From assembly GCF_003261175.1 (NCBI RefSeq), contig NZ_QLNP01000094.1, positions 32,555 to 96,554 of the forward strand: 64,000 bases of DNA, given 5' to 3'. Of this stretch, positions 1-64,000 are shown piece by piece. The notes below the pieces were generated by a model. It made no database searches and was not told the DNA's origin. It worked only from the letters and a program-made list of their open reading frames with translations. The position numbers were made by a program, and so were the translations under genes. The stretch comes from Arthrobacter globiformis (GTDB taxonomy: Bacteria > Actinomycetota > Actinomycetes > Actinomycetales > Micrococcaceae). The first letter of the stretch is position 1, and each line of letters starts with the position of its first letter.

Positions 1-375
1 GCCGACACCCCGGGGGCCTCCGCCATGCTGCAGGGCGGCGTGGTCTCCTACAGCAACACCGTGAAGCGGGACGTCCTTGGCGTTTCCCAGGACCTGCTGG
101 ACGCCGTCGGATCGGTGGATGAAGCAGTGGCTGCCGCCATGGCCGACGGCGCCCGGCGGGTCTGCGGCGCGGACCTCGCCGTCTCCACCACGGGCGTCGC
201 CGGCCCTGACGCGCACGACGGCAAGGCCGTGGGAACGGTGTTCGTAGGCGTCGCCACTGCGCAGGGTGTGCAGGCCTTTTCCTACAGCTTCCAGGGCACC
301 CGGGCAGAAATCCGCGGGCTGGCCTGTGGCGCTGCTTTGGAGCGACTTCAGGAGGCACTGGCCGCGTTAAGCTGA
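1..375 (+). CDS. cinA: CinA-family protein, C-terminal domain (5' truncated by window)
   Basis: An open frame runs from base 1 to a TGA at 373-375, so the gene begins outside the window and only about 124 C-terminal residues are seen. They match the CinA C-terminal domain (nicotinamide-nucleotide amidohydrolase, PncC type). The visible motifs are ASAMLQGGVVSYSN near the start, STTGVAGPD in the middle, and a GTVFVGVA strand. The family hydrolyses NMN to nicotinate mononucleotide in pyridine nucleotide salvage. Position just upstream of a ClgR gene fits the actinobacterial order pgsA-cinA-clgR. Whether this copy carries the N-terminal molybdopterin-binding-like domain of full CinA cannot be seen. 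Confidence 0.85.
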   Translation, partial: ADTPGASAMLQGGVVSYSNTVKRDVLGVSQDLLDAVGSVDEAVAAAMADGARRVCGADLAVSTTGVAGPDAHDGKAVGTVFVGVATAQGVQAFSYSFQGTRAEIRGLACGAALERLQEALAALS

Positions 376-474
376 GTTTCCGGCTACGCTGACCTGGCCC
401 GCTGACTGCGCTAAGCTACCCGGAGTAAGGTTGCCGGGAACAAAAAGCGAATCCGAATAGTTGTCACATTGTGT

Positions 475-495
475 CGCCTCTCCTTGAGGGAGGCG
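475..495. promoter_or_regulatory. Inverted repeat in the clgR upstream region
   Basis: CGCCTC (475-480) and GAGGCG (490-495) form a perfect 6-bp stem with a 9-base loop, about 165 bases before the chosen clgR start. A TAGGAT hexamer at 498-503 could be a -10. The position would suit an operator, but the spacing does not match the ClgR motif I know, so function is open. The rest of 376-659 shows nothing else. Confidence 0.3.
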
Positions 496-659
496 CCTAG
501 GATGAAGAGAACATATGCGGTTTACGTCACAGTGAACCGGAACCATGAGGGAGCAAGGCGATACAGATGGTAAAGCAGCCCGTGTCCGTAAACGGCGTTG
601 TCCGCTGGAAGGACGTGGGCCTCGCCGATCAGGCCAAGAGCGAACAGAAGGAGCGCAAG

Positions 660-1019
660 ATGGTTGTACTTCGTCACGAAATCGGTGATGTACTGCGCGA
701 TGTCCGCCAGCGGCAAGGGCGTACCCTCCGCGAAGTTTCGCACAGTGCCCGGGTCTCCCTGGGTTACCTGAGTGAAGTGGAACGCGGCCAGAAGGAAGCT
801 TCCTCGGAACTCCTGTCCTCGATCTGTTCGGCGCTGGATGTTCCGCTTTCCAGCATGCTCCGCGAGGTCAGCGACCGCGTGGCTGTCGCCGAAGGCGTTG
901 CCGTGCCGGACACCGTCCCGCAGGAATTCTCCCAGCGTTACGGCCGTGACCTTGAGCGCGACCTGAGCAGCGAGCTCAACAACGAGCTCGCCACGGAAAT
1001 GCTGTCGGGCGCCCGGTAA
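660..1019 (+). CDS. clgR: ClgR-type XRE transcriptional regulator
   Basis: The product is a 119-residue protein with an N-terminal helix-turn-helix. The stretch [20 protein letters not shown] followed by [10 protein letters not shown] is the hallmark of ClgR, the actinobacterial activator of clp protease and related stress genes. The start at 660 has AAGGAG at 648-653, six bases upstream, and gives the N-terminus [13 protein letters not shown] expected of the family. The same frame stays open upstream to an ATG at 567 with a weaker AAGG, which would add 31 residues. A strong hairpin follows at 1053-1083. The neighbour cinA matches the usual context. ClgR proteins are themselves short-lived Clp substrates; the C-terminus here ends SGAR rather than an obvious AA degron. 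Confidence 0.9.
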
Positions 1020-1052
1020 CGGAACCCGGAACTCCGGACTAATAGCAACAGC

Positions 1053-1083
1053 GAAGGCCTCCGGCAATCCGCCGGAGGCCTTC
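1053..1083. terminator. Bidirectional terminator between clgR and the MarR gene
   Basis: A perfect 13-bp stem (1053-1065 with 1071-1083) surrounds a 5-base loop in the gap between convergent genes. There is no long T run, as is common in high-GC actinobacteria. Confidence 0.75.
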
Positions 1084-1109
1084 GTCATGCCTTGAAATCA
1101 AGCCCTAAT

Positions 1110-1616
1110 CTAGACGTCGTCCCGGGGGAATCCGTCACGTTCGTACGTGGCGTTGAGCTTGGCCATGTAGGTGGCCAGTGCGTCGAGGTCCTCCACCGGC
1201 CATTCGCCCAGGCGCTCACGGAACACCTGCCGCCGGGCATCCTGCACCTGGTGCATCTTCTCTTCGCCTTCGGCTGTGAGCCGGATCGTTTGCGCCCTGC
1301 CGTCCAGCGGGTCGGCTTCCTTGAGCACCAGGCCGATGCTTTCAAGGAATGCGATTTGCCTGCTGACGGACGGCTTGCCGACGCCGATGCTGGATGCAAG
1401 TTCGGTGAGGCGGATGGGGCCGCTCTTGCGGATCACGCTAAGCAGTCCATAGGCGGCCGGCTCCATGTCCGGGTGGACCTCGCGCGACAGTTGCTGGGAA
1501 ATGGACCGGGCCCGTCGCCAGAAAAGACTGATCTGGTGCTCCACATTGGTCAGTGCCCTATCAAGCGTGTCCTCGAAGGGGGCAGTGGTTCCGGGGGCTT
1601 CAGCGGGATTGCTCAT
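1110..1616 (-). CDS. MarR-family transcriptional regulator
   Basis: The product is a 168-residue protein with a winged helix. It shows LTELASSIGVGKPSVSRQIA for the recognition helix and DPLDGRAQTIRLTAEGEE for the wing, both typical of MarR. The start at 1616 is chosen because TAGAAT on the minus strand (plus bases 1624-1629) lies exactly seven bases upstream, so the mRNA is probably leaderless. A second ATG, at 1625, lies inside that hexamer. The frame is open further upstream but the protein there is unconvincing. The target is unknown; MarR proteins usually control an adjacent transporter or enzyme, but the neighbours here are core genes. Confidence 0.85.
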   Translation of the reverse strand: MSNPAEAPGTTAPFEDTLDRALTNVEHQISLFWRRARSISQQLSREVHPDMEPAAYGLLSVIRKSGPIRLTELASSIGVGKPSVSRQIAFLESIGLVLKEADPLDGRAQTIRLTAEGEEKMHQVQDARRQVFRERLGEWPVEDLDALATYMAKLNATYERDGFPRDDV

Positions 1617-1658
1617 GGCAACCATTCTAGAGTCAGGGTCCGTGAGAGACTGTATTGG

Positions 1659-1898
1659 GTGAGGATTAGTGATTTCTGGCGGCTGATGGACGACGAATTC
1701 GGGGCCGGCTACTCGCGCGTGCTGGGCGGCTCCCTCGTCCTTGCCGGGGTCGGCGGCCGGACAGCCGACCAGGCCCTCGCCGCGGGCGTCAGTCCCCGCG
1801 ACATCTGGCTGGCGGTGTGCGACGTGCAGGACGTCCCGGAGGAGCGCCGCCTCGGCCGCGATATCAAGCCGCGACAGCACGGGCCAGACCTGGTCTGA
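1659..1898 (+). CDS. DUF3046 protein
   Basis: This is a 79-residue reading frame starting at GTG 1659. The product begins VRISDFWRLMDDEFGAGY and contains LAAGVSPRDIWLAVCDVQDVPEERR, which I recognise as DUF3046. That small family sits directly upstream of recA in many actinobacteria. No function is established for it. The 209-base gap to recA holds the recA SOS promoter, so DUF3046 is probably transcribed separately. I saw no good Shine-Dalgarno sequence, so the start rests on family similarity. It is divergent from the MarR gene. Confidence 0.85.
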   Translation: MRISDFWRLMDDEFGAGYSRVLGGSLVLAGVGGRTADQALAAGVSPRDIWLAVCDVQDVPEERRLGRDIKPRQHGPDLV

Positions 1899-1946
1899 GA
1901 AGATCCCGACCCGGCCTGGGAACCTGCTGACACGCCGACAGATTGT

Positions 1947-1962
1947 TCGAATATCTGTTCGG
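1947..1962. promoter_or_regulatory. SOS box of recA
   Basis: The sequence TCGAATATCTGTTCGG differs from the actinobacterial LexA box TCGAAC-N4-GTTCGA at two positions. It lies 145 bases before the recA start, with a TATGCT -10 candidate at 1970-1975 just downstream. LexA bound here would cover the -35 region. Confidence 0.85.
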
Positions 1963-2107
1963 GTGCGACTATGCTTTTTGCCAGCGGGTTATCCACATAC
2001 GTGCGCCTGCCCGGCAAGAATGTCAGCGGGTGGCGCTAGCGTCGGTGATGACAGACAAAGGGCCGCAGAGGCCCCTCCAAAGCGAGAAAGCATTAGAGGT
2101 GTGAACC

Positions 2108-3160
2108 ATGGCGGCAGCCCCGGATCGTGAAAAAGCGCTTGAAGCAGCGCTCGCGCAGATTGACAAGCAGTTCGGCAAGGGATCGATCATGCGGCTGGGC
2201 GACGAAACACGCGCCCCCATCGAGATCATCCCCACCGGCTCCATCGCGCTGGACGTCGCACTGGGAATCGGAGGTCTCCCGCGGGGGCGCGTCGTTGAGA
2301 TCTATGGTCCGGAATCGTCAGGTAAGACCACCGTAGCCCTCCACGCCGTGGCCAACGCCCAGCGTGCCGGCGGCATCGCCGCCTTCATCGACGCCGAACA
2401 CGCCCTCGACCCCGAGTACGCCGCCAAGCTCGGCGTGGACACGGACGCCCTGCTGGTCTCCCAGCCGGACACCGGTGAGCAGGCCCTCGAAATCATGGAC
2501 ATGCTGGTGGGCTCCGGCTCACTGGACATCGTGGTCATCGACTCCGTGGCAGCGCTGGTGCCGCGCGCGGAAATTGAAGGCGACATGGGCGACAGCCACG
2601 TCGGCCTCCAGGCACGCCTCATGAGTCAGGCCCTGCGAAAGATCACCGGCCGGCTGAGCCAGACCAAGACCACCGCCATTTTCATCAACCAGCTGCGTGA
2701 AAAGATTGGTGTGTTCTTCGGTTCCCCGGAAACCACCACCGGTGGTAAGGCGCTGAAGTTCTACGCCTCCGTGCGTATCGACGTCCGCCGCATCCAGACC
2801 CTGAAGGAAGGTGCCGATTCCGTCGGCAACCGCACCAAGGCCAAGATCGTCAAAAACAAGATGGCTCCGCCCTTCAAGATCGCGGAATTCGACATCATCT
2901 ACGGCCAGGGCATCTCCCGCGAGGGCGGCATCATAGACATGGGCGTGGAGCACGGCATCATCAAGAAGTCCGGGTCCTGGTTCACCTACGACGGCGACCA
3001 GCTCGGCCAGGGCATGGAGAACTCGCGCCGCTTCCTGCGTGACAACCCGGAACTTGCCGCGGAACTGGAACGGCTCATCAAGGAAAAGCTGGGCGTGGGA
3101 GTCAAGCCCGCGGCCGATGCCGAAGCTTCACCGAAGCTGAAGGCCGTTGACGGCTTCTAG
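2108..3160 (+). CDS. recA: Recombinase RecA
   Basis: The product is a 350-residue protein with the full RecA core. Walker [10 protein letters not shown] is at about residues 67-75, [11 protein letters not shown] (Walker B) is near 140, and the loop region [15 protein letters not shown] follows. RecA forms filaments on single-stranded DNA, drives strand exchange and stimulates LexA self-cleavage. The start has AGAGGT (2095-2100) upstream. There is no intein, unlike mycobacterial recA. recX overlaps its 3' end by 14 bases, so the two form an operon under the SOS box at 1947. Confidence 0.99.
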
Positions 3161-3776
3161 CAGGCGCCGGTCCTCTTCGGCCTTCGCCAAGGCCGGAGGG
3201 GACCGCGAAGCAGGGCCCGGCCCGGAACCCGATGAGGACCGGGACGCAGATCCGGCATCGGTGGCGCGCGCCATCGTGCTGCGCCAGCTGACCGCATCGC
3301 CCAAGAGCCGGCTGCAGCTTGAACGCAAGCTGGCCGAGCGCAACGTGCCGGAGGACATCGCCGCGGCTGTGCTGGACCGCTTTGAAGAGGTCCGGCTCGT
3401 TGACGACGCCGAATTCGCGGACATGTGGGTGCGGAGCAGGTCGCAATCGCGCAGGCTGGCCAGGGGGGCCCTGCGCCGGGAGCTCGCGGACAAGGGCATT
3501 GACCCTGACACGGCGGCCTCGGCTCTGGAGCAGGTCAGCGACGAAGATGAGGAAGCCGCTGCCCGCCACCTCGTGGAGCGCAAGCTTCGGCCGGGAACGG
3601 ACCTGACTGACCGGGCGGAACGCGACAAGACCACGCGGCGGCTCGCGTCCATGCTCGCCCGCAAGGGGTACCAGCCCTCGCAGGCTTTCCGGATCGTGGG
3701 GGAGGTCCTGGACGCTGCAGCCGGCGGCGCCGCGTCCCGCGAGGACACCTACGCGGCCGCCGAGTCCTGGGAATGA
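3147..3776 (+). CDS. recX: Regulatory protein RecX
   Basis: The product is a 209-residue, charged, helical protein of the RecX family, which binds RecA filaments and limits their activity. Motifs include [37 protein letters not shown] and a C-terminal [15 protein letters not shown] repeat. The start is a TTG at 3147 inside the recA 3' end, which couples translation to recA and matches the common recA-recX overlap. The first 40 residues are low-complexity and acidic, so a later GTG cannot be excluded. Confidence 0.93.
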
Positions 3777-3831
3777 TCGAACGCCGGGAGTGAACGCGGC
3801 CGGTACTCTTGGCAGCCGGTACCCTTAATGG

Positions 3832-5379
3832 GTGAGTCTGACCTACCCTTCCCCCGCACCGGGCACCGAAAACGCAACCGGCGGCGCCGTTGTGCCCCGC
3901 ACCTACCAGGTGCGCACCTTCGGCTGCCAAATGAACGTTCACGACTCCGAGCGCATGGCGGGCATGCTGGAGGCTGCCGGCTATGTACCGGCAAACGGCG
4001 CCCAAGCCGACGTCGTCGTCTTCAATACCTGCGCGGTACGGGAAAACGCGGACAACAAGCTCTACGGCAACTTGGGTCAGCTGGCGCCGATCAAGGCAGC
4101 CAACCCGGGGATGCAGATCGCCGTAGGCGGCTGCCTCGCCCAGAAGGACCGCGAAACCATCCTGAAGAAGGCGCCCTGGGTCGACGCCGTCTTCGGCACG
4201 CACAATGTCGGCGCCTTGCCTGCCCTCCTGGACCGGGCGCGCCACAACAACGAGGCGCAGCTGGAAATCCTTGAGTCGCTGGACGTCTTCCCGTCCACGC
4301 TGCCCACCAAGCGCGACTCTGTCTATTCGGGTTGGGTGTCCATTTCGGTCGGCTGCAACAACACCTGCACCTTCTGCATCGTCCCTGCCTTGCGCGGTAA
4401 GGAAAAGGACCGCCGGCCGGGGGAGATCCTTGCCGAGGTCCAGGCCCTGGTGGACGACGGCGCCATCGAAGTGACGCTCCTCGGCCAGAACGTAAACTCC
4501 TACGGGGTGGAGTTCGGCGACCGCCAGGCCTTCTCCAAGCTGCTGCGCGCCTGTGGCGAGATCCCGGGCCTCGAACGCGTGCGCTTCACGAGCCCCCACC
4601 CGGCTGCGTTCACCGATGACGTCATTGACGCCATGGCCGAGACGCCCAACGTCATGCCGCAGCTGCACATGCCGCTCCAGTCGGGATCGGACAAGGTCCT
4701 GCGTGACATGAAGCGTTCTTACCGGTCGGCGAAGTTCCTCGGGATCCTGGACAAGGTCCGCGCCAAGATGCCGCATGCGGCGATCTCCACGGACATCATC
4801 GTTGGTTTCCCGGGAGAGACGGAGGAGGATTTCCAGGCGACGCTGGACGTCGTCGAAAAGTCACGCTTCGCCACGGCCTTCACCTTCCAGTACTCCAAGC
4901 GGCCCGGCACGCCAGCCGCGGATCTGCCGGATCAGCTGCCCAAGGCGGTGGTGCAGGAACGCTTCGAGCGCCTCACCGCGCTCCAGGACCGCATTGCCGC
5001 GGAAGAGAACGCCAAGCAGCTGGGACGCCGCGTCGAGGTCATGGTCACCGCCCAGTCCGGCCGCAAGTCCGAGGAAACGCACCGCCTCTCTGGCCGTTCG
5101 CAGGACCAGCGCCTGGTCCACTTCACGGTTCCCGAGGGCGCTCCTGCCCCGCGTCCTGGAGACCTGGTAACAGTCACCATTACGGAGGCGGCCGCCTTCC
5201 ACCTGGTCGCCGATCCTGCGTCCGCAGCCGACTACTCCCTGCGCCCGTCCCGTGCCGGGGATGCCTGGGACAGGGCGCAGGCCGATTCCTGCGGTGTGCC
5301 GGCCCCTGGCGCGGCGGGTGCAGCGGGCAAGACCGGCGTGTCGCTCGGCATGCCTTCGCTACCCGTGCGGAGCCGCTGA
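3832..5379 (+). CDS. miaB: tRNA-2-methylthio-N6-dimethylallyladenosine synthase MiaB
   Basis: The product is a 515-residue radical SAM methylthiotransferase that adds the 2-methylthio group to i6A37 of tRNA. The N-terminal domain carries three cluster cysteines in GCQMN (about 32), NTCAV (about 67) and GGCLAQ (about 101). The radical SAM motif CNNTCTFC is near 175, and a TRAM RNA-binding domain lies at roughly 400-470. The GTG start is preceded by TACCCT at 3820-3825, six bases away, so the transcript is probably leaderless. miaA starts five bases after the stop. That pairs the two enzymes that act in turn on adenosine 37. The last 45 residues are a low-complexity tail. Confidence 0.97.
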
Positions 5380-5383
5380 CCCA

Positions 5384-6307
5384 GTGGCGGGCCAACCCCC
5401 CGTCATAGCGGTTGTCGGTCCCACCGGTTCGGGCAAGTCCGACCTCGCCGTTGATCTTGCCCTGGCCCTCGACGGCGAGGTTATCAACGCCGACGCCATG
5501 CAGTTCTACCGCGGCATGGACATCGGCACCGCCAAGGTCACCGAGGCTGAACAACGGGGCGTCCGGCATCACCTGCTGGACATTCTGGACGTGACGCAGG
5601 AAGCGTCGGTGTCCGACTTCCAGCAGCAGGCAAGGGATGCCGTCGCCGACATCCACCGCCGCGGCAAGCGCGCCATCCTGGCCGGCGGGTCGGGCCTGTA
5701 TGTTCGCGCCGCCCTCGACGTGCTGGACTTCCCGGGAACTGATCCGGAAATCCGCACCCGGCTGGAACAGGAGAACGCCGAGGCAGGGACTGCGGTGCTG
5801 CTGGACCGCCTCCGGGCGGTAGATCCCGTCTCCGCAGGGCGCCTCGGCGACGCCCGCCGCATTATCCGAGCGCTGGAGGTGTTCGAACTGACGGGGCGCC
5901 CGTTCAGCTCGTTCATGCCAACCCGCGAGTACAACCAGCCAGCCCTCCAGATCGGACTGGAGGTTGACCGTGAGCAGCTGCGCGACCGGCTCGCCGCCCG
6001 CGTGCACCGGATGGTGGAGCGGGGGCTGCTGGCCGAAGTCGAACGGCTGGACGCCCAGGGCCTTCGCCGCGGCAAGACCGCACCCCGTGCACTGGGCTAC
6101 GCCCAGTTCCTCAAGGTGCTCGACGGCGAAGCGAATGTAGCGCAGGCAGCCGAAGAAACCATGGTGGCCACCAGGCAGTTCGCCCGCCGGCAGCTGACGT
6201 GGTTCCGGGCCGACCCCCGCATCAGCTGGCTGGACTGGCAGGATCCTCAGCTCGCCGCCAAGGCAGCCCGGCTCTGCCGCCGAGCCAATCCGGCACCAAC
6301 GCACTGA
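5384..6307 (+). CDS. miaA: tRNA dimethylallyltransferase MiaA
   Basis: The product is a 307-residue enzyme that transfers the dimethylallyl group to A37 of tRNAs reading UNN codons, supplying the substrate of MiaB. The P-loop [15 protein letters not shown] is at residues 11-25, followed by [17 protein letters not shown] and later GGSGLYV. The GTG at 5384 is chosen because it puts the P-loop at the usual distance from the N-terminus. An ATG in frame at 5252 would add 44 unlikely residues inside miaB. It is in an operon with miaB. Confidence 0.95.
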
Positions 6308-6320
6308 AAGAAAGACCCGT

Positions 6321-7292
6321 ATGACCCTCGCAGTTACCACCACGCCAAAGCACTCCTCGCGGCGATCCCTCATCGTCGCCGTCGCCTCGCTGCTGGGAGC
6401 GACGCTGTTCTGGGCCGGCAACTACGTTGTCGGAGCCGGTGCGGTGGCGAGCATCGATCCCCTCAGCCTGGTGCTGCTGCGCTGGTCCCTCGCCCTGGTT
6501 CCGCTGCTGGCCATCGCCCAACTGGTGGAGCGTCCGCGATGGCGGCAGGTGCTGGCCGCCTGGCCGTGGCTGATCGCCCTGAGCGTGTTCGGACTGCTGG
6601 GCTACAACCTGCTTTTGTACACGGCTCTCGAGCACACGGATGCGTTCAGTGCTTCCCTCATCAATGCGTTCAACCCGGCGCTCATAACCCTGGCCGCTGC
6701 CGCCTTCCTGCGCGAACGGCTGACTCGCCGGGCAGTTGGCGGTGTCCTGATCGCACTTGTCGGGGTGCTGCTTGTCCTCAGCAACGGCGACCTGGGCAAG
6801 CTGCTGCAGGCCGGGTTCGGGACGGGTGAGCTCTTCATGCTCGGAGCCATTGCGGCGTGGTCCGCCTATACGATCACCGGGCGCCTGGCTCCGCCGCTGC
6901 CCCCGATAACCGCCACGGCCATCCAGGCCGCGGTCACCATCGTTGTGCTCGCACCGGTCAGCCTCGCTGCCGGCGGTCCGGCGCTGCCGTCCACGCAGGG
7001 TGCCATCGTTTCCCTGGCCTTCATCGCGCTCTTCCCGTCAGTGCTGTCCTACCTGCTCTGGAACCGCGCCCTGACAGTCATCCCGGCCGGGAACGCCGGA
7101 GTGTTCCTTAACCTCATCACCGTCTTCACCGCCCTGTTCACCATCCTCTCCGGCCGTCCCTACACCTTCGCGCAAATAGCAGGCGGCGTGATTGTGGTCG
7201 CCGGCATCCTCCTGACCAGCACCCGCGGCCGGCGAGGCAGATCCACAGCGTTTTTCTGGCGCCACCGGCGGACGGGTAACCTTGAACCATGA
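6321..7292 (+). CDS. EamA/DMT-family transporter
   Basis: The product is a 323-residue integral membrane protein with about ten hydrophobic segments in two EamA repeats. It shows the typical GATLFWAGNYVVG near residue 30 and AIAAWSAYTI at the start of the second half. DMT proteins export small metabolites such as amino acids or purines; the substrate here is unknown. It begins 13 bases after miaA, with a purine-rich GAAAGAAAG upstream. It overlaps dapF by an ATGA, which suggests co-expression with DAP/lysine metabolism, although dapF also has its own probable promoter. Confidence 0.88.
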   Translation: MTLAVTTTPKHSSRRSLIVAVASLLGATLFWAGNYVVGAGAVASIDPLSLVLLRWSLALVPLLAIAQLVERPRWRQVLAAWPWLIALSVFGLLGYNLLLYTALEHTDAFSASLINAFNPALITLAAAAFLRERLTRRAVGGVLIALVGVLLVLSNGDLGKLLQAGFGTGELFMLGAIAAWSAYTITGRLAPPLPPITATAIQAAVTIVVLAPVSLAAGGPALPSTQGAIVSLAFIALFPSVLSYLLWNRALTVIPAGNAGVFLNLITVFTALFTILSGRPYTFAQIAGGVIVVAGILLTSTRGRRGRSTAFFWRHRRTGNLEP

Positions 7293-8245
7293 ATGAAACC
7301 CTTGCCGAAACAGCCCGGCCCGCCGCCCCCACCGGGGGCTCGACACTGAGCGGACTGCGGTTCTCCAAGGGCCACGGAACAGGCAACGACTTTGTCCTGG
7401 TCGCCGATCCCGAGGGCGTGCACGCGATCTCCGCGGAGCAGGTCGCCCAGCTGTGCGACCGCCACCGCGGCATCGGCGGCGACGGACTCATCCGCGCCGT
7501 CCCGTCCCGTCTCCTTGACGAGGGCCGGCAGATTCTTGCCGAGAACCCCGACGCCGAGTGGTTCATGGATTACCGCAACGGTGACGGTTCCCTCTCAGAG
7601 ATGTGCGGCAACGGCGTGCGCGTGTTCGTCCACTTCCTCCTGGCCGAAGGCCTGGCTCAGCTGCCGGCCGGAGGCTCACTGACCATCGGCACCCGCGGCG
7701 GCGTCAAGACCATTGTCCGCACACGTGACGGCTACGCCGTCGACATGGGCCCCTGGGAGTTCATTTTCCCGGACGAGGCAGCGGCCCGCGCCATGGATTC
7801 TCTCGTCAGCGCCGAGGGACTCGAGGTGCCGCGGCCGGCGCTGTCCGTCAGCATGGGTAACCCCCACACGGTCGTTGCCCTGGCCGAGCTGTCCGAACTC
7901 CGGGACACCCGGCTTTTTACCGCCCCGCACGTCGACCCGGCGCCCGCCAATGGAACGAACGTCGAGTTCGTCGTCCCGGCCGAGCCGCTGGTGCACGAGG
8001 GCGTGGGCACCGTGACCATGCGGGTCCACGAGCGTGGCGTCGGCGAGACGCAGTCCTGCGGCACCGGCGCGTGCGCCGCAGCAGTGGCCATCCGTCACTG
8101 GGCCGGACAGGGCGCGCCGGACGCCTGGCAGGTGAAGGTGCCGGGCGGCGTCGTGGGCGTGAAGTTCTTCACCGTCGCCGGCGGCCGGGAGCATGTTGAG
8201 CTCAGCGGCCCGGCAACGATCGTTGCTACTGGGACGCTTTCCTGA
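7289..8245 (+). CDS. dapF: Diaminopimelate epimerase
   Basis: The product is a 318-residue enzyme that converts LL- to meso-diaminopimelate for peptidoglycan and lysine. The two catalytic cysteines are visible in MCGNGVR (about 105) and SCGTGACA (about 257). The ATG is six bases downstream of TAACCT (7277-7282), so a leaderless transcript is likely as well as read-through from the EamA gene. An N-terminal 20 residues rich in Ala/Thr precede the first strand. Its 3' end overlaps the convergent methyltransferase gene by 20 bases. Confidence 0.97.
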   Translation: MNETLAETARPAAPTGGSTLSGLRFSKGHGTGNDFVLVADPEGVHAISAEQVAQLCDRHRGIGGDGLIRAVPSRLLDEGRQILAENPDAEWFMDYRNGDGSLSEMCGNGVRVFVHFLLAEGLAQLPAGGSLTIGTRGGVKTIVRTRDGYAVDMGPWEFIFPDEAAARAMDSLVSAEGLEVPRPALSVSMGNPHTVVALAELSELRDTRLFTAPHVDPAPANGTNVEFVVPAEPLVHEGVGTVTMRVHERGVGETQSCGTGACAAAVAIRHWAGQGAPDAWQVKVPGGVVGVKFFTVAGGREHVELSGPATIVATGTLS

Positions 8246-8840
8246 CCCGCAGGATCCTGAAGGATTTGGACGTGCTCTCCCGCGTCACCGTGAAGGAGTC
8301 ATCCAGTACCTCCGCCATCCAGCGCTGAAGCGTATCCGAGCCCAGGTTCTTCTGCACCACCAGCCACGCCGAACCGCCCGGTGCCAGCCTGGGCAGCCAG
8401 AGCAGCAGGAGTGAGTGGAGTTCATCCTTGCCAATCCGGATCGGCGGATTGGACCAGATGGTGTCGAAGCGGATCTCCGGATCCACGTTCTCCGGCGTGC
8501 TGGCCGTGACATTGTTCAGCCCAAGCAGTCCGGCGTTCCCGTTGGTGAGCGCGATGCATCGTTCATTGACGTCCACGGCGTAGACCTGAGCGTGCGGTGC
8601 CCGCAGCGCCATGGTCAGGGCGACGGGTCCCCACCCGCAGCCGATGTCGAGCAGGTTTCCCTGCGGCGCAGGCGCGGGAACCTCGGCCAGCAGGATGGCC
8701 GTCCCCTTGTCGATCCCGTCCGGACTGAAGATGCCGGACGAGGTCTGCAGCTTCCGCGTTTCACCGGCCAGTTCCACAGTGAGGGGCTTGCGGGTAAACG
8801 GCCCCGCCGGTGATGCGCTGAAATAGTGGGCAGATTCCAT
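8226..8840 (-). CDS. RsmC-like class I SAM-dependent methyltransferase
   Basis: The product is a 204-residue Rossmann methyltransferase. Motif I is LLDIGCGWGPVALTMA (about residue 60), the acidic end of strand 2 is VYAVDVNE, and the substrate motif IV is SNPPIRIG (about 131). The NPP motif and overall order match the C-terminal half of RsmC, the 16S rRNA G1207 N2-methyltransferase. Single-domain forms like this one are common in actinobacteria, and their substrate is not proved. The start at 8840 has TAATCT on the minus strand eight bases upstream. Longer upstream frames have no support. Confidence 0.88.
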   Translation of the reverse strand: MESAHYFSASPAGPFTRKPLTVELAGETRKLQTSSGIFSPDGIDKGTAILLAEVPAPAPQGNLLDIGCGWGPVALTMALRAPHAQVYAVDVNERCIALTNGNAGLLGLNNVTASTPENVDPEIRFDTIWSNPPIRIGKDELHSLLLLWLPRLAPGGSAWLVVQKNLGSDTLQRWMAEVLDDSFTVTRESTSKSFRILRVRKASQ

Positions 8841-9220
8841 AACTGGCCAGATTAGTGGGCTGCCCGCCTGATGGGAAACCGGCTGACGGGAAAGCCGGCC
8901 GGCCGTTCTGGTATCATTGAAGGCATGTTCCTGATTTTTGAGTAGCCGGTACTTCTTTTTGCCCGCGGCCTTTAGTCGCCGGCACCGGCCCATGGCTCCC
9001 CTCCAATGCGACGCAGGTATTGCCCTTTGCAGGCACAAACCTTCCGCAGGAGCGCAGCCCGAAACAGCACTCAATCAGACCGCTTTCCGCCGGCCATGCC
9101 CGCGCCTGCCGGCATTTCAGGAGACCCTCCATGACCCCTCGCAGTCAGCCCAGCGCGAATACCGCTGCCAAGGGCGGCAATCAGCACTATTCTGAAGATG
9201 CAGAACCTTCAAAGGAGACC
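8841..9220 (+). promoter_or_regulatory. hflX 5' leader region (380 bases)
   Basis: This stretch holds the promoters of two divergent genes and a long hflX leader. TATCAT at 8912-8917 is a good -10 whose start point falls at the ATG of a six-codon ORF (8925-8945). The leader can fold so that GCCGGT (8945-8950) pairs with ACCGGC (8984-8989) around an inner hairpin (8961-8969 with 8975-8983). The outer stem begins on the last base of the uORF stop codon. Two imperfect 15-base direct repeats (8869-8883 and 8884-8899) lie upstream of the -10. I see no U-rich terminator, so control may be Rho-dependent or translational. Confidence 0.6.
8925..8945 (+). CDS. Leaderless leader peptide MFLIFE upstream of hflX
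   Basis: This is a six-codon ORF (ATG, then Phe-Leu-Ile-Phe-Glu, TAG) starting seven bases after the -10 hexamer TATCAT, so it would be translated from a leaderless mRNA. The peptide closely resembles MYLIFM, the macrolide-sensing leader of the ABC-F gene msrD. HflX is a ribosome-splitting factor tied to macrolide/lincosamide tolerance in Listeria and mycobacteria. The stop codon abuts a stable hairpin. The inference is that drug-stalled ribosomes on this ORF change the fold of the leader. This has not been tested here. Confidence 0.6.
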   Translation: MFLIFE

Positions 9221-10798
9221 ATGACCAATCAGCAAAATCCCGGATCCGAGCCGGCAGCCCAGGACATGAGTCCTGAGGAGATCCAGGCTGTTATCGACCG
9301 GATCCTCGCCAAGGACGTCCCGGCCAAGAACGCCGCACCTGCCAACGGCAGCCGCGCCGACAGCCAGGGCGTCTTGGGTAAGGCGCAGGCCATCTCGCAG
9401 CTCGCGGAAGAGCACAGCACGTACGACGGCGACCAGCAGGACCTCGAGGAACGTCGTGCACTGCGACGCACGGCCGGGCTGTCCACCGAACTCGAGGACG
9501 TCACCGAAGTCGAATACCGGCAGTTGCGCCTGGAACGCGTCGTTCTCACCGGGCTCTGGACCGAGGGCACGCTTGCCGACGCCGAGAATTCCCTGCGTGA
9601 ACTCGCTGCCCTGGCGGAAACCGCGGGCTCGGAAGTCCTCGACGGACTGGTCCAGCGGCGCGCCAAGCCGGACCCCGGCACCTTCCTCGGTTCCGGCAAG
9701 GCCTTGGAACTCAAAGACGTGGTGATGTCCACCGGCGCCGATACCGTCGTGGTGGACGCCGAACTCGCTCCCTCCCAGAGACGCGGCCTTGAAGACATCG
9801 TCAAGGTGAAGGTCATCGACCGCACGGCCCTCATCCTCGACATCTTCGCCCAGCACGCCAAGAGCCGCGAAGGTAAGGCCCAGGTGGAGCTGGCGCAGCT
9901 CGAATACCTCCTCCCGCGCCTCCGTGGCTGGGGTGAATCCATGTCCCGCCAGGCCGGTGGCCAGGTGGGGGGCGCCGGCGCCGGCATGGGCTCCCGTGGG
10001 CCCGGTGAAACCAAGATCGAACTGGACCGGCGAAGGATCCGCACCCGGATGGCCAAGCTGCGGCGCGAGATCGCCGCGATGAAGCCTGCACGGGAGACCA
10101 AACGGGCCAACCGCCGTCGTAATGAAGTCCCGTCCGTGGCCATCGCCGGATACACCAACGCCGGCAAGTCCTCGCTGCTGAACCGCCTCACGGACGCCGG
10201 GGTCCTAGTGGAGAACGCCCTGTTCGCCACCCTGGATCCCACCGTCCGCAAGGCAGAGACCGCCGACGGAATGGGGTACACGCTGGCCGACACCGTGGGC
10301 TTCGTCCGGTCCCTTCCCACCCAGTTGGTGGAGGCCTTCCGTTCCACCCTTGAGGAAGTGGCGGATGCAGACCTGATCCTGCACGTCGTGGACGTGTCGC
10401 ACCCGGACCCAGAGGGCCAGATCGCCGCCGTGCGGTCGGTGTTCGCCGAGGTGGACGCCCGCAAGGTGCCCGAGATCATCGTCCTGAACAAGGCCGACGC
10501 CGCCGACCCGTTTGTGGTGGAACGGCTGAAGCAGCGCGAACCACGGCACGTGGTGGTTTCGGCGCGTACGGGGGAGGGCATTGCCGAGCTTCTCGAGGCG
10601 ATCAGCGAAGCCATCCCGCGGCCTAGCGTCAAGATGCAGCTCCTCGTGCCGTACCACCGCGGGGATCTCATCAGCAAGCTGCACGACTCCGACGCGGAGA
10701 TCCTGAGCCTGGATCACGAAGAGGGCGGTACCCGCGCGGTGGTCATGGTCCGGGAAGGCCTCGCGGCTGAACTGGAATCCTTCAGCACCGATGACTGA
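9221..10798 (+). CDS. hflX: Ribosome-associated GTPase HflX
   Basis: The product is a 525-residue HflX GTPase, which splits stalled 70S ribosomes. The N-terminal HflX domain ends in the glycine-rich GAGMGSRGPGETKIELDRR segment near 260. The G domain follows, with G1 GYTNAGKSS (about 310), G3 DTVGF (about 356) and G4 NKAD (about 423). The start at 9221 has AAAGGAG ideally placed. A second in-frame ATG at 9131 has an equally good AGGAG seven bases upstream and would add 30 residues. dinG overlaps its end by eight bases. Expression is probably controlled by the leader ORF at 8925. Confidence 0.96.
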   Translation: MTNQQNPGSEPAAQDMSPEEIQAVIDRILAKDVPAKNAAPANGSRADSQGVLGKAQAISQLAEEHSTYDGDQQDLEERRALRRTAGLSTELEDVTEVEYRQLRLERVVLTGLWTEGTLADAENSLRELAALAETAGSEVLDGLVQRRAKPDPGTFLGSGKALELKDVVMSTGADTVVVDAELAPSQRRGLEDIVKVKVIDRTALILDIFAQHAKSREGKAQVELAQLEYLLPRLRGWGESMSRQAGGQVGGAGAGMGSRGPGETKIELDRRRIRTRMAKLRREIAAMKPARETKRANRRRNEVPSVAIAGYTNAGKSSLLNRLTDAGVLVENALFATLDPTVRKAETADGMGYTLADTVGFVRSLPTQLVEAFRSTLEEVADADLILHVVDVSHPDPEGQIAAVRSVFAEVDARKVPEIIVLNKADAADPFVVERLKQREPRHVVVSARTGEGIAELLEAISEAIPRPSVKMQLLVPYHRGDLISKLHDSDAEILSLDHEEGGTRAVVMVREGLAAELESFSTDD

Positions 10799-12851
10799 CG
10801 GGGCGGCAGCCGCCGGCGCCGCGGCCACGGCCGGCGAGCAGCTTGTACTTGACCTGCTCGACCGTGCCGTGGCTGGCATGGGCGGCCAAAGCCGCAGCGG
10901 CCAGCACGAGATGGCCCGGCAGGTGGCGCGCGCGATAGAAACCGGTGACCACCTGCTGGTGCAGGCCGGCACGGGAACCGGCAAGTCACTGGCCTACCTG
11001 GTCCCGCTCATCGCGCACTCGCTGGAGAGCAATAAGCCGACCCTCGTCTCCACCGCCACCCTCGCCTTGCAGACCCAGATCGTGGGCCGTGACCTCCCGC
11101 GGCTGCTGGAGAGCCTCAAACCGGCACTCGACCGGCCCGTGAAGGTGGCACTGGTCAAGGGCCGCGCTAACTACGTCTGCAGGCACAAGCTGGAAGGCGG
11201 CTTTCCCTCCGAGGAACCCTCGGAGGGCCAGCTCTTCTCGCTGGGCGAGGACACCAGCGTCCCGCACTTCGCCGCGGCGATGGGCGGCCCCTCGTCGCAG
11301 CTCGGCAAGGAGGTGGTCAGGCTCCGGGAATGGGCGGAGCAGACCACCACGGGTGACCGGGACGAGCTCCTTCCCGGCGTCACGGACCGGGCCTGGCGGC
11401 AGGTGTCCGTCACATCCATGGAATGCCTCGGCGCGCAGAAATGCCCCCTCGCCGAAGAGTGCTTCAGCGAACTTGCCCGCCATAACGCCACCGAGGCCGA
11501 CGTCGTGGTGACCAACCACGCCATGCTGGCTGTCAGCGCCTTCGAGGGCCTGGCGGTGCTGCCGGAGTACGACGTTGTGGTGGTGGACGAGGCCCACGAA
11601 CTCCAGGACCGGGTGACCGGCGCGGTTTCGGGGCAGCTGTCGGTGGCCATGGTCCATGCCGCGGCGTCCGGCGCCCGCAAGCACACCGGGATCACTGTTG
11701 ACGCGCTCAACACAGCGGCAGCCAACCTCGAGGTGGCTCTTGCGGGCGTTCCCAGCGGCTTGCTGCCCAACGGCCTGAACGACGAGCAGTTGGATTGCGT
11801 GGACCAGCTTCGTGAGGCCTGCCGGGCGGCGCTGTCGGACTCCAAGGGGGACAGCAATACAACGGCCGACGGCGGGCGGCAGCTCGCGCGCTCCCGCCTG
11901 CTGGTGATTTTGGAGCTTTGTGAACGTTTGATTGCTGCGCGCGAAAACCGCGAGGTGGTCTGGTTCTCCCGGAACAGCACGTTTGATCCCCAGCAGGGAT
12001 ACTCGGCCCCGGACGAGACTGCCCCGGCTCTGGTCAACATTGCCCCGCTGAGCGTCGCTGGCAGGCTCCGGGAAGGCCTGTTCGCCGGCCATACTGTGGT
12101 GCTGACGTCAGCCACACTGGCCATCGGCTCTGCCTTCGAACCGGCCGCGGGCGGGCTGGGCCTGGTGGGGGACGGTGCACCGAGCTGGACCGGCGTCGAC
12201 GTGGGGTCCCCCTTCGACTACCCCCGGCAGGGCATCCTTTACGTGGCAGGGCACCTGCCGAAACCGGGCCGCGGCACTTCGCCTGAGGCGCTGGACGAAC
12301 TCGAGTCCCTCATCCGCGCCTCCGGCGGGGGAGCGCTCTGCCTGTTCTCCTCGCGGCGGGCCGCCGAGGAAGCGGCGGACGCCCTGCGCACGCGACTGGA
12401 TGTCAGCATTCTCTGCCAGGGCGAATCCACCATGACGGCACTGGTGAAGCAGTTCGCCGACGAGCCTGATACTTGCCTGTTCGGCACGATGTCACTCTGG
12501 CAGGGCGTCGACGTGCCGGGCGGATCATGCCGCCTGGTGGTCATTGACAGGATCCCCTTCCCGCGCCCGGACGACCCACTCATGACCGCGCGGTCCCGCG
12601 CCGTTGCCCAGGCTGGCGGCAACGGTTTCATGTCTGTGTCCGCCACGCATGCGGCCATCAGGCTGGCCCAGGGGGCCGGACGGCTCATCCGGTCCACGAA
12701 TGACAAGGGCGTGGTGGCGGTGCTGGATTCCCGGCTGTCCACGGAACGCTATGGCGGGTTCCTGCGGGCCGCCCTGCCGCCGTTCTGGCCGACGACCGAC
12801 AAGAAGACCGCGGTCGCAGCACTCGAACGGCTCGCCGGGGCACAGGCGTAA
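10791..12851 (+). CDS. dinG: DinG-family ATP-dependent DNA helicase
   Basis: The product is a 686-residue XPD/DinG-like superfamily 2 helicase. Walker A is AGTGTGKSLAYLVP near residue 60 and the DEAH box is VVVDEAHEL near 265. The iron-sulphur cysteines are in YVCRHK (about 128) and CLGAQKCPLAEECF (about 210). Such enzymes unwind 5'-3', including R-loops and D-loops. The start overlaps hflX by eight bases, so the two are co-translated. It is convergent with lexA, separated by a strong terminator. No SOS box was found in front of it, unlike E. coli dinG. Confidence 0.93.
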   Translation: MTDGAAAAGAAATAGEQLVLDLLDRAVAGMGGQSRSGQHEMARQVARAIETGDHLLVQAGTGTGKSLAYLVPLIAHSLESNKPTLVSTATLALQTQIVGRDLPRLLESLKPALDRPVKVALVKGRANYVCRHKLEGGFPSEEPSEGQLFSLGEDTSVPHFAAAMGGPSSQLGKEVVRLREWAEQTTTGDRDELLPGVTDRAWRQVSVTSMECLGAQKCPLAEECFSELARHNATEADVVVTNHAMLAVSAFEGLAVLPEYDVVVVDEAHELQDRVTGAVSGQLSVAMVHAAASGARKHTGITVDALNTAAANLEVALAGVPSGLLPNGLNDEQLDCVDQLREACRAALSDSKGDSNTTADGGRQLARSRLLVILELCERLIAARENREVVWFSRNSTFDPQQGYSAPDETAPALVNIAPLSVAGRLREGLFAGHTVVLTSATLAIGSAFEPAAGGLGLVGDGAPSWTGVDVGSPFDYPRQGILYVAGHLPKPGRGTSPEALDELESLIRASGGGALCLFSSRRAAEEAADALRTRLDVSILCQGESTMTALVKQFADEPDTCLFGTMSLWQGVDVPGGSCRLVVIDRIPFPRPDDPLMTARSRAVAQAGGNGFMSVSATHAAIRLAQGAGRLIRSTNDKGVVAVLDSRLSTERYGGFLRAALPPFWPTTDKKTAVAALERLAGAQA

Positions 12852-12854
12852 AGA

Positions 12855-12881
12855 AGCCCCGGGCTATAACAGCCCGGGGCT
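12855..12881. terminator. Terminator between dinG and lexA
   Basis: An 11-bp perfect stem AGCCCCGGGCT/AGCCCGGGGCT surrounds the loop ATAAC. It sits between convergent genes and probably works both ways. Confidence 0.8.
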
Positions 12882-12895
12882 GAAGGTTGCAGCGG

Positions 12896-13642
12896 CTACA
12901 GCGAGCGGAGTACGGAAACCACCTTGCCCATGACAACGGCGTGGTCGCCAAGGATGGGCTCGTACTGCGTGTTCTGCGGAAGCAGCCACGTGTGGCCGTC
13001 CCGCTGCCGGAAGGTCTTGACCGTGGCTTCGTCGTCGAGCAGCGCCGCGACGATGTCGCCGTTGACCGCGTCGCTTTGCCGCCGGACCACCACCCAGTCT
13101 CCGTCGCAGATGGCGGCGTCCACCATGGAGTCGCCGGCGACCTTGAGCATGAACAGTTCGCCGTGGCCCACCAGCTGGCGTGGCAAGGGCATCAGGTCCT
13201 CCACCATCTGGTCCGCGAGGATGGGGCCGCCGGCGGCGATGCGGCCGACCAGCGGCACCATTGCGGTGTCCATCGCGCTGGGCAGTTCGGACACGGACGC
13301 GCCTGCGGTGCTCAGGGCGGGGGCCTTGTCCGCGCCAGCTGTTTTTGCCGTCCCTGCATCCAGGGTGAGCGGCATCAGGACCTCCATGGCGCGCGGCCGC
13401 TTGGGGTCGCGCCGGAGGTAGCCAAGCTTTTCCAGCTGCGAGAGCTGGTGGGTCACGCTGGACAGGCTGGCCAGGCCGACGGTGTCGCCGATTTCCCGCA
13501 TCGATGGCGGGTAGCCGTTGTCATTGACCGAGCGCTGGATGGTTTCCAGGATCTTTTTCTGCCGGACGGTCAGTCCCTTCGGGGTCCGCTGAGACCGCGG
13601 GCTGCGCTGGGGAGCCTTGCCGTCAGAGGCTTGTGCTGCCAT
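12896..13642 (-). CDS. lexA: SOS repressor LexA
   Basis: The product is a 248-residue LexA. It has an N-terminal winged helix ([18 protein letters not shown], then [20 protein letters not shown]), a linker, and the S24 self-cleaving domain. The cleavage site Ala-Gly is in GRIAAGG, the catalytic Ser in GDSMVDAAI, and the Lys in DDEATVKTF. It represses SOS genes until RecA filaments trigger self-cleavage. ATG 13642 gives the usual N-terminus MAAQ. A purine-rich GGAAAGG lies a little far upstream. Autoregulation is likely through the box at 13785-13800. Confidence 0.97.
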
Positions 13643-13784
13643 GTTCGCCAACGCCTTTCCGTTCCTCCCGGCCGCGGTAGCTGCAGTGGCCGGGAACTTC
13701 CGGCCTGAAAATGTCAGACCCTGCTGATCAACTGCAGATGTGGTTGTTCTGTGATTTCCAACGTAGGCCAGCCATAGTGCTTTT

Positions 13785-13800
13785 TCAAACATTTGTTCTA
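13785..13800. promoter_or_regulatory. SOS box 1 (lexA side)
   Basis: TCAAACATTTGTTCTA matches TCGAAC-N4-GTTCGA at ten of twelve fixed positions. It lies about 143 bases upstream of the lexA start, suited to autoregulation. Confidence 0.75.
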
Positions 13801-13852
13801 GCGAGTCTCGACTTAATTCGTCGATAGGTGCTAAAACTAGAAAAAGCAAAGT

Positions 13853-13868
13853 TCGAACATGTGTTCTA
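13853..13868. promoter_or_regulatory. SOS box 2 (lexA-LysM intergenic)
   Basis: TCGAACATGTGTTCTA has a perfect left half and a right half GTTCTA, the best of the three boxes in this 307-base gap. It lies 82 bases before the LysM gene start. Confidence 0.85.
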
Positions 13869-13894
13869 GTGCGGGCCGCTTGGCAGTCCGGTGT

Positions 13895-13910
13895 TCGAAC
13901 TGTTTATTCG
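13895..13910. promoter_or_regulatory. SOS box 3 (LysM side, weaker)
   Basis: TCGAACTGTTTATTCG has a perfect left half, while the right half has two changes (TATTCG). It overlaps the likely promoter of the LysM gene, 40 bases before its start. With boxes 1 and 2 it makes a three-box region. Confidence 0.55.
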
Positions 13911-13949
13911 AATACGAGGCAGCACAACTGGTCCAGGAGGGCTCACGCC

Positions 13950-14372
13950 ATGTCAGCGTCAACAGCAGCATCAACTTCAACGGCAATGTCCCTTTCGACG
14001 GCGGCACCCCGTTCGACGGCAGCGTCCCGCTCATCGGCCGTGTCCCGGCCGGGGAAGCCGCCGCGGCTTCGTCTCACCCGACGTGGCCGCATTGTCCTGA
14101 TCGGCCTGCCGCTTGTTCTGCTGGCCGCCGTTATCCTGTCCCTGACCGGGCTCCTGAACTCCCCGGCCAAGGCGGCAGACAATGCCAGTGGTCTGACGGT
14201 CACGCCCACGGTTTCGGTCACGGTGCAGCCCGGCGAATCACTGTGGGCCATCGCTGGGCAGGTTGACCCGGACCGCGATCCGCGGGATGTGATTGCGGAC
14301 ATTGTCCAGCTCAATGATCTCCAGGCCGGGAAAGTCATGCCCGGTCAGCAGCTGTTTGTGCCCACCAAATAG
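13950..14372 (+). CDS. LysM-domain membrane-anchored protein, likely SOS cell-division inhibitor (DivS/Rv2719c-like)
   Basis: The product is a 140-residue protein. A Ser/Thr/Ala-rich N-terminus of about 35 residues and a basic stretch are followed by one transmembrane helix (about 47-68, IVLIGLPLVLLAAVILSLTG). A LysM peptidoglycan-binding domain occupies 90-139 (VTVQPGESLWAIAGQV). The start has AGGAGG nine bases upstream. Divergence from lexA with shared SOS boxes is the context of DivS in Corynebacterium glutamicum and Rv2719c in M. tuberculosis, which delay division after DNA damage. The function is therefore inferred from position and architecture, not from close sequence match. Confidence 0.8.
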   Translation: MSASTAASTSTAMSLSTAAPRSTAASRSSAVSRPGKPPRLRLTRRGRIVLIGLPLVLLAAVILSLTGLLNSPAKAADNASGLTVTPTVSVTVQPGESLWAIAGQVDPDRDPRDVIADIVQLNDLQAGKVMPGQQLFVPTK

Positions 14373-14384
14373 GGTGGCGGCGTG

Positions 14385-14406
14385 CGGTTTCCGGAGGCCG
14401 GAACCG
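14385..14406 (+). terminator. Weak hairpin after the LysM gene
   Basis: CGGTTTCCGG (14385-14394) pairs with CCGGAACCG (14398-14406) with one bulged base and a 3-base loop. It lies between the LysM stop and the hisC promoter. Confidence 0.4.
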
Positions 14407-14449
14407 TCACAGTTTCCGGCCAGCCCTCCGGGTTACTTAAACTGTTCTA

Positions 14450-15568
14450 GTGACTGACCAGCTTGAGCGACTCAACCGACTGCCCCTGCGGACCAACCTG
14501 AGGGGGCTGTCCCCCTACGGCGCCCCGCAGCTTGATGTTCCGATCCTGCTCAACGTCAACGAGAACACGCATGGCGTGCCGGCCGACGTGCGTGCGGCCA
14601 TCACGGCGGCCGTAACCGAGGCCGCCGCTGGCCTCAACCGGTACCCCGACCGCGAATTCACCGAACTCCGGGAAGCCTTGGCCGAATACCTCGGCCATGG
14701 GCTCAGCGCGGACAATCTCTGGGCAGCCAACGGCTCCAACGAGGTCCTGCAGCAGATCCTCCAGGCCTTCGGCGGCCCGGGCCGTTCGCTGCTGAGCTTC
14801 CCTCCGACCTACTCCATGTACCCATTGCTGGCCAGCGGCACGGACACCGCCTACATCGCCGGCAAGCGCGCCGACGACTACGGCCTCAGCGCCGAGTCCG
14901 CCGCAAGCCAGGTGCGCGACCTCCAGCCCAGCATCGTCTTCCTGTGCTCACCCAACAACCCCACCGGCACCGGCCTGGGCCTGGATGTGGTGGAAGCCGT
15001 ATACGAGGCGGGCGAGGCCAGCCAGGCGGTCGTCGTGGTGGATGAGGCCTACCACGAGTTTGCGCACGACGGCACGCCCAGCGCCCTCACCCTGCTGCCC
15101 GGCCGGGAGCGGCTCATCGTCTCCCGGACCATGAGCAAGGCGTTCGCTCTTGCCGGCGCCCGCCTAGGCTACATGGCTGCCGCCCCGGAGGTGACTGACG
15201 CCCTCCGGTTAGTGCGCCTGCCCTACCACCTGTCGGCCGTCACGCAGGCTACCGCCCTCGCAGCGCTGCAGCACCGCGAAGCGCTCATGGCCGATGTCCA
15301 GGACATCAAGCGGCAGCGTGACCGGATCGTCGCGGAACTGACGCGCATGGGGCTGCGGCCTGCTGCGTCCGATTCCAACTACGTCTTCTTCGGCGGGCTG
15401 GAGAACCCCCATGACGTCTGGCAGGGACTGCTGGATGCAGGGGTGCTTGTCCGCGACGTCGGCATCGCCGGCCACCTGAGGGTCACGGCCGGTACTGAGA
15501 CGGAAACCACAGCCTTCCTGGAAGCGCTGGAAAGCATCCTGGCCCGGCAGGCCGCACTTCCGGCCTAA
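14450..15568 (+). CDS. hisC: Histidinol-phosphate aminotransferase
   Basis: The product is a 372-residue class I/II PLP aminotransferase that converts imidazole-acetol phosphate to histidinol phosphate. The PLP lysine is in [18 protein letters not shown] (about 228). VDEAYHEF supplies the cofactor-binding Asp, and NPNNPTGTG-like SPNNPTGTG is near 165. GTG 14450 follows TAAACT (14438-14443) by six bases, so the his operon mRNA probably starts at the start codon. hisB, hisH, a small membrane protein and priA follow on the same strand. The first gene of the usual operon, hisD, is not in the window. Confidence 0.96.
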
Positions 15569-15627
15569 ACTTGGATATGGACCAGGTCAGGTCCGCCCCC
15601 ATCCTTCGTCAAAGGACATCTATCACC

Positions 15628-16254
15628 ATGAGCGACACCGGAATCAAGGCTGCCGAGGCCCGGACTGCACGCATGGAGCGTGCCACCAGCGAATCTTCCG
15701 TGCTGGTGGAGATCAACCTCGACGGCACCGGAGTGTCGGATATCAGCACGTCGGTCCCGTTCTACGACCACATGCTGACGGCGCTGTGCAAGCACTCACT
15801 CATCGACATGACCGTCAAGGCCACAGGCGACACCCACATTGACGTCCACCACACCGTCGAGGACGTTGCCATCACGTTCGGCGAGGTCCTGCGCACCGCG
15901 CTGGGCAACAAGGCGGGCATCCGCCGCTTCGGCGAGGCCACCGTGCCCCTGGACGAGGCCCTCGCGCACGCCGTCGTCGACGTGTCCGGCCGGCCCTACC
16001 TGGTCCACGGCGGCGAGCCAGCCGGGCAGGAGTACCACCTGATCGGCGGCCACTTTACGGGTTCGCTTACCCGGCACGTATTCGAGGCCATCACGCTGCA
16101 CGCCGGCATCTGCCTGCACATGAACCTCATCGCCGGCCGCGACCCGCACCACATCGTGGAAGCCCAGTTCAAGGCCTTCGCCAGGGCCCTCCGCGCAGCC
16201 GTCGAGCCGGATCCCCGCGTCGAGGGCATTCCGTCCACCAAGGGAGCACTATGA
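15628..16254 (+). CDS. hisB: Imidazoleglycerol-phosphate dehydratase
   Basis: The product is a 208-residue single-function dehydratase (no HisB phosphatase domain), catalysing the sixth step of histidine synthesis. It has two ferroxidase-like HHxxED metal motifs (DVHHTVEDV, and later [13 protein letters not shown]). The ATG has AAAGGA upstream at 15611-15616. The frame is open further up, and TAAACT at 15566-15571 could give a second transcript starting near 15577. The gene overlaps hisH by ATGA. Confidence 0.96.
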
Positions 16255-16988
16255 CCGGCAAAGTACTGCACGAGGGTGCGATCCTCGACCCGTCGGCCAC
16301 GCTGAAGCCGGCATCCCCGGAGGGCAAACCCACCGTCACCGTCCTGGACTACGGCTCCGGCAACGTCCGTTCGGCCGTTCGCGCCCTGGAGCGTGCCGGT
16401 GCGGAGGTCATTCTGAGCTCCAAGCCCGAGGACGTGCTGAACGCCGACGGGCTGGTCGTTCCCGGCGTCGGCGCCTTCGAAACGGTCATGCGCGAACTCA
16501 AGGCCGTTGACGGCATCCGGATGATCGGCCGCCGCGTTGCCGGCGGACGTCCGGTCCTCGGCATCTGCGTCGGCCTGCAGGTGCTCTTCGAAGCCGGCGT
16601 CGAACACGGAACCGAAGCCGAAGGCATGGGGGAATGGCCCGGCAAGGTGGAACTCCTCCCGGCCGATGTGGTGCCGCACATGGGGTGGAACACGGTCAAG
16701 GTTCCGGAAGGCTCCAGGCTTTTCGACGGCGTCGAGGGCGAGCGGTTCTACTTTGTGCACTCCTACGGCGTCCAGAACTGGGACTTCGACGTGATCCAGC
16801 CCCGGATGGCGCCGCCGCTGGTCACGTGGTCCGAGCACGGTGGCCCCTTCATCGCCGCCGTGGAGAACGGCCCGCTCTGCGCCACCCAGTTCCACCCGGA
16901 AAAGTCCGGTGACGCCGGCGCGCGTCTGCTGAAAAACTGGGTCGACGGGCTCCGCGCGCCGCACTCCCGGCAGACGGCGGACGCCTAG
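16251..16988 (+). CDS. hisH: Imidazole glycerol phosphate synthase, glutamine amidotransferase subunit
   Basis: The product is a 245-residue class I glutamine amidotransferase that supplies ammonia to HisF. The nucleophile Cys is in [10 protein letters not shown] (about 105), and the His-Glu pair is in FHPEKSG (about 214). An N-terminal extension of about 25 residues precedes [10 protein letters not shown]. It is coupled to hisB by a 4-base overlap. hisF itself is not in this window. Confidence 0.96.
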
Positions 16989-17147
16989 ATGTGGTCCATC
17001 CTCCTGATGGGACTGGCCGGTCTCCTGGTGGGCGGCGGCCTGTCCTTCAGACAGCAGCGCAAGCCGCTCTGGATCCAGGTCGGTTTCTACCTGCTGGCCG
17101 CCATGTCGCTGCTGGCCGCCTACCTGCTGACCCTTCCCGGCAAATAA
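16989..17147 (+). CDS. Small two-helix membrane protein within the his operon
   Basis: This is a 52-codon ORF that begins at the base after the hisH stop and ends at TAA 17145-17147. The product starts MWSILLMGLAGLLVGGGLSF. A basic turn QQRKPLW follows, and then a second hydrophobic helix GFYLLAAMSLLAAYLLTLP. Topology is thus two transmembrane segments joined by a positive loop. Zero spacing from hisH and high GC at third positions argue that it is translated. I do not know a function; it may simply be a small protein carried in the operon. Confidence 0.75.
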   Translation: MWSILLMGLAGLLVGGGLSFRQQRKPLWIQVGFYLLAAMSLLAAYLLTLPGK

Positions 17148-17222
17148 CCCACCAACCCGCCGTGTGCGCCGCCATAGTAGCGGCCCGCCGGAACCAGCGC
17201 CTACAAGAACTGAGGACCCCTG

Positions 17223-17969
17223 ATGACCAGCCAAAACGAGCTGCCGGTACTTGAACTGCTTCCCGCCGTCGACGTCGTGAACGGCCAGGCCGTCCGCCTG
17301 GTCCAGGGCGAGGCCGGCAGCGAAACAAGTTACGGAACGCCCCTGGAAGCGGCGCTCAACTGGCAGCAGCAGGGCGCGGAATGGGTCCATCTGGTGGATC
17401 TGGACGCTGCCTTCGGACGCGGCTCGAACGCGGACCTGCTGCGCGAAGTGGTGGGCCGGCTGGACATCAAGGTCGAGCTCTCCGGCGGCCTTCGGGACGA
17501 CGAGTCCCTGGAGAAGGCGCTGGAGCTGGGCGTTGCCCGGGTTAACCTCGGCACCGCCGCCCTGGAGAACCCTGAATGGACGGCACGGGCCATCGACCGC
17601 TTCGGTGACCGGATCGCCGTCGGCCTGGACGTCCGGGGAACCACCCTCGCCGGACGCGGCTGGACCAAGGAAGGCGGGGACCTGTGGGACGTTTTGGGCC
17701 GCCTCGAGGAGGCCGGCTGCGCCCGCTACGTCGTCACCGACGTGACCAAGGACGGGACGCTGCAGGGGCCGAACGTCGAACTGCTGCGGCAGATGGTGGA
17801 GAAGACCGGCAAGCCCGTGGTGGCCTCCGGCGGTATCTCCAGCCTTGACGACCTGAAGGTCCTGCGCTCCCTGGTGCCGCTCGGCGTCGAAGGTGCCATC
17901 GTGGGCAAGGCCCTGTACGCCAACGCCTTCACCCTGCCCGAGGCCCTCGACGTCGCCGGACGCCGGTAG
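17223..17969 (+). CDS. priA: Bifunctional isomerase PriA (HisA/TrpF)
   Basis: The product is a 248-residue (beta-alpha)8 barrel. In actinobacteria this enzyme isomerises both ProFAR in histidine synthesis and phosphoribosylanthranilate in tryptophan synthesis. The paired catalytic aspartates are in [15 protein letters not shown] (about 15) and [15 protein letters not shown] (about 172). GAGGA lies ten bases before the ATG. The dual role is assigned from lineage; by sequence alone it is a HisA. No trpF is seen in this window, but that says little. Confidence 0.93.
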
Positions 17970-17978
17970 GACATCGCA

Positions 17979-18890
17979 GTGACCGAGCAGCAGAGCAACT
18001 CCGCCGACGGCGCCGGACCGGCAGCGGATCTGCCTCCGGCACGCCGGCTGCCCGGTCACATCGAGGCCGCCCTGGCAGGAGCGGGTGGCGCCGCCGATTC
18101 GGCCGGCCAGCCCTGGGCCGGGCGCAGCCTCGCCGGTGACGAGGCTAAAATCCACAACTTCGAGGACGACGACGGTGCGGCCGACCCCGGTTACCTCACC
18201 GCAGTCTCCGCTCTTGTCGCCGGCGACGGCGACGAGGCCGCGGTGGTTGCCTCGCTGGCCAGTGCCCGCGTCTTTGTCCCCGTCGTGGCCCAGCTGGCGG
18301 AGGAAGCCGAGGGCGCGCACGGCGTGCACGCCGACAAGCAGGCGGACATGGCGCTGGTGACGCTCAAGGCTCCCGACGGCCGCCTCGCCATGCCGGTGTT
18401 CACTTCGGCGGAAGCGCTGGCGGCGTGGCACGCGGAGGCGCGGCCGGTGGCCGTGTACGCCGCCCGGGCCGCCCTGTCCGCCGTCGCCGAGGGGGCCGAG
18501 CTGCTGGTGGTGGATCCCGGGTCGGAAGTGACCTTCGTGGTCCGCCGCCCCGGCGTCTGGGCCCTCGCGCAGCAGCAACAGTGGGTGCCGGCCTACGTGG
18601 ACAGCGAGCTGGCCGCCGTGCTGCGCGCAGGAGCCGAAGGAAAGCCGGCCATCCGCGGACTCGAGGTCCTTCCCGGCGGGGGAGTCGCCACCACCACGGC
18701 CTCGGGCAGCCGCGTCGATGGCGGCGGCGCCGGACCGGAACTGCGGGTGGTGCTCTACCTGGAGGACGGACTCGATGCGTCCGCGGTCCAGGCCCTCGTT
18801 GCCGGCCTCCAGGCCGAGTGGAGCCGGAATGTATTGTTTGGTGAGCGCGTTGATTCGATCGAAGTCAAGCTAAGGCGCGCCGCGCAGTAG
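17979..18890 (+). CDS. SseB-family protein
   Basis: The product is a 303-residue soluble protein. The central part resembles the SseB N-terminal domain: VFVPVVAQLAEEAEG, MALVTLKAPDGRLAMPVFTS, LAAWHAEARPVAVYAARAA, and LLVVDPGSEVTFVVRRP. The first 60 residues are an Ala/Pro-rich linker. The SseB domain is widespread beside his and infC genes in actinobacteria, without a defined biochemical role. The GTG start at 17979 is nine bases after priA, so it is likely co-transcribed with the his operon. Confidence 0.82.
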   Translation: MTEQQSNSADGAGPAADLPPARRLPGHIEAALAGAGGAADSAGQPWAGRSLAGDEAKIHNFEDDDGAADPGYLTAVSALVAGDGDEAAVVASLASARVFVPVVAQLAEEAEGAHGVHADKQADMALVTLKAPDGRLAMPVFTSAEALAAWHAEARPVAVYAARAALSAVAEGAELLVVDPGSEVTFVVRRPGVWALAQQQQWVPAYVDSELAAVLRAGAEGKPAIRGLEVLPGGGVATTTASGSRVDGGGAGPELRVVLYLEDGLDASAVQALVAGLQAEWSRNVLFGERVDSIEVKLRRAAQ

Positions 18891-18949
18891 CCGCCGGCCC
18901 GGTGGGGTCCGTTCCGGCGCTGTCCGGCGGCGGAACTGAGGACCCACCT

Positions 18950-20248
18950 GTGAATTTCAGCCTGTACCGGGAGCTGCTGGCCGTCCGGCCCATCCGCCGG
19001 CTCCTGGCGGTCGGCATGATCGCCCGCATTCCCCACTCGGCGGCGGGCGTCCTGCTGACCCTGCACATCGTCCTTACCCTCGGTGAGGGCTACGCGGCCG
19101 CGGGGACCGCAGCGGCCGTGATGACCATCGGCATTGCGCTCGGCGCTCCTTGGCGCGGCCGCCGGGTGGATACGGTGGGCCTGCGGACGGCGCTGATACC
19201 CTCCGTAATTTCGGAAACTGTCATCTGGTCCATCGTGCCGCACGTCTCCTACCAGTGGCTGCTGCCGCTCGTGTTCGTGGGCGGCCTGCTGACCCTTCCC
19301 ATCTTCAGTGTGGTGCGGCAGTCCCTGGGAGTCCTGGCGGACGGCGACCAGCGCAGGACCGCCTTCGCCCTGGACGCTGTCAGCACGGAGATGGTGTTCA
19401 TGATCGGCCCGGCCGCAGGTGCCGTGGTGGCCACGAGCGGCCATTCCGTGCTGGGGCTGACCGCCGTCGGCGTCTCGACATCGCTGGCCGGGCTCTTCCT
19501 CATGTGGTTCAACCCGCCCACCCGCAGTGCTGTCCGCAGCGAATCCTGTGAGGCGGACGAACAGGTTGCCGCAGAGGTAGCCGTGGTGGCCGCGGCTCCC
19601 GCACATCTGCAGGAGGCTGCCGCTGAACTGGGTCCGGCGGCCGCGGGCAGCAGGCGGCGGGCAGTCCTGAGGCGCAGGGTGGCCCACAGCTTCGGATGGT
19701 TCACCGCCGCGGTAGCCGCGGTGTTCGCCGTTGCTGGCGGCGCCGGCATGGTGCTCAGCGGCACCGACGTGGGAATCGTGGCTGCTTTGGAGACCGGCGG
19801 CCGCCAGGGCGAGATCGGCGTGGTGTTCCTCTTCTGGTGCGCCGCGTCGGTGGTCGGCGGCCTCGTCTACGGGGCCATGCACCGGCCCGTCTCACCGATC
19901 ATCCTGCTCCTGGGCATGGCTGCCCTGACCATTCCCATGGGGTTTGCCACCGACACACTGACCCTCAGCCTGCTGTCGCTGCTGCCGGGGCTCCTCTGTG
20001 CTCCGGTGCTTTCGGCAGCCTCCGAGAAGGTGGCCGAACTCGTCGACGAGGCCAGGCGGGGCGAGGCCATGGGCTGGTACGGGTCCGCGCTGACCGCCGG
20101 CGTGGCGCTGGGGGCTCCGCTGGCCGGACTTTTCATCGACGGCATTGGCGCGCCGGGAGGCTTTGTGTCCGTCGGGGTGGCAGGGGTGCTGCTCTGCGCC
20201 GTGGGGCTTGTCCTGCAGCAGCGCCGCCGCCGCGCCGCAACATCCTGA
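18950..20248 (+). CDS. MFS transporter
   Basis: The product is a 432-residue membrane protein with about 12 hydrophobic segments and a long charged, Ala-rich loop in the middle (about 200-250). RGRRVDTVGLR in the loop between helices 2 and 3 is the MFS signature. The substrate is unknown. The GTG start at 18950 is supported by GAGGA nine to twelve bases upstream, in a context almost identical to that before priA. The gene is the last of the hisC-directed run and is followed by a strong terminator. Confidence 0.85.
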   Translation: MNFSLYRELLAVRPIRRLLAVGMIARIPHSAAGVLLTLHIVLTLGEGYAAAGTAAAVMTIGIALGAPWRGRRVDTVGLRTALIPSVISETVIWSIVPHVSYQWLLPLVFVGGLLTLPIFSVVRQSLGVLADGDQRRTAFALDAVSTEMVFMIGPAAGAVVATSGHSVLGLTAVGVSTSLAGLFLMWFNPPTRSAVRSESCEADEQVAAEVAVVAAAPAHLQEAAAELGPAAAGSRRRAVLRRRVAHSFGWFTAAVAAVFAVAGGAGMVLSGTDVGIVAALETGGRQGEIGVVFLFWCAASVVGGLVYGAMHRPVSPIILLLGMAALTIPMGFATDTLTLSLLSLLPGLLCAPVLSAASEKVAELVDEARRGEAMGWYGSALTAGVALGAPLAGLFIDGIGAPGGFVSVGVAGVLLCAVGLVLQQRRRRAATS

Positions 20249-20318
20249 CGTCCTCCGGTTCCGCGGCAAAAGGTTGGGTGGAGAGCGCTGCCGGAGCCAG
20301 CGGCCCCCGGAAGACAAA

Positions 20319-20358
20319 ACGGCGGCGGGCCGGCCCCGAAGAGCCGGCCCGCCGCCGT
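20319..20358. terminator. Terminator between the MFS gene and the DUF1844 gene
   Basis: A perfect 16-bp GC stem (20319-20334 with 20343-20358) and 8-base loop lie between convergent genes. Confidence 0.85.
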
Positions 20359-20371
20359 CGTGATTCAATGT

Positions 20372-20758
20372 TTAGTTCACTGCGCCGGTGAACTTCTCGC
20401 CGGGACCCTTGCCCGGGGGATCCGGAATAATGGACTCTTCGCGGAAGGCGAGCTGCAGTGACCGCAGGCCGTCACGCAACGGCCCGGCATGCTGTGAACC
20501 GATTTCCGGGGCGGCCGCCGTGACCAGGCCGGCGAGGGCGGTGATGAGCTTGCGGGCCTCATCCAGGTCCTTCAGCTCGGCGGCGTTCTCCTCAGCGGCC
20601 AGGCCGAGCTTCACTGCTGAGGCGCTCATGAGGTGCACGGCCGCCGTGGTGATGACCTCGATCGCAGGAACTTCGGAGATGTCGCGGATTTGCTGCGTGA
20701 CGTCGTCCCCGGCGCCGGGCGCCTGGTAGACGTGTGAATTGCTGTCTGGAGTGCTCAT
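20372..20758 (-). CDS. DUF1844 protein
   Basis: The product is a 128-residue, mostly helical acidic protein. The core [24 protein letters not shown] followed by [15 protein letters not shown] is DUF1844. The family is found next to infC in many actinobacteria and has no known function. The last 30 residues are a Pro/Gly tail. The gene is divergent from infC; its promoter must lie in 20759-20850. Confidence 0.88.
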
Positions 20759-21098
20759 ACTGGTAAGCTTGTCACAGACCGACTGGATGTCGTTATTTTG
20801 CCGTGGATGGACCCACTGCCGCGAATGTGCGGTAAGCGGGCATCTTTATGTAGAATTGATATTCAGTTTGCAAGCGGAGTTCTCTCCCACCCGCGTCAGC
20901 CGTTTTCCCGGAAGTTTCAGGGAAGCAAGGTTGCCGGGTAACGGTCGGGCGGTTCACCGGGCAGAAGCCTGGGGAAGTGCGTGCAGTCCCTCGCGGGATG
21001 TGCACATCCGATCCTTTGAGGCCTTCGATTGCTCCGGCAATTGGGGGCCTTCTCTATTTTGCCGGTGGAACACCCATCACGAACACAGGAGCTTTAAC
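20759..21098 (+). promoter_or_regulatory. infC operon promoter and leader (340 bases)
   Basis: This region lies between the divergent DUF1844 gene and infC. TAGAAT at 20851-20856 is a plausible -10, which would give a leader of about 240 bases. It contains a perfect 14-base palindrome GGATGTGCACATCC (20996-21009) followed by an attenuator-like hairpin (21019-21060). A structured leader before infC-rpmI-rplT is usual and is normally the target of L20 autoregulation; the specific fold here is not a class I can name. Confidence 0.6.
21019..21060 (+). terminator. Attenuator-like hairpin in the infC leader
   Basis: AGGCC (21019-21023) pairs with GGCCT (21046-21050), and inside it ATTGC (21028-21032) pairs with GCAAT (21037-21041) around TCCG. 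TCTCTATTTT follows directly, giving the U-rich tail of an intrinsic terminator. It ends 38 bases before the infC start, so it looks like a regulated attenuator. Confidence 0.6.
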
Positions 21099-22238
21099 AT
21101 TAGCGAGCCAAGAATCAATGAGCGTATCCGCGTCCCTGAGGTGCGGCTGGTCGGCCCTGCCGGCGAACAGGTAGGAATCGTCCGTATTGAGGATGCCCTG
21201 CGTCTGGCTGCCGAGTCCGACCTGGATCTCGTTGAAGTTGCACCGCAGGCGAAGCCTCCGGTGTGCAAGCTGATGGACTTCGGCAAGTACAAGTACGAAG
21301 CCGCGGTCAAGGCCCGTGAGGCCCGGAAGAACCAGACCAACACGGTCCTGAAGGAAATCCGGTTCCGCCTGAAGATCGACACCCATGACTACGAGACCAA
21401 GCGAGGCCACGCCCTCCGCTTCCTCGGAGCCGGGGACAAGGTCAAGGCCATGATCCAGTTCCGTGGCCGTGAGCAGCAGCGTCCCGAAATGGGCCTGCGC
21501 CTGCTTCAGCGTTTCGCGGAAGATGTCGGTGAGGTCGGCGTGGTGGAGTCCAGCCCCCGCATCGACGGCCGCAACATGGTCATGGTCATTGGTCCGCTGA
21601 AGAACAAGGCGGAAGCCAAGGCCGAAGCACGCCGGGCAACCCAGCGCGCAGAAGCCAAGGCCCAGAATGAAGCCAAGGCAGCAGGCCGCGTGGACACCTC
21701 CGGTGACGATCAGGCACCCCTGACGCAGTCGCTTGCCGACCTTCTGCCGGAAGGCTTCCAGGTTTCCACGGAGGCCACTGCGCAGGACGCCCCGGAAGCA
21801 GCTGAGGCGGCCGCTCCGGAAGCCACCGTCGACGCACCCTCGGTTCCGGTCGAGGCAGCTCCGGCTGCCGAGGCTCCCGCCGCGGAAGCACCCAAGGTAG
21901 CGGAAGCACCCAAGGCTGCCGAAGCGCCCAAGGTTGCCAAGGAGGCTGAGCCGAAGCGCGAAGCGCCCAAGGCCGCAGCACCCAAGGCAGCCCCCGCTGC
22001 TCCCCGGGCCGCAGCACCCAAGGCAGCCCCGGCTGCTCCCCGGGCCGCAGCACCGAAGGCGGCAGCGCCTGCTGAGCCGAAGGCTCCCGTAGCTGAGTCG
22101 CCTGCTCCGGCAGCGCCGAAGCCCGCGGCTGCCCCGGCAGCGCCCAAGCCGGTGGCCCGGCCCGCAGCGCCGAAGCCTGTTGCACGGCCCGCAGCGCCCC
22201 GGCCCACGCCGAAGCCGGCGGGCAAGAAGACCACCTAG
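21099..22238 (+). CDS. infC: Translation initiation factor IF-3 with long Ala/Pro/Lys-rich tail
   Basis: The start codon is the rare ATT at 21099, placed by AGGAG (21087-21091) seven bases upstream and by the exact family N-terminus [23 protein letters not shown] starts allow IF-3 to limit its own synthesis. Residues 1-170 are the two-domain IF-3 core ([25 protein letters not shown]). The remaining roughly 209 residues are an unusual tail of A, P, K and E, including a tandem 12-residue repeat ([12 protein letters not shown]) coded by a 36-base direct repeat at 21972-22043. The total is 379 residues, about twice the length of E. coli IF-3. Selection of initiator tRNA should be normal; the tail's role is unknown. 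Confidence 0.93.
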
Positions 22239-22358
22239 TTCGAAACTGCGGAAGGCATCGCCTTCAGGCAGCCAGCAACCAGCATGCCGCCCCCGCAGGG
22301 GCGGCTGCACGATAGAACTGCGGACATTGTCCGCGGATACGTAAGGAGATCGGTTCCC

Positions 22359-22553
22359 ATGCCGAAGATGAAGACCCACAGCGGTGCTAAGAAGCGCTTC
22401 AAGCTGACCGGCAGCGGCAAGCTGCGCCGCCAGCAGGCCAACCGCCGCCACTACCTCGAGCACAAGTCCTCCAGGCTGACCCGCCGCCTCGCCGGCGACA
22501 AGATCGTCTTCAAGGGCGACGCCAAGGTCATCCGGAAGATGCTCGGCATCTAA
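22359..22553 (+). CDS. rpmI: Ribosomal protein bL35
   Basis: The product is 64 residues, [20 protein letters not shown] to IRKMLGI, a clear L35. AAGGAG precedes the ATG by eight bases. It is the middle gene of infC-rpmI-rplT. Confidence 0.98.
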
Positions 22554-22670
22554 TTTCCAAGCATTCTGACTGACTGCCACCTGGCAGCAGTCAACTATTA
22601 ATAAGCCTTCTCAGGCCAGCCGGATACCGGCAGTAGTCGCTTGGGATCAGATTTTTGAAGGAGTACGCAC

Positions 22671-23126
22671 GTGGCACGTGTGAAGCGGGCGGTAAACGCC
22701 CACAAGAAGCGCCGGGTTATCCTCGAACGCGCCAAAGGTTACCGTGGACAGCGCTCACGCCTGTACCGCAAGGCCAAAGAGCAGCTGCTGCACTCGTTCG
22801 TGTACAGCTATGGCGACCGCAAGAAGAAGAAGGGCGACTTCCGCCGCCTGTGGATCCAGCGCATCAACGCTGCATCCCGCGCCAACGGCCTGACCTACAA
22901 CCGCCTGATCCAGGGCCTGAAGGCCGCTGAGGTCGAGGTTGACCGCCGCATGCTGGCCGAGCTCGCCGTTTCTGACGCCAACGCTTTCGCTGCGCTGGTC
23001 CAGGTTGCCAAGGACTCCCTGCCTGCGGACACCTCCGCTCCGGCCGCCAAGGCTGAGGCTGCACCGAAGGCCAAGGCTACCCGCGCACGCGCTGCGAAGA
23101 AGCCGGTTGCTGCAGCTGCTGAGTAA
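22671..23126 (+). CDS. rplT: Ribosomal protein bL20
   Basis: The product is a 151-residue L20 starting at GTG 22671, with GAAGGAG upstream. [20 protein letters not shown] and [17 protein letters not shown] are diagnostic. The last 25-30 residues are an Ala/Lys/Pro tail like that of IF-3 in the same operon. L20 is a primary 23S rRNA binder and often represses its own operon through the infC leader. Confidence 0.98.
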
Positions 23127-23179
23127 GCAGGCAACTCCCAGTTCAAGGACCGGTGGCAACAGCCACTAAGGTTTCTTAT

Positions 23180-24076
23180 ATGAACGAAACCGGGCGCCCG
23201 CAAGACTTTCCACTCTCCAATCCCCGAGCAGATCGGGTCAGGGACGTGGCAAAGCTTGCAGGGCGCCCGGCGCGTTTAAAGCGCCGGCAGTTCCTGGCCG
23301 AAGGCCCGCAGGCAGTACGTGAGGCCCTGGTGCTTCACGGGAAGCGGATCGCTGCGGGCCAGCCGGGCATAGTCCGCGAGGTGTATGCCAGCGAGGCCTG
23401 CCTGGACCGGTACCCCGAGTTTGAAGAACTGGCCGTGGAAACCAGTGCCTGGCTCGCCACGGACGACGTACTGGCCGCCATGGCGGACACCGTCACCCCG
23501 CAGGGAATCGTTGCGGTGTGCGATTTCGTGGATGTCGCCCTGGCGGACGTGCTCGACGCCGGACCGCGGCTGATTGCCGTGCTCTGCCAGGTCCGCGATC
23601 CCGGGAATGCCGGGACGGTGCTTCGTGCTGCGGACGCCGCCGGCGCCGACGCCGTGGTCCTTACCGGTTCCAGCGTGGACATCTACAATCCCAAGGCGGT
23701 TCGCTCGACCGCCGGCTCCCTTTTCCACCTTCCTGTGGTCCTCGGCGCCGACGTCAATGAGCTGGCTGCGCTGTGTAAGGAGCGGGGGATCGGCGTGCTG
23801 GCAGCGGACGGCTACGGGCAGTTGAACCTTGACCGCTTGCAGGACGAGAACGCCGCACGCCGGCTTGGCGCTTCTGCCGCCGGCTCTGACTACGCCCTCG
23901 AAAATCCCACGGCCTGGCTTTTCGGCAACGAAGCCCAGGGGCTCTCCGAGGACGAGCTTGCGCTTGCCGACCATCGGGTCGCGGTACCCGTCTATGGCGC
24001 CGCCGAGAGCCTCAATCTCGGAACGGCCGCCACCGTTTGCCTCTATGCCAGTGCGAGGTCCCAGCAGCCCGCCTAG
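23180..24076 (+). CDS. TrmH/SpoU-family RNA 2'-O-methyltransferase
   Basis: The product is a 298-residue protein. The N-terminal substrate-binding half (RRQFLAEGPQAVREAL) resembles RlmB/TsnR-type proteins. The SPOUT domain carries the three family motifs: DPGNAGTVLRAADAAGADAV (about 141), LFGNEAQGLSEDELA (about 247) and VPVYGAAESLNLGTAATV (about 273). It methylates a ribose in rRNA or tRNA; which one is not determined, and TsnR-like 23S modification is one option. The ATG follows TAAGGT (23167-23172) by seven bases, so it is likely leaderless and independent of rplT. Confidence 0.9.
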   Translation: MNETGRPQDFPLSNPRADRVRDVAKLAGRPARLKRRQFLAEGPQAVREALVLHGKRIAAGQPGIVREVYASEACLDRYPEFEELAVETSAWLATDDVLAAMADTVTPQGIVAVCDFVDVALADVLDAGPRLIAVLCQVRDPGNAGTVLRAADAAGADAVVLTGSSVDIYNPKAVRSTAGSLFHLPVVLGADVNELAALCKERGIGVLAADGYGQLNLDRLQDENAARRLGASAAGSDYALENPTAWLFGNEAQGLSEDELALADHRVAVPVYGAAESLNLGTAATVCLYASARSQQPA

Positions 24077-24168
24077 CGCGCTGGGTTTTTGGCCGCATAG
24101 GGCCCTCTTAGTCGCGATATCTGCACAAAACGCCACTCGTAGGCAGCTTCGGCAGCCATTCACGAAGG

Positions 24169-24200
24169 AGCGGGGGCCCACCGTTCGGTGGACCCCCGCT
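24169..24200. terminator. Terminator after the TrmH-type gene
   Basis: A long GC-rich stem, 24169-24183 with 24186-24200, has one C-A mismatch around a GTTC loop. It is followed by a T-rich run to 24219. It lies between convergent genes. The rest of 24077-24234 shows nothing recognisable. Confidence 0.8.
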
Positions 24201-24234
24201 GCTGTCTGTTTTGTCTGTTATGGGCTCGGGCCCG

Positions 24235-24510
24235 TTATGGTGCCCGGGTGCTGTGGCTGCGGCCGGTGATGGCGCCGTAGATACCTGCGACTACAAGGCC
24301 GCCGATGATGGCGAGGATCCAGGTGCCGAGGTCGAAGAACGCCAGGTCACCCTTGCCGAAGAGAAGGCTGCCGATCCAGCCGCCAACGATGGCGCCAACG
24401 ACGCCCAGAACCAAGCTGGTGACCCAGCCGCCGCCGACCCTGCCGGGCATGACGGCTTTAACGATTGCGCCTACGATCAGGCCGAGAATAATCCAAGCAA
24501 GAAATCCCAT
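24235..24510 (-). CDS. GlsB/YeaQ/YmgE-family stress-response membrane protein
   Basis: The product is a 91-residue protein with three hydrophobic helices and glycine-rich turns: MGFLAWIILGLIVGAIVKAV, GGGWVTSLVLGVVGAIVGGW, and LGTWILAIIGGLVVAGIYGA. This is the transglycosylase-associated/GlsB family of small membrane proteins linked to general stress. ATG 24510 is preferred over one five codons upstream because AAGGAG lies seven bases before it. Confidence 0.9.
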   Translation of the reverse strand: MGFLAWIILGLIVGAIVKAVMPGRVGGGWVTSLVLGVVGAIVGGWIGSLLFGKGDLAFFDLGTWILAIIGGLVVAGIYGAITGRSHSTRAP

Positions 24511-24638
24511 TGTCTGCTCCTTCATATTCGTCGGGATCGATTCTTATCAGTCCCGATATGGCTTCAAGCTAACACAGCCCGTGATTATTTGTCAGCAGGC
24601 TTACTTTTGGCTCTTTTCGTGGCGTGTGAAGCCGTGTC

Positions 24639-24682
24639 CGGCGCCCGTCCGGCGCCCGTCCGGCGCCCGTCCGGTGCCTGTC
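24639..24682. repeat. 11-bp tandem repeat, four copies
   Basis: CGGCGCCCGTC occurs three times exactly and a fourth time as CGGTGCCTGTC. It lies in the 263-base gap between the GlsB-type gene and the divergent CDF gene. The array is not in a convincing reading frame. Confidence 0.85.
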
Positions 24683-24773
24683 CGGGGCCGGACGGGTACC
24701 GTATTTACTAGACGGCGGTTCCATGCGCCCTGTCCCATCCGTTGAAATATGCACGTGAAGAGGTGAGGCTCCC

Positions 24774-25727
24774 TTGTCTGCAAATGGCGGTACCAAGGCG
24801 ATTGTGGCGGCGCTGGCCGCCAACCTGACCATCGCTGTCCTGAAGTTCGTCGCGTTCCTGCTGACGCGATCCTCCTCGATGCTGGCTGAGGCCATCCACT
24901 CAGTCGCGGACTCCGGCAACCAGATCCTGCTGCTGGTCGGCGGAAAACGCGCGCAGCGGGCAGCCAGCCCGGAACACCCCTTTGGCTACGGCCGTGAGCG
25001 CTACATTTACGCGTTCATCGTTTCCATCGTGCTCTTCAGCGTCGGTGGCCTGTTCGCCCTGTATGAGGGATGGGAAAAAATTCAGCACCCGCACGCGATT
25101 GAAGGTGACTTCTGGTGGGTGCCCCTGGCCGTGCTGGTGGGAGCCATCATCGCCGAGTCGTTCTCGTTCCGGACGGCCATCAGCGAAGCCAACCGCATCC
25201 GCGGCAGCCAGGGCTGGATCAGCTTCGTGCGGACGGCCAAGCAGCCCGAGCTTCCGGTGATCCTCCTCGAAGACTTCGGTGCGCTGCTGGGCCTCGTCTT
25301 CGCCCTCCTCGGCGTTGGGCTGACGCTGCTGACCGGCGACGGCATCTGGGACGGAATCGGGACCGGGATGATCGGTCTGCTGCTGGTGGCGATTGCCGTG
25401 ATCCTGGCGATGGAAACCAAATCGCTGCTGCTGGGAGAGTCGGCAACCAAGGACGACGTGGGCCGGATCCGGCATGCCATCGAGGCGGACGGCACCGCCA
25501 TTATCCACCTCAAGACCCTGCACCTGGGCCCGGAGGAGCTGCTTGTGGCGGCCAAGATCAGCGTGGAGGCGGGTGATTCCGGGCTGGATATTGCCAAGGC
25601 CATTGACGACGCCGAAGCCCGCATCCGCTCGGCAGTTCCCATCGCGCGGGTCATCTACCTGGAGCCCGACATCCGCCGCGCCCAGGTGGCCAGCGGGCCC
25701 GCCCTTGCGGGTGACCCAGGCGCCTAG
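24774..25727 (+). CDS. Cation diffusion facilitator (CDF) transporter
   Basis: The product is a 317-residue protein with about five to six membrane helices and a soluble C-terminal domain. Motifs are SSSMLAEAIHSVADSGNQ (helix 2, His/Asp metal ligands), HPFGYGRERYIYAF, and PVILLEDFGALLGL (helix 5 Glu/Asp). CDF proteins export Zn, Mn, Fe or Co by proton exchange; the metal is not determined. The TTG start has GAGGTGAGG upstream. A full intrinsic terminator follows. Confidence 0.92.
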   Translation: MSANGGTKAIVAALAANLTIAVLKFVAFLLTRSSSMLAEAIHSVADSGNQILLLVGGKRAQRAASPEHPFGYGRERYIYAFIVSIVLFSVGGLFALYEGWEKIQHPHAIEGDFWWVPLAVLVGAIIAESFSFRTAISEANRIRGSQGWISFVRTAKQPELPVILLEDFGALLGLVFALLGVGLTLLTGDGIWDGIGTGMIGLLLVAIAVILAMETKSLLLGESATKDDVGRIRHAIEADGTAIIHLKTLHLGPEELLVAAKISVEAGDSGLDIAKAIDDAEARIRSAVPIARVIYLEPDIRRAQVASGPALAGDPGA

Positions 25728-25788
25728 CGGCTTGCGCCCTGGACCGCTGGCCCGTGAAATTCTGAGCCGCCGGCCCGGTGCAATTCCC

Positions 25789-25832
25789 AGCCGCTGGTTC
25801 CGTGACTGCCGTTACGGGGCCAGCGGCTTTTT
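25789..25832 (+). terminator. Intrinsic terminator after the CDF gene
   Basis: AGCCGCTGG (25789-25797) pairs with CCAGCGGCT (25820-25828), with an inner CCGT/ACGG pairing, followed by a T run (25828-25832). Its right arm lies inside the last codons of the convergent MFS gene. Confidence 0.8.
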
Positions 25833-27017
25833 GCGTTCCAGCAGGCCGCTGAACAGGGCCACGATCAGGCCGAGAATGGCCAGAACAGCACCCACCAGGG
25901 CGGGCGCAACGTAGCCCCAGCCCCAGGCGATCACCAGGCCGCCCAGGAAGGCGCCCAGAGCGTTGGCGACGTTCAGGGCTGCGTGGTTGAGCGAGGACGC
26001 CAGCGACGGCGCATCAGGAGACGCGTCCAGCAGGCGGGTCTGCAGGGCGGGGACGAGCATGGACCCGGCGCCACCCACCACGAACACCATGACGAAGGCC
26101 GACCACGGCCAGTGCACGGCCACGGCGTACACCACCAGTGCGACGGCGATTCCCGGCAGGACGCGGTAGATGGTCCCCATCACGGACTTGTCCGCGATCC
26201 GGCCACCGACGATGTTGCCGGCCACCATTCCCAGGCCGTACAGGGCCACCACGAACGGCAGCAGGGCGGCGGGGATCCCGGCCACGGAGGTCATGGTGTG
26301 GGAGATGTAGGTGTACGTGGCGAAGAACCCGCCAAATCCGACGATGCCGATGAGGATAGCCAGCCAGACCTGCGCCCTTTTGAGCGCGCCCAGCTCCCTG
26401 CGGATGCTGGCGTCCGCGTGTGCCCTTTGGAACGGAACGAATTTCCAGATGAGCGCCAGGGTCACCAGTCCCAGCACTCCCACCAGGACAAAGAGCAGCC
26501 GCCAGCCAAAGCTCTGGCCGAGCCAGGTGGCGAAGGGAACACCGACCACGTTGGCAACCGTGAGCCCCGCCATGACCATCGAGATGGCCCAGCCCCGCTT
26601 GGTCGGCGCCACCAAGGAAGCAGCGATGACCGCGGCCACGCCAAAGAACGCGCCGTGCGGCAGGCCGGCGGCGAACCGGGAGACCAGCATGCTCGCGTAA
26701 TCGGGAGCCATGAACGAGGAGAGGTTGGCAACGCTGAAGAACAGCATGAGGCCCAGCGCAAGGAACTTGCGGGGCAGTTTCGCTCCGACGGCGGCAAGCA
26801 CGGGAGCTCCGACGACGACGCCCAGGGCGTAGGCCGAGATGAGGTGGCCGGCCTCGGGAGTGCTGATCCGAAGTCCGACTTCGACCTCCCTGAGCAGTCC
26901 CATCATGGCGAACTCGGTGACACCGATGCCGAAGCCGCCCATAGCCAGGGCAAGGATGGCGGGTCCGATCTTCGTGGCGGCCTTCGGCGTGCGGGGAGCC
27001 TGGACAGTGGAAGTCAT
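25812..27017 (-). CDS. MFS transporter (AraJ/drug-efflux type)
   Basis: The product is a 401-residue 12-helix MFS protein. GFGIGVTEFAMMGLLREV in helix 1, YALGVVVGAPVLAAVGAKLPRK around the 2-3 loop, and GLPHGAFFGVAAVIAASL in helix 4 are typical of the DHA1/AraJ group, which exports drugs or sugars. ATG 27017 gives a short 15-residue N-terminus before helix 1. The upstream AGCAGG is only a fair Shine-Dalgarno sequence. The gene stands alone and is divergent from the NUDIX gene. Confidence 0.88.
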   Translation of the reverse strand: MTSTVQAPRTPKAATKIGPAILALAMGGFGIGVTEFAMMGLLREVEVGLRISTPEAGHLISAYALGVVVGAPVLAAVGAKLPRKFLALGLMLFFSVANLSSFMAPDYASMLVSRFAAGLPHGAFFGVAAVIAASLVAPTKRGWAISMVMAGLTVANVVGVPFATWLGQSFGWRLLFVLVGVLGLVTLALIWKFVPFQRAHADASIRRELGALKRAQVWLAILIGIVGFGGFFATYTYISHTMTSVAGIPAALLPFVVALYGLGMVAGNIVGGRIADKSVMGTIYRVLPGIAVALVVYAVAVHWPWSAFVMVFVVGGAGSMLVPALQTRLLDASPDAPSLASSLNHAALNVANALGAFLGGLVIAWGWGYVAPALVGAVLAILGLIVALFSGLLERKKPLAP

Positions 27018-27159
27018 GTGCCTGCTTTTCGAAAGAAGTTGCGGAGTAGGCCTCGTTGCCACAGTTATGTCTGATTTTAACAAGCTTCGCGGCAGTAGTG
27101 ATATTCCGACCGGGCAGGGGCCGCCTCATGAAAGACCCCTGCCCTCATAGACTGGACCG

Positions 27160-27618
27160 GTGACTGAACTCATCAGCGTCGTCGGCGGGGCCGTGCTTGA
27201 CTCCTTGTCCGCTCCCGCGCGGCTACTTGTGGCACGGCGCACAGCGCCGCCGCAGTTTGCCGGCATGTGGGAATTCCCGGGCGGCAAAGTGGAACCGGGC
27301 GAGGCCCCCGAGAGTGCACTGCACCGGGAGCTGCGCGAGGAACTCGGCATCGGGGTCGTCCTCGGGGCGGAGCTGGCGGCGCCCGCGCCAGCCGGCTGGC
27401 CCCTGAACGACAAGGCCGCGATGCGGGTCTGGTTCGCCGAAGTGGCCGACGGCGACCCGCGGCCGCTCGAAGATCACGATGAACTCCGCTGGGTCAGCAT
27501 CCGCGAAGGTGATGAAGCTCTCAGCCTGCCCTGGATTCCGGCCGACCTCCCGATTGTCCAGGCGCTGCTCGCCAGCGTCACCTCAGCGAACCGCGCCGAC
27601 TCCCTCCCCGGAAATTAA
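27160..27618 (+). CDS. NUDIX hydrolase, MutT-like
   Basis: The product is a 152-residue protein with a perfect Nudix box, GGKVEPGEAPESALHRELRE then ELGI (about residues 41-65). The strand pattern and FAGMWEFPGGK immediately before the box match MutT/8-oxo-dGTP pyrophosphatases. The substrate is inferred only from that similarity. The GTG start follows TAGACT (27148-27153) by six bases, a probable leaderless gene. Confidence 0.9.
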   Translation: MTELISVVGGAVLDSLSAPARLLVARRTAPPQFAGMWEFPGGKVEPGEAPESALHRELREELGIGVVLGAELAAPAPAGWPLNDKAAMRVWFAEVADGDPRPLEDHDELRWVSIREGDEALSLPWIPADLPIVQALLASVTSANRADSLPGN

Positions 27619-27765
27619 CACCACGCTTCACTGCTTTCCTTGAGCTGATTGTTCGGATTTGTTGAGGATAGGGGCTGCTGGGCAGATTACATGCTGGACA
27701 CCCCGCGGTGTCTCACTCCTTGGACGCTTCCGGGAGGTTTCCACGCCCAGCCCTGAAGGAACCGC

Positions 27766-28746
27766 ATGATATCCGTGAGCCGTGTCGTCAAGAGCTACGG
27801 CTCAGGGGCCGCGCAGGTCCGCGCCCTCGACGACGTGACAATGTCCGTAAAGAAGGGCGAAGTCTTCGGCGTCGTGGGGCAGAGCGGCGCGGGCAAGAGC
27901 ACCCTGATCCGCACTATCAACGCCCTGGAACAGCCGGATTCCGGGACGGTTCACGTCGGCGGCCGGGACATGACAAAGCTGGCTGGCCGGGAGCTGCGGC
28001 AGGCCCGCCACGACATTGGCATGATCTTCCAGCATTTCAACCTCCTCAGCGGCCGCACCGTGCGGGCGAATGTCGAGCTCTCGCTCGAAATCACCGGTGC
28101 AGGCCGGGCTCAGCGGCGGACCCGCGCGCTGGAAATCCTTGAACTCGTGGATCTGCGCGGCAAGGCGGACGCGTATCCCGCCCAGCTGTCGGGCGGGCAG
28201 AAGCAGCGAGTCGGCATCGCCCGCGCGCTGGCATCCAACCCGTCCGTGCTGCTCAGTGATGAAGCCACCTCGGCGCTGGACCCGGACACCACACGCCAGA
28301 TCCTGGACCTGATCAGGCAGCTGAGCAAGGACCTGGGGCTGACCGTACTCCTCATCACGCACGAGATGGACGTGGTCAAGCGCATCTGCGATTCGGCAGC
28401 TGTCATGAGCCAGGGGCGGATCCTGGAGCACGGTTCCGTCGAAAAATTGCTGACCACGGAGAAGTCCCTGCTCGGCCAGGCACTCTTCCCCCTCGGCGAC
28501 ATCCCGCCTACCTCCAACGCGGTCGTGGAGATCACCTTCACCGGAATGGCCACCGACCGGCCGGTCATAGCCCAGTTGGCACGCCAGCACGGCATCGACG
28601 TGGGAATCCTGGGCGCTGCCGTGGAAACCATCCACGGCCGCCAGACCGGGCGGACCCGGCTCGAACTGCCCGGCGATGAAAGAACAGTGTCCGGCGCCGT
28701 CGCCGACCTGCGGTCCCAAGGACTTTACGTGGAGGTAATCAAGTGA
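27766..28746 (+). CDS. metN: Methionine ABC transporter ATP-binding protein
   Basis: The product is a 326-residue ATPase with Walker A GQSGAGKST (about 38), signature LSGGQKQR (about 141), Walker B VLLSDEATS (about 163) and a C-terminal NIL domain (about 250-320) that senses methionine in the MetNI family. The start has GAAGGA six bases away. metI follows with a GTGA overlap. I looked for a SAM riboswitch in the 147 bases upstream and found none. Confidence 0.95.
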   Translation: MISVSRVVKSYGSGAAQVRALDDVTMSVKKGEVFGVVGQSGAGKSTLIRTINALEQPDSGTVHVGGRDMTKLAGRELRQARHDIGMIFQHFNLLSGRTVRANVELSLEITGAGRAQRRTRALEILELVDLRGKADAYPAQLSGGQKQRVGIARALASNPSVLLSDEATSALDPDTTRQILDLIRQLSKDLGLTVLLITHEMDVVKRICDSAAVMSQGRILEHGSVEKLLTTEKSLLGQALFPLGDIPPTSNAVVEITFTGMATDRPVIAQLARQHGIDVGILGAAVETIHGRQTGRTRLELPGDERTVSGAVADLRSQGLYVEVIK

Positions 28747-29444
28747 TCGACCGCAACGATCCCTACTTTTGGGCGGACCTTCTGGACACCATCCTCAAGG
28801 GCGCCGGGGAGACCTTTTACACGGTGGGCGTTAGCCTGCTCCTCACGGTCCTCTTCGGGCTGGCGGCCGGCGTACTGCTTGTCACCACTGAGGCTCACGG
28901 GCTGCTGGCCAGGCCGCTCGGCAGCCGCGCACTGGGTGTCGCCGTGAACCGGGTGCTGGACGTCGTGGTGAACATCGGCCGGTCCATTCCGTTCATCATC
29001 CTGATGATCCTGCTCATTCCCTTCACCCGCCTGCTGGTCGGCTCTTTTATCGGCCCGACGGCGGCGATCGTACCGCTGGCGATCGCCGGCATTCCGTTCT
29101 TCGCCCGGCTCGTGGAAATCGGTATCCGCGAAGTGCCCAAGGGCCTCGTTGAAGCAGCCCAGTCGCTCGGCGCCACGCGTTGGACGATTCTCACCAAGGT
29201 CCTGGTTGCCGAGGCTGTCCCCGCACTGGCCCTGGGGCTGTCCACCACCGTTGTGGGCCTCATCGGATACTCAGCCATGGTGGGTGCGGTTGGCGGCGGC
29301 GGCCTCGGTGATGTGGCATTCCGTTACGGCTACCAGCGCTACAGCCCTGAGTACATGTTCGCCGTCGTCATCCTGCTGATCCTCCTGGTCCAGCTTTTCC
29401 AGTCGCTGGGCAACTTTGCCGCCCGCAGGCTGTCCCACCGCTGA
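28743..29444 (+). CDS. metI: Methionine ABC transporter permease
   Basis: The product is a 233-residue membrane protein with five or six helices and the EAA loop EAAQSLGATRWTILTKVLV that contacts MetN. GTG 28743 overlaps the metN stop, with GGAGG upstream. FGL-AAGVLLV and SAMVGAVGGGGLGDVA are typical of MetI. Confidence 0.95.
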   Translation: MIDRNDPYFWADLLDTILKGAGETFYTVGVSLLLTVLFGLAAGVLLVTTEAHGLLARPLGSRALGVAVNRVLDVVVNIGRSIPFIILMILLIPFTRLLVGSFIGPTAAIVPLAIAGIPFFARLVEIGIREVPKGLVEAAQSLGATRWTILTKVLVAEAVPALALGLSTTVVGLIGYSAMVGAVGGGGLGDVAFRYGYQRYSPEYMFAVVILLILLVQLFQSLGNFAARRLSHR

Positions 29445-29504
29445 CAGCGGTTTCGTCCCCAGCAGTTTCGTCCCCAGCAGTTTCATCCCCATCCGCTCCA
29501 TCCC
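29445..29504. repeat. 15-bp tandem repeat between metI and metQ
   Basis: CAGCGGTTTCGTCCC, CAGCAGTTTCGTCCC and CAGCAGTTTCATCCC are three adjacent near-identical units (29445-29489). A decayed fourth follows at 29490-29504. Together they fill almost all of the 73-base spacer before metQ. Confidence 0.85.
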
Positions 29505-29517
29505 GAAAGAGTCCAGC

Positions 29518-30321
29518 ATGATCCGATCCACCATCCTCAAAGCCGCTGCTGCCGGAGCCGCCACCGTCCTGGCCCTCTCTGCCTGTGGCGGCCCAAGCTC
29601 CTCCAGCGCCTCGGAGACCATCAAGGTGGGCGCCCTGGCGGTGCCCGCCGGCGACATGCTCAAGCACGTCCAGCGGGAGCTCGCTCCCAAGGAAGGCCTT
29701 ACGGTCGAGTACAAGGAGTTCAGCGACTACAACACGCCGAATCCGGCCGTGAGCGACGGCGACGTTGATGCCAACCTCTTCCAGAACACCACATTCATGG
29801 AGACGTACAACAAGGCCTCGGGCAAGAACCTGGTCAGCGTCGGTAAGGTGTACCTGCCGCCGATGGCGCTGTACTCCAATGAGGTGAAGAGCCTGGACGC
29901 CCTGCCCGAGGGCGCGTCGGTGGCCATTCCCAATGACCCCACCAATGAGGCCCGCGCCCTGAAGCTGCTCGCGTCCAAGGGGCTCATCGAGGTTACGGAA
30001 AACCCCATCACGCTCAAGGACATGACGGCCAACCCGAAGAACCTGAAGTTCACGGAGATCGAGAACGCCAGCCTCCCGCAGGCGCTGAACGACAAGGATG
30101 CTGCCATTGTCACGCTGGCGTTCGCCCTGCCCGCCGGCCTGAGCACCGACAAGCAGATCCTCGTCGAGGGCAAGGACAGCGCCTACTACAACGTCCTGGC
30201 CGTGAATGCGGACAAGAAGGACGACGCCCGGGTGCAGAAGCTCTACAAAATCCTGACGTCGCATGAGATGAAGGACTTCATCCAGACGGAGTTCAAGGGC
30301 CTGGTGATTCCGGCCAGCTAG
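29518..30321 (+). CDS. metQ: Methionine-binding lipoprotein MetQ
   Basis: The product is a 267-residue NlpA/MetQ-family substrate-binding lipoprotein. The signal peptide ends in the lipobox LSAC with Cys23. Mature motifs include EYKEFSDYNTPNPAVSDGDVDANLFQ, MALYSNEVKSL and VAIPNDPTNEARALKLLA. GAAAGAG precedes the ATG. A strong terminator follows, closing the metNIQ operon. Confidence 0.95.
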   Translation: MIRSTILKAAAAGAATVLALSACGGPSSSSASETIKVGALAVPAGDMLKHVQRELAPKEGLTVEYKEFSDYNTPNPAVSDGDVDANLFQNTTFMETYNKASGKNLVSVGKVYLPPMALYSNEVKSLDALPEGASVAIPNDPTNEARALKLLASKGLIEVTENPITLKDMTANPKNLKFTEIENASLPQALNDKDAAIVTLAFALPAGLSTDKQILVEGKDSAYYNVLAVNADKKDDARVQKLYKILTSHEMKDFIQTEFKGLVIPAS

Positions 30322-30390
30322 GGCCGACCGGCCAGGGCTGACTGGCGAAGGCTCACGGGGCGTACTGCGGATCGTGTCGCAGAGGCCCGC

Positions 30391-30421
30391 GAAGGGCAGG
30401 ACGGTAACCGTCCTGCCCTTC
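30391..30421 (+). terminator. Terminator after metQ
   Basis: A perfect 14-bp stem, 30391-30404 with 30408-30421, has a TAA loop and is followed by ACTTATTT. The remaining bases to 30485 show nothing else. Confidence 0.85.
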
Positions 30422-30485
30422 ACTTATTTGGTTGGCTGCGCTGCTGGTTGGCTGCGGGCTTGGTTGGGGGGCGCGGCGGCAGGGC

Positions 30486-31616
30486 TCAGAACAGCGTGGG
30501 CTGGGACGACCGGGCGCTGCCGTGGCCATGCTGCCCTGACCCGTGCTGGGCAGCCGGATGTTGCGGAATGCTGCCCTCGGGGTAGGCAGCTTCTTCGCCG
30601 CGCGGATCGTCCACGGGGGAATCCTCAACGTCCCGGTGGCTGAATCCGTGCGAGCCGGTGAAGCCGTGCCGGGCCTTGAAGAAGCGGACCCTGCCGGCAA
30701 GCCAGGTGCGGTATTCCTTGGAGGCGTACGAGCCTGTGCCGTACAGCCTGCGGTAGCGGCCCGCCAGTTCCGGATGCCGGGCGGCGATCCACTGCATGAA
30801 CCATTCCCGGGTGCCGGGCTTCAGATACAGCGCACCGGCCGTGACGCCCGTGGCGCCCGCGTCCGCCAGCGAGGCGAACAGGGAGTCCAGTGCTTCGTCG
30901 CTGTCCGAGAGCCAGGGAAGGATGGGCATGGCCATCACCCCGCAGGGCAGCCCGGCCTCGCGGAGCCGGGACACGAGCTTGAGCCGGGCCCGGGGGCCGG
31001 GCGTGCCGGGTTCGATGGCCTCGGAGAGTTGCTCGTCCGTCATGGCGAGGGAGATCCCGATGCCCACAGGAACCTGCGCCGCGGCGTGCTTGAGGAGCGG
31101 AATGTCGCGCGCCAGCAAAGTCCCCTTGGTCAGGATGGACAACGGAGTCCCGGAATCGGCCAGGGCGCCGATGATGCCGGGCATCAGCCGGTACCGGCCC
31201 TCCGCCCGCTGGTAGGGGTCGGTGTTGGTGCCCAGTGCCACCTGCTGCCGGTTCCAGGAGGGCTTGGCCAGCTCCTTTTGCAGCACCTCTGCTGCATTGA
31301 TCTTGACCACTACCTGGCTGTCGAAATCAAGCCCGGCGTCGAAGTCCAGATAGGTGTGGCTCTTGCGGGCGAAGCAGTAGACGCACGCGTGGCTGCAGCC
31401 CCGGTAAGGGTTCACCGTCCACTCGAACGGCATCCGTGAGCCGGCGGGCACCTTATTGAGCACCGATTTGGCGGTGACCTCATGAAAGGTGACCCCGGCG
31501 AACTCGGGCGTGGACACAGACCGCACCAGGCCGGCCAGAGGCAACAGCGGTGCAGTCCCCGGCATCTCTTCCTGTGTCGGTTTGAGTGCCTGTGCGTCCC
31601 ATCTCATGCCCTCCAT
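30486..31616 (-). CDS. Rv2578c-family radical SAM protein
   Basis: The product is a 376-residue protein. The cluster motif is CSHACVYC (C-x3-C-x2-C, about 70-77) in the context NPYRGCSHACVYCFARKSH, shared with spore photoproduct lyase-like proteins and the Rv2578c group. Later motifs are GTNTDPYQRAEG and ILTKGTLLARDIPLL. The last 60 residues are a His/Gly/Ser-rich tail. The reaction is unknown. The start codon abuts an SOS box (31617-31632). Rv2578c is, to my recollection, on the list of LexA-controlled genes in M. tuberculosis. Together these point to a DNA-damage role. ATG 31607 is a possible alternative start. Confidence 0.88.
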   Translation of the reverse strand: MEGMRWDAQALKPTQEEMPGTAPLLPLAGLVRSVSTPEFAGVTFHEVTAKSVLNKVPAGSRMPFEWTVNPYRGCSHACVYCFARKSHTYLDFDAGLDFDSQVVVKINAAEVLQKELAKPSWNRQQVALGTNTDPYQRAEGRYRLMPGIIGALADSGTPLSILTKGTLLARDIPLLKHAAAQVPVGIGISLAMTDEQLSEAIEPGTPGPRARLKLVSRLREAGLPCGVMAMPILPWLSDSDEALDSLFASLADAGATGVTAGALYLKPGTREWFMQWIAARHPELAGRYRRLYGTGSYASKEYRTWLAGRVRFFKARHGFTGSHGFSHRDVEDSPVDDPRGEEAAYPEGSIPQHPAAQHGSGQHGHGSARSSQPTLF

Positions 31617-31632
31617 TCGAAGGTATGTTCGA
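31617..31632. promoter_or_regulatory. SOS box before the radical SAM gene
   Basis: TCGAAGGTATGTTCGA matches the LexA palindrome TCGAAC-N4-GTTCGA at all fixed positions but one. It touches the start codon of the minus-strand gene, so bound LexA would block the promoter or its start point. The divergent pcp promoter is 45 bases away. Confidence 0.8.
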
Positions 31633-31688
31633 ACTTAAGTCAAGGCCCGTCGTCGGCGTTCCTGCGGACGGGCGACTACGCTGGGTCC

Positions 31689-32357
31689 ATGATTCTGCTC
31701 ACCGGCTTTGAACCTTTCGGCGGCCAGCCGATGAATCCGGCCTGGGCGGCCGCCCTGTCCGCGCGGGATCTGCTCCGGGCCGAAGGCTTCGTCGTGGAGG
31801 CCGTGGAACTGCCCTGCGTGTTCGGCGCGGCCGCGAGTGTGCTGCGGAATGCCCTCGGTAGCCTGGAGCCTGAACTGGTGGTGTGCATCGGGCAAGCCGG
31901 AGGCCGCGGGCGCGTGTCACTGGAACGGGTTGCCATCAACTGCGATGACGCGCCCATTCCGGACAATGCAGGGAACCAGCCCGTGGACCGGGAGGTGGTG
32001 CCCGGCGGGCCGGCGGCCTACTTCACTTCCTTGCCGATCAAGGCAGCCCTTCTTGCCGTGCAAAGTGCAGGTGTTCCCGCCGAGGTCTCACAGACGGCGG
32101 GAACGTACGTCTGCAACCACATTTTCTATACGCTCATGCACGAGCTCACGCTCCGGCCGGGCGTCCGCGGCGGGTTCGTCCACGTGCCGTTCGCGCCCGA
32201 CCAGGTAGAGCAGGGGAGCGCTGTCCCGTCACTGCCTGTCGCCGCAATGGCGGCGGCGATTGCCGCCGTCGTCCGGACCTCGGTCAATCAGCCGTCCCAG
32301 CCTGCCGGCGTAAACCAGCCATCCGACGTCGCGCTCGCCGCCGGCAGTCTTCACTAG
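31689..32357 (+). CDS. pcp: Pyroglutamyl-peptidase I
   Basis: The product is a 222-residue C15 cysteine peptidase that removes N-terminal pyroglutamate. It starts ILLTGFEPFGG, has ERVAINCDDAPIPDNAG with the catalytic-region residues, the nucleophile Cys in TYVCNHIFYTLMHE (about 142) and His in GGFVHVPFAPDQ (about 165). ATG 31689 follows TACGCT (31677-31682) by six bases, so it is probably leaderless. The tail of about 35 residues is Pro/Gln-rich. Confidence 0.95.
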   Translation: MILLTGFEPFGGQPMNPAWAAALSARDLLRAEGFVVEAVELPCVFGAAASVLRNALGSLEPELVVCIGQAGGRGRVSLERVAINCDDAPIPDNAGNQPVDREVVPGGPAAYFTSLPIKAALLAVQSAGVPAEVSQTAGTYVCNHIFYTLMHELTLRPGVRGGFVHVPFAPDQVEQGSAVPSLPVAAMAAAIAAVVRTSVNQPSQPAGVNQPSDVALAAGSLH

Positions 32358-32375
32358 GGCGGCCCGAAGCCTTCG

Positions 32376-33071
32376 CTAGGGCACCGGCGGTGTCCCTGCC
32401 CGGGAGCGCAGCTCCCACACAACCGTGACGCTGGCGCTGAGACAGGATTCACCGGCTTCCACCGTCAAGGCGTCGGCGGCGAAGGCCCGCTGCATCCCGC
32501 CCACTGGGATGGGCGACGACGGTACCGGCTGCTGCCGCACGGAGGCCACCTCACCCAGCTCAGCGCCCGCAAGCGCGGCCAGCTGCGATGCTGCGGCGCG
32601 CGCGTCGGCCCACGCGGCCTCGCGGGCCCGCGCCATCACGGCTGCGGCATCGGCGAAGCCGAGCTGCACGCCGTCCAGGCGGACGTCGTTGCCGCCGGCA
32701 TCCACCGCAGCAGCGATGACCCCCGAGGCGGAGGCAGGATCCCGCAACCGGACGCCGAGCATGCTGGATGCCACGTACCCGGTGACCCGCTGGCCCCGGC
32801 CCTCCTGCCAGACGACGTCGGCCCGGACGTTGAGACCCGAGGTCCTGATGTCCCGGTTCTCCACGCCCCCGCTGCGCAGCGCAGCCGTCACGACAGCGGA
32901 GGCCTCGCCGGCGGCGGCATAGGCGTCACTTGCGCTGTCGCGCCGGCATTCCACGCCAATGGAGAGGGTCAGCAGGTCCGGCGCGGCCTCCGCGGTTCCG
33001 GTTCCGGTGACTGTGACAGTCCGGGCTTCCGCCCGGCCAGTGCTTTCCCACATGCCCGCGGGCTTACTCAT
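32376..33071 (-). CDS. SIMPL-domain protein (DUF541)
   Basis: The product is a 231-residue protein with the SIMPL/DUF541 pattern: VTVTGTGTAEAAPDLLTLSIGVE at the N-terminus, SGVIAAAVDAGGNDVRLDGVQLGF in the middle, then ARAREAAWADARAAASQLAALAG. Members are often periplasmic or outer-membrane oxidative-stress proteins. No signal peptide is seen here, so this one looks cytoplasmic. GGAGG lies seven bases before the ATG. It overlaps the upstream gene by eight bases. Confidence 0.85.
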   Translation of the reverse strand: MSKPAGMWESTGRAEARTVTVTGTGTAEAAPDLLTLSIGVECRRDSASDAYAAAGEASAVVTAALRSGGVENRDIRTSGLNVRADVVWQEGRGQRVTGYVASSMLGVRLRDPASASGVIAAAVDAGGNDVRLDGVQLGFADAAAVMARAREAAWADARAAASQLAALAGAELGEVASVRQQPVPSSPIPVGGMQRAFAADALTVEAGESCLSASVTVVWELRSRAGTPPVP

Positions 33072-33528
33072 GCCTGTTCCTCCGGTCATGCCTGTGCCTC
33101 CGGTCCACGTAGCCGCCGGCCTCCAGGCCCGCGTGCCGCTCGAAGGGATTTCCCGACGCCGGATCGCCGTACCGCGCGGCGGACCAGGCCGCGGCCGCGA
33201 AATAGAACAGCAGGAAGGGCAGCCCGAGGCACCAGGCGTACTGGGTGCTGTGCCGCTCTTCGTGGCCCAGGAGCAGGCGGCTAGCCAAAGCGGCGTCAGC
33301 ATCCGCGCGGAAGATGACCACGTTGCCCACCGTGAAGGCGCCAGCCGCCGGCAGCCGCCAGCGGTATCCGGTGGCGACAATCAGGCCGCGGGGACCCCGG
33401 AACGTCCGGGTGCGGGCCAGCCCGGCAAGCACCAGCCCCAGCGCCGTGGAGACGTTCAGCATGTTAGCGAGCTGCCTCAGGCGCTGTCCTCGTGTCAGCG
33501 GGCCCGGAGTCATGGGGCCTTGAATCAT
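33064..33528 (-). CDS. Uncharacterised membrane protein with HExxH motif
   Basis: The product is a 154-residue protein. A hydrophobic N-terminal part (about 20-75) is followed by LLLGHEERHSTQYAWCLGLP, which contains an HExxH zinc-site pattern (HEERH). A membrane helix FLLFYFAAAAWSAA and the motif NPFERHAGLEAGGY come next. The HExxHxxQ arrangement recalls DUF4157/eCIS-core peptidase-like domains, but here it sits beside membrane segments. I do not recognise a named family, and a peptidase role is only possible. The ATG follows TAGCAT (plus 33535-33540) by six bases, so it is leaderless. It forms an operon with the SIMPL gene. Confidence 0.75.
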   Translation of the reverse strand: MIQGPMTPGPLTRGQRLRQLANMLNVSTALGLVLAGLARTRTFRGPRGLIVATGYRWRLPAAGAFTVGNVVIFRADADAALASRLLLGHEERHSTQYAWCLGLPFLLFYFAAAAWSAARYGDPASGNPFERHAGLEAGGYVDRRHRHDRRNRHE

Positions 33529-33713
33529 GAGGCCATGCTAGCCGCGGCCGGCGGTGCGTGACAGGCGTAGGGCCGCGGCCGATGACAGAGGGCCGGCTGC
33601 CGCGCCCCCGCCCATGCCGCGCCCATGCCGCGCCCCTGCCCATGACAGCCCCGGGGCACGCAGCAGCCGGCCCGCTGTCAATTAGCCCGGCGCCGTCAAT
33701 TAGACTGGGAACA

Positions 33714-33749
33714 GTGCCCGCCGGCCATCCGCCGGTGAGCCTGCCCTAG
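33714..33749 (+). CDS. Possible leaderless 11-residue leader ORF before pheS
   Basis: GTG 33714 lies seven bases after TAGACT, the same geometry as the leaderless genes in this window. The frame runs 11 codons (VPAGHPPVSLP, first read as Met) to TAG 33747-33749. It has no Phe codons, so it is not a classical attenuator peptide. It stops where the 13-bp repeats begin. Translation is uncertain. Confidence 0.3.
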   Translation: MPAGHPPVSLP

Positions 33750-33800
33750 TCTTTGGATGGCGTCTTTGGATGACGTCCTTGGATGACTTTCTGCAATGAC
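33749..33800. repeat. 13-bp tandem repeat, four units, in the pheS leader
   Basis: GTCTTTGGATGGC, GTCTTTGGATGAC, GTCCTTGGATGAC and TTTCTGCAATGAC follow one another without gaps. The first three differ by one base each and the fourth is decayed. The array lies 86 bases before the pheS start. Confidence 0.85.
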
Positions 33801-33885
33801 GTGCCAGCGACGGACGCGCTGCCGGGGAAACCGGCGCGGCTGCACCGGCCGCTGGCATCACCCGACTCGTAGCTAAGAACAGTAG

Positions 33886-34947
<1,062 letters not shown>

Positions 34948-34949
34948 CA

Positions 34950-37493
34950 GTGCGTATCCCACTTTCCTGGCTGCGTGAATTCGCGCAGGTACCGGCCGGA
35001 GCCACGGCCGAAGACGTCATGGCAGAGCTGGTCAAGGTCGGCTTTGAAGAGGAAGCGGTCCACCGCCCCACGGACGCCCTGCGCGGACCCGTCGTGGTGG
35101 GCCAGGTCCTGAGCCTGGTCAAGGAACCGCAGTCCAACGGCAAGACCATCAACTGGTGCCAGGTCCGCGTCGTCCCCGAGGGACAGGAGCAGACGCTGAC
35201 CGGCAAGGGCATCGATCCGTCAGGCGTGCAGGGCATCGTCTGCGGCGCCCACAACTTTGTCGAGGGCGACAAGGTGGTGGTCACCCTGCCCGGCGCCGTC
35301 CTGCCCGGCGACTTCCACATCTCGGCACGGAAGACCTACGGTCACATGTCCGCCGGCATGATCGCCTCCGTCCGCGAACTGGGCATCGGCGAGGACCACG
35401 ACGGCATCCTGGTGCTGTCCCGGATCGGTCTGGACCCCGAGATCGGGACCGACGCCATGGAGCTGCTGGGGCTTTACGACGAGGCCGCGGAAATCAACGT
35501 AACGCCGGACCGCGGCTACGCGTTCTCGATCCGGGGCGCGGCGCGCGAATACGCGCACGCCACCGGCACGGTATTCACCGATCCCGCGTCGAAGGTCAAC
35601 GCGCCGGCTGTCCTTTCCGGCGGCTACGGCGTCAAGATCAACGACGACGCGCCCATCTACGGCAAGCCCGGCTGCGACCGCTTCGTGGCGCGCACCGTCC
35701 GCGGTGTGGATGCCACCAGGCCCACGCCGCCGTGGATGTCTTCCCGCCTGCGCCTGGCCGGGATCCGGTCCATCTCGCTGCCGGTGGATATCTCGAACTA
35801 CGTGATGCTCGAGCTCGGCCAGCCGCTGCACTTTTACGACCAGGACAAACTGTCCGGCGACATCGTGGTGCGGCGTGCGGTGGCGGGGGAGAAGCTGACC
35901 ACGCTCGACGGCAAGGAACGTGCGCTTGACGCCGAGGACCTGCTGATCACCGACGCCTCCGGCCCCATCGGCGTCGCCGGCGTCATGGGCGGCGCGTCCA
36001 CCGAGGTCACCGACGCCACCACGGCTGTCCTGATCGAGGCTGCCCACTTCGAGGAAGTGTCCATCGCCCGCTCGCGCCGGCGCCACAAGCTCCCGTCCGA
36101 AGCCTCCAAGCGCTTCGAACGCGGCGTGGACTGGCAGGTCGCCAACATCGCGGCCCAGCGCGCCGTCGACCTTCTGGTGGAACTGGCCGGCGGGACCGCC
36201 GATGAGGCGGGCACCGACGTCGGAACCGCGCCGGATCCGGTGACCATCGCGCTGCCGGGGGAATATCCCGCTGCCCGGATTGGCATCGACTTCACCGAAG
36301 AGCAGATCGTCACGTCCCTGGAGGACCTGGGTGCCGTTCTCGAAAAGTCCGACGCCGGCTGGACCGTCACAGCACCGAGCTGGCGAAACGACCTGGAAAC
36401 CAAGGAGGACCTCTCCGAGGAGGTGGCCCGTCTGGTGGGCTACGACCAGATCCCCGCGACCCTTCCGGTGGCGCCTCCCGGCCGCGGCCTGACCCGCGTG
36501 CAGCAGCAGCGCCGCCGCCTGCTCCAGGCCCTGGCCGACGCCGGTCTCACGGAGGTCCTGGCCTACCCCTTCGTGTCGAAGGCCGCCAACGAGACGTTTG
36601 GCGTGGCCGAGGAGGGCGCACCCCGGACCGCGGTCAAGCTTGCCAACCCGATCAGCGAGGAGCAGGGCTACCTGCGCACATCGGTGCTGCCGGGCCTGCT
36701 GGAGGTCGCCAAGCGCAACCATTCCCGCGGCTTCCGCGACCTCGCCGTCTTCGAAGCCGGGCTGGTGTTCCTGCCCGGTGACACGCTGGGCACGCCGTCC
36801 ATCCCGCCTTTGGGCGTCAAACCCAGCGATGAGGTGCTGGACGCGCTGTACGACGGCGTTCCGGACCAGCCGCTGCACGTCGCCGCCGTGCTGACCGGCC
36901 ATGATTCGCCCGCCGCCGCCGGCCATGCCCCACGGCTTTGGGACTGGGCAGACGCCCTGGACATCGCCCGCCTGGCCGGTGACGTCCTTGGTGTGGAGCT
37001 TGTGGTCACGCAGGGCCGGCACCAGGCCTTCCATCCTGGCCGCGCCGCGCAGCTGTCGCTGCGCTCCGGCGAGGTGGTGGGATACGCCGGTGAGCTGCAC
37101 CCCAAGCTCCTGGCCGCGCACGACATGCCGGCGCGGTCCGTCGCACTGGAACTGAACGCGGATGCCCTGTTTGAGGCAGCGGCCGACGTCGTGGTGGCCC
37201 GCCACATCTCCACCTTCCCGGTGGCCACGCAGGACGTGGCACTCGTGGTGCCGCAGGACGTCCCCGCCGACGACGTGCTGGCAGCGCTGCGTGAAGGCGC
37301 CGGCGAGCTGCTTGAGGACGTCGCACTGTTCGACGTCTACGCAGGCAAGGGGATCGAGGACGGCAAGAAGTCCCTCGCCTTCGGGCTGCGGTTCCGCGCC
37401 ACCGACAGGACCCTCACCGCGGACGAGGCATCGGAGGCGCGGGAGCACGCCGTCGCCACCGCAGCCGAGCGGTTTGGTGCGGTCCAGCGCTAG
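34950..37493 (+). CDS. pheT: Phenylalanyl-tRNA synthetase beta subunit
   Basis: The product is an 847-residue protein. After MRIPLSWLREF come an EMAP/tRNA-binding-like domain (about 40-150), the B3/B4 editing domain with KLPSEASKRFERGVDW (about 380), the B5 domain (about 430-500), a catalytic-like fold, and a C-terminal FDX-ACB anticodon-binding domain (about 755-847, ISTFPVATQDVALVVPQDVP). GTG 34950 has GGAG eight bases upstream. The length matches the family. Confidence 0.97.
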   Translation: MRIPLSWLREFAQVPAGATAEDVMAELVKVGFEEEAVHRPTDALRGPVVVGQVLSLVKEPQSNGKTINWCQVRVVPEGQEQTLTGKGIDPSGVQGIVCGAHNFVEGDKVVVTLPGAVLPGDFHISARKTYGHMSAGMIASVRELGIGEDHDGILVLSRIGLDPEIGTDAMELLGLYDEAAEINVTPDRGYAFSIRGAAREYAHATGTVFTDPASKVNAPAVLSGGYGVKINDDAPIYGKPGCDRFVARTVRGVDATRPTPPWMSSRLRLAGIRSISLPVDISNYVMLELGQPLHFYDQDKLSGDIVVRRAVAGEKLTTLDGKERALDAEDLLITDASGPIGVAGVMGGASTEVTDATTAVLIEAAHFEEVSIARSRRRHKLPSEASKRFERGVDWQVANIAAQRAVDLLVELAGGTADEAGTDVGTAPDPVTIALPGEYPAARIGIDFTEEQIVTSLEDLGAVLEKSDAGWTVTAPSWRNDLETKEDLSEEVARLVGYDQIPATLPVAPPGRGLTRVQQQRRRLLQALADAGLTEVLAYPFVSKAANETFGVAEEGAPRTAVKLANPISEEQGYLRTSVLPGLLEVAKRNHSRGFRDLAVFEAGLVFLPGDTLGTPSIPPLGVKPSDEVLDALYDGVPDQPLHVAAVLTGHDSPAAAGHAPRLWDWADALDIARLAGDVLGVELVVTQGRHQAFHPGRAAQLSLRSGEVVGYAGELHPKLLAAHDMPARSVALELNADALFEAAADVVVARHISTFPVATQDVALVVPQDVPADDVLAALREGAGELLEDVALFDVYAGKGIEDGKKSLAFGLRFRATDRTLTADEASEAREHAVATAAERFGAVQR

Positions 37494-37518
37494 CTGAGCC
37501 CAAAGAAAGGCCACGCCT

Positions 37519-37641
37519 TTTGAACTGCTCCTCGAAAGTTGGACTGAAAATTCAGTTCTAACTTGCGGGGAGCAGTTTCATGCTTAAGGGCAGTTCGTGG
37601 TCTGAAGCTGTCCTCCGGTTGCACGACAGCGGAACAGCCGG
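37519..37641 (+). mobile_element. Palindromic sequence after pheT, possible IS3-type end remnant
   Basis: AACTGCTCC (37523-37531) and GGAGCAGTT (37569-37577) frame inner pairs AAGTT/AACTT and ACTGAA/TTCAGT, making an imperfect palindrome of about 55 bases. A TGAACTGC-type terminus leading into a short ORF (ATG 37580, LKGSSWSEAVLRLHDSG) recalls the left end of an IS3-family element with its first transposase codons. The reading frame then runs into the next gene antisense, so at most 120 bases survive. A terminator role for the hairpin is an alternative. Confidence 0.35.
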
Positions 37642-38682
37642 TCAGACCAGCCAGCGCCACCAGCGTGGCTGCTCCGGTTCCGGCGTCGGTTCCGGTTCCG
37701 GCTCCGGCTCCTCGCCCAAGGCCAGCGCGGCCTCGACGATGTCGTCCGCGGTGAGCGTCATGACGGCCTCACGATCGAGCGCGTCGAGGCTTTGTTCCTC
37801 GTCGAGCGACAGCCGCAGCGCCTGGCGGTTGAGCGCCTGCTCGAACAGCGTGCGGGCGAACCGTGCGTTGCCGGAGTCCTCGCCCGCGTGGAGCCCGGTG
37901 AGGATGCGGCGCAGCATCTGGTCCGCACCCGGCTCCAGCGTGTACTCGTGCTGGGCCAGCATCTGGTGGAAGATTGTCTGGAGTGCGTCGACGGAGTAGT
38001 CGGGGAACGTGATCTCGCGGGCGAACCGGGAGCGCAGTCCGGGGTTGGAGAGCAAGAAGGACTCCATCAGCCGCGGGTACCCGGCCACGATCACGACCAG
38101 GCGGTGGCGGTGGTCCTCCATCCGCTTGAGCAGGACCTCGATCGCTTCGGGGCCGAAGTCCGTCCGGCCGTCCTCCGGGGCCAGCGCGTAGGCCTCGTCG
38201 ATGAACAGGACGCCGTCCAGCGCACGCCGGATCACCCGGTCCGTCTTGATGGCGGTCGCGCCGACGTACTGCCCCACCAGGCCCGAACGGTCGACCTCGA
38301 CCAGGTGGCCTTTCTGCAGCAGACCGACCGCGCGGTACATCTCGGCCAGGAGCCGCGCCACGGTGGTCTTGCCCGTGCCCGGGTTTCCGAGGAACACCAG
38401 ATGCTGTGATGTGGCCACCTCGGGCAAGCCGTGCGCCTTACGGCGGGCCTGGACCTGGAGCAGTGCGACGAGGGCACGCACCTGTTCCTTCACGGTCTCC
38501 AGTCCGACCAGCGCGTCGAGTTCGGCCTGCACCTCGGACAGCGGCCGGGCCGGCCCGGGCCTCGCACCGATGAGATCGCCGACCAGGTCGTCGACGCGCT
38601 CCGAACCGGGCAGCTTGAGCTGATCGGCCAGATGGCCGATGGTTTCGCGCAGGTCGTCGAGCGGATGGCGGCTGGCAGCCAT
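37642..38682 (-). CDS. CbxX/CfxQ-type AAA ATPase
   Basis: The product is a 346-residue AAA protein. An N-terminal helical segment of about 80 residues leads to Walker A FLGNPGTGKTTVARLLAEMY (about 99) and VGQYVGATAIKTDRVIRRAL. Walker B FIDEAYALAPE (about 162) and the arginine-finger region NPGLRSRFAREITFPDYS follow. The family includes Rubisco activase CbbX and the SpoVK/EccA-like ATPases. No Rubisco or ESX genes are nearby, so the substrate is unknown. The tail is a Pro-Glu repeat. The ATG follows TACAGT (plus 38689-38694) by six bases, so it is leaderless. Confidence 0.88.
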   Translation of the reverse strand: MAASRHPLDDLRETIGHLADQLKLPGSERVDDLVGDLIGARPGPARPLSEVQAELDALVGLETVKEQVRALVALLQVQARRKAHGLPEVATSQHLVFLGNPGTGKTTVARLLAEMYRAVGLLQKGHLVEVDRSGLVGQYVGATAIKTDRVIRRALDGVLFIDEAYALAPEDGRTDFGPEAIEVLLKRMEDHRHRLVVIVAGYPRLMESFLLSNPGLRSRFAREITFPDYSVDALQTIFHQMLAQHEYTLEPGADQMLRRILTGLHAGEDSGNARFARTLFEQALNRQALRLSLDEEQSLDALDREAVMTLTADDIVEAALALGEEPEPEPEPTPEPEQPRWWRWLV

Positions 38683-38733
38683 ACATCCACTGTAGTACTC
38701 GATTCCCGGCCGGGGTGGGGTTGGCCTCACCAA

Positions 38734-40083
38734 TTACGGCAGCGGCGGCAGGGCCTCTTCGTACAGCCAGGGATGCAGCAGCGCTTCCGAGTCCAGTCCC
38801 GTGACGCGGTCGGCCGTGAGGATGAACTCCGGCGTCGACACGGAACTGTGGGCATGCGTTCGGGTCCACTCCTGCAGCAGCGCAAAGAACGCGAGGTCGC
38901 CGCAGCGGCGGCGGAGGGCGTGCAGAGCCAGTGCTCCGCGCTTGTAGACCCTGTCGTCGAACATGAGCTCGGGCCCGGGATCGCCCACCAGAAGGTCCTG
39001 GCCGGCGGTGCTGAGCCGCCGCCAGGCGGCCAGCGCCCGCTCATGGGCGGACATCACACCGGCTTCCTCGGACCAGATCCACTCCGCGTAGCAGGCGAAG
39101 CCCTCGTGCAGCCAGATGTCGCTCCACGTGCCGAGCGTCAGCGAGTTGCCGAACCACTGGTGGGCCAGTTCATGGGCGATCAGGCGTTGCGAATCCCACC
39201 CGGTATCCAGATGGTTGGCGCCGAGGATGGACAGCGACGTGGCCTCGAGCGGGATTTCCAGCTCATCGCCGGTGACCACCACCGTGTATTCGGGGAAAGG
39301 ATAGGGGCCGAAGCGGCTCACGAAGGTGTTCATCATGGCTTCCTGCCGGGCCAGGGCCGTCTCCGCCCGGGCCACCAGCTGCGCCGGCGCCGCAATGAAC
39401 TGGGGCACACCGGCCGAGTCCGGCAGGCTCACCAGCCCGTACCGGCCGATCTGTATGGTCGCCAAGTACGTCGCCATCGGTTCTCGCTGCTCGTACACCC
39501 ACGTCTGGCGGCTCGACCTCGCGGCCTGCGCCACCAGGAGACCATTGCAGACGGCGCGGTAACCGGCATCGGTGGTGACGGTGATGCGGTAGCTGGCTTT
39601 GTTCCGCGGGTGGTCGTTGCAGGGGAACCACGACGGCGCCCCGTTGGGCTGGCCGGCGACGAGGACGCCGTCGGTGAGCTCCTCCCAGCCCACCTCGCCC
39701 CAGAGCCCCCTTCGAGGCCGCGGGTTTCCGTCGTACCGAACGTCGAGGCTGAATTCAGAGCCCGCCTCGAGGGGCTGTTCGCAGTGCACTACGAGCTGTT
39801 CCGCCCGCTGCGTGAACTTCCGGACGCGGATGCCGTTCAGTTGGATCTTCAGGGCGCGGAGGCCGGTCATGTCGAGCACGACGGCGGATATGCGGCGCGC
39901 CGCCACAGCCGACAGAACTGCACGGCCGGTCAGCCGGTTGCTGGCGAGCTTGTAGTCCAGCTCCAGTTCATAGTGCAGGACGCGGTAGGCATCCGTTCCG
40001 TGGTCCGGGACGTAGGGGTCGCCGGTGGCCGCGGCGCCGGCAGAGAGGACGGCGGCCGGGCCGGGTGATTCTCCGGAGCTCAT
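38734..40083 (-). CDS. M1-family zinc metallopeptidase
   Basis: The product is a 449-residue protein. It has an N-terminal saddle domain and the catalytic motif HELAHQWFG (HExxH, about 301), with the third ligand in LHEGFACYAEW (about 324) and the GxMEN-like exopeptidase loop replaced by ELEIPLEATS. There is no signal peptide, and the C-terminal ARM domain of long M1 enzymes is missing. It starts 23 bases after the stop of the NRPS gene and probably shares its transcript. That suggests the peptidase acts on, or recycles, the NRPS product. The altered GxMEN region makes substrate choice unclear. Confidence 0.87.
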   Translation of the reverse strand: MSSGESPGPAAVLSAGAAATGDPYVPDHGTDAYRVLHYELELDYKLASNRLTGRAVLSAVAARRISAVVLDMTGLRALKIQLNGIRVRKFTQRAEQLVVHCEQPLEAGSEFSLDVRYDGNPRPRRGLWGEVGWEELTDGVLVAGQPNGAPSWFPCNDHPRNKASYRITVTTDAGYRAVCNGLLVAQAARSSRQTWVYEQREPMATYLATIQIGRYGLVSLPDSAGVPQFIAAPAQLVARAETALARQEAMMNTFVSRFGPYPFPEYTVVVTGDELEIPLEATSLSILGANHLDTGWDSQRLIAHELAHQWFGNSLTLGTWSDIWLHEGFACYAEWIWSEEAGVMSAHERALAAWRRLSTAGQDLLVGDPGPELMFDDRVYKRGALALHALRRRCGDLAFFALLQEWTRTHAHSSVSTPEFILTADRVTGLDSEALLHPWLYEEALPPLP

Positions 40084-40106
40084 TCTGCGCGTGACTTCCT
40101 TAGCTG

Positions 40107-43100
40107 TTATTTGAGGCGCGGAGCGGGAACGGCGGGCCCGGCCCACGGGCTGACCGGATTGCCCATCCAGTACGTCCCGGCGGGAACGGTCTCGCCCCGC
40201 ATCACCAGGGACGCCGGACCAACGGTCCCGCCCTTGCCAATCCTCGCCTGCGGCAGAATCACTCCGTGCGGGCCCATCGTCGCCCCGTCTTCGAGACTAA
40301 CAGTGTCGATGCTCATGATGCGGTCGTGGAAGAGGTGGGTCTGGACGACACAACCGCGGTTGACCGTGGAGCCGGCACCGAGCGTCACAAGGTCCGCCTC
40401 AGGAAGCCAATAACTTTCACACCACGTGCCGCGGCCGATCCTGGCGCCGAGGGCACGCAGCCACCAGACGAGGGCCGGGGTGCCGCTGGCCGACCGGGCA
40501 AACCATGGGGCACTCACCATCTCGATGAAGGTGTCCACCACCTCGTTGCGCCAGATGAAGGAGCTCCACAGCGGGTGCTCACCGGTCTTGATCCTGCCCA
40601 CCAGCAGCCACTTGGCTGCCACGGAGCAGCCTGCCGCCACCCCGCCTGCGAACAGCATGACCACGCCTCCGAGTGCCGCTGCCGCACCGTAGCCCAGGGC
40701 GGTGGCGAGCCAGTCGAAGACGAGCAGCACGCCAAGGGCCAGGCCCACCGTCAGGGCCACCGGCACGAACCGGCACAGTTCCCAAAGGGTCCTGGCCACC
40801 TTGAGCCGGGCCGGCGGCTGGAAGGTGCGCGTGCTGTCGGACGCCACTGCGGTGCGCCGCAGCCTGACCGGGGGGCTGCCCAGCCAGGATGTGCCTGACT
40901 TGGCCTTGCCCGGCGTTGCCGAGAGGACTGCCACCAGTGAGTTCTTTGGCACGCTCCGTCCAGCCGCGGTCATGCCGGAGTTGCCAAGGAAGGAGCGCTT
41001 TCCGATTTTCGCCGGCGCAATCCTCATCCATCCTCCGCCGAGCTCATAGGAGGCCACCATGGTGTCGTCGGCGAGAAAGGCGCCCTCGCCCACGGTGGTC
41101 ATGCGCGGCAGCAGCAGGACGGTGGAGGCCTCAACGTTCTTTCCGACTTTCGCGCCCAGCAGTCTCAGCCAGACTGGCGTGAAGAGGCTGGCGTAAATCG
41201 GGAACAGCAGGTCCCGTGCCATGTCCAGCACCCGCTCGGTGGCCCACACCTGCCAGCCGACGCGGCTGCGGACGCGGTAGTAGCCCTCCTGCAGGCCGAT
41301 TCCCAACAGCCGGGTGGTGATAAGGACGAGCAGCGTATTGGTAAGGAACCAGGTCAAAGCGGCGAGCGGTAGCGACGCGAGCACCTGCGGCCAGGCAGCA
41401 AGCAGGGACTCGCTGCCCCGAATGAACAGGTAGACCACGAGGGCTGCGGCTCCGGCTGAAGCGTAGGGAATCAGGGCAAGGACGGCGGACGCGGCGGCGA
41501 AGGCCGTGAACCAGAGGCGGCCCAGGAGGGAACTGACCGGCTGGGCCGCGGGCCAGTCCTGCTTCGCCTTGCCACGCCGTCCCGCCGGGGAACCTGCCAC
41601 CACCTGGCCGGCCTTGACCTTTCCCAACACTGCGGAACCCGGTTCCACCTGGCCGCCGGCGCCGATGCTGGCCCCGGGCATCAGGGTGCTGCGGGCTCCC
41701 ACGGTGGCGTCCGCGCCGACGTGGATATGGCCGATGCGGACGATGTCACCGTCGATCCACCACCCGGACAGGTCCACCTCAGGCTCGATGTTGCAGCCGC
41801 GGCCCAAGGTAAGCAGGCCCGTCACCGGGGGTAGGGAATGCAGATGGACGTCGCTCCCGATCTTGGCGCCGAGGGCACGTGCGTAATACGGCACCCAGGG
41901 CGCGCTGGCAAGGCTCACTGCACCGGCCAGGTCCTGGATCTGTTCGGCAAGCCAGAGGCGCAGGTGCACTTTGCCTGCCCGCGGGTAGGTCCCGGGCTGC
42001 ACATTGCGAAGCAGGAGGCGGGCGGCGGCAACAGAGAGGGCCATCCGTCCCGCCGGGCTGACGAAGAGCAGCCAGGAGGCGGCCACCCACCACCACGACA
42101 CGGTGGGCGCGGCCGTGAACCCGGCAACCGCGGACAGGATGTTGTTGGCAGCCATCAGATAGGTCAGCCAGCGCATGCCCGCCAGAATGTGCAGCGGAAT
42201 GCCCATCAGGGTCTGGAAGGCCTGTGACTTCAGAGCCGTGGGGCGGACCGGCCGTTCCGGGGCAGGGCCGGCGGAGAGGCCGTCGGGCATCGACTGGCGG
42301 GCCGTCTCGATCAGCGCTCCGATGCGCGGGGTGGCGTAGATGTCTGCCACGGTGATGGTGGGGTAGCGGACCCGGAGCGCGGAGACCAGCTGCGCCGCGG
42401 CCAGCGAACCTCCGCCGTGGGCGAAGAAGTCCGCGTCGAGGCCGGTCACGCTGCTGCCGAGGACGGCCTGCCACTGGTCAACGACCCACCGGGCATCCTC
42501 TGGCAGGTTAAGCGGCGCGGCATCCGCAGCGGCGGCGCCGGCACCCGGCAGTGGCCACGGCAGCGCATGCCGGTCGACTTTCCCGCTGGTCTTGGTGGGC
42601 AGCGTGTCGACGACGGTCAGCATGGGGATGAGCGGAGCCGGCAGCGTGGCGGAGAGCAGTTCACGGAACGCGGCCAGGTCCGGGGCCGAGCCCGTGCCGC
42701 CGGCGGGAGCCAGGTAACCCACGAGGACCTGGTTGCCGGCCGCCGTCGTGCGTACCGCCGCGGCGGCGCCCGCAACACCCGGCAGGGACTGCAGGGCAGC
42801 GTCGATCTCGCCGAGTTCGATCCGGCGGCCGCCCAGCTTGACCTGCTCGTCGGCGCGTCCCATGAAGATCAGGCCGGCACGCTCGAAGCGGACCAGGTCG
42901 CCGGAGCGGTACGCGCGGTCCCAGCCCAGCGACGGCATGGCGGCGTACTTCTCCGCGTCCTTCTGCGGGTCGAGGTACCGGGCCAGCCCCACACCGCCGA
43001 TGATGAGCTCTCCCACCTCGCCCTCTGCTACCGGGACGCCGTCGGAATCGACCACCGCCAGGTCCCAGCCGTCCAGGGGGAGCCCGATCCTGACCGGGCC

Positions 43101-44090
43101 GGCACCGCCTAGGGGAGCCGCGCAGGCCACGACCGTTGCCTCGGTGGGTCCGTAGGTGTTCCACACCTCACGGCCGTCCACGGCCAGGCGCTCGGCCAGC
43201 TCCGGCGGGCAGGCCTCGCCGCCGAAAATCAGCAGCCGGACGTTCTCCAGGGCCTCTGCCGGCCACAGCGCCGCAAGCGTGGGAACAGTGGAGACCACCG
43301 TGATGCCGTGATTAATCAGCCACGGTCCCAGATCCATGCCGGTTCGGACCAGGGCCCGCGGGGCAGGCACGAGGCAGGCGCCGTGGCGCCAGGCCAGCCA
43401 CATCTCTTCACACGACGCGTCGAAGGCCACCGACAGCCCCGCGAGCACCCGGTCCTGCGGCCCAATCGGTTCGTCCTGCAGGAAGATGCGGGCTTCCGCG
43501 TCCACGAACGCGGCCGACGAGCGGTGCTGCACCGCAACGCCCTTGGGTGTCCCGGTGGAGCCGGACGTGAAGATGACCCAGGCGTCGTCGTCGGGGGCGG
43601 CCGGGCGCGGAGCCGGGAAGGGGCGCGGCCGCTTGTGGTCCGACACGATCTCGCCGTTGGCCCGCAGGATGCCGGCCACCCGGGCCTCACCGAACACCAG
43701 TTTGGCCCTTTCGTCCGGATCATCCGCGTCCACGGGGACGTAGGCGGCGCCGATCAGCAGCACGGCGAGGATCGCGATGTAGAGCTCGTTGGTGCCGGAA
43801 GGAATCCGGACCCCGATCTTGTCTCCCGCTCCCAGGCCGGCCTGGTGGAGGCGCAGGCCCTCGGTCTTGACCTCGGCCAGGAGCTGGGCGTAGCTCAGGG
43901 AGCGGCGGCCGTCGTCGAGCGCAGAAGCTTCGGGATACCGTCCGGCCGTCTCAACCAGGACGTCCACCAGGGTCCGCTCCGGCGGGGCAGCGGCAGCGCC
44001 CGGCAGTTGCGCCGCATGCACCGCTGCCGCCGGCGCGCCGGCGGCAGGGGGAGCGGTGGTGTCCAGGGTTTCGGGGAGGGGCTCAATCAC
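40107..44090 (-). CDS. Pls/PosA-type single-module non-ribosomal peptide synthetase with membrane and hexapeptide-repeat domains
   Basis: The product is 1327 residues. An adenylation domain carries FTSGSTGTPKG (about 175) and the FDASCEEMW core motif (about 222). A carrier domain follows with Ser in FAHGGGSLAA (about 559). The C-terminal half has about six membrane helices separating three blocks of left-handed beta-helix hexapeptide repeats (about 740-845, 980-1075 and 1213-1316). There is no condensation or thioesterase domain. This is the layout of epsilon-poly-lysine synthetase. Aligning by eye to GrsA gives the pocket D-A-E-S-I-G-T-V-V-K, close to lysine codes. GTG 44090 has GGAGAG upstream; an ATG at 44144 is an alternative. 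An M1 peptidase gene follows. Confidence 0.88.
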   Translation of the reverse strand: MIEPLPETLDTTAPPAAGAPAAAVHAAQLPGAAAAPPERTLVDVLVETAGRYPEASALDDGRRSLSYAQLLAEVKTEGLRLHQAGLGAGDKIGVRIPSGTNELYIAILAVLLIGAAYVPVDADDPDERAKLVFGEARVAGILRANGEIVSDHKRPRPFPAPRPAAPDDDAWVIFTSGSTGTPKGVAVQHRSSAAFVDAEARIFLQDEPIGPQDRVLAGLSVAFDASCEEMWLAWRHGACLVPAPRALVRTGMDLGPWLINHGITVVSTVPTLAALWPAEALENVRLLIFGGEACPPELAERLAVDGREVWNTYGPTEATVVACAAPLGGAGPVRIGLPLDGWDLAVVDSDGVPVAEGEVGELIIGGVGLARYLDPQKDAEKYAAMPSLGWDRAYRSGDLVRFERAGLIFMGRADEQVKLGGRRIELGEIDAALQSLPGVAGAAAAVRTTAAGNQVLVGYLAPAGGTGSAPDLAAFRELLSATLPAPLIPMLTVVDTLPTKTSGKVDRHALPWPLPGAGAAAADAAPLNLPEDARWVVDQWQAVLGSSVTGLDADFFAHGGGSLAAAQLVSALRVRYPTITVADIYATPRIGALIETARQSMPDGLSAGPAPERPVRPTALKSQAFQTLMGIPLHILAGMRWLTYLMAANNILSAVAGFTAAPTVSWWWVAASWLLFVSPAGRMALSVAAARLLLRNVQPGTYPRAGKVHLRLWLAEQIQDLAGAVSLASAPWVPYYARALGAKIGSDVHLHSLPPVTGLLTLGRGCNIEPEVDLSGWWIDGDIVRIGHIHVGADATVGARSTLMPGASIGAGGQVEPGSAVLGKVKAGQVVAGSPAGRRGKAKQDWPAAQPVSSLLGRLWFTAFAAASAVLALIPYASAGAAALVVYLFIRGSESLLAAWPQVLASLPLAALTWFLTNTLLVLITTRLLGIGLQEGYYRVRSRVGWQVWATERVLDMARDLLFPIYASLFTPVWLRLLGAKVGKNVEASTVLLLPRMTTVGEGAFLADDTMVASYELGGGWMRIAPAKIGKRSFLGNSGMTAAGRSVPKNSLVAVLSATPGKAKSGTSWLGSPPVRLRRTAVASDSTRTFQPPARLKVARTLWELCRFVPVALTVGLALGVLLVFDWLATALGYGAAAALGGVVMLFAGGVAAGCSVAAKWLLVGRIKTGEHPLWSSFIWRNEVVDTFIEMVSAPWFARSASGTPALVWWLRALGARIGRGTWCESYWLPEADLVTLGAGSTVNRGCVVQTHLFHDRIMSIDTVSLEDGATMGPHGVILPQARIGKGGTVGPASLVMRGETVPAGTYWMGNPVSPWAGPAVPAPRLK

Positions 44091-44161
44091 GGCTGGATTC
44101 TCTCCCGGCAAGATGAACGGAAGGTGACATCGTTTCCCCTCCATTCATCCGGGGCTGCTTT

Positions 44162-44193
44162 GTTACCGGCCCGCTCTGGCGCGGGCCGGTAAC
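44162..44193 (-). terminator. Terminator between the quinone oxidoreductase and NRPS genes
   Basis: A perfect 13-bp stem (44162-44174 with 44181-44193) has a 6-base loop. It lies just after the stop of the minus-strand oxidoreductase, so the NRPS gene has its own promoter. Confidence 0.8.
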
Positions 44194-44204
44194 ACGGACC
44201 GTAG

Positions 44205-45170
44205 CTAGGGGACCAGCAGAACCTTGCCGGTGGTGCGCCGGCCTTCCAGGTCCTTGTGTGCCCGGCCGGCCTCAGCCAGCGGATAGGTGGCACCGATGCG
44301 GACCTTGAGGCTGCCGTCGGCCGCTGCGCCGAAGATTTCCGTGGAGCGCCACAGCCGTTCCTGAGGGTTGCCGAGGAAGTGCGCGAGCGACGGACGCGTC
44401 AGGGTCAGGGAGCCGCCGGCATTAAGCCGCTGCGGATCCACCGGCGGGACCGGGCCGGATGCCGCACCGAAGAGGACCAGCGAACCGCGGGTGCGCAGAC
44501 TGGCCAGGGAGCCGTCGAACGTGTCCTTCCCCACGCCGTCGTACACCACGTTCACGCCGGCACCGTGGGTCAGGTCCCGGACGGCGTCGGCAAAGCCGCC
44601 GTAGCGCAGCACCTCGTCTGCGCCGGCACCGCGGGCCAGGGACTCTTTCTCATCCGTGGACACGGTGGTGATGACGCGGGCACCGCGGGCCTTCAGCAGC
44701 TGGGTGAGCAACAGGCCCACCCCGCCGGCGCCGGCATGGACCAGCACGCTGTGTCCGGGCTCAACGCGGAACGAGGAGTTGATCAGGTAATGCGCCGTCA
44801 TGCCTTGGAGGGGGAGCGCCGCGGCGGTGTGGTCGTCCACGCCGTCCGGCACGGGCAGGGCCTTCGCGGCGTCCAGCACGGTGTATCCGGCGTAGCAGGC
44901 CGTTCCCTCGGCTGTGGCTACCCGGCTTCCCACGGTGTAGTCCTCAACGCCCTCGCCGATCTCCTCGACGACGCCGGCCGCTTCGGATCCCGGGGTAAAG
45001 GGGTAATTCACCTTGTACGTGCCGCTGCGCTGGTAGGTCTCGATGAAGTTGACGCCCGTTGCCGCTACCTTCACCAGCAGCTGGCCGGGACCGGGGACGG
45101 GGCGTTCGACCTCCGTGAAGTCCAGGACCTCAGGACCACCCGGCTGCCGGGCGACGATGGCGTGCGTCAT
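44205..45170 (-). CDS. NADPH:quinone oxidoreductase, zinc-less MDR family
   Basis: The product is a 321-residue medium-chain reductase. The N-terminal GroES-like part has ATGVNFIETYQRSGTYKV. The nucleotide-binding motif is VLVHAGAGGVGLLLTQLLKARGA, with YDGVGKDTF later, matching QorA-type quinone reductases. No zinc ligands are seen. AAAGGAG precedes ATG 45170. The gene is separated from the NRPS by a terminator and is probably unrelated to it. Confidence 0.92.
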   Translation of the reverse strand: MTHAIVARQPGGPEVLDFTEVERPVPGPGQLLVKVAATGVNFIETYQRSGTYKVNYPFTPGSEAAGVVEEIGEGVEDYTVGSRVATAEGTACYAGYTVLDAAKALPVPDGVDDHTAAALPLQGMTAHYLINSSFRVEPGHSVLVHAGAGGVGLLLTQLLKARGARVITTVSTDEKESLARGAGADEVLRYGGFADAVRDLTHGAGVNVVYDGVGKDTFDGSLASLRTRGSLVLFGAASGPVPPVDPQRLNAGGSLTLTRPSLAHFLGNPQERLWRSTEIFGAAADGSLKVRIGATYPLAEAGRAHKDLEGRRTTGKVLLVP

Positions 45171-45262
45171 GGAATTTCTCCTTTTCCGGGCCGGGACCTC
45201 CGGCACCCTTCCTCACCTCATCCTAGGGACCGGGACGGTGCAGGCGAAGTCGGGGCAGCCGG

Positions 45263-46369
45263 TCAGTAGCGCCGGGAGACCGCAGCCATGGGGCATTCGA
45301 AGCGGCGTCCCGCCGCGAGCCCCACCTCATTGAGGTACCGGACTACGATCCCGAATGACGCGGCCAGCGTGGTTTCGGTGAGGGGAATTCCCTGTGTTTC
45401 GCAGTGCTTGCGCACAATCGCTGTTGCCTTATGCAGCTGGGGCCGGGCCATGTCGGGGAAGAGGTGATGCTCCACCTGGCGGTTCAGGCCGCCGAGCAGG
45501 ATATCCATGTACCGGCCGCCGGAAATGTTGCGCGATGTCAGCACCTGGCGGCTGAGGAAGTCAACACGGCTGTCCGCCGGAAGGACCGGCATGCCCTTGT
45601 GGTTGGGTGCAAAAGATGCACCCATGTAGAAGCCGAAAACAGCGAGCTGCACGCCGATGAAGGCGGCAGCCATGCCCAGCGGCAGAAATGTAAACGCCAG
45701 CACAGGAAGGATGCTGAGACGGGCCAGCAGTATCGGCAGTTCCACCCAGCGGTGGGTGACCTTGGCGCGCCGGAAGATGAAGCGCACCGAATCTATCTGC
45801 AGGCCGAGGCCCACAAGGAACAGCAGGGGGAAGAACAGCCAGCCTTGCTTGCGCGTGAGGAAGGCCAGCCAGCCCTGCCGTTCGGCCGCGGCTTCAGCGT
45901 GGAAAACAATGGCGCCGGGCGCGATGTCAGGGTCCTTGGCTATGACGTTCGGGTGGTTGTGGTGGGCCCCGTGTTTCTGTTCCCACCACGAGTAGCTGAT
46001 GCCGGCAACGGATGTGGCCAGGAGCCGCGCGGACCATTCATTGGCACGCCGGGAGGCGAAGATCTGGCGGTGACCTGCCTCGTGGGCCAGGAAGCTCAGC
46101 TGCGTGCAGATGATGCCGAGTGCTGCGGCGATAAGGAGCTGGAACCAGCTCTGGCCGATCAGCGCGAAACCGAACCAAGCCGCTGCCATGAGGACTGCCA
46201 GCACGGAGAAGACGGTGATGTAGAAGCCCTGTTGCCGCTGCAGGAGTCCGGCCGCCCGCACGGACTTGAGCAGGTCGGAGTAACTCTGCGTGACAGGGTT
46301 AGCCTTGTGTAGCGTGGGCGCTTGGAGAATACGGGGCTGGGGGCGCCCGGGAGTGATAGTGGGGGCCAT
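45263..46369 (-). CDS. Membrane fatty acid desaturase
   Basis: The product is a 368-residue di-iron desaturase with the three histidine boxes LAHEAGHRQ, HGAHHNHPN and QVEHHLFPDM. Two pairs of membrane helices lie between them. Spacing of the boxes matches the acyl-lipid/linoleoyl-CoA desaturase group. It would place a double bond in membrane acyl chains. Electron donor and regiospecificity cannot be read from the sequence. It is divergent from argC. The Shine-Dalgarno sequence is poor. Confidence 0.92.
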   Translation of the reverse strand: MAPTITPGRPQPRILQAPTLHKANPVTQSYSDLLKSVRAAGLLQRQQGFYITVFSVLAVLMAAAWFGFALIGQSWFQLLIAAALGIICTQLSFLAHEAGHRQIFASRRANEWSARLLATSVAGISYSWWEQKHGAHHNHPNVIAKDPDIAPGAIVFHAEAAAERQGWLAFLTRKQGWLFFPLLFLVGLGLQIDSVRFIFRRAKVTHRWVELPILLARLSILPVLAFTFLPLGMAAAFIGVQLAVFGFYMGASFAPNHKGMPVLPADSRVDFLSRQVLTSRNISGGRYMDILLGGLNRQVEHHLFPDMARPQLHKATAIVRKHCETQGIPLTETTLAASFGIVVRYLNEVGLAAGRRFECPMAAVSRRY

Positions 46370-46448
46370 GTAGTGCGTGCCTCGTAACGATAGCGGGCAA
46401 CGCTGCGGCCGACATTCGGCGCGCACGGTCTGGATCACCCTCTGGCAA

Positions 46449-46546
46449 GCATACTCTGGCTGGGGGCCGCGCCTTCCCGACAAGGCGCGGACCATCCATG
46501 CATAAATATCGGGACCTATGCATACTCTTGCTGTATAGTCGTTCAC
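46449..46546 (+). promoter_or_regulatory. argC promoter with repeated ATGCAT-type operator elements
   Basis: TATAGT (46534-46539) ends seven bases before the argC ATG, giving a leaderless transcript. A direct repeat GCATACTCTKGCTG (K = G or T) occurs at 46449-46462 and 46520-46533, directly abutting the -10 in the second case. Two ATGCAT hexamers (46498-46503 and 46518-46523), 20 bases apart, sit over the -35 region. This is where an ArgR operator would be expected, and argR is a member of this operon. Confidence 0.6.
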
Positions 46547-47578
46547 ATGACTATTTCTGTTGCCGTTTCCGGGGCCAGCGGCTACGCCGGCGGCGAAGTC
46601 CTCCGCCTCCTGGCCGGCCATCCGGACGTCACCGTCGGCGCCATCACGGCACACAGCAACGCCGGTTCCAGACTAGGCGAACTGCAGCCGCATCTCCATG
46701 GCCTGGCCAGCAGGATTCTCGAGGACACCAGCGTGGAGAACCTGTCGGGGCACGACGTCGTGTTCCTGGCCCTCCCGCACGGGGCGTCCGCAGAGATCGC
46801 GGCCAAGCTCCCCGAAGGAACGGTGGTGATCGACGCCGGCGCGGACCACCGCCTGGAGTCCGCCACCGCGTGGGAAAAGTTTTACGGCTCGGACCACGCC
46901 GGAACGTGGCCCTACGGCCTGCCTGAACTGCCGGGCCAGCGCGAGAAACTCAAGGGCGCCAACCGGATCGCCGTTCCGGGCTGCTATCCGACGTCGGCGC
47001 TGCTCGCCCTCACCCCCGGCTTCGCCGGCGGCCTGCTCGAAGGGAATGACGTCGTCATCGTCGCCGCCTCCGGCACCTCCGGCGCAGGTAAGGCAGCCAA
47101 GGTGAACCTCATCGGCGCCGAGGTCATGGGCTCCATGAGCCCCTATGGCGTGGGCGGCGGCCACCGGCACACGCCGGAAATCGAGCAGGGCCTGTCCAAC
47201 GCTTCCGGCGAGCCGGTGACGGTTTCCTTCACGCCCACCCTGGCCCCCATGAGCCGCGGCATCCTCACCACAGCCACCGCACGGGTCAAGCCCGGCGTCG
47301 GCGCCGAGGAACTGCGCCGTGCCTGGGCGGAGGCGTACGACGACGAACCGTTCGTCCACCTGCTGCCTGAGGGCCAGTGGCCCACCACCAAGTCCGTGCA
47401 GGGCTCCAACCACGCTGCCATGCAGCTGGCCTACGACCAGCACGTCGGACGCGTCATTGTCACGTGCGCCATCGACAACCTGACCAAAGGCACCGCCGGT
47501 GGAGCGGTGCAGTCCATGAACATTGCCCTTGGCCTGCCGGAGACCGCCGGGCTCAACCTGCAGGGAGTTGCCCCGTGA
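46547..47578 (+). CDS. argC: N-acetyl-gamma-glutamyl-phosphate reductase
   Basis: The product is a 343-residue NADPH-dependent reductase. The nucleotide-binding [20 protein letters not shown] is at the N-terminus, the catalytic Cys is in [13 protein letters not shown] (about 145), and [14 protein letters not shown] is the later family motif. It is the first gene of argCJBDF-R-GH, and the leaderless promoter lies immediately before it. It overlaps argJ by GTGA. Confidence 0.97.
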
Positions 47579-48741
47579 CCGTCACCGCCCCCAAGGGATT
47601 CCGCGCCGCCGGCGTCACTGCCGGACTCAAGGCCTCGGGAAACCCTGACCTCGCCCTCGTGGTCAACGACGGACCGTCCAAGGCAGCAGCCGCCGTCTTC
47701 ACCTCCAACCGGGTGGCCGCGGCCCCCGTCCACTGGTCCCGACAGGTGGTCTCGGACGGCCGCGTCGACGCCGTGATCCTCAACTCCGGCGGCGCGAACG
47801 CCTGCACCGGCCCGCAGGGATTCCAGAACACGCACACGACGGCGGAGAAAACCGCCGAAGCCCTGGGCCTTTCCGCCACCGACGTCCTTGTCTGTTCTAC
47901 CGGCCTGATCGGCGAGCAGCTGCCCATGGACAAGATCGTCCCGGGCATCGACGCCGCGGCGGCCGCCCTCAGCACCGACGGCGGACCCGACGCCGCCACG
48001 GCCATCATGACCACCGACTCGGTGTCCAAGCAGGCAGTCTTTACGGGGGCGGATGCCGACGGAAATGAGTTCACCATCGGCGGGATCGCCAAGGGTGCCG
48101 GCATGCTGGCGCCCGGGCTGGCCACCATGCTGGTGGTGCTCACCACGGATGCCGACGTCCAACCGGAAATGCTCGACCTCGTCCTCCGCGACGCCACGCG
48201 CGTCACTTTCGACCGTGCCGACTCCGACGGCTGCATGTCCACCAACGACACCGTGGTGCTGATGGCATCCGGCGCTTCCAAGGCCGTTCCGTCCGCGGAA
48301 ACCTTCGGCGAGGGCCTCACCCAGGTCTGCGCCGAGCTGGCCCGCAAGCTGATCGGCGACGCCGAGGGTGCCAGCCACGACATCGCGATCCGGACATTCA
48401 ACGCCGCCACCGAGCGCGACGCCGAAACCGTCAGCCGCGCCGTGGCCCGCTCCAACCTCTTCAAGGCCGCCATCTTCGGCAAGGACCCCAACTGGGGCCG
48501 CGTGCTCTCCGCCGTGGGCACCACCGACGCCGCATTCGAAGCTGACCAGCTCAACGTGTCCATGAACGGCATCCAGATCTGCCAGAACGGCGGCATCGGC
48601 CAGGACCGCAAGCTCGTGGACCTGGAGCCGCGCGAGGTCCTCGTGGAGATCGACCTGCAGTCCGGCGGGGCGGAAGCCACCATCTGGACCAACGACCTCA
48701 CGCACGACTACGTCCACGAGAACAGCGCCTACTCAAGCTAG
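47575..48741 (+). CDS. argJ: Bifunctional glutamate N-acetyltransferase / ornithine acetyltransferase
   Basis: The product is a 388-residue Ntn-type enzyme that self-cleaves before the Thr in [13 protein letters not shown] (about residue 183). It recycles acetyl from acetylornithine to glutamate. [10 protein letters not shown] precedes the cleavage site, and [13 protein letters not shown] is a C-terminal motif. GTG 47575 overlaps argC. Having the full ornithine-transacetylation motif suggests the cyclic pathway. Confidence 0.96.
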
Positions 48742-48790
48742 GCCCGCCTACTCAAGCCCGATCCGCCGGCAACCCTGGAGAACCAGCCGC

Positions 48791-49750
48791 ATGAACACCC
48801 AGACCCGCGAGTCAACGTCCATGAGTGACGCCCAAGACAAGGCCGGAACGCTCATCGAAGCCCTGCCGTGGATCCAGCGCTTCGCCGGAACCACCATGGT
48901 GATCAAGTACGGCGGGAACGCCATGGTCAACGACGAGCTGCGCCGCGCCTTCGCTGAGGACGTCGTGTTCCTCCACCACGTCGGCATCCACCCCGTCGTG
49001 GTGCACGGCGGCGGCCCGCAGATCAACTCGATGCTGGGCCGGCTCGGCATCGAGTCGGAGTTCAAGGGCGGCCTGCGCGTGACCACGCCCGAGGCCATGG
49101 ACGTGGTGCGCATGGTCCTGACCGGCCAGGTTGGCCGCGAACTGGTGGGCCTGATCAACTCACACGGGCCCTACGCCGTCGGCATGTCCGGTGAAGACGG
49201 CGGCCTGCTGCGCGCCGTCCGCACCGGAACCGTCGTTGACGGCGAGGAGGTGGACCTCGGGCTCGTGGGCGAGGTGGTGGGAGTGGACCCCGCCGGTATC
49301 GTGGACATTCTCGACGCCGGCCGGATCCCCGTGATCTCCACCGTCGCCCCGGAGATTACCGACGCCGGCGAAGGCGTGGCGGGCACCGCGCGCTTCCAGC
49401 CCACCGGCCAGGTCCTGAACGTCAACGCGGACACCGCCGCGGCAGCCGTGGCCTCCGCCCTGGGCGCTTCCAAGCTCGTCATCCTGACCGACGTCGAAGG
49501 CCTCTACGCCAACTGGCCGGACAAGTCCTCGCTGATTTCGTCCCTGACGGCATCCGAGCTGCGGGACATGCTGCCCAGCCTCGAATCAGGCATGATCCCC
49601 AAGATGGCCGCCTGCCTCAAAGCGGTTGACGAGGGCGTGGAGCGGGCGCACATCGTGGACGGCCGGCTGCCCCACTCAATGCTGCTAGAAACATTTACGA
49701 CGGCGGGAATCGGCACCCAGGTGGTCCCGGACGAGGAGACGAACGCATGA
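48791..49750 (+). CDS. argB: Acetylglutamate kinase
   Basis: The product is a 319-residue amino-acid kinase with [24 protein letters not shown] and the nucleotide loop [11 protein letters not shown]. An N-terminal extension of about 25 residues forms the helix seen in arginine-inhibited hexameric NAGKs, so feedback control by arginine is likely. GGAG is ten bases before ATG 48791; an internal ATG at 48821 is less likely. It overlaps argD by ATGA. Confidence 0.96.
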
Positions 49751-51093
49751 GCAACTTTGAACAATCCGCAGTCGTTGAGCAATCCCCGGTGGTCGAAGGG
49801 CCCACGGCAGCAGGGGTCCCCGTCCGAGCGGGCGAGGAAGGGGAGCTGCTGGGGATTGTCGAAACCAAAGGCCACACAACCGGCTCCGAGTGGCTGGCGC
49901 GCTACTCGTCGTCGCTCATGGGTGTATTCGGCACGCCCCAGCGGGTGCTCGTCCGCGGCGCGGGCTGCCTCGTCTGGGACGCCGACGGCAAGGAATACCT
50001 GGACCTCCTGGGCGGCATCGCCGTCAACGCGCTGGGCCACGCCCACCCGTTCGTGACCTCGGTGATCTCCAGCCAGCTGGCCACCCTGGGGCATGTCTCC
50101 AACTTCTTCACCAGCCCCACCCAGATCGCCCTCGCTGAGAAGCTGCTTGAAATCAGTGCGGCGCCGGCCGGGTCCAAGGTGTTCTTCTCCAACTCCGGCA
50201 CGGAGGCCAATGAGGCCGCGTTCAAGCTGGCCCGCCGGAACTCCGGTTCTCCCGCAGGGGAGGCCGGCGGCAAGCCCCGCACCCGGATCATCGCGCTTGA
50301 GGGCGCATTCCACGGCCGGACCATGGGGGCACTGGCGCTCACTGCGAAGGAGGCCTACCGTGCGCCGTTCGAGCCGATGCCCGGCGGCGTTGAGCACATT
50401 CCGTTCGGGGACATCGAAGCGCTGCGCAACGCCGTCGACGACACCGTGGCAGCCGTCTTCCTGGAGCCCATCCAGGGCGAGGCCGGCGTCCGGCCCCTGC
50501 CGGCCGGTTACTTGAAGGCGGCCCGCGAGGTCACCGCCGAGGCCGGCGCCCTGCTGATCCTGGACGAGGTGCAGACCGGCATCGCCCGCACGGGCAAGTG
50601 GCTGGCCAGCGAGGACGCCGGGATCGTGCCGGACGCCATCACCCTCGCCAAGGGCCTCGGCGGCGGTTTCCCGATCGGCGCGCTGATCACGTTCGGCGAG
50701 AAGACGTCGTCACTGCTGTCCGCGGGACAGCACGGCACCACGTTCGGCGGAAACCCGGTGGCAACCGCTGCGGCGCTGGCCACCCTGCACGCCATCGAAA
50801 GCCAGCACGTGCTGGACAACGTCCGCACCGTGGGTGAGTATGTCCGGCAGGCGCTGGCCGCCGTCGAGGCTGTCACAGAGGTGCGTGGCGAGGGCCTGCT
50901 GATCGGCTTCGATTTGGACGCCGACGTCGCCCCCGCCGCCGTGACCGCGGCGCTGGACGCCGGCTTCATCATCAACAGCCCCGGCCCGCGCACCATCCGC
51001 CTGGCGCCGCCGCTCATCCTGACCACAGAGCAGGCGGACCGTTTCCTGGCCGCCCTTCCGGCCATCCTGCAAACCGCAAAGGACGCACAGTGA
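49747..51093 (+). CDS. argD: Acetylornithine aminotransferase
   Basis: The product is a 448-residue class III PLP aminotransferase. PLP-Lys is in [14 protein letters not shown] (about 301). The cofactor region [16 protein letters not shown] and the [12 protein letters not shown] motif are present. A Val/Glu-rich leader of about 45 residues precedes the fold, longer than E. coli ArgD. It is joined to argB and argF by 4-base overlaps. Confidence 0.95.
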
Positions 51094-52091
51094 CTTCCAC
51101 CATCCGCCATTTCCTGAAGGACACGGACCTCAGCCCTGCCGAGCAGGCGGAAGTCCTGGAACTTGCGGGCCGCATGAAGGCGGCGCCGTACAGCGTCCAG
51201 CCCTTCGCCGCCGAAGGCAGCGGGCGCAAGACCGTGGCTGTCATCTTCGACAAGACCTCCACCCGGACCCGGGTCTCCTTCGCCACCGGCGTGGCGGACA
51301 TGGGCGGCAACGCCCTGATCATCAACCCCGGTGAGGCGCAGATCGGCCACAAGGAATCCGTCGAGGACACGGCCAAGGTGCTCGAGCGCATGGTTTCCAC
51401 CATCGTGTGGCGGACCGGCGCGCACTCAGGCCTCGTTGCCATGGCTGAAAATTCCAGGGTTCCGGTCATCAACGCGCTGTGCGACGACTACCACCCCTGC
51501 CAGCTGCTGGCCGACCTCCTGACCGTCAAGGAGCACAAGGGCGAACTCAAGGGCCTCACCATGGCCTACCTCGGTGACGCCGCCAACAACATGGCCAACT
51601 CCTACCTGCTGGCCGGCGTAACGGCAGGCATGCACGTCCGCATCGCCGGTCCCGAGGGCTACCTGCCCGCGGCCGGCATCGTGGCCGCCGCCGAAGAACG
51701 TGCCGCCGAGACCGGCGGATCCGTCCTCATCACGACGGACGCGGCCGAGGCACTCAAGGGAGCCGACGTCGTCGCCACCGACACCTGGGTTTCCATGGGC
51801 CAGGAAGCGGAGAAGGAAGCACGGATGAAGCTGTTCCGTGAATACTCCGTGGATGAGGCCGCGCTGGCGCAGGCCGCCGCTGACGCCGTCGTGCTGCACT
51901 GCCTTCCCGCCTACCGCGGCTACGAAATCTCGGCCGGCGTGATTGACGGCCCGCAGTCCATCGTGTGGGACGAGGCAGAGAACCGGCTGCACGCGCAGAA
52001 GGGACTCATGGCCTGGCTCATGCACCGGTCCGGGCTGGCGTTCGTCGACGGTCTTTCTCCCGTTGAGGGCACCGGGGAGAGCACGTTCTAG
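51090..52091 (+). CDS. argF: Ornithine carbamoyltransferase
   Basis: The product is a 333-residue carbamoyltransferase. The carbamoyl-phosphate loop [12 protein letters not shown] is at about 52-63, with WRTGAHSG, the ornithine motif [10 protein letters not shown] and catalytic HCLPAYRG (about 270). It is coupled to argD by GTGA. argR starts on the last base of its stop codon. Confidence 0.96.
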
Positions 52092-52627
52092 TGTCCACCA
52101 ACCCGGCGGCCCCGGGCGCGAGCCCGGCCACCAAAACCGCCCGCCAGGCGCGGATCACCGCGATCCTGACCGGCGAATCGGTGCGTTCGCAGGCGGAGCT
52201 TGCGGCGCTGCTCGCCGACGACGGCGTGCAGGTCACCCAGGCCACGCTGTCGCGTGACCTCGTGGAGCTTGGTGCTGTCCGCGTCCGCGGCAAGGAAGGC
52301 GTGCTGGTGTACGCCGTCCCCGGTGAAGGCGGGGAGCGGGCGGCCAAGAGCGGCGTCAGCCAGGAAATCCTCGATGCCAGGCTGGCGCGGCTGTGCGGCG
52401 AACTGCTGGTCACGGCGGAGGCCTCGGCCAACATCGCTGTGCTCCGGACGCCGCCGGGCGCGGCGAACTTCCTCGCCCTCGCCATCGACCATTCCGTGAT
52501 GCCCTCGATCCTGGGCACCATCGCCGGGGACGACACGGTGCTGCTCGTCGCCCGGGACCCGCTGGGCGGACCGGGGCTGGCTGCGCGGTTCCTGCAGCTC
52601 GCCGAGGAAGCCGGCACAGGCCAATAG
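52091..52627 (+). CDS. argR: Arginine repressor ArgR
   Basis: The product is a 178-residue regulator. The N-terminal winged helix is [20 protein letters not shown] followed by [20 protein letters not shown]. The C-terminal hexamerisation/arginine-binding part has [20 protein letters not shown] and [17 protein letters not shown] 52091 shares a base with the argF stop. Placement inside the operon it controls gives negative feedback; the likely operator is in front of argC. Confidence 0.95.
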
Positions 52628-52714
52628 CGTCCGGGCCAGTAGCTTCCGGTCACTTTCTTCCACACCCAATAGACACAAACAAACGAAACAAGAAACAACA
52701 AAGGAGCATATTCC

Positions 52715-55362
<2,648 letters not shown>

Positions 55363-55374
55363 ATTCCACTCACG

Positions 55375-55431
55375 CGAAGTGGCACATAACGGCAATGTTC
55401 TTCAGAAACACTGCCGTTAAGTGCCACTTCG
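55375..55431 (+). terminator. Long hairpin after argH (terminator or REP-like element)
   Basis: CGAAGTGGCAC, A, TAACGGCA (55375-55394) pairs with TGCCGTTA, A, GTGCCACTTCG (55412-55431). This gives a 19-bp stem with one A-A mismatch and a 17-base loop. It is less GC-rich than its surroundings and has no T run. It may end the arg operon. Its length and symmetry also suggest a dispersed palindromic repeat. Confidence 0.6.
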
Positions 55432-55471
55432 CTGGCGTTAAGGGGGATTAACTGTCGGCTACGATTGCGGC

Positions 55472-56236
55472 ATGACCGCGATCACACCCGACGCTTTGCT
55501 CGCCGAACTCCACAAGGCGGCCGACGTCGTCTCCTCCCTGGCAGCCAAACTCACCGAAACTGATGTCCCGGCTCCCTCGGCCCTCCCGGGCTGGACCCGC
55601 GGGCACATCCTCGCGCACATAACGGGCATCTCCAACGCGATGGCGCGGCAGCTCGAATACGCCGCGCGTGGCGAAACGGTGGAACTGTACGACGGCGGCT
55701 ATGAGGGCCGCACGAAGGCCATTGAAATGGGCGCCGGGCACGCCCTGGCCCAGCACCGTGCGGACCTGGACGCAGCGCTGGAGCGGGCGCTGCGCGCCTT
55801 CGACTCGCTCGATGCGGATGCCGGGGACGCTGATGCGGCTGGCGCGACGGGCTGGCGTGCGCCCATTTCCTACCGCGGGGGAGCGGTGCTGGACGGTGGC
55901 CTGGCGCTGTGGCGCGAGCTCGTGATCCACGCCTCCGACCTCAACACCGGCCGCGGACCGGAAACGTGGAGCAGGCCGTTCTGCGAGCACCTGTTCACCT
56001 TCCTGGCCGCACGCGTGCCGGAGGAGCAGAGGCTGGTGCTGCAGCCGCTTGGCTTGCCTCCGGTGACGATCGGGACCGGCCGCCGCTCCACGGTCATCAG
56101 TGGCATGCTCACCGATGTCGCCGCGTGGCTCGCCGGCCGGGAGCCGTCGTTGGGCAGCCTGCGCGCTTCAGCCGCGGCCGACGGCGTGGACCTGCCGGAG
56201 CTGCTGCCTTGGCCATCCGGGGTTCCGGCGAAATAG
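55472..56236 (+). CDS. Maleylpyruvate isomerase-type mycothiol-dependent enzyme (MDMPI family)
   Basis: The product is a 254-residue DinB-like four-helix protein. The N-terminal LPGWTRGHILAHITGISNAM carries one His of the metal site. LALWRELVIHASDLNTG supplies further ligands, and a C-terminal MDMPI_C-like part has DVAAWLAGREP. The family uses mycothiol; a true maleylpyruvate substrate is not implied. The ATG follows TACGAT (55460-55465) by six bases, so it is leaderless. It is convergent with ogt. Confidence 0.85.
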   Translation: MTAITPDALLAELHKAADVVSSLAAKLTETDVPAPSALPGWTRGHILAHITGISNAMARQLEYAARGETVELYDGGYEGRTKAIEMGAGHALAQHRADLDAALERALRAFDSLDADAGDADAAGATGWRAPISYRGGAVLDGGLALWRELVIHASDLNTGRGPETWSRPFCEHLFTFLAARVPEEQRLVLQPLGLPPVTIGTGRRSTVISGMLTDVAAWLAGREPSLGSLRASAAADGVDLPELLPWPSGVPAK

Positions 56237-56275
56237 CGACCAGTCCAAGGCGCAGCAGCGAGCCGGCCAGCTGGT

Positions 56276-56785
56276 TCAGCCCGCGGCGAGTCCCTGCTTT
56301 TCGCGGGCCAGCAGGCTTTCCTTGATCCGCAGCCCCCAGCGGAAGCCGCCCATTGTGCCGTCCGTGCGGACCACCCGGTGGCACGGTACGAACAGCGCAG
56401 CGGCGTTGAAGGCGCAGGCGCTGGCGGCGGCGCGGACTGCCTTGGCATTGCCGGACAGCTCAGCGTATTCCGTGTAGGTGACCGGCGCCCCCGGGCTGAC
56501 GGTGCGGAGCACGTCCCACGCGTGGGCGCGGAACGGGCCCGATTTCTGCAGGACGGGCACGTTCATGGCAGGAGCCGGGTCGCCCGCGTAAAAAGCCTCC
56601 ACAGCCGCGGAAATCGGGCCGAGATGCTCCACGGCCTCGTAGGCGTCCGGCAACAGCTGCGGATGGATCTGGCCCGTCAGGTCCTGTGGGTCGGCCGTCC
56701 AGCCCGAGGCGAGCACCACGCCGTCGCGGGCGATGATGGTGAACGGCCCGTCCGGCGTTGTCATGGTGAGCAGCTGGGCTTTCAT
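56276..56785 (-). CDS. ogt: Methylated-DNA-[protein]-cysteine S-methyltransferase
   Basis: The product is a 169-residue O6-alkylguanine-DNA alkyltransferase. The acceptor Cys is in [12 protein letters not shown] (about 138), with the recognition helix around [12 protein letters not shown] and the Asn hinge. It repairs O6-methylguanine and is consumed in the process. The start overlaps the upstream adaA-alkA gene by ATGA, so they form an operon like Rv1317c-Rv1316c. Confidence 0.95.
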
Positions 56786-58398
56786 TGCACTGTCGCTTTC
56801 GTTGGTTGCGCCCTGCGGGCGGCGGGAGTTGGGGGTACAGAATTTCTGGGTGCAGCTGCAGCGGCGCGCCAGAGGTGCATGGTGGCGTACGAACGCCAGG
56901 GGCTGACTTCGCGGAAGTCCGACGACTGGAAGTCCGACGACGGCGTAGCGCCACTTCCCGCCGTACCGGTTATCGGGCTGGCGCCGACGGACAGCGCCCG
57001 GATACCGTTGCGTACCGCTGCGTCGTTGGCGAGGAAGATGTCCGGTGCACCGATGACCCGCATGGCCACGTATCCCACGGTCCACGGCCCGACGCCCGGC
57101 TGCGGCAGCAGCTTGGCGGAGAGGCTGGGCAGGTCGTCCCCGTAGCCGAGGTCCAGCGTGTTTTCGGCCAGGGCGGTGGCAACGGCCAGCAGCGACTCTA
57201 TCCTGCGCCGCGGGCCGCGCAGCAGTTCCGCGCCGGCCTCGGCGATCTGCGCCGGCGACGGGAACAGCCGGGAAAGCCCGTCGCCCGGCGCCGCGCTGGG
57301 ACTGCCGGCCGCGGCCAGTTGCGTGAGGGCCGTGCGGGCAGCTGCCACCGTGATCTGCTGCCCCACCATCGCCCTTATCAGCAGTTCCTGCGGATCGAGG
57401 GCGCCCGGCAGGCGGATCCCCGGCGCTGCCGCCACGGACGCCGAAAGCCGGGCATCGGCACCGAGCGCCCCGTCAATGGCGACGGGATCGGCGTCGAGGT
57501 CAAAAAGCCTGCGTACCCTGCTCAGCAGGGCCGGCAGGTCCCGGAGGTCCACCGCGCCGATGGTGAGCACCAGCGGCCGCCCGTGCGGCCCGCCGTCGTA
57601 CCTTGGAGTTCCGCCCTCTCCGGTGCCGTTCGCTGTAGCCGAGTATTCCGCGCCCGTGTATTCCACGCTGAACCGCGCGTCCCCGTGCGGAAGCCGCAGC
57701 GTACGGGCATAGGACGTTGCGGTTCCGGCCTCGATCCCCGGAATGGCACGGACGGCGAGGAAGCTGAACACGCCCGGGTCGAACGGTTCGCGGTAGGGGA
57801 GCGCAAGCGTGAGTGAGGTGCTCGCGGGGGCTGACGGATGATGCCGGGCGGTGCTGCGCAGCGCGGTCGGCGTCATGTCGAACACCTCGGCCACGGTCTC
57901 GTTGAACTGGCGGACGCTGCTGAAGCCCGCCGCGAAGGCGACATCTGCGAGCTTCATCGTGGTGGAGACCAGCAGCGTGCGTGCGGTCTGTGCCCTGCTG
58001 GCCCGGGCCAGGGACAGGGGACCGGCGCCGAGTTCATGGCTGAGGATCCGGTTCAGCTGCCGGGATGAATAGCCCAGCCGCGAGGCGAGGCCCTCAACGC
58101 CGTCGCGGTTGATCACGCCATCATTGATCAGCCGCATGGCCCGGCCGGCAATGTCCGAGCGGAGGTTCCAGGCCGGTGTGCCCGGCACTGCCTCGGGCAG
58201 GCAGCGCTTGCAGGCGCGGTACCCGGCGTCGTGGGCGGCGGCGGACGTCTCATAGAAGGTGACGTTCTCCGCCTTGGGCGTCCTCGCGGGGCACGACGGC
58301 CGGCAGTAAATGCCCGTGGTACGCACCGCCGTAAAGAACTGCCCGTCGAAGCGGGTGTCCCGCGCGTCGATGGCGCGGTAGCGCTGCCAGAAGTCCAT
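56782..58398 (-). CDS. alkA: Fusion of Ada metal-binding/AraC regulator and AlkA 3-methyladenine glycosylase
   Basis: The product is 538 residues. The Ada zinc/methyl-acceptor domain has [12 protein letters not shown] (about 32-38) and CKRC (about 64-67). An AraC helix-turn-helix follows ([17 protein letters not shown], about 110-200). An AlkA N-terminal domain and an HhH-GPD glycosylase complete it ([15 protein letters not shown], then DIFLAND with the catalytic Asp). One protein thus senses methyl-phosphotriesters, regulates transcription and excises alkylated bases. A short tandem repeat SSDFQSSDF lies in a loop near the C-terminus. ATG 58398 is placed just before [13 protein letters not shown]. 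ogt follows by overlap. Confidence 0.94.
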
Positions 58399-58511
58399 GC
58401 CTCCATCCTGCCAGTCCCCAAGGCGGGCTGCTAGCGGAAATCGGACATGGCCGTGGAAGGCTTCCCGAGGCATCAGGCCTGGGACAACAGGCGCTTCGGT
58501 AAAGTCGGGGC

Positions 58512-59150
58512 ATGACCACCAGCGGCCCTGTGCGGCAGTTCTTGTCCGGCGATGCCCGAGAAATCGCCCCGCTGCTCCTGGGAGCCGTCCTGACGCACGA
58601 CAGCGATGAAGGTTCCGTCGCCGTACGGATCACCGAACTTGAGGCGTACATGGGCCCCGTCGATTCACTGCATCCCGATCCCGGCTCCCACACCTACCGC
58701 GGCCCAACCCGCAGGAATGCCCCCATGTTCGGTCCGGCCGGCCACCTCTACGTCTACTTCACGTACGGCATGCACTACTGCGCCAACATCGTCTGCGGCC
58801 CGGCCGGCCATGCCTCCGCAATCCTCCTGCGCGCGGGTGAGATCGTCGAGGGCCGTGAACTGGCCCTCGCGCGCCGGCCGACGTCGAAAGCCCCCAAGGA
58901 CCTGGCCAGCGGACCCGCCCGGCTGGCCACAGCACTCGGGCTGAACACCGAGGACAGCGGCCGGGACGCCCTGGGTCCACCGTTTGGCCTGGTGCTGCCG
59001 CCCGCACCCGCCGCCCACGTCAGCACGGGGCCGCGGGTCGGCGTCGCCGGTCATGGCGGCACGCACGATTATCCCTGGCGGTTCTGGCTCACGGGCGACC
59101 CCACCGTGTCCCGCTACAAGGCTGCAAAGGCGCGTCCGCCGCGGGCGTAG
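58512..59150 (+). CDS. DNA-3-methyladenine glycosylase (AAG/MPG family)
   Basis: The product is a 212-residue AAG-type glycosylase, unrelated in fold to AlkA. The catalytic Glu is in [14 protein letters not shown], with [27 protein letters not shown] and the Arg motif [11 protein letters not shown]. It removes alkylated purines. The ATG follows TAAAGT (58500-58505) by six bases, so it is leaderless. Divergent from adaA-alkA, it completes an alkylation-repair cluster. Confidence 0.95.
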
Positions 59151-59159
59151 GCTGGACGG

Positions 59160-59717
59160 GTGAACCACAGCGAACAAGCCCCTGCCCCCAGGCCCGTCCC
59201 CGTGGACGAACTCATTACCAGCCTCTGCGCGACCGTTCCGGATTACCCCAAACCCGGAATCACCTTCAAGGACCTGACCCCCGTCTTCGCCGACGGTCCC
59301 GCGTTCCGGGCAGTCGTCGACGCGCTCGTGGAACCGTTCAAGGGGCAGTTCGATGCTGTGGCCGGTGTCGAGGCGCGGGGCTTCCTGCTCGCTTCCGCCG
59401 CGGCCTACGCCACCGGCACCGGCGTGGTGACAGTGCGCAAGGCCGGGAAGCTGCCCCGCGAGGTTTACTCCGAGGACTACGCCCTGGAATACGGCAACGC
59501 CACGCTGGAACTCCACACCACGGACCTGGCCCGCGGCAGCCGGGTGCTGATCCTCGACGACGTCCTCGCCACGGGCGGCACACTCGGGGCAGCCGCCCGC
59601 CTGTTTGAACGCTGCGGGGTCCACGTCTCGGGCGTGGGCGTGGTGATGGAACTCGGCGAGCTGCGTGGCCGCTCCGCCCTGGCCGGCCACCGCGTGCGGT
59701 CGCTGCTGCGCCTCTGA
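59160..59717 (+). CDS. apt: Adenine phosphoribosyltransferase
   Basis: The product is a 185-residue PRTase with the PRPP loop RVLILDDVLATGGTLGAAAR and the N-terminal hood VPDYPKPGITFKDLTPVF. It salvages adenine to AMP. GTG 59160 follows TAGGCT (59148-59153), whose first three bases are the stop codon of the glycosylase gene. The transcript is probably leaderless and independent. Confidence 0.96.
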   Translation: MNHSEQAPAPRPVPVDELITSLCATVPDYPKPGITFKDLTPVFADGPAFRAVVDALVEPFKGQFDAVAGVEARGFLLASAAAYATGTGVVTVRKAGKLPREVYSEDYALEYGNATLELHTTDLARGSRVLILDDVLATGGTLGAAARLFERCGVHVSGVGVVMELGELRGRSALAGHRVRSLLRL

Positions 59718-59721
59718 CCAG

Positions 59722-59740
59722 CGGCCTTGCCGCGAGCGTC
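59722..59740. promoter_or_regulatory. Rifamycin-associated element (RAE)-like sequence
   Basis: The 19 bases CGGCCTTGCCGCGAGCGTC match 15 of 19 positions of the RAE as I recall it, read on this strand as GGGCCTTGCCGCAAGCCCC. It lies 65 bases upstream of a TATAGA/TAGAAT -10 (59805-59812). RAEs are known in front of rifamycin-inducible resistance genes, including helR. Confidence 0.55.
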
Positions 59741-59842
59741 GGAGCCGCGCTGTCAGATAACCTGCTGTATGCAGCTCAACAGCCGCCACACAAGCCGAAA
59801 AGGTTATAGAATGGACGGTCTGTCTTTTGCGATAGGGGAACG

Positions 59843-62071
59843 ATGCACGACGCCGATTTGGCCCACGAACGGGACTATGTAGCCGGCCTGTACACACGGC
59901 TTGATGAACTGCGTGCGGAAAAGCGCGCCCAGCTGGCCCAGGTGCGCCGCGCTGGAGCAATCGGCACCATGCAGAACGTCTCCGAACGCGATGCCTTCGC
60001 GGCCCTGTACGAGGACCGCCTCGCCCAGCTCGACGCCGTCGACGACCGCCTGGTGTTCGGCCGGCTGGACCTGGACTCCGGCGAGGCGCAGTACATTGGC
60101 CGCATCGGGCTCACCACCGAGGACCTCGTCCGGCTCATGGTCGACTGGCGTGCGCCGGAGGCCGGCCATTTCTACCAGGCCACGGCATTTGACCGGCAGG
60201 GAGTGCGCCGGCGCCGGCACCTGATCCTGCAGGGCCGCGAGGTCAAGGCCATCGAGGACGACGTCCTGGACGCCGACATGCTCTCGGACGCCGACTCACT
60301 GCAGGGCGAGGGCGCCCTGCTGGCCGCCCTGAACTCCAAGCGCACGGGCCGGATGTCGGACATCGTGGGCACCATCCAGTCCGAGCAGGACCGCATCATC
60401 CGGTCCTCCATCTCCGGCGCCCTCGTGGTGCAGGGCGGCCCCGGCACCGGAAAAACCGCCGTGGCCCTGCACCGCGCCGCCTATCTGCTGTACACCCACC
60501 GCGACAGGCTCAAGTCCGCCGGCGTGCTGTTGGTGGGCCCGTCGTCGTCGTTCATGAAATACATCGAACGTGTCCTGCCGTCGCTGGGTGAAACCGGCGT
60601 CGTCATGGCCAGCCTTGGCAGGCTCATGCCCGGCATCAACGCAGTGCCTGAGCAGGAGGCGGACGTTGCCGCCATCAAGGGCCGGCTGGAGATGGCCGAG
60701 GTCATCGCCAATGCCGTGGCTAACCGGCAGCGCATTCCGGCGGAAAACCGGATCCTGGAAGTGGACGGCCGAAGGCTGACCCTCACACCCCGTCAGGTCC
60801 GCCGCGCCCGCGAACGCGCACGCTCCACCGGCAAGCCGCACAACGAGGCCCGCGTCACGTTCGTCAAGATCCTGCTGCGCGAGCTGACCGAGCAGATGAC
60901 CGAGCTCGTTGAAGCCGGCAACATCGGGAACAACGCCGACCGTTCCTACCTTGCCGAGGACGTCCGGACAGCACGCGATGTGCGTGTTGCGCTGAACCTG
61001 TGCTGGATGCCGATGACGCCCGAGAAGCTCGTGGGCGAACTTCTCAGCAAGCCCGCGCTCCTTGAAGCCTGCACTCCCGGGCTGACCGCCAGGGAACGCG
61101 AGCTCCTTCTGCGGGCTCCGGGTGCGCCCTGGACCGAGGCCGACGTCCCCCTGCTCGACGAAGCAGCTGAACTGCTCGGTGAACTGGATCCTGCTGCAGG
61201 CCGTGGCCTTGCCCAGCAGGAGCAGGACCGTGCCCGCGCCCTGGCCAACGCCCGGCAGACCCTGGTCAACATGGAGTCCGCCGGCGTCGATGTCCTGATG
61301 TCCGCTGAGGAACTCGTTGAGCAAAACGAGGAACGCGAGGCCCGCCTGACGGCCGCCGAGCGCGCCACCAGCGACCGCACCTGGGCCTTCGGCCACATCG
61401 TTGTCGACGAGGCGCAGGAACTGTCTCCCATGCAGTGGCGGCTCCTGGTCCGCCGCTGCCCGCTCAAGTCCTTCACGATCGTGGGGGATATCGCGCAGAC
61501 CAGTTCCGTGGCCGGCGCGAAGTCCTGGCAGGGAGCCCTCGCACCGATGTTCGGCGACCGCTGGCAGCTGGAGGAGCTTACGGTGAACTACCGGACGCCG
61601 TCGCAAATCGCCGAAGCGGCGGCACGCATGGCCAACGCCGCCGGCCTGGTGGTCTCCGCTCCGAAGGCCGTCCGGGAAGGCCGCTGGTCGCCGATCATCG
61701 ACCGCGTCGACAAGTCGGGCCTCGTGAACCGGCTGGTGGAGGTCCTACCCGAGGAGCTCCAGGCGCTCGACGGCGGCCTGCTCGCCGTGATTGCCGACGG
61801 CGACCTGCTGCGGGAGGCCACCGCCGCGCTGCGGGCGAAGTACGGCTCCCGGCTAGGCACGGGTGCCGGCAGTTACGAACAGGACGTGGTGGTCATCAGC
61901 CCGCGGGAAGCCAAGGGACTTGAGTTCGACGGCGTCGTGGTCCTGGAACCGAGCGCCATGCTGAACCACGAGCACGGCAGGGTCGGCGATTTGTACGTCG
62001 CCATGACGCGCCCCACCCAGCGGCTTCGGCTCATCGCGGCCGCGGACGTTCCGGCGGGCATCGAACGCTAA
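59843..62071 (+). CDS. HelD/HelR-type RNA polymerase-associated helicase-like protein
   Basis: The product is a 742-residue superfamily 1 NTPase. An N-terminal coiled coil (HERDYVAGLYTRLDELRAEK) is followed by a short beta segment, Walker A VVQGGPGTGKTAVALHRAAY (about 198), a large helical insert (about 300-500), Walker B VVDEAQELSPMQWRLLVRRC and motif NYRTPSQIAEAA. HelD proteins strip stalled RNA polymerase from DNA. The actinobacterial branch HelR also displaces rifamycins. Assignment to HelR rests on lineage plus the RAE-like sequence upstream. AGGGGA precedes the ATG. Confidence 0.9.
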   Translation: MHDADLAHERDYVAGLYTRLDELRAEKRAQLAQVRRAGAIGTMQNVSERDAFAALYEDRLAQLDAVDDRLVFGRLDLDSGEAQYIGRIGLTTEDLVRLMVDWRAPEAGHFYQATAFDRQGVRRRRHLILQGREVKAIEDDVLDADMLSDADSLQGEGALLAALNSKRTGRMSDIVGTIQSEQDRIIRSSISGALVVQGGPGTGKTAVALHRAAYLLYTHRDRLKSAGVLLVGPSSSFMKYIERVLPSLGETGVVMASLGRLMPGINAVPEQEADVAAIKGRLEMAEVIANAVANRQRIPAENRILEVDGRRLTLTPRQVRRARERARSTGKPHNEARVTFVKILLRELTEQMTELVEAGNIGNNADRSYLAEDVRTARDVRVALNLCWMPMTPEKLVGELLSKPALLEACTPGLTARERELLLRAPGAPWTEADVPLLDEAAELLGELDPAAGRGLAQQEQDRARALANARQTLVNMESAGVDVLMSAEELVEQNEEREARLTAAERATSDRTWAFGHIVVDEAQELSPMQWRLLVRRCPLKSFTIVGDIAQTSSVAGAKSWQGALAPMFGDRWQLEELTVNYRTPSQIAEAAARMANAAGLVVSAPKAVREGRWSPIIDRVDKSGLVNRLVEVLPEELQALDGGLLAVIADGDLLREATAALRAKYGSRLGTGAGSYEQDVVVISPREAKGLEFDGVVVLEPSAMLNHEHGRVGDLYVAMTRPTQRLRLIAAADVPAGIER

Positions 62072-62079
62072 TGTTCCCG

Positions 62080-62110
62080 GGCAGGCCGGCCGTTCGCGGT
62101 CCGGCCTGCC
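62080..62110 (+). terminator. Terminator after the HelR-like gene
   Basis: GGCAGGCCGG (62080-62089) pairs with CCGGCCTGCC (62101-62110) around an 11-base loop, nine bases after the stop codon. Confidence 0.8.
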
Positions 62111-62162
62111 TCCAGCCCTTCACGAGGGTCCAGGGGCCGCCGATCCTGCTAACTTAGAAGGC

Positions 62163-63476
62163 GTGTCACAACTAAATGAGCTCGAATCCCAGCAGAACGA
62201 CCCCAGCTTCGCCAACATCTGGCAGGAGCTCAAATGGCGCGGCCTTGTCCACGTATCCACCGATGAGGTGGAACTGGAGAAGCTTCTCGCCGGGGAGCCG
62301 GTCACTTATTACTGCGGATTCGATCCCACGGCGCCGAGCCTTCACCTGGGCAACCTGGTCCAGCTCCTCCTCATGAGGCGGCTTCAGTTGGCCGGCCACA
62401 AGCCGCTGGGCCTCGTGGGCGGCTCCACCGGGCTGATCGGCGATCCGCGTCCGACGGCGGAACGAACCCTGAACACCAAGGACACCGTTTCCGAGTGGGT
62501 CGGCTACCTGCAGGCCCAGGTCCGCCGATTCCTCAGCTTCGACGGCGCCAACGCCGCCCGGATGGTCAACAACCTCGACTGGACCGCGCCGCTGAGCGCG
62601 ATCGACTTCCTCCGCGAGGTCGGCAAGCACTTCCGTGTGGGCACCATGTTGCGCAAGGACGCCGTGGCCTCACGCCTCAGTTCTGAGGAAGGCATCAGCT
62701 ACACGGAGTTCAGCTACCAGATCCTGCAGGGCATGGACTACCTCGAGCTCTACCGCGACTACGGCTGCATGCTGCAGACCGGCGGATCGGACCAGTGGGG
62801 CAACCTCACCAGCGGCACCGAACTGATCCGCAAGGTTGAGGGCAAGACGGTTCATGCTCTGGGCACTCCGCTCATCACCAACTCGGACGGCACCAAGTTC
62901 GGCAAGAGCGAGGGCAACGCCATCTGGCTGGACTCTGCCATGGTCAGCCCGTACACCTTCTACCAGTTCTGGCTGAACACCGCTGATGCGGACGTGGTGG
63001 ACCGGCTGAAGGTGTTCACTTTCCTGACCCGGGCGGAGATCGAGGACGTGGCGGTGTCTGTCGCCGAGCGCCCCTTCGCCCGCGAAGGCCAGCGGAAGCT
63101 CGCCTACGAAGTAACGGCCCTGGTCCACGGAGCCGAAGCCACGGAAAAGGTCATTGCCGCTTCTGCCGCTGTCTTTGGAAACGGCGATCTGTCGGTGCTC
63201 GACGAGCAGACGCTGGCCGCGGCGACGGCCGAACTGCCGTCGGCTTCCGTGGACGGAGCGGGACTCGGCATCATCGACCTGCTGGTGGCCTCGGGGCTGT
63301 CGGACAGCAAGTCCGCGGCGCGCCGGGTCGTCGGCGAGGGCGGCGCCTATGTCAACAACGCCAAGGTCACGGACCCGGACGCGGTGATCTCCCCGTCCCA
63401 GCTCCTGCACGGCAAGTACCTGCTGCTCCGCCGCGGCAAGAAGAACCTGGCCACGGTCCAGGTGACCGGCGCCTAG
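62163..63476 (+). CDS. tyrS: Tyrosyl-tRNA synthetase
   Basis: The product is a 437-residue class I synthetase. The HIGH-like motif is SLHLGNLVQL (about 61), with GGSDQWGN and KFGKSEGNAIW (KMSKS-type, about 246), and a C-terminal S4 RNA-binding domain (about 375-437). GTG 62163 follows TAACTT (62150-62155) by seven bases, so it is leaderless. No T-box is seen. A hairpin follows before the rRNA promoters. Confidence 0.97.
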   Translation: MSQLNELESQQNDPSFANIWQELKWRGLVHVSTDEVELEKLLAGEPVTYYCGFDPTAPSLHLGNLVQLLLMRRLQLAGHKPLGLVGGSTGLIGDPRPTAERTLNTKDTVSEWVGYLQAQVRRFLSFDGANAARMVNNLDWTAPLSAIDFLREVGKHFRVGTMLRKDAVASRLSSEEGISYTEFSYQILQGMDYLELYRDYGCMLQTGGSDQWGNLTSGTELIRKVEGKTVHALGTPLITNSDGTKFGKSEGNAIWLDSAMVSPYTFYQFWLNTADADVVDRLKVFTFLTRAEIEDVAVSVAERPFAREGQRKLAYEVTALVHGAEATEKVIAASAAVFGNGDLSVLDEQTLAAATAELPSASVDGAGLGIIDLLVASGLSDSKSAARRVVGEGGAYVNNAKVTDPDAVISPSQLLHGKYLLLRRGKKNLATVQVTGA

Positions 63477-63496
63477 CACCGGAACCGACCAAGTGC

Positions 63497-63537
63497 ACGC
63501 TCCTCCGCAGCCGATTTGCCCGGCCGCGGGGGAGCGT
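63497..63537 (+). terminator. Terminator after tyrS
   Basis: ACGCTCCTCCGC (63497-63508) pairs with GCGGGGGAGCGT (63526-63537) with one mismatch. Its right arm overlaps the first rRNA promoter. Confidence 0.65.
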
Positions 63538-63544
63538 GTAATGT
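63516..63544 (+). promoter_or_regulatory. rRNA operon promoter P1
   Basis: -35 TTGCCC (63516-63521), a 17-bp spacer, and -10 TAATGT (63539-63544). It is the upstream of two good sigma-A promoters before the 16S gene, and it lies within the tyrS terminator hairpin. Confidence 0.7.
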
Positions 63545-63688
63545 CTTCTGAGTCGCCGCCGCTGAGCGGTGACAAACCCCCCGCACTGAGAAGCAATTCT
63601 TCAACTTCAAAGCATGAATGAAGAAAAGCTTCCATTAGTGCTGGGCGGATTCGTTCCACGAGGTAAATATCGGGTGAATAACCCGGAT

Positions 63689-63717
63689 TTGCAAAGTGAA
63701 AATGAATGAAATAAGCT
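63689..63717 (+). promoter_or_regulatory. rRNA operon promoter P2
   Basis: -35 TTGCAA (63689-63694), a 17-bp spacer, and -10 TAAGCT (63712-63717), set in an AT-rich stretch that could serve as an UP element. Confidence 0.75.
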
Positions 63718-63789
63718 AGAAACATCGCAGCGAAGAAATACGAAACACAAATTACTGGTTTTTATCCGGAATTGTTTCGAGAAGTATTC

Positions 63790-63976
63790 GAATGTGTCTG
63801 TTGTTTGAGAACTCAATAGTGTGCCAAGTTTGTTGATACCGATTTTTTATTAAATTGGTTGAATTTGCCGGACCGTGCCGCCTCCGTGGTGTGGTCTGGT
63901 GTTTTTAGCTGGTTTCAAATTTTGTGCAGCTGGTTTCCGCGTTATTTCCGTGGTTTCTGGTTGTGTCTGTTTTTCT
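63790..63976 (+). promoter_or_regulatory. rRNA leader with antitermination (box A/B-like) sequence
   Basis: TGTTGTTTGAGAACTCAATA (63799-63818), with the inverted repeat TTGAG/CTCAA, closely matches the antitermination leader of mycobacterial and other actinobacterial rrn operons. An AT-rich leader up to the 16S start follows. The whole 500-base gap after tyrS is taken up by the terminator, two promoters and this leader. Confidence 0.75.
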
Positions 63977-64000
63977 TCAACGGAGAGTTTGATCCTGGCT
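63977..64000 (+). rRNA. rrs: 16S ribosomal RNA, first 24 bases
   Basis: The window ends with AGAGTTTGATCCTGGCT (63984-64000), which is the universal 8F site at E. coli position 8 of 16S rRNA. The mature 5' end is therefore placed near 63977. The rest lies outside the window. Confidence 0.95.

Follow-up and report, generated by a model that had tools for sequence, protein, structure and literature searches.

What does a reading frame of six codons do at the apparent start of an hflX transcript? The locus lies in the window, by which we mean the whole stretch of 64,000 nucleotides of Arthrobacter globiformis DNA that was analysed, and a preliminary description took the frame for a drug sensor that resembles the macrolide-sensing leader of MsrD and tunes hflX by attenuation. 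From sequence comparison we favour, at somewhat better than even confidence, the view that positions 8925-8945 form a translated cis-regulatory leader ORF (uORF) at the 5' end of hflX mRNA, which would act by ribosome-mediated attenuation and induce the gene when a drug stalls the ribosome.

The features of the leader all lie on the plus strand. An extended -10 element of the form TGnTAnnnT (TGGTATCAT, 8909-8917) consists of TATCAT at 8912-8917 with TGG before it, and seven bases separate it from a uORF that reads ATG TTC CTG ATT TTT GAG TAG (8925-8945; MFLIFE-stop). Direct reading of the sequence thus bears out the box, the spacing, the ORF and the TAG stop as first described. The downstream gene (9221-10798) encodes the ribosome-splitting GTPase HflX, matching TIGR03156 at 440 bits (cut-off 217) as well as PF13167, PF16360 and PF01926. 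Its ATG at 9221 is preceded by AAAGGAG at 9211-9217 and separated from the uORF by 275 bases, in agreement with the 276 given earlier as the distance to the hflX start (8945 + 276 = 9221). The uORF 21-mer occurs once in the genome. A search of both strands of the 64 kb window gave a single match to the generic pattern (TGnTAnnnT, then 6-7 nt, ATG, 2-5 codons and a stop), and a single-strand search of 40 first-order Markov sequences, each of 64 kb, gave none. A sigma-70 scan of 8000-9600 found no promoter because no good -35 goes with the -10. On the minus strand, a divergent gene at 8226-8840 encodes a small methyltransferase-domain protein (PF05175) whose nearest named models, PrmC and RsmC, are both below cut-off; by eye its -10 is close to its own ATG, and it may be leaderless too.

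The earlier reading had been tied to conservation of the uORF in close relatives, and when this was checked the uORF proved to be well conserved. The pattern ATG-[FY]-L-I-F-E-stop occurs in 152 of 199 genomes of the genus, with one match per matching genome and none in the reversed control. Neighbouring genes were read for 60 of these 152 matches, and all 60 lie before hflX. The 47 genomes without a match all have hflX; 45 of them were readable (L055 starts at a contig end and G119 was not included), and 43 of the 45 carry a variant ORF, also of six codons, with the same promoter arrangement at the same place. Six-codon length is therefore retained in 195 of 197 readable genomes. The remaining two are natural losses among members of the genus: in L398 the ORF is shortened to MFLI-stop and the remaining leader is kept, and in L397 the whole leader is gone, with a TCAGCCC-type block and TATTCT retained.

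We assembled 63 non-redundant loci of the genus for comparison, and their peptides are MFLIFE (33), MFLNFK (10), MILNFK (6), MILISK (3), MFLNSK (2), MILIFK (2) and seven singletons, counts that are not frequencies because 30 of the 63 were found via the MFLIFE pattern. Residue 4 is N in 21 of the 63, which make up one clade, and the stop codon is TAG in 51, TAA in 12 and never TGA. In a separate search by a looser pattern, with codon 6 free and F/Y and L/F allowed, the named genomes among the 80 loci listed of 116 matching stretches include Arthrobacter, Pseudarthrobacter and Paenarthrobacter. Of these 80 loci 63 are of Arthrobacter type; 63 of 63 read MFLIFE, and 55 stand before hflX, the other 8 stretches not extending to the gene. 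The remaining 17 listed loci, from other phyla, were rejected as real relatives and taken as chance matches; 8 of the 17 have an ORF of at least 80 aa within 700 nt, and by eye these include no common or obvious resistance gene. Among 41 genomes taken irrespective of the pattern, M-x-L/F-hydrophobic-F-x gave 34 matches, one per genome, and all 34 are at hflX, ruling out in that sample that the same leader stands before other genes.

The promoter is as constant as the ORF that follows it. The fixed bases of TGnTAnnnT lie at one distance from the ATG in 61 of the 63 loci and are shifted by one base in the other two, and the base before the ATG is C in 62. Because the spacing between the -10 and the ATG is fixed at 6-7 nt, the uORF is probably leaderless, with a transcription start at or near A8925, that is, at the A of the ATG or within a base or two. 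Part of the genus has TTGACA 7 nt before the -10, which we rejected as a -35 element on the ground of its wrong spacing. A GGGAAAC near -50 appears in the consensus of the MFLIFE clade only and may belong to the divergent gene.

If the uORF is translated, its variation should bear the mark of coding, and here the choice of sample matters. An initial count of 18 silent to 2 replacing changes in the MFLIFE clade of the 63 loci was discounted: the pattern by which 30 of its 35 loci had been selected excludes most replacing changes in advance. The 41 genomes taken irrespective of the pattern (G000-G040) offer a fair sample, in which the peptides are MFLIFE in 33, MILNFK in 4 and MILIFQ, MFLNFR, MILISK and MFLNFK in one each. 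With changes placed on the hflX tree, codons 2-7 of this sample show 26 changes, of which 18 are silent (7 at the first base of Leu3, 11 at third positions in codons 2, 4 and 5 and the stop) and 8 replacing. Since transitions are silent at 7 of 18 sites, this gives p 0.0017, a rough value from parsimony counts. The Leu3 codon ends in G at 61 of 63 loci, and even silent positions show less variation than most positions in the flanks (about 5 to 15 changes each), so that the nucleic acid itself is in part constrained.

This constraint on the nucleic acid, together with the AT-richness of the uORF in a window of 67% GC, speaks for the stretch being merely a promoter or initially transcribed region and the ORF incidental. 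We consider that very unlikely, given that silent changes outnumber replacing ones 18 to 8 in the unbiased sample (p 0.002), and given the six-codon length in 195 of 197 readable genomes and the glutamate at the free codon 6 in all 63 named matches.

Three RNA elements accompany the uORF, and they differ in how they are conserved. The hairpin P1 (8945-8989) has arms GCCGGT...ACCGGC, and its first base is the last base of the uORF stop; the region 8943-8992 folds with z -2.97. The preliminary description asked whether ORF and hairpin are conserved together. The hairpin is indeed present and abuts the stop, but its sequence is particular to the lineage of the window: a hairpin in this position is general, with enough space for one in 59 of 63 leaders (mean z -2.2; 49 of 59 below -1 and 30 of 59 below -2), while the P1 sequences are largely dissimilar among relatives and 4 of the 63 leaders have just 13-15 nt there. 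We therefore rejected the exact 8945-8989 hairpin as a conserved element and kept its position alone. In one relative (L048:1078-1295), P1 is enlarged by near-tandem CGGGTTAAAGG-like units, and its arms are still complementary.

The second hairpin, P2 (9008-9047), ranks with the best-conserved stretches of the leader. In the window it consists of the core GCGAYGCAGG (9008-9017) and CCTTCCGC (9040-9047), and across the genus the core GCGAYGCAGG...CCUUCCGC, with an asymmetric internal loop, is nearly invariant and matched in 57 of 63 loci, L004, L008 and L023 being exceptions. Its inner pair in 43 aligned loci is UA in 29, UG in 10 and CG in 4, with the window and two of its kin misaligned at the 3' arm.

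The third element, P0, is a long-range helix between the uORF itself and a downstream anti-uORF element, ACTCAATCAG (9069-9078; columns 200-206 of alignment A1), which is able to pair with codons 5-6 and the stop. In the best fold of the window, which includes P0, P1 and P2 (z -2.45), the 5' strand occupies 8931-8943 in two 5-bp runs within codons 3-7. The first 156 nt of the leader are unusually stable (z -2.45), whereas the stability of the whole 296-nt leader is unremarkable (z -0.92). RNAalifold also proposes P0 unprompted. Pairs were counted in 43 of the 63 loci, placed by MAFFT into an alignment that used sequence alone; the 20 loci outside it are 15 of the basal clade plus L014, L048, L057, L060 and L065. 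Pair 16:203, which involves the first base of codon 6, is A-U in 23 and G-C in 18 of the 43, and in one clade the change from Glu to Lys (GAG to AAG) is matched by a C-to-U change in the partner. The third base of codon 5 pairs as C-G in 32, U-G in 5 and U-A in 4.

Statistical support for these helices is mixed. In P0 and P2 together, 95.9% of cells are paired against 30-50% when the strands are slid, a comparison that favours the structure because it was derived from these same sequences. There are 29 double-changed cells against 11.1 in shuffled alignments, a value that 0 of 500 shuffles reach. The two statistics that common descent affects least fare no better than shuffled alignments: double-changed pairs number 4 against 3.1 (170 of 500) and pair types 14 against 13.1 (162 of 500). 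Placed on the tree, the double changes reduce to roughly one event at each of pairs 16:203 and 15:204. In the basal clade the complements are shifted (11 nt in L004, 10 nt in L030), and a motif scan found no P0 complement in L027. Analogous pairings occur in other genera, such as AUGACUU with AAGUCAU in g22 and AUGUGGAU with AUCCACAU in g2; complements found by length alone are mostly near chance when taken singly (mean 6.5 against 5.7). Taken together, the alignments suggest that the P0 helix is likely to be real. Two further pairings were set aside: one between the post-stop CCGGC and the core GCAGG, proposed by RNAalifold, is nearly invariant and hence carries no covariation signal, and a second uORF complement at the proximal promoter is fixed in sequence. 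Rfam gave no match at the gathering score in the 64 kb, its three matches in 8850-9260 being far below threshold and on the other strand.

Downstream of P0, the leader offers clues to the step at which hflX might be controlled. No intrinsic terminator or U-tract was found in 8000-9600, and attenuation at such a terminator was rejected on this result. The stretch 9017-9110, at 40% C and 23% G, is a candidate Rho-loading stretch. C exceeds G in all 63 genus leaders, with a median C/G of 1.58 against a background of 1.0, and 59 of the 63 are above 1.39, the 95th percentile of that background. A C-rich, G-poor untranslated leader is described as a Rho-loading feature (PMC12121999). Attenuation, if any, is thus more likely to be Rho-dependent or translational than to use an intrinsic terminator.

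A ribosome stalled at the extreme 5' end might instead shield hflX mRNA from 5'-to-3' decay and leave termination unchanged. On erm mRNAs a stalled ribosome protects from decay in this direction, and both the place of the ORF at the presumed 5' end and the lack of an intrinsic terminator in 8000-9600 would suit such a role. Protection of this kind has no need of P0, P1 and P2, which recur in relatives, and we regard it as quite unlikely.

Closer to the gene, AGGAG and an in-frame ATG at 9119-9133 form a possible upstream hflX start, 30 codons before 9221. In the genus, 40 of 63 loci have an ATG at -90 (38 with AGGAG before it) and 18 have a TTG there, so hflX may have two in-frame starts, one at -90 and one, with AAAGGAG, at 0. 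In L009, and partly in L013, the stretch between the two starts is out of the usual frame. Two blocks in this region, TCAGCCCAGCGCGAAT (9145-9160; at position -75 relative to hflX in 57 of 63 loci, at -74 in another) and CACTATTCTG (9185-9194), are conserved, including their wobble positions, at a fixed distance to hflX, and are retained in L397 despite the loss of its leader. They are possibly a proximal promoter and a regulator site. Within the second block, TATTCT at 9188-9193, which is part of the genus consensus and kept in L397, may be a second, basal promoter, a role that we infer.

Transcriptional control raises another explanation, namely that hflX is induced chiefly by WblC/WhiB7, as in Streptomyces, and that the leader only tunes it. 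WblC does activate hflX in Streptomyces coelicolor (PMC7157823). By eye, the GAAAWY motif expected 3 nt before a -35 was not seen in 8850-8912, where GAAACC and GAAAGC are the only approximations and the -35 was not placed. We judge this explanation slightly less probable still than protection from decay.

The reading that we prefer, a translated leader ORF with drug-stall induction, can be put as a sequence of events. It builds on what the comparison of relatives yields: an ORF that varies mostly by silent changes, a constant promoter spacing, the hairpins, an excess of C and the conserved P0 complement. To these it adds by inference that the mRNA starts at the ORF, that the ORF is translated and ribosomes stall on it, and also which drug causes this, which way the switch works and which step it controls. 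Ribosomes would load on the 5'-terminal AUG. In normal translation they would finish MFLIFE and leave, whereupon the last codons and the stop would pair with the anti-uORF element; with P0 formed, P1 and P2 would form as well, and along the long C-rich untranslated leader transcription or translation would fail before hflX. A drug in the exit tunnel, for example a cladinose macrolide, would hold the ribosome at Glu6 or at the stop. Because a ribosome with codon 6 in its P site would cover the 5' strands of both P0 and P1, stalling would have to change the fold, so that the leader refolds and full-length hflX is made. Stalled ribosomes would in this way induce the very factor that splits them. 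As the output step we favour Rho-dependent attenuation that the stalled ribosome relieves; the alternatives are translational control and mRNA stabilisation.

How far does the arrangement extend beyond the genus? We scanned 82 hflX loci from 31 other genera of the family for a mini-ORF pattern (a -10, 6-7 nt, ATG, 1-6 further codons and a stop). A mini-ORF of 3-7 codons is present at 35 loci in 13 genera, against a mean of 0.8 and a maximum of 4 in shuffled sequences and 0 on the reverse strand, and control spacings of 1-2, 3-4, 9-10 and 12-13 nt gave 3, 1, 1 and 0 of the 82 loci. Requiring the stricter, extended form of the -10 leaves 24 loci in 10 genera, against 0.04 in shuffled sequences. 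In 16 to 18 of the 31 other genera the mini-ORF has no match; in g32, five loci have a short leader that contains no such ORF, which is likewise absent from five loci of g31. Outside the family, none of 86 hflX regions matches the strict pattern (0.6 expected) and 5 match the loose one (5.6 expected); class-wide, the pattern is present in 3 of 296, all three members of the genus. Within our sample, the feature is thus confined to Micrococcaceae and patchy there. Several other genera share a strikingly conserved junction of promoter and leader before hflX, consisting of TGATARARTTTT, about 5 bases and an ATG with the mini-ORF next (L109, L110, L127, L128, L131-L134, L141 and L142).

The peptides of these genera diverge widely. 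Hydrophobic ones with a central L, I or F form the majority, and the peptides include MRLFK, MFLFK, MFLFT and MLLFI in g7, MLIFL and MFLFI in g26, MLSFL in g19, MTLFFV in g23, MTLIIL in g20, MTYMFFL in g10, MWITYL in g2 and MWIYLR in g4. The peptides of g8 and g28 are MKNK, MANK, MTNK and MKK, of which MKNK, MANK and MKK are named as not MsrDL-like, and g12 and g27 have versions of 12 and 15 codons. The version in g27 (L141 and L142) is an arginine-rich MILTQRVxxRIRFVG of 15 codons at the same place.

Such diversity raises the question of whether the ORF senses the state of translation and not a specific drug, unsplit 70S ribosomes or slow initiation or termination keeping P0 open and raising hflX. 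Across genera it is indeed the architecture, a 5'-terminal ORF of 3-7 codons, that is shared and not the peptide; leaderless initiation by 70S particles has been described (PMC9031893), and an initiating ribosome would partly cover the P0 nucleotides. Within the genus, however, the peptide changes slowly (152 of 199 identical bar a possible F/Y), and outside it the peptides are for the most part hydrophobic around a middle L, I or F. We consider sensing of translation state alone unlikely, if less so than the alternatives discussed above. Only a little less doubtful, and offered tentatively, is a broader picture in which, in about half of the sampled genera of Micrococcaceae, fast-evolving leaderless minimal ORFs, many of them resembling erythromycin-resistance peptides (E-peptides), start the hflX mRNA and gauge unsplit or drug-held 70S ribosomes. 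The peptide would set which drug is felt and would diversify between genera (MFLIFE, MFLNFK, MRLFK, MTLFFV, MWITYL), and P0, coevolving with the peptide codons, would transmit the signal. The ORF could be a direct gauge of 70S ribosomes because a 5'-terminal AUG is read by the undissociated 70S and HflX splits the 70S.

For drug-stall induction, the nature of the signal can be considered by analogy. In MsrDL (MYLIFM), the drug-sensing residues are reported to be L3 and I4, position 2 tolerates alanine, an alanine change at I4 abolishes induction, and UAA induces better than UAG (PMC10314930). Loss of hflX is reported to make Streptomyces coelicolor fourfold more sensitive to erythromycin (PMC7157823), and Listeria hflXr to have a stalling leader ORF (PMC6310831). 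For MFLIFE, macrolides are a plausible candidate trigger in view of the match to L3 and I4 of MsrDL, the E-peptides discussed below, the role of HflX in erythromycin resistance and the leader of Listeria hflXr. The likeness is uneven within the genus: MFLIFE keeps L3, I4 and F5, but residue 4 is N in 21 of 63 loci, and for MFLNFK, which has lost I4, a macrolide is less plausible. The signal may be broader than macrolides. The original proposal of a drug sensor that acts by attenuation is supported in part, by the conserved ORF, its fixed distance to the -10, its position at hflX wherever checked and its potential to pair with a downstream element. The absence of a U-tract terminator, the UAG stop, the replacement of I4 by N and the quite different peptides of other genera speak against a simple copy of MsrDL.

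The drug-sensing leader peptides cited here for comparison belong to resistance genes found in Streptococcus, Listeria and further Firmicutes. At our locus an MsrDL-type sequence stands in the chromosomes of common soil actinobacteria, at the apparent 5' end of a leaderless mRNA and before a ribosome-splitting factor. If our reading is true, leaderless mRNAs, which are common in actinobacteria, would be usable for drug sensing. The family also provides a natural, phylogenetically ordered set of nascent peptides of 4-6 residues for questions about residues and drugs, and the change of codon 6 from GAG to AAG with C to U in its partner would amount to two codes constraining one short sequence.

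Parts of this arrangement have precedents. Our literature search, whose coverage left subscription papers largely outside, did not turn up a leaderless MsrDL-like hexapeptide before an actinobacterial hflX with an element that pairs with the ORF. In Listeria and Bacillales, hflX is already known to be preceded by leader ORFs with RLR peptides (PMC6310831, PMC8632094). The uORFC-6-1 motif of Bacillales resembles our leader in having structured RNA downstream of a uORF start before hflX, and differs in phylum and in its Arg-Leu-Arg peptide as far as that source describes it (PMC8632094), a separation made by peptide and not by RNA comparison. The attenuator of Listeria hflXr/rli80 likewise combines a short leader ORF before an hflX gene with alternative RNA folds. 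Its ORF is of 14 aa with an RLR motif, followed by an intrinsic terminator, and the hflX gene is duplicated, whereas here the ORF encodes a hexapeptide without RLR and all but a few of the searched genomes have one hflX match. The RLR motif is absent from MFLIFE and from all 13 peptide types of the 63 genus loci.

Other comparisons concern the peptide or the mode of initiation. The uORFs share with E-peptides a length of 4-6 and a hydrophobic character, and MRLFK of g7 resembles the E-peptide MRLFV. E-peptides are selected from libraries or expressed artificially and act by drug ejection, whereas the uORFs here are natural leaders. Leucine is common in E-peptides of this length, and the authors speculated on kinship with Erm leader peptides (PMC2928234). 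The toiL uORF of E. coli is comparable as an antibiotic-responsive uORF coupled with Rho termination. Mycobacteria have leaderless, cysteine-rich attenuator ORFs that control a downstream gene and sense amino-acid supply; they share the leaderless uORF with our locus and differ in responding to amino-acid supply, their peptides not being of the drug-peptide type. With MsrDL the uORF shares six codons reading M-aromatic-L-I-F-x-stop, a hairpin abutting the stop and a ribosome-protective gene downstream. In contrast to MsrDL, the uORF is apparently leaderless, precedes hflX and not an ABC-F gene, lacks a U-tract terminator and ends mostly in UAG; it is also chromosomal, widespread in its genus and accompanied by a partner element that pairs with the ORF itself.
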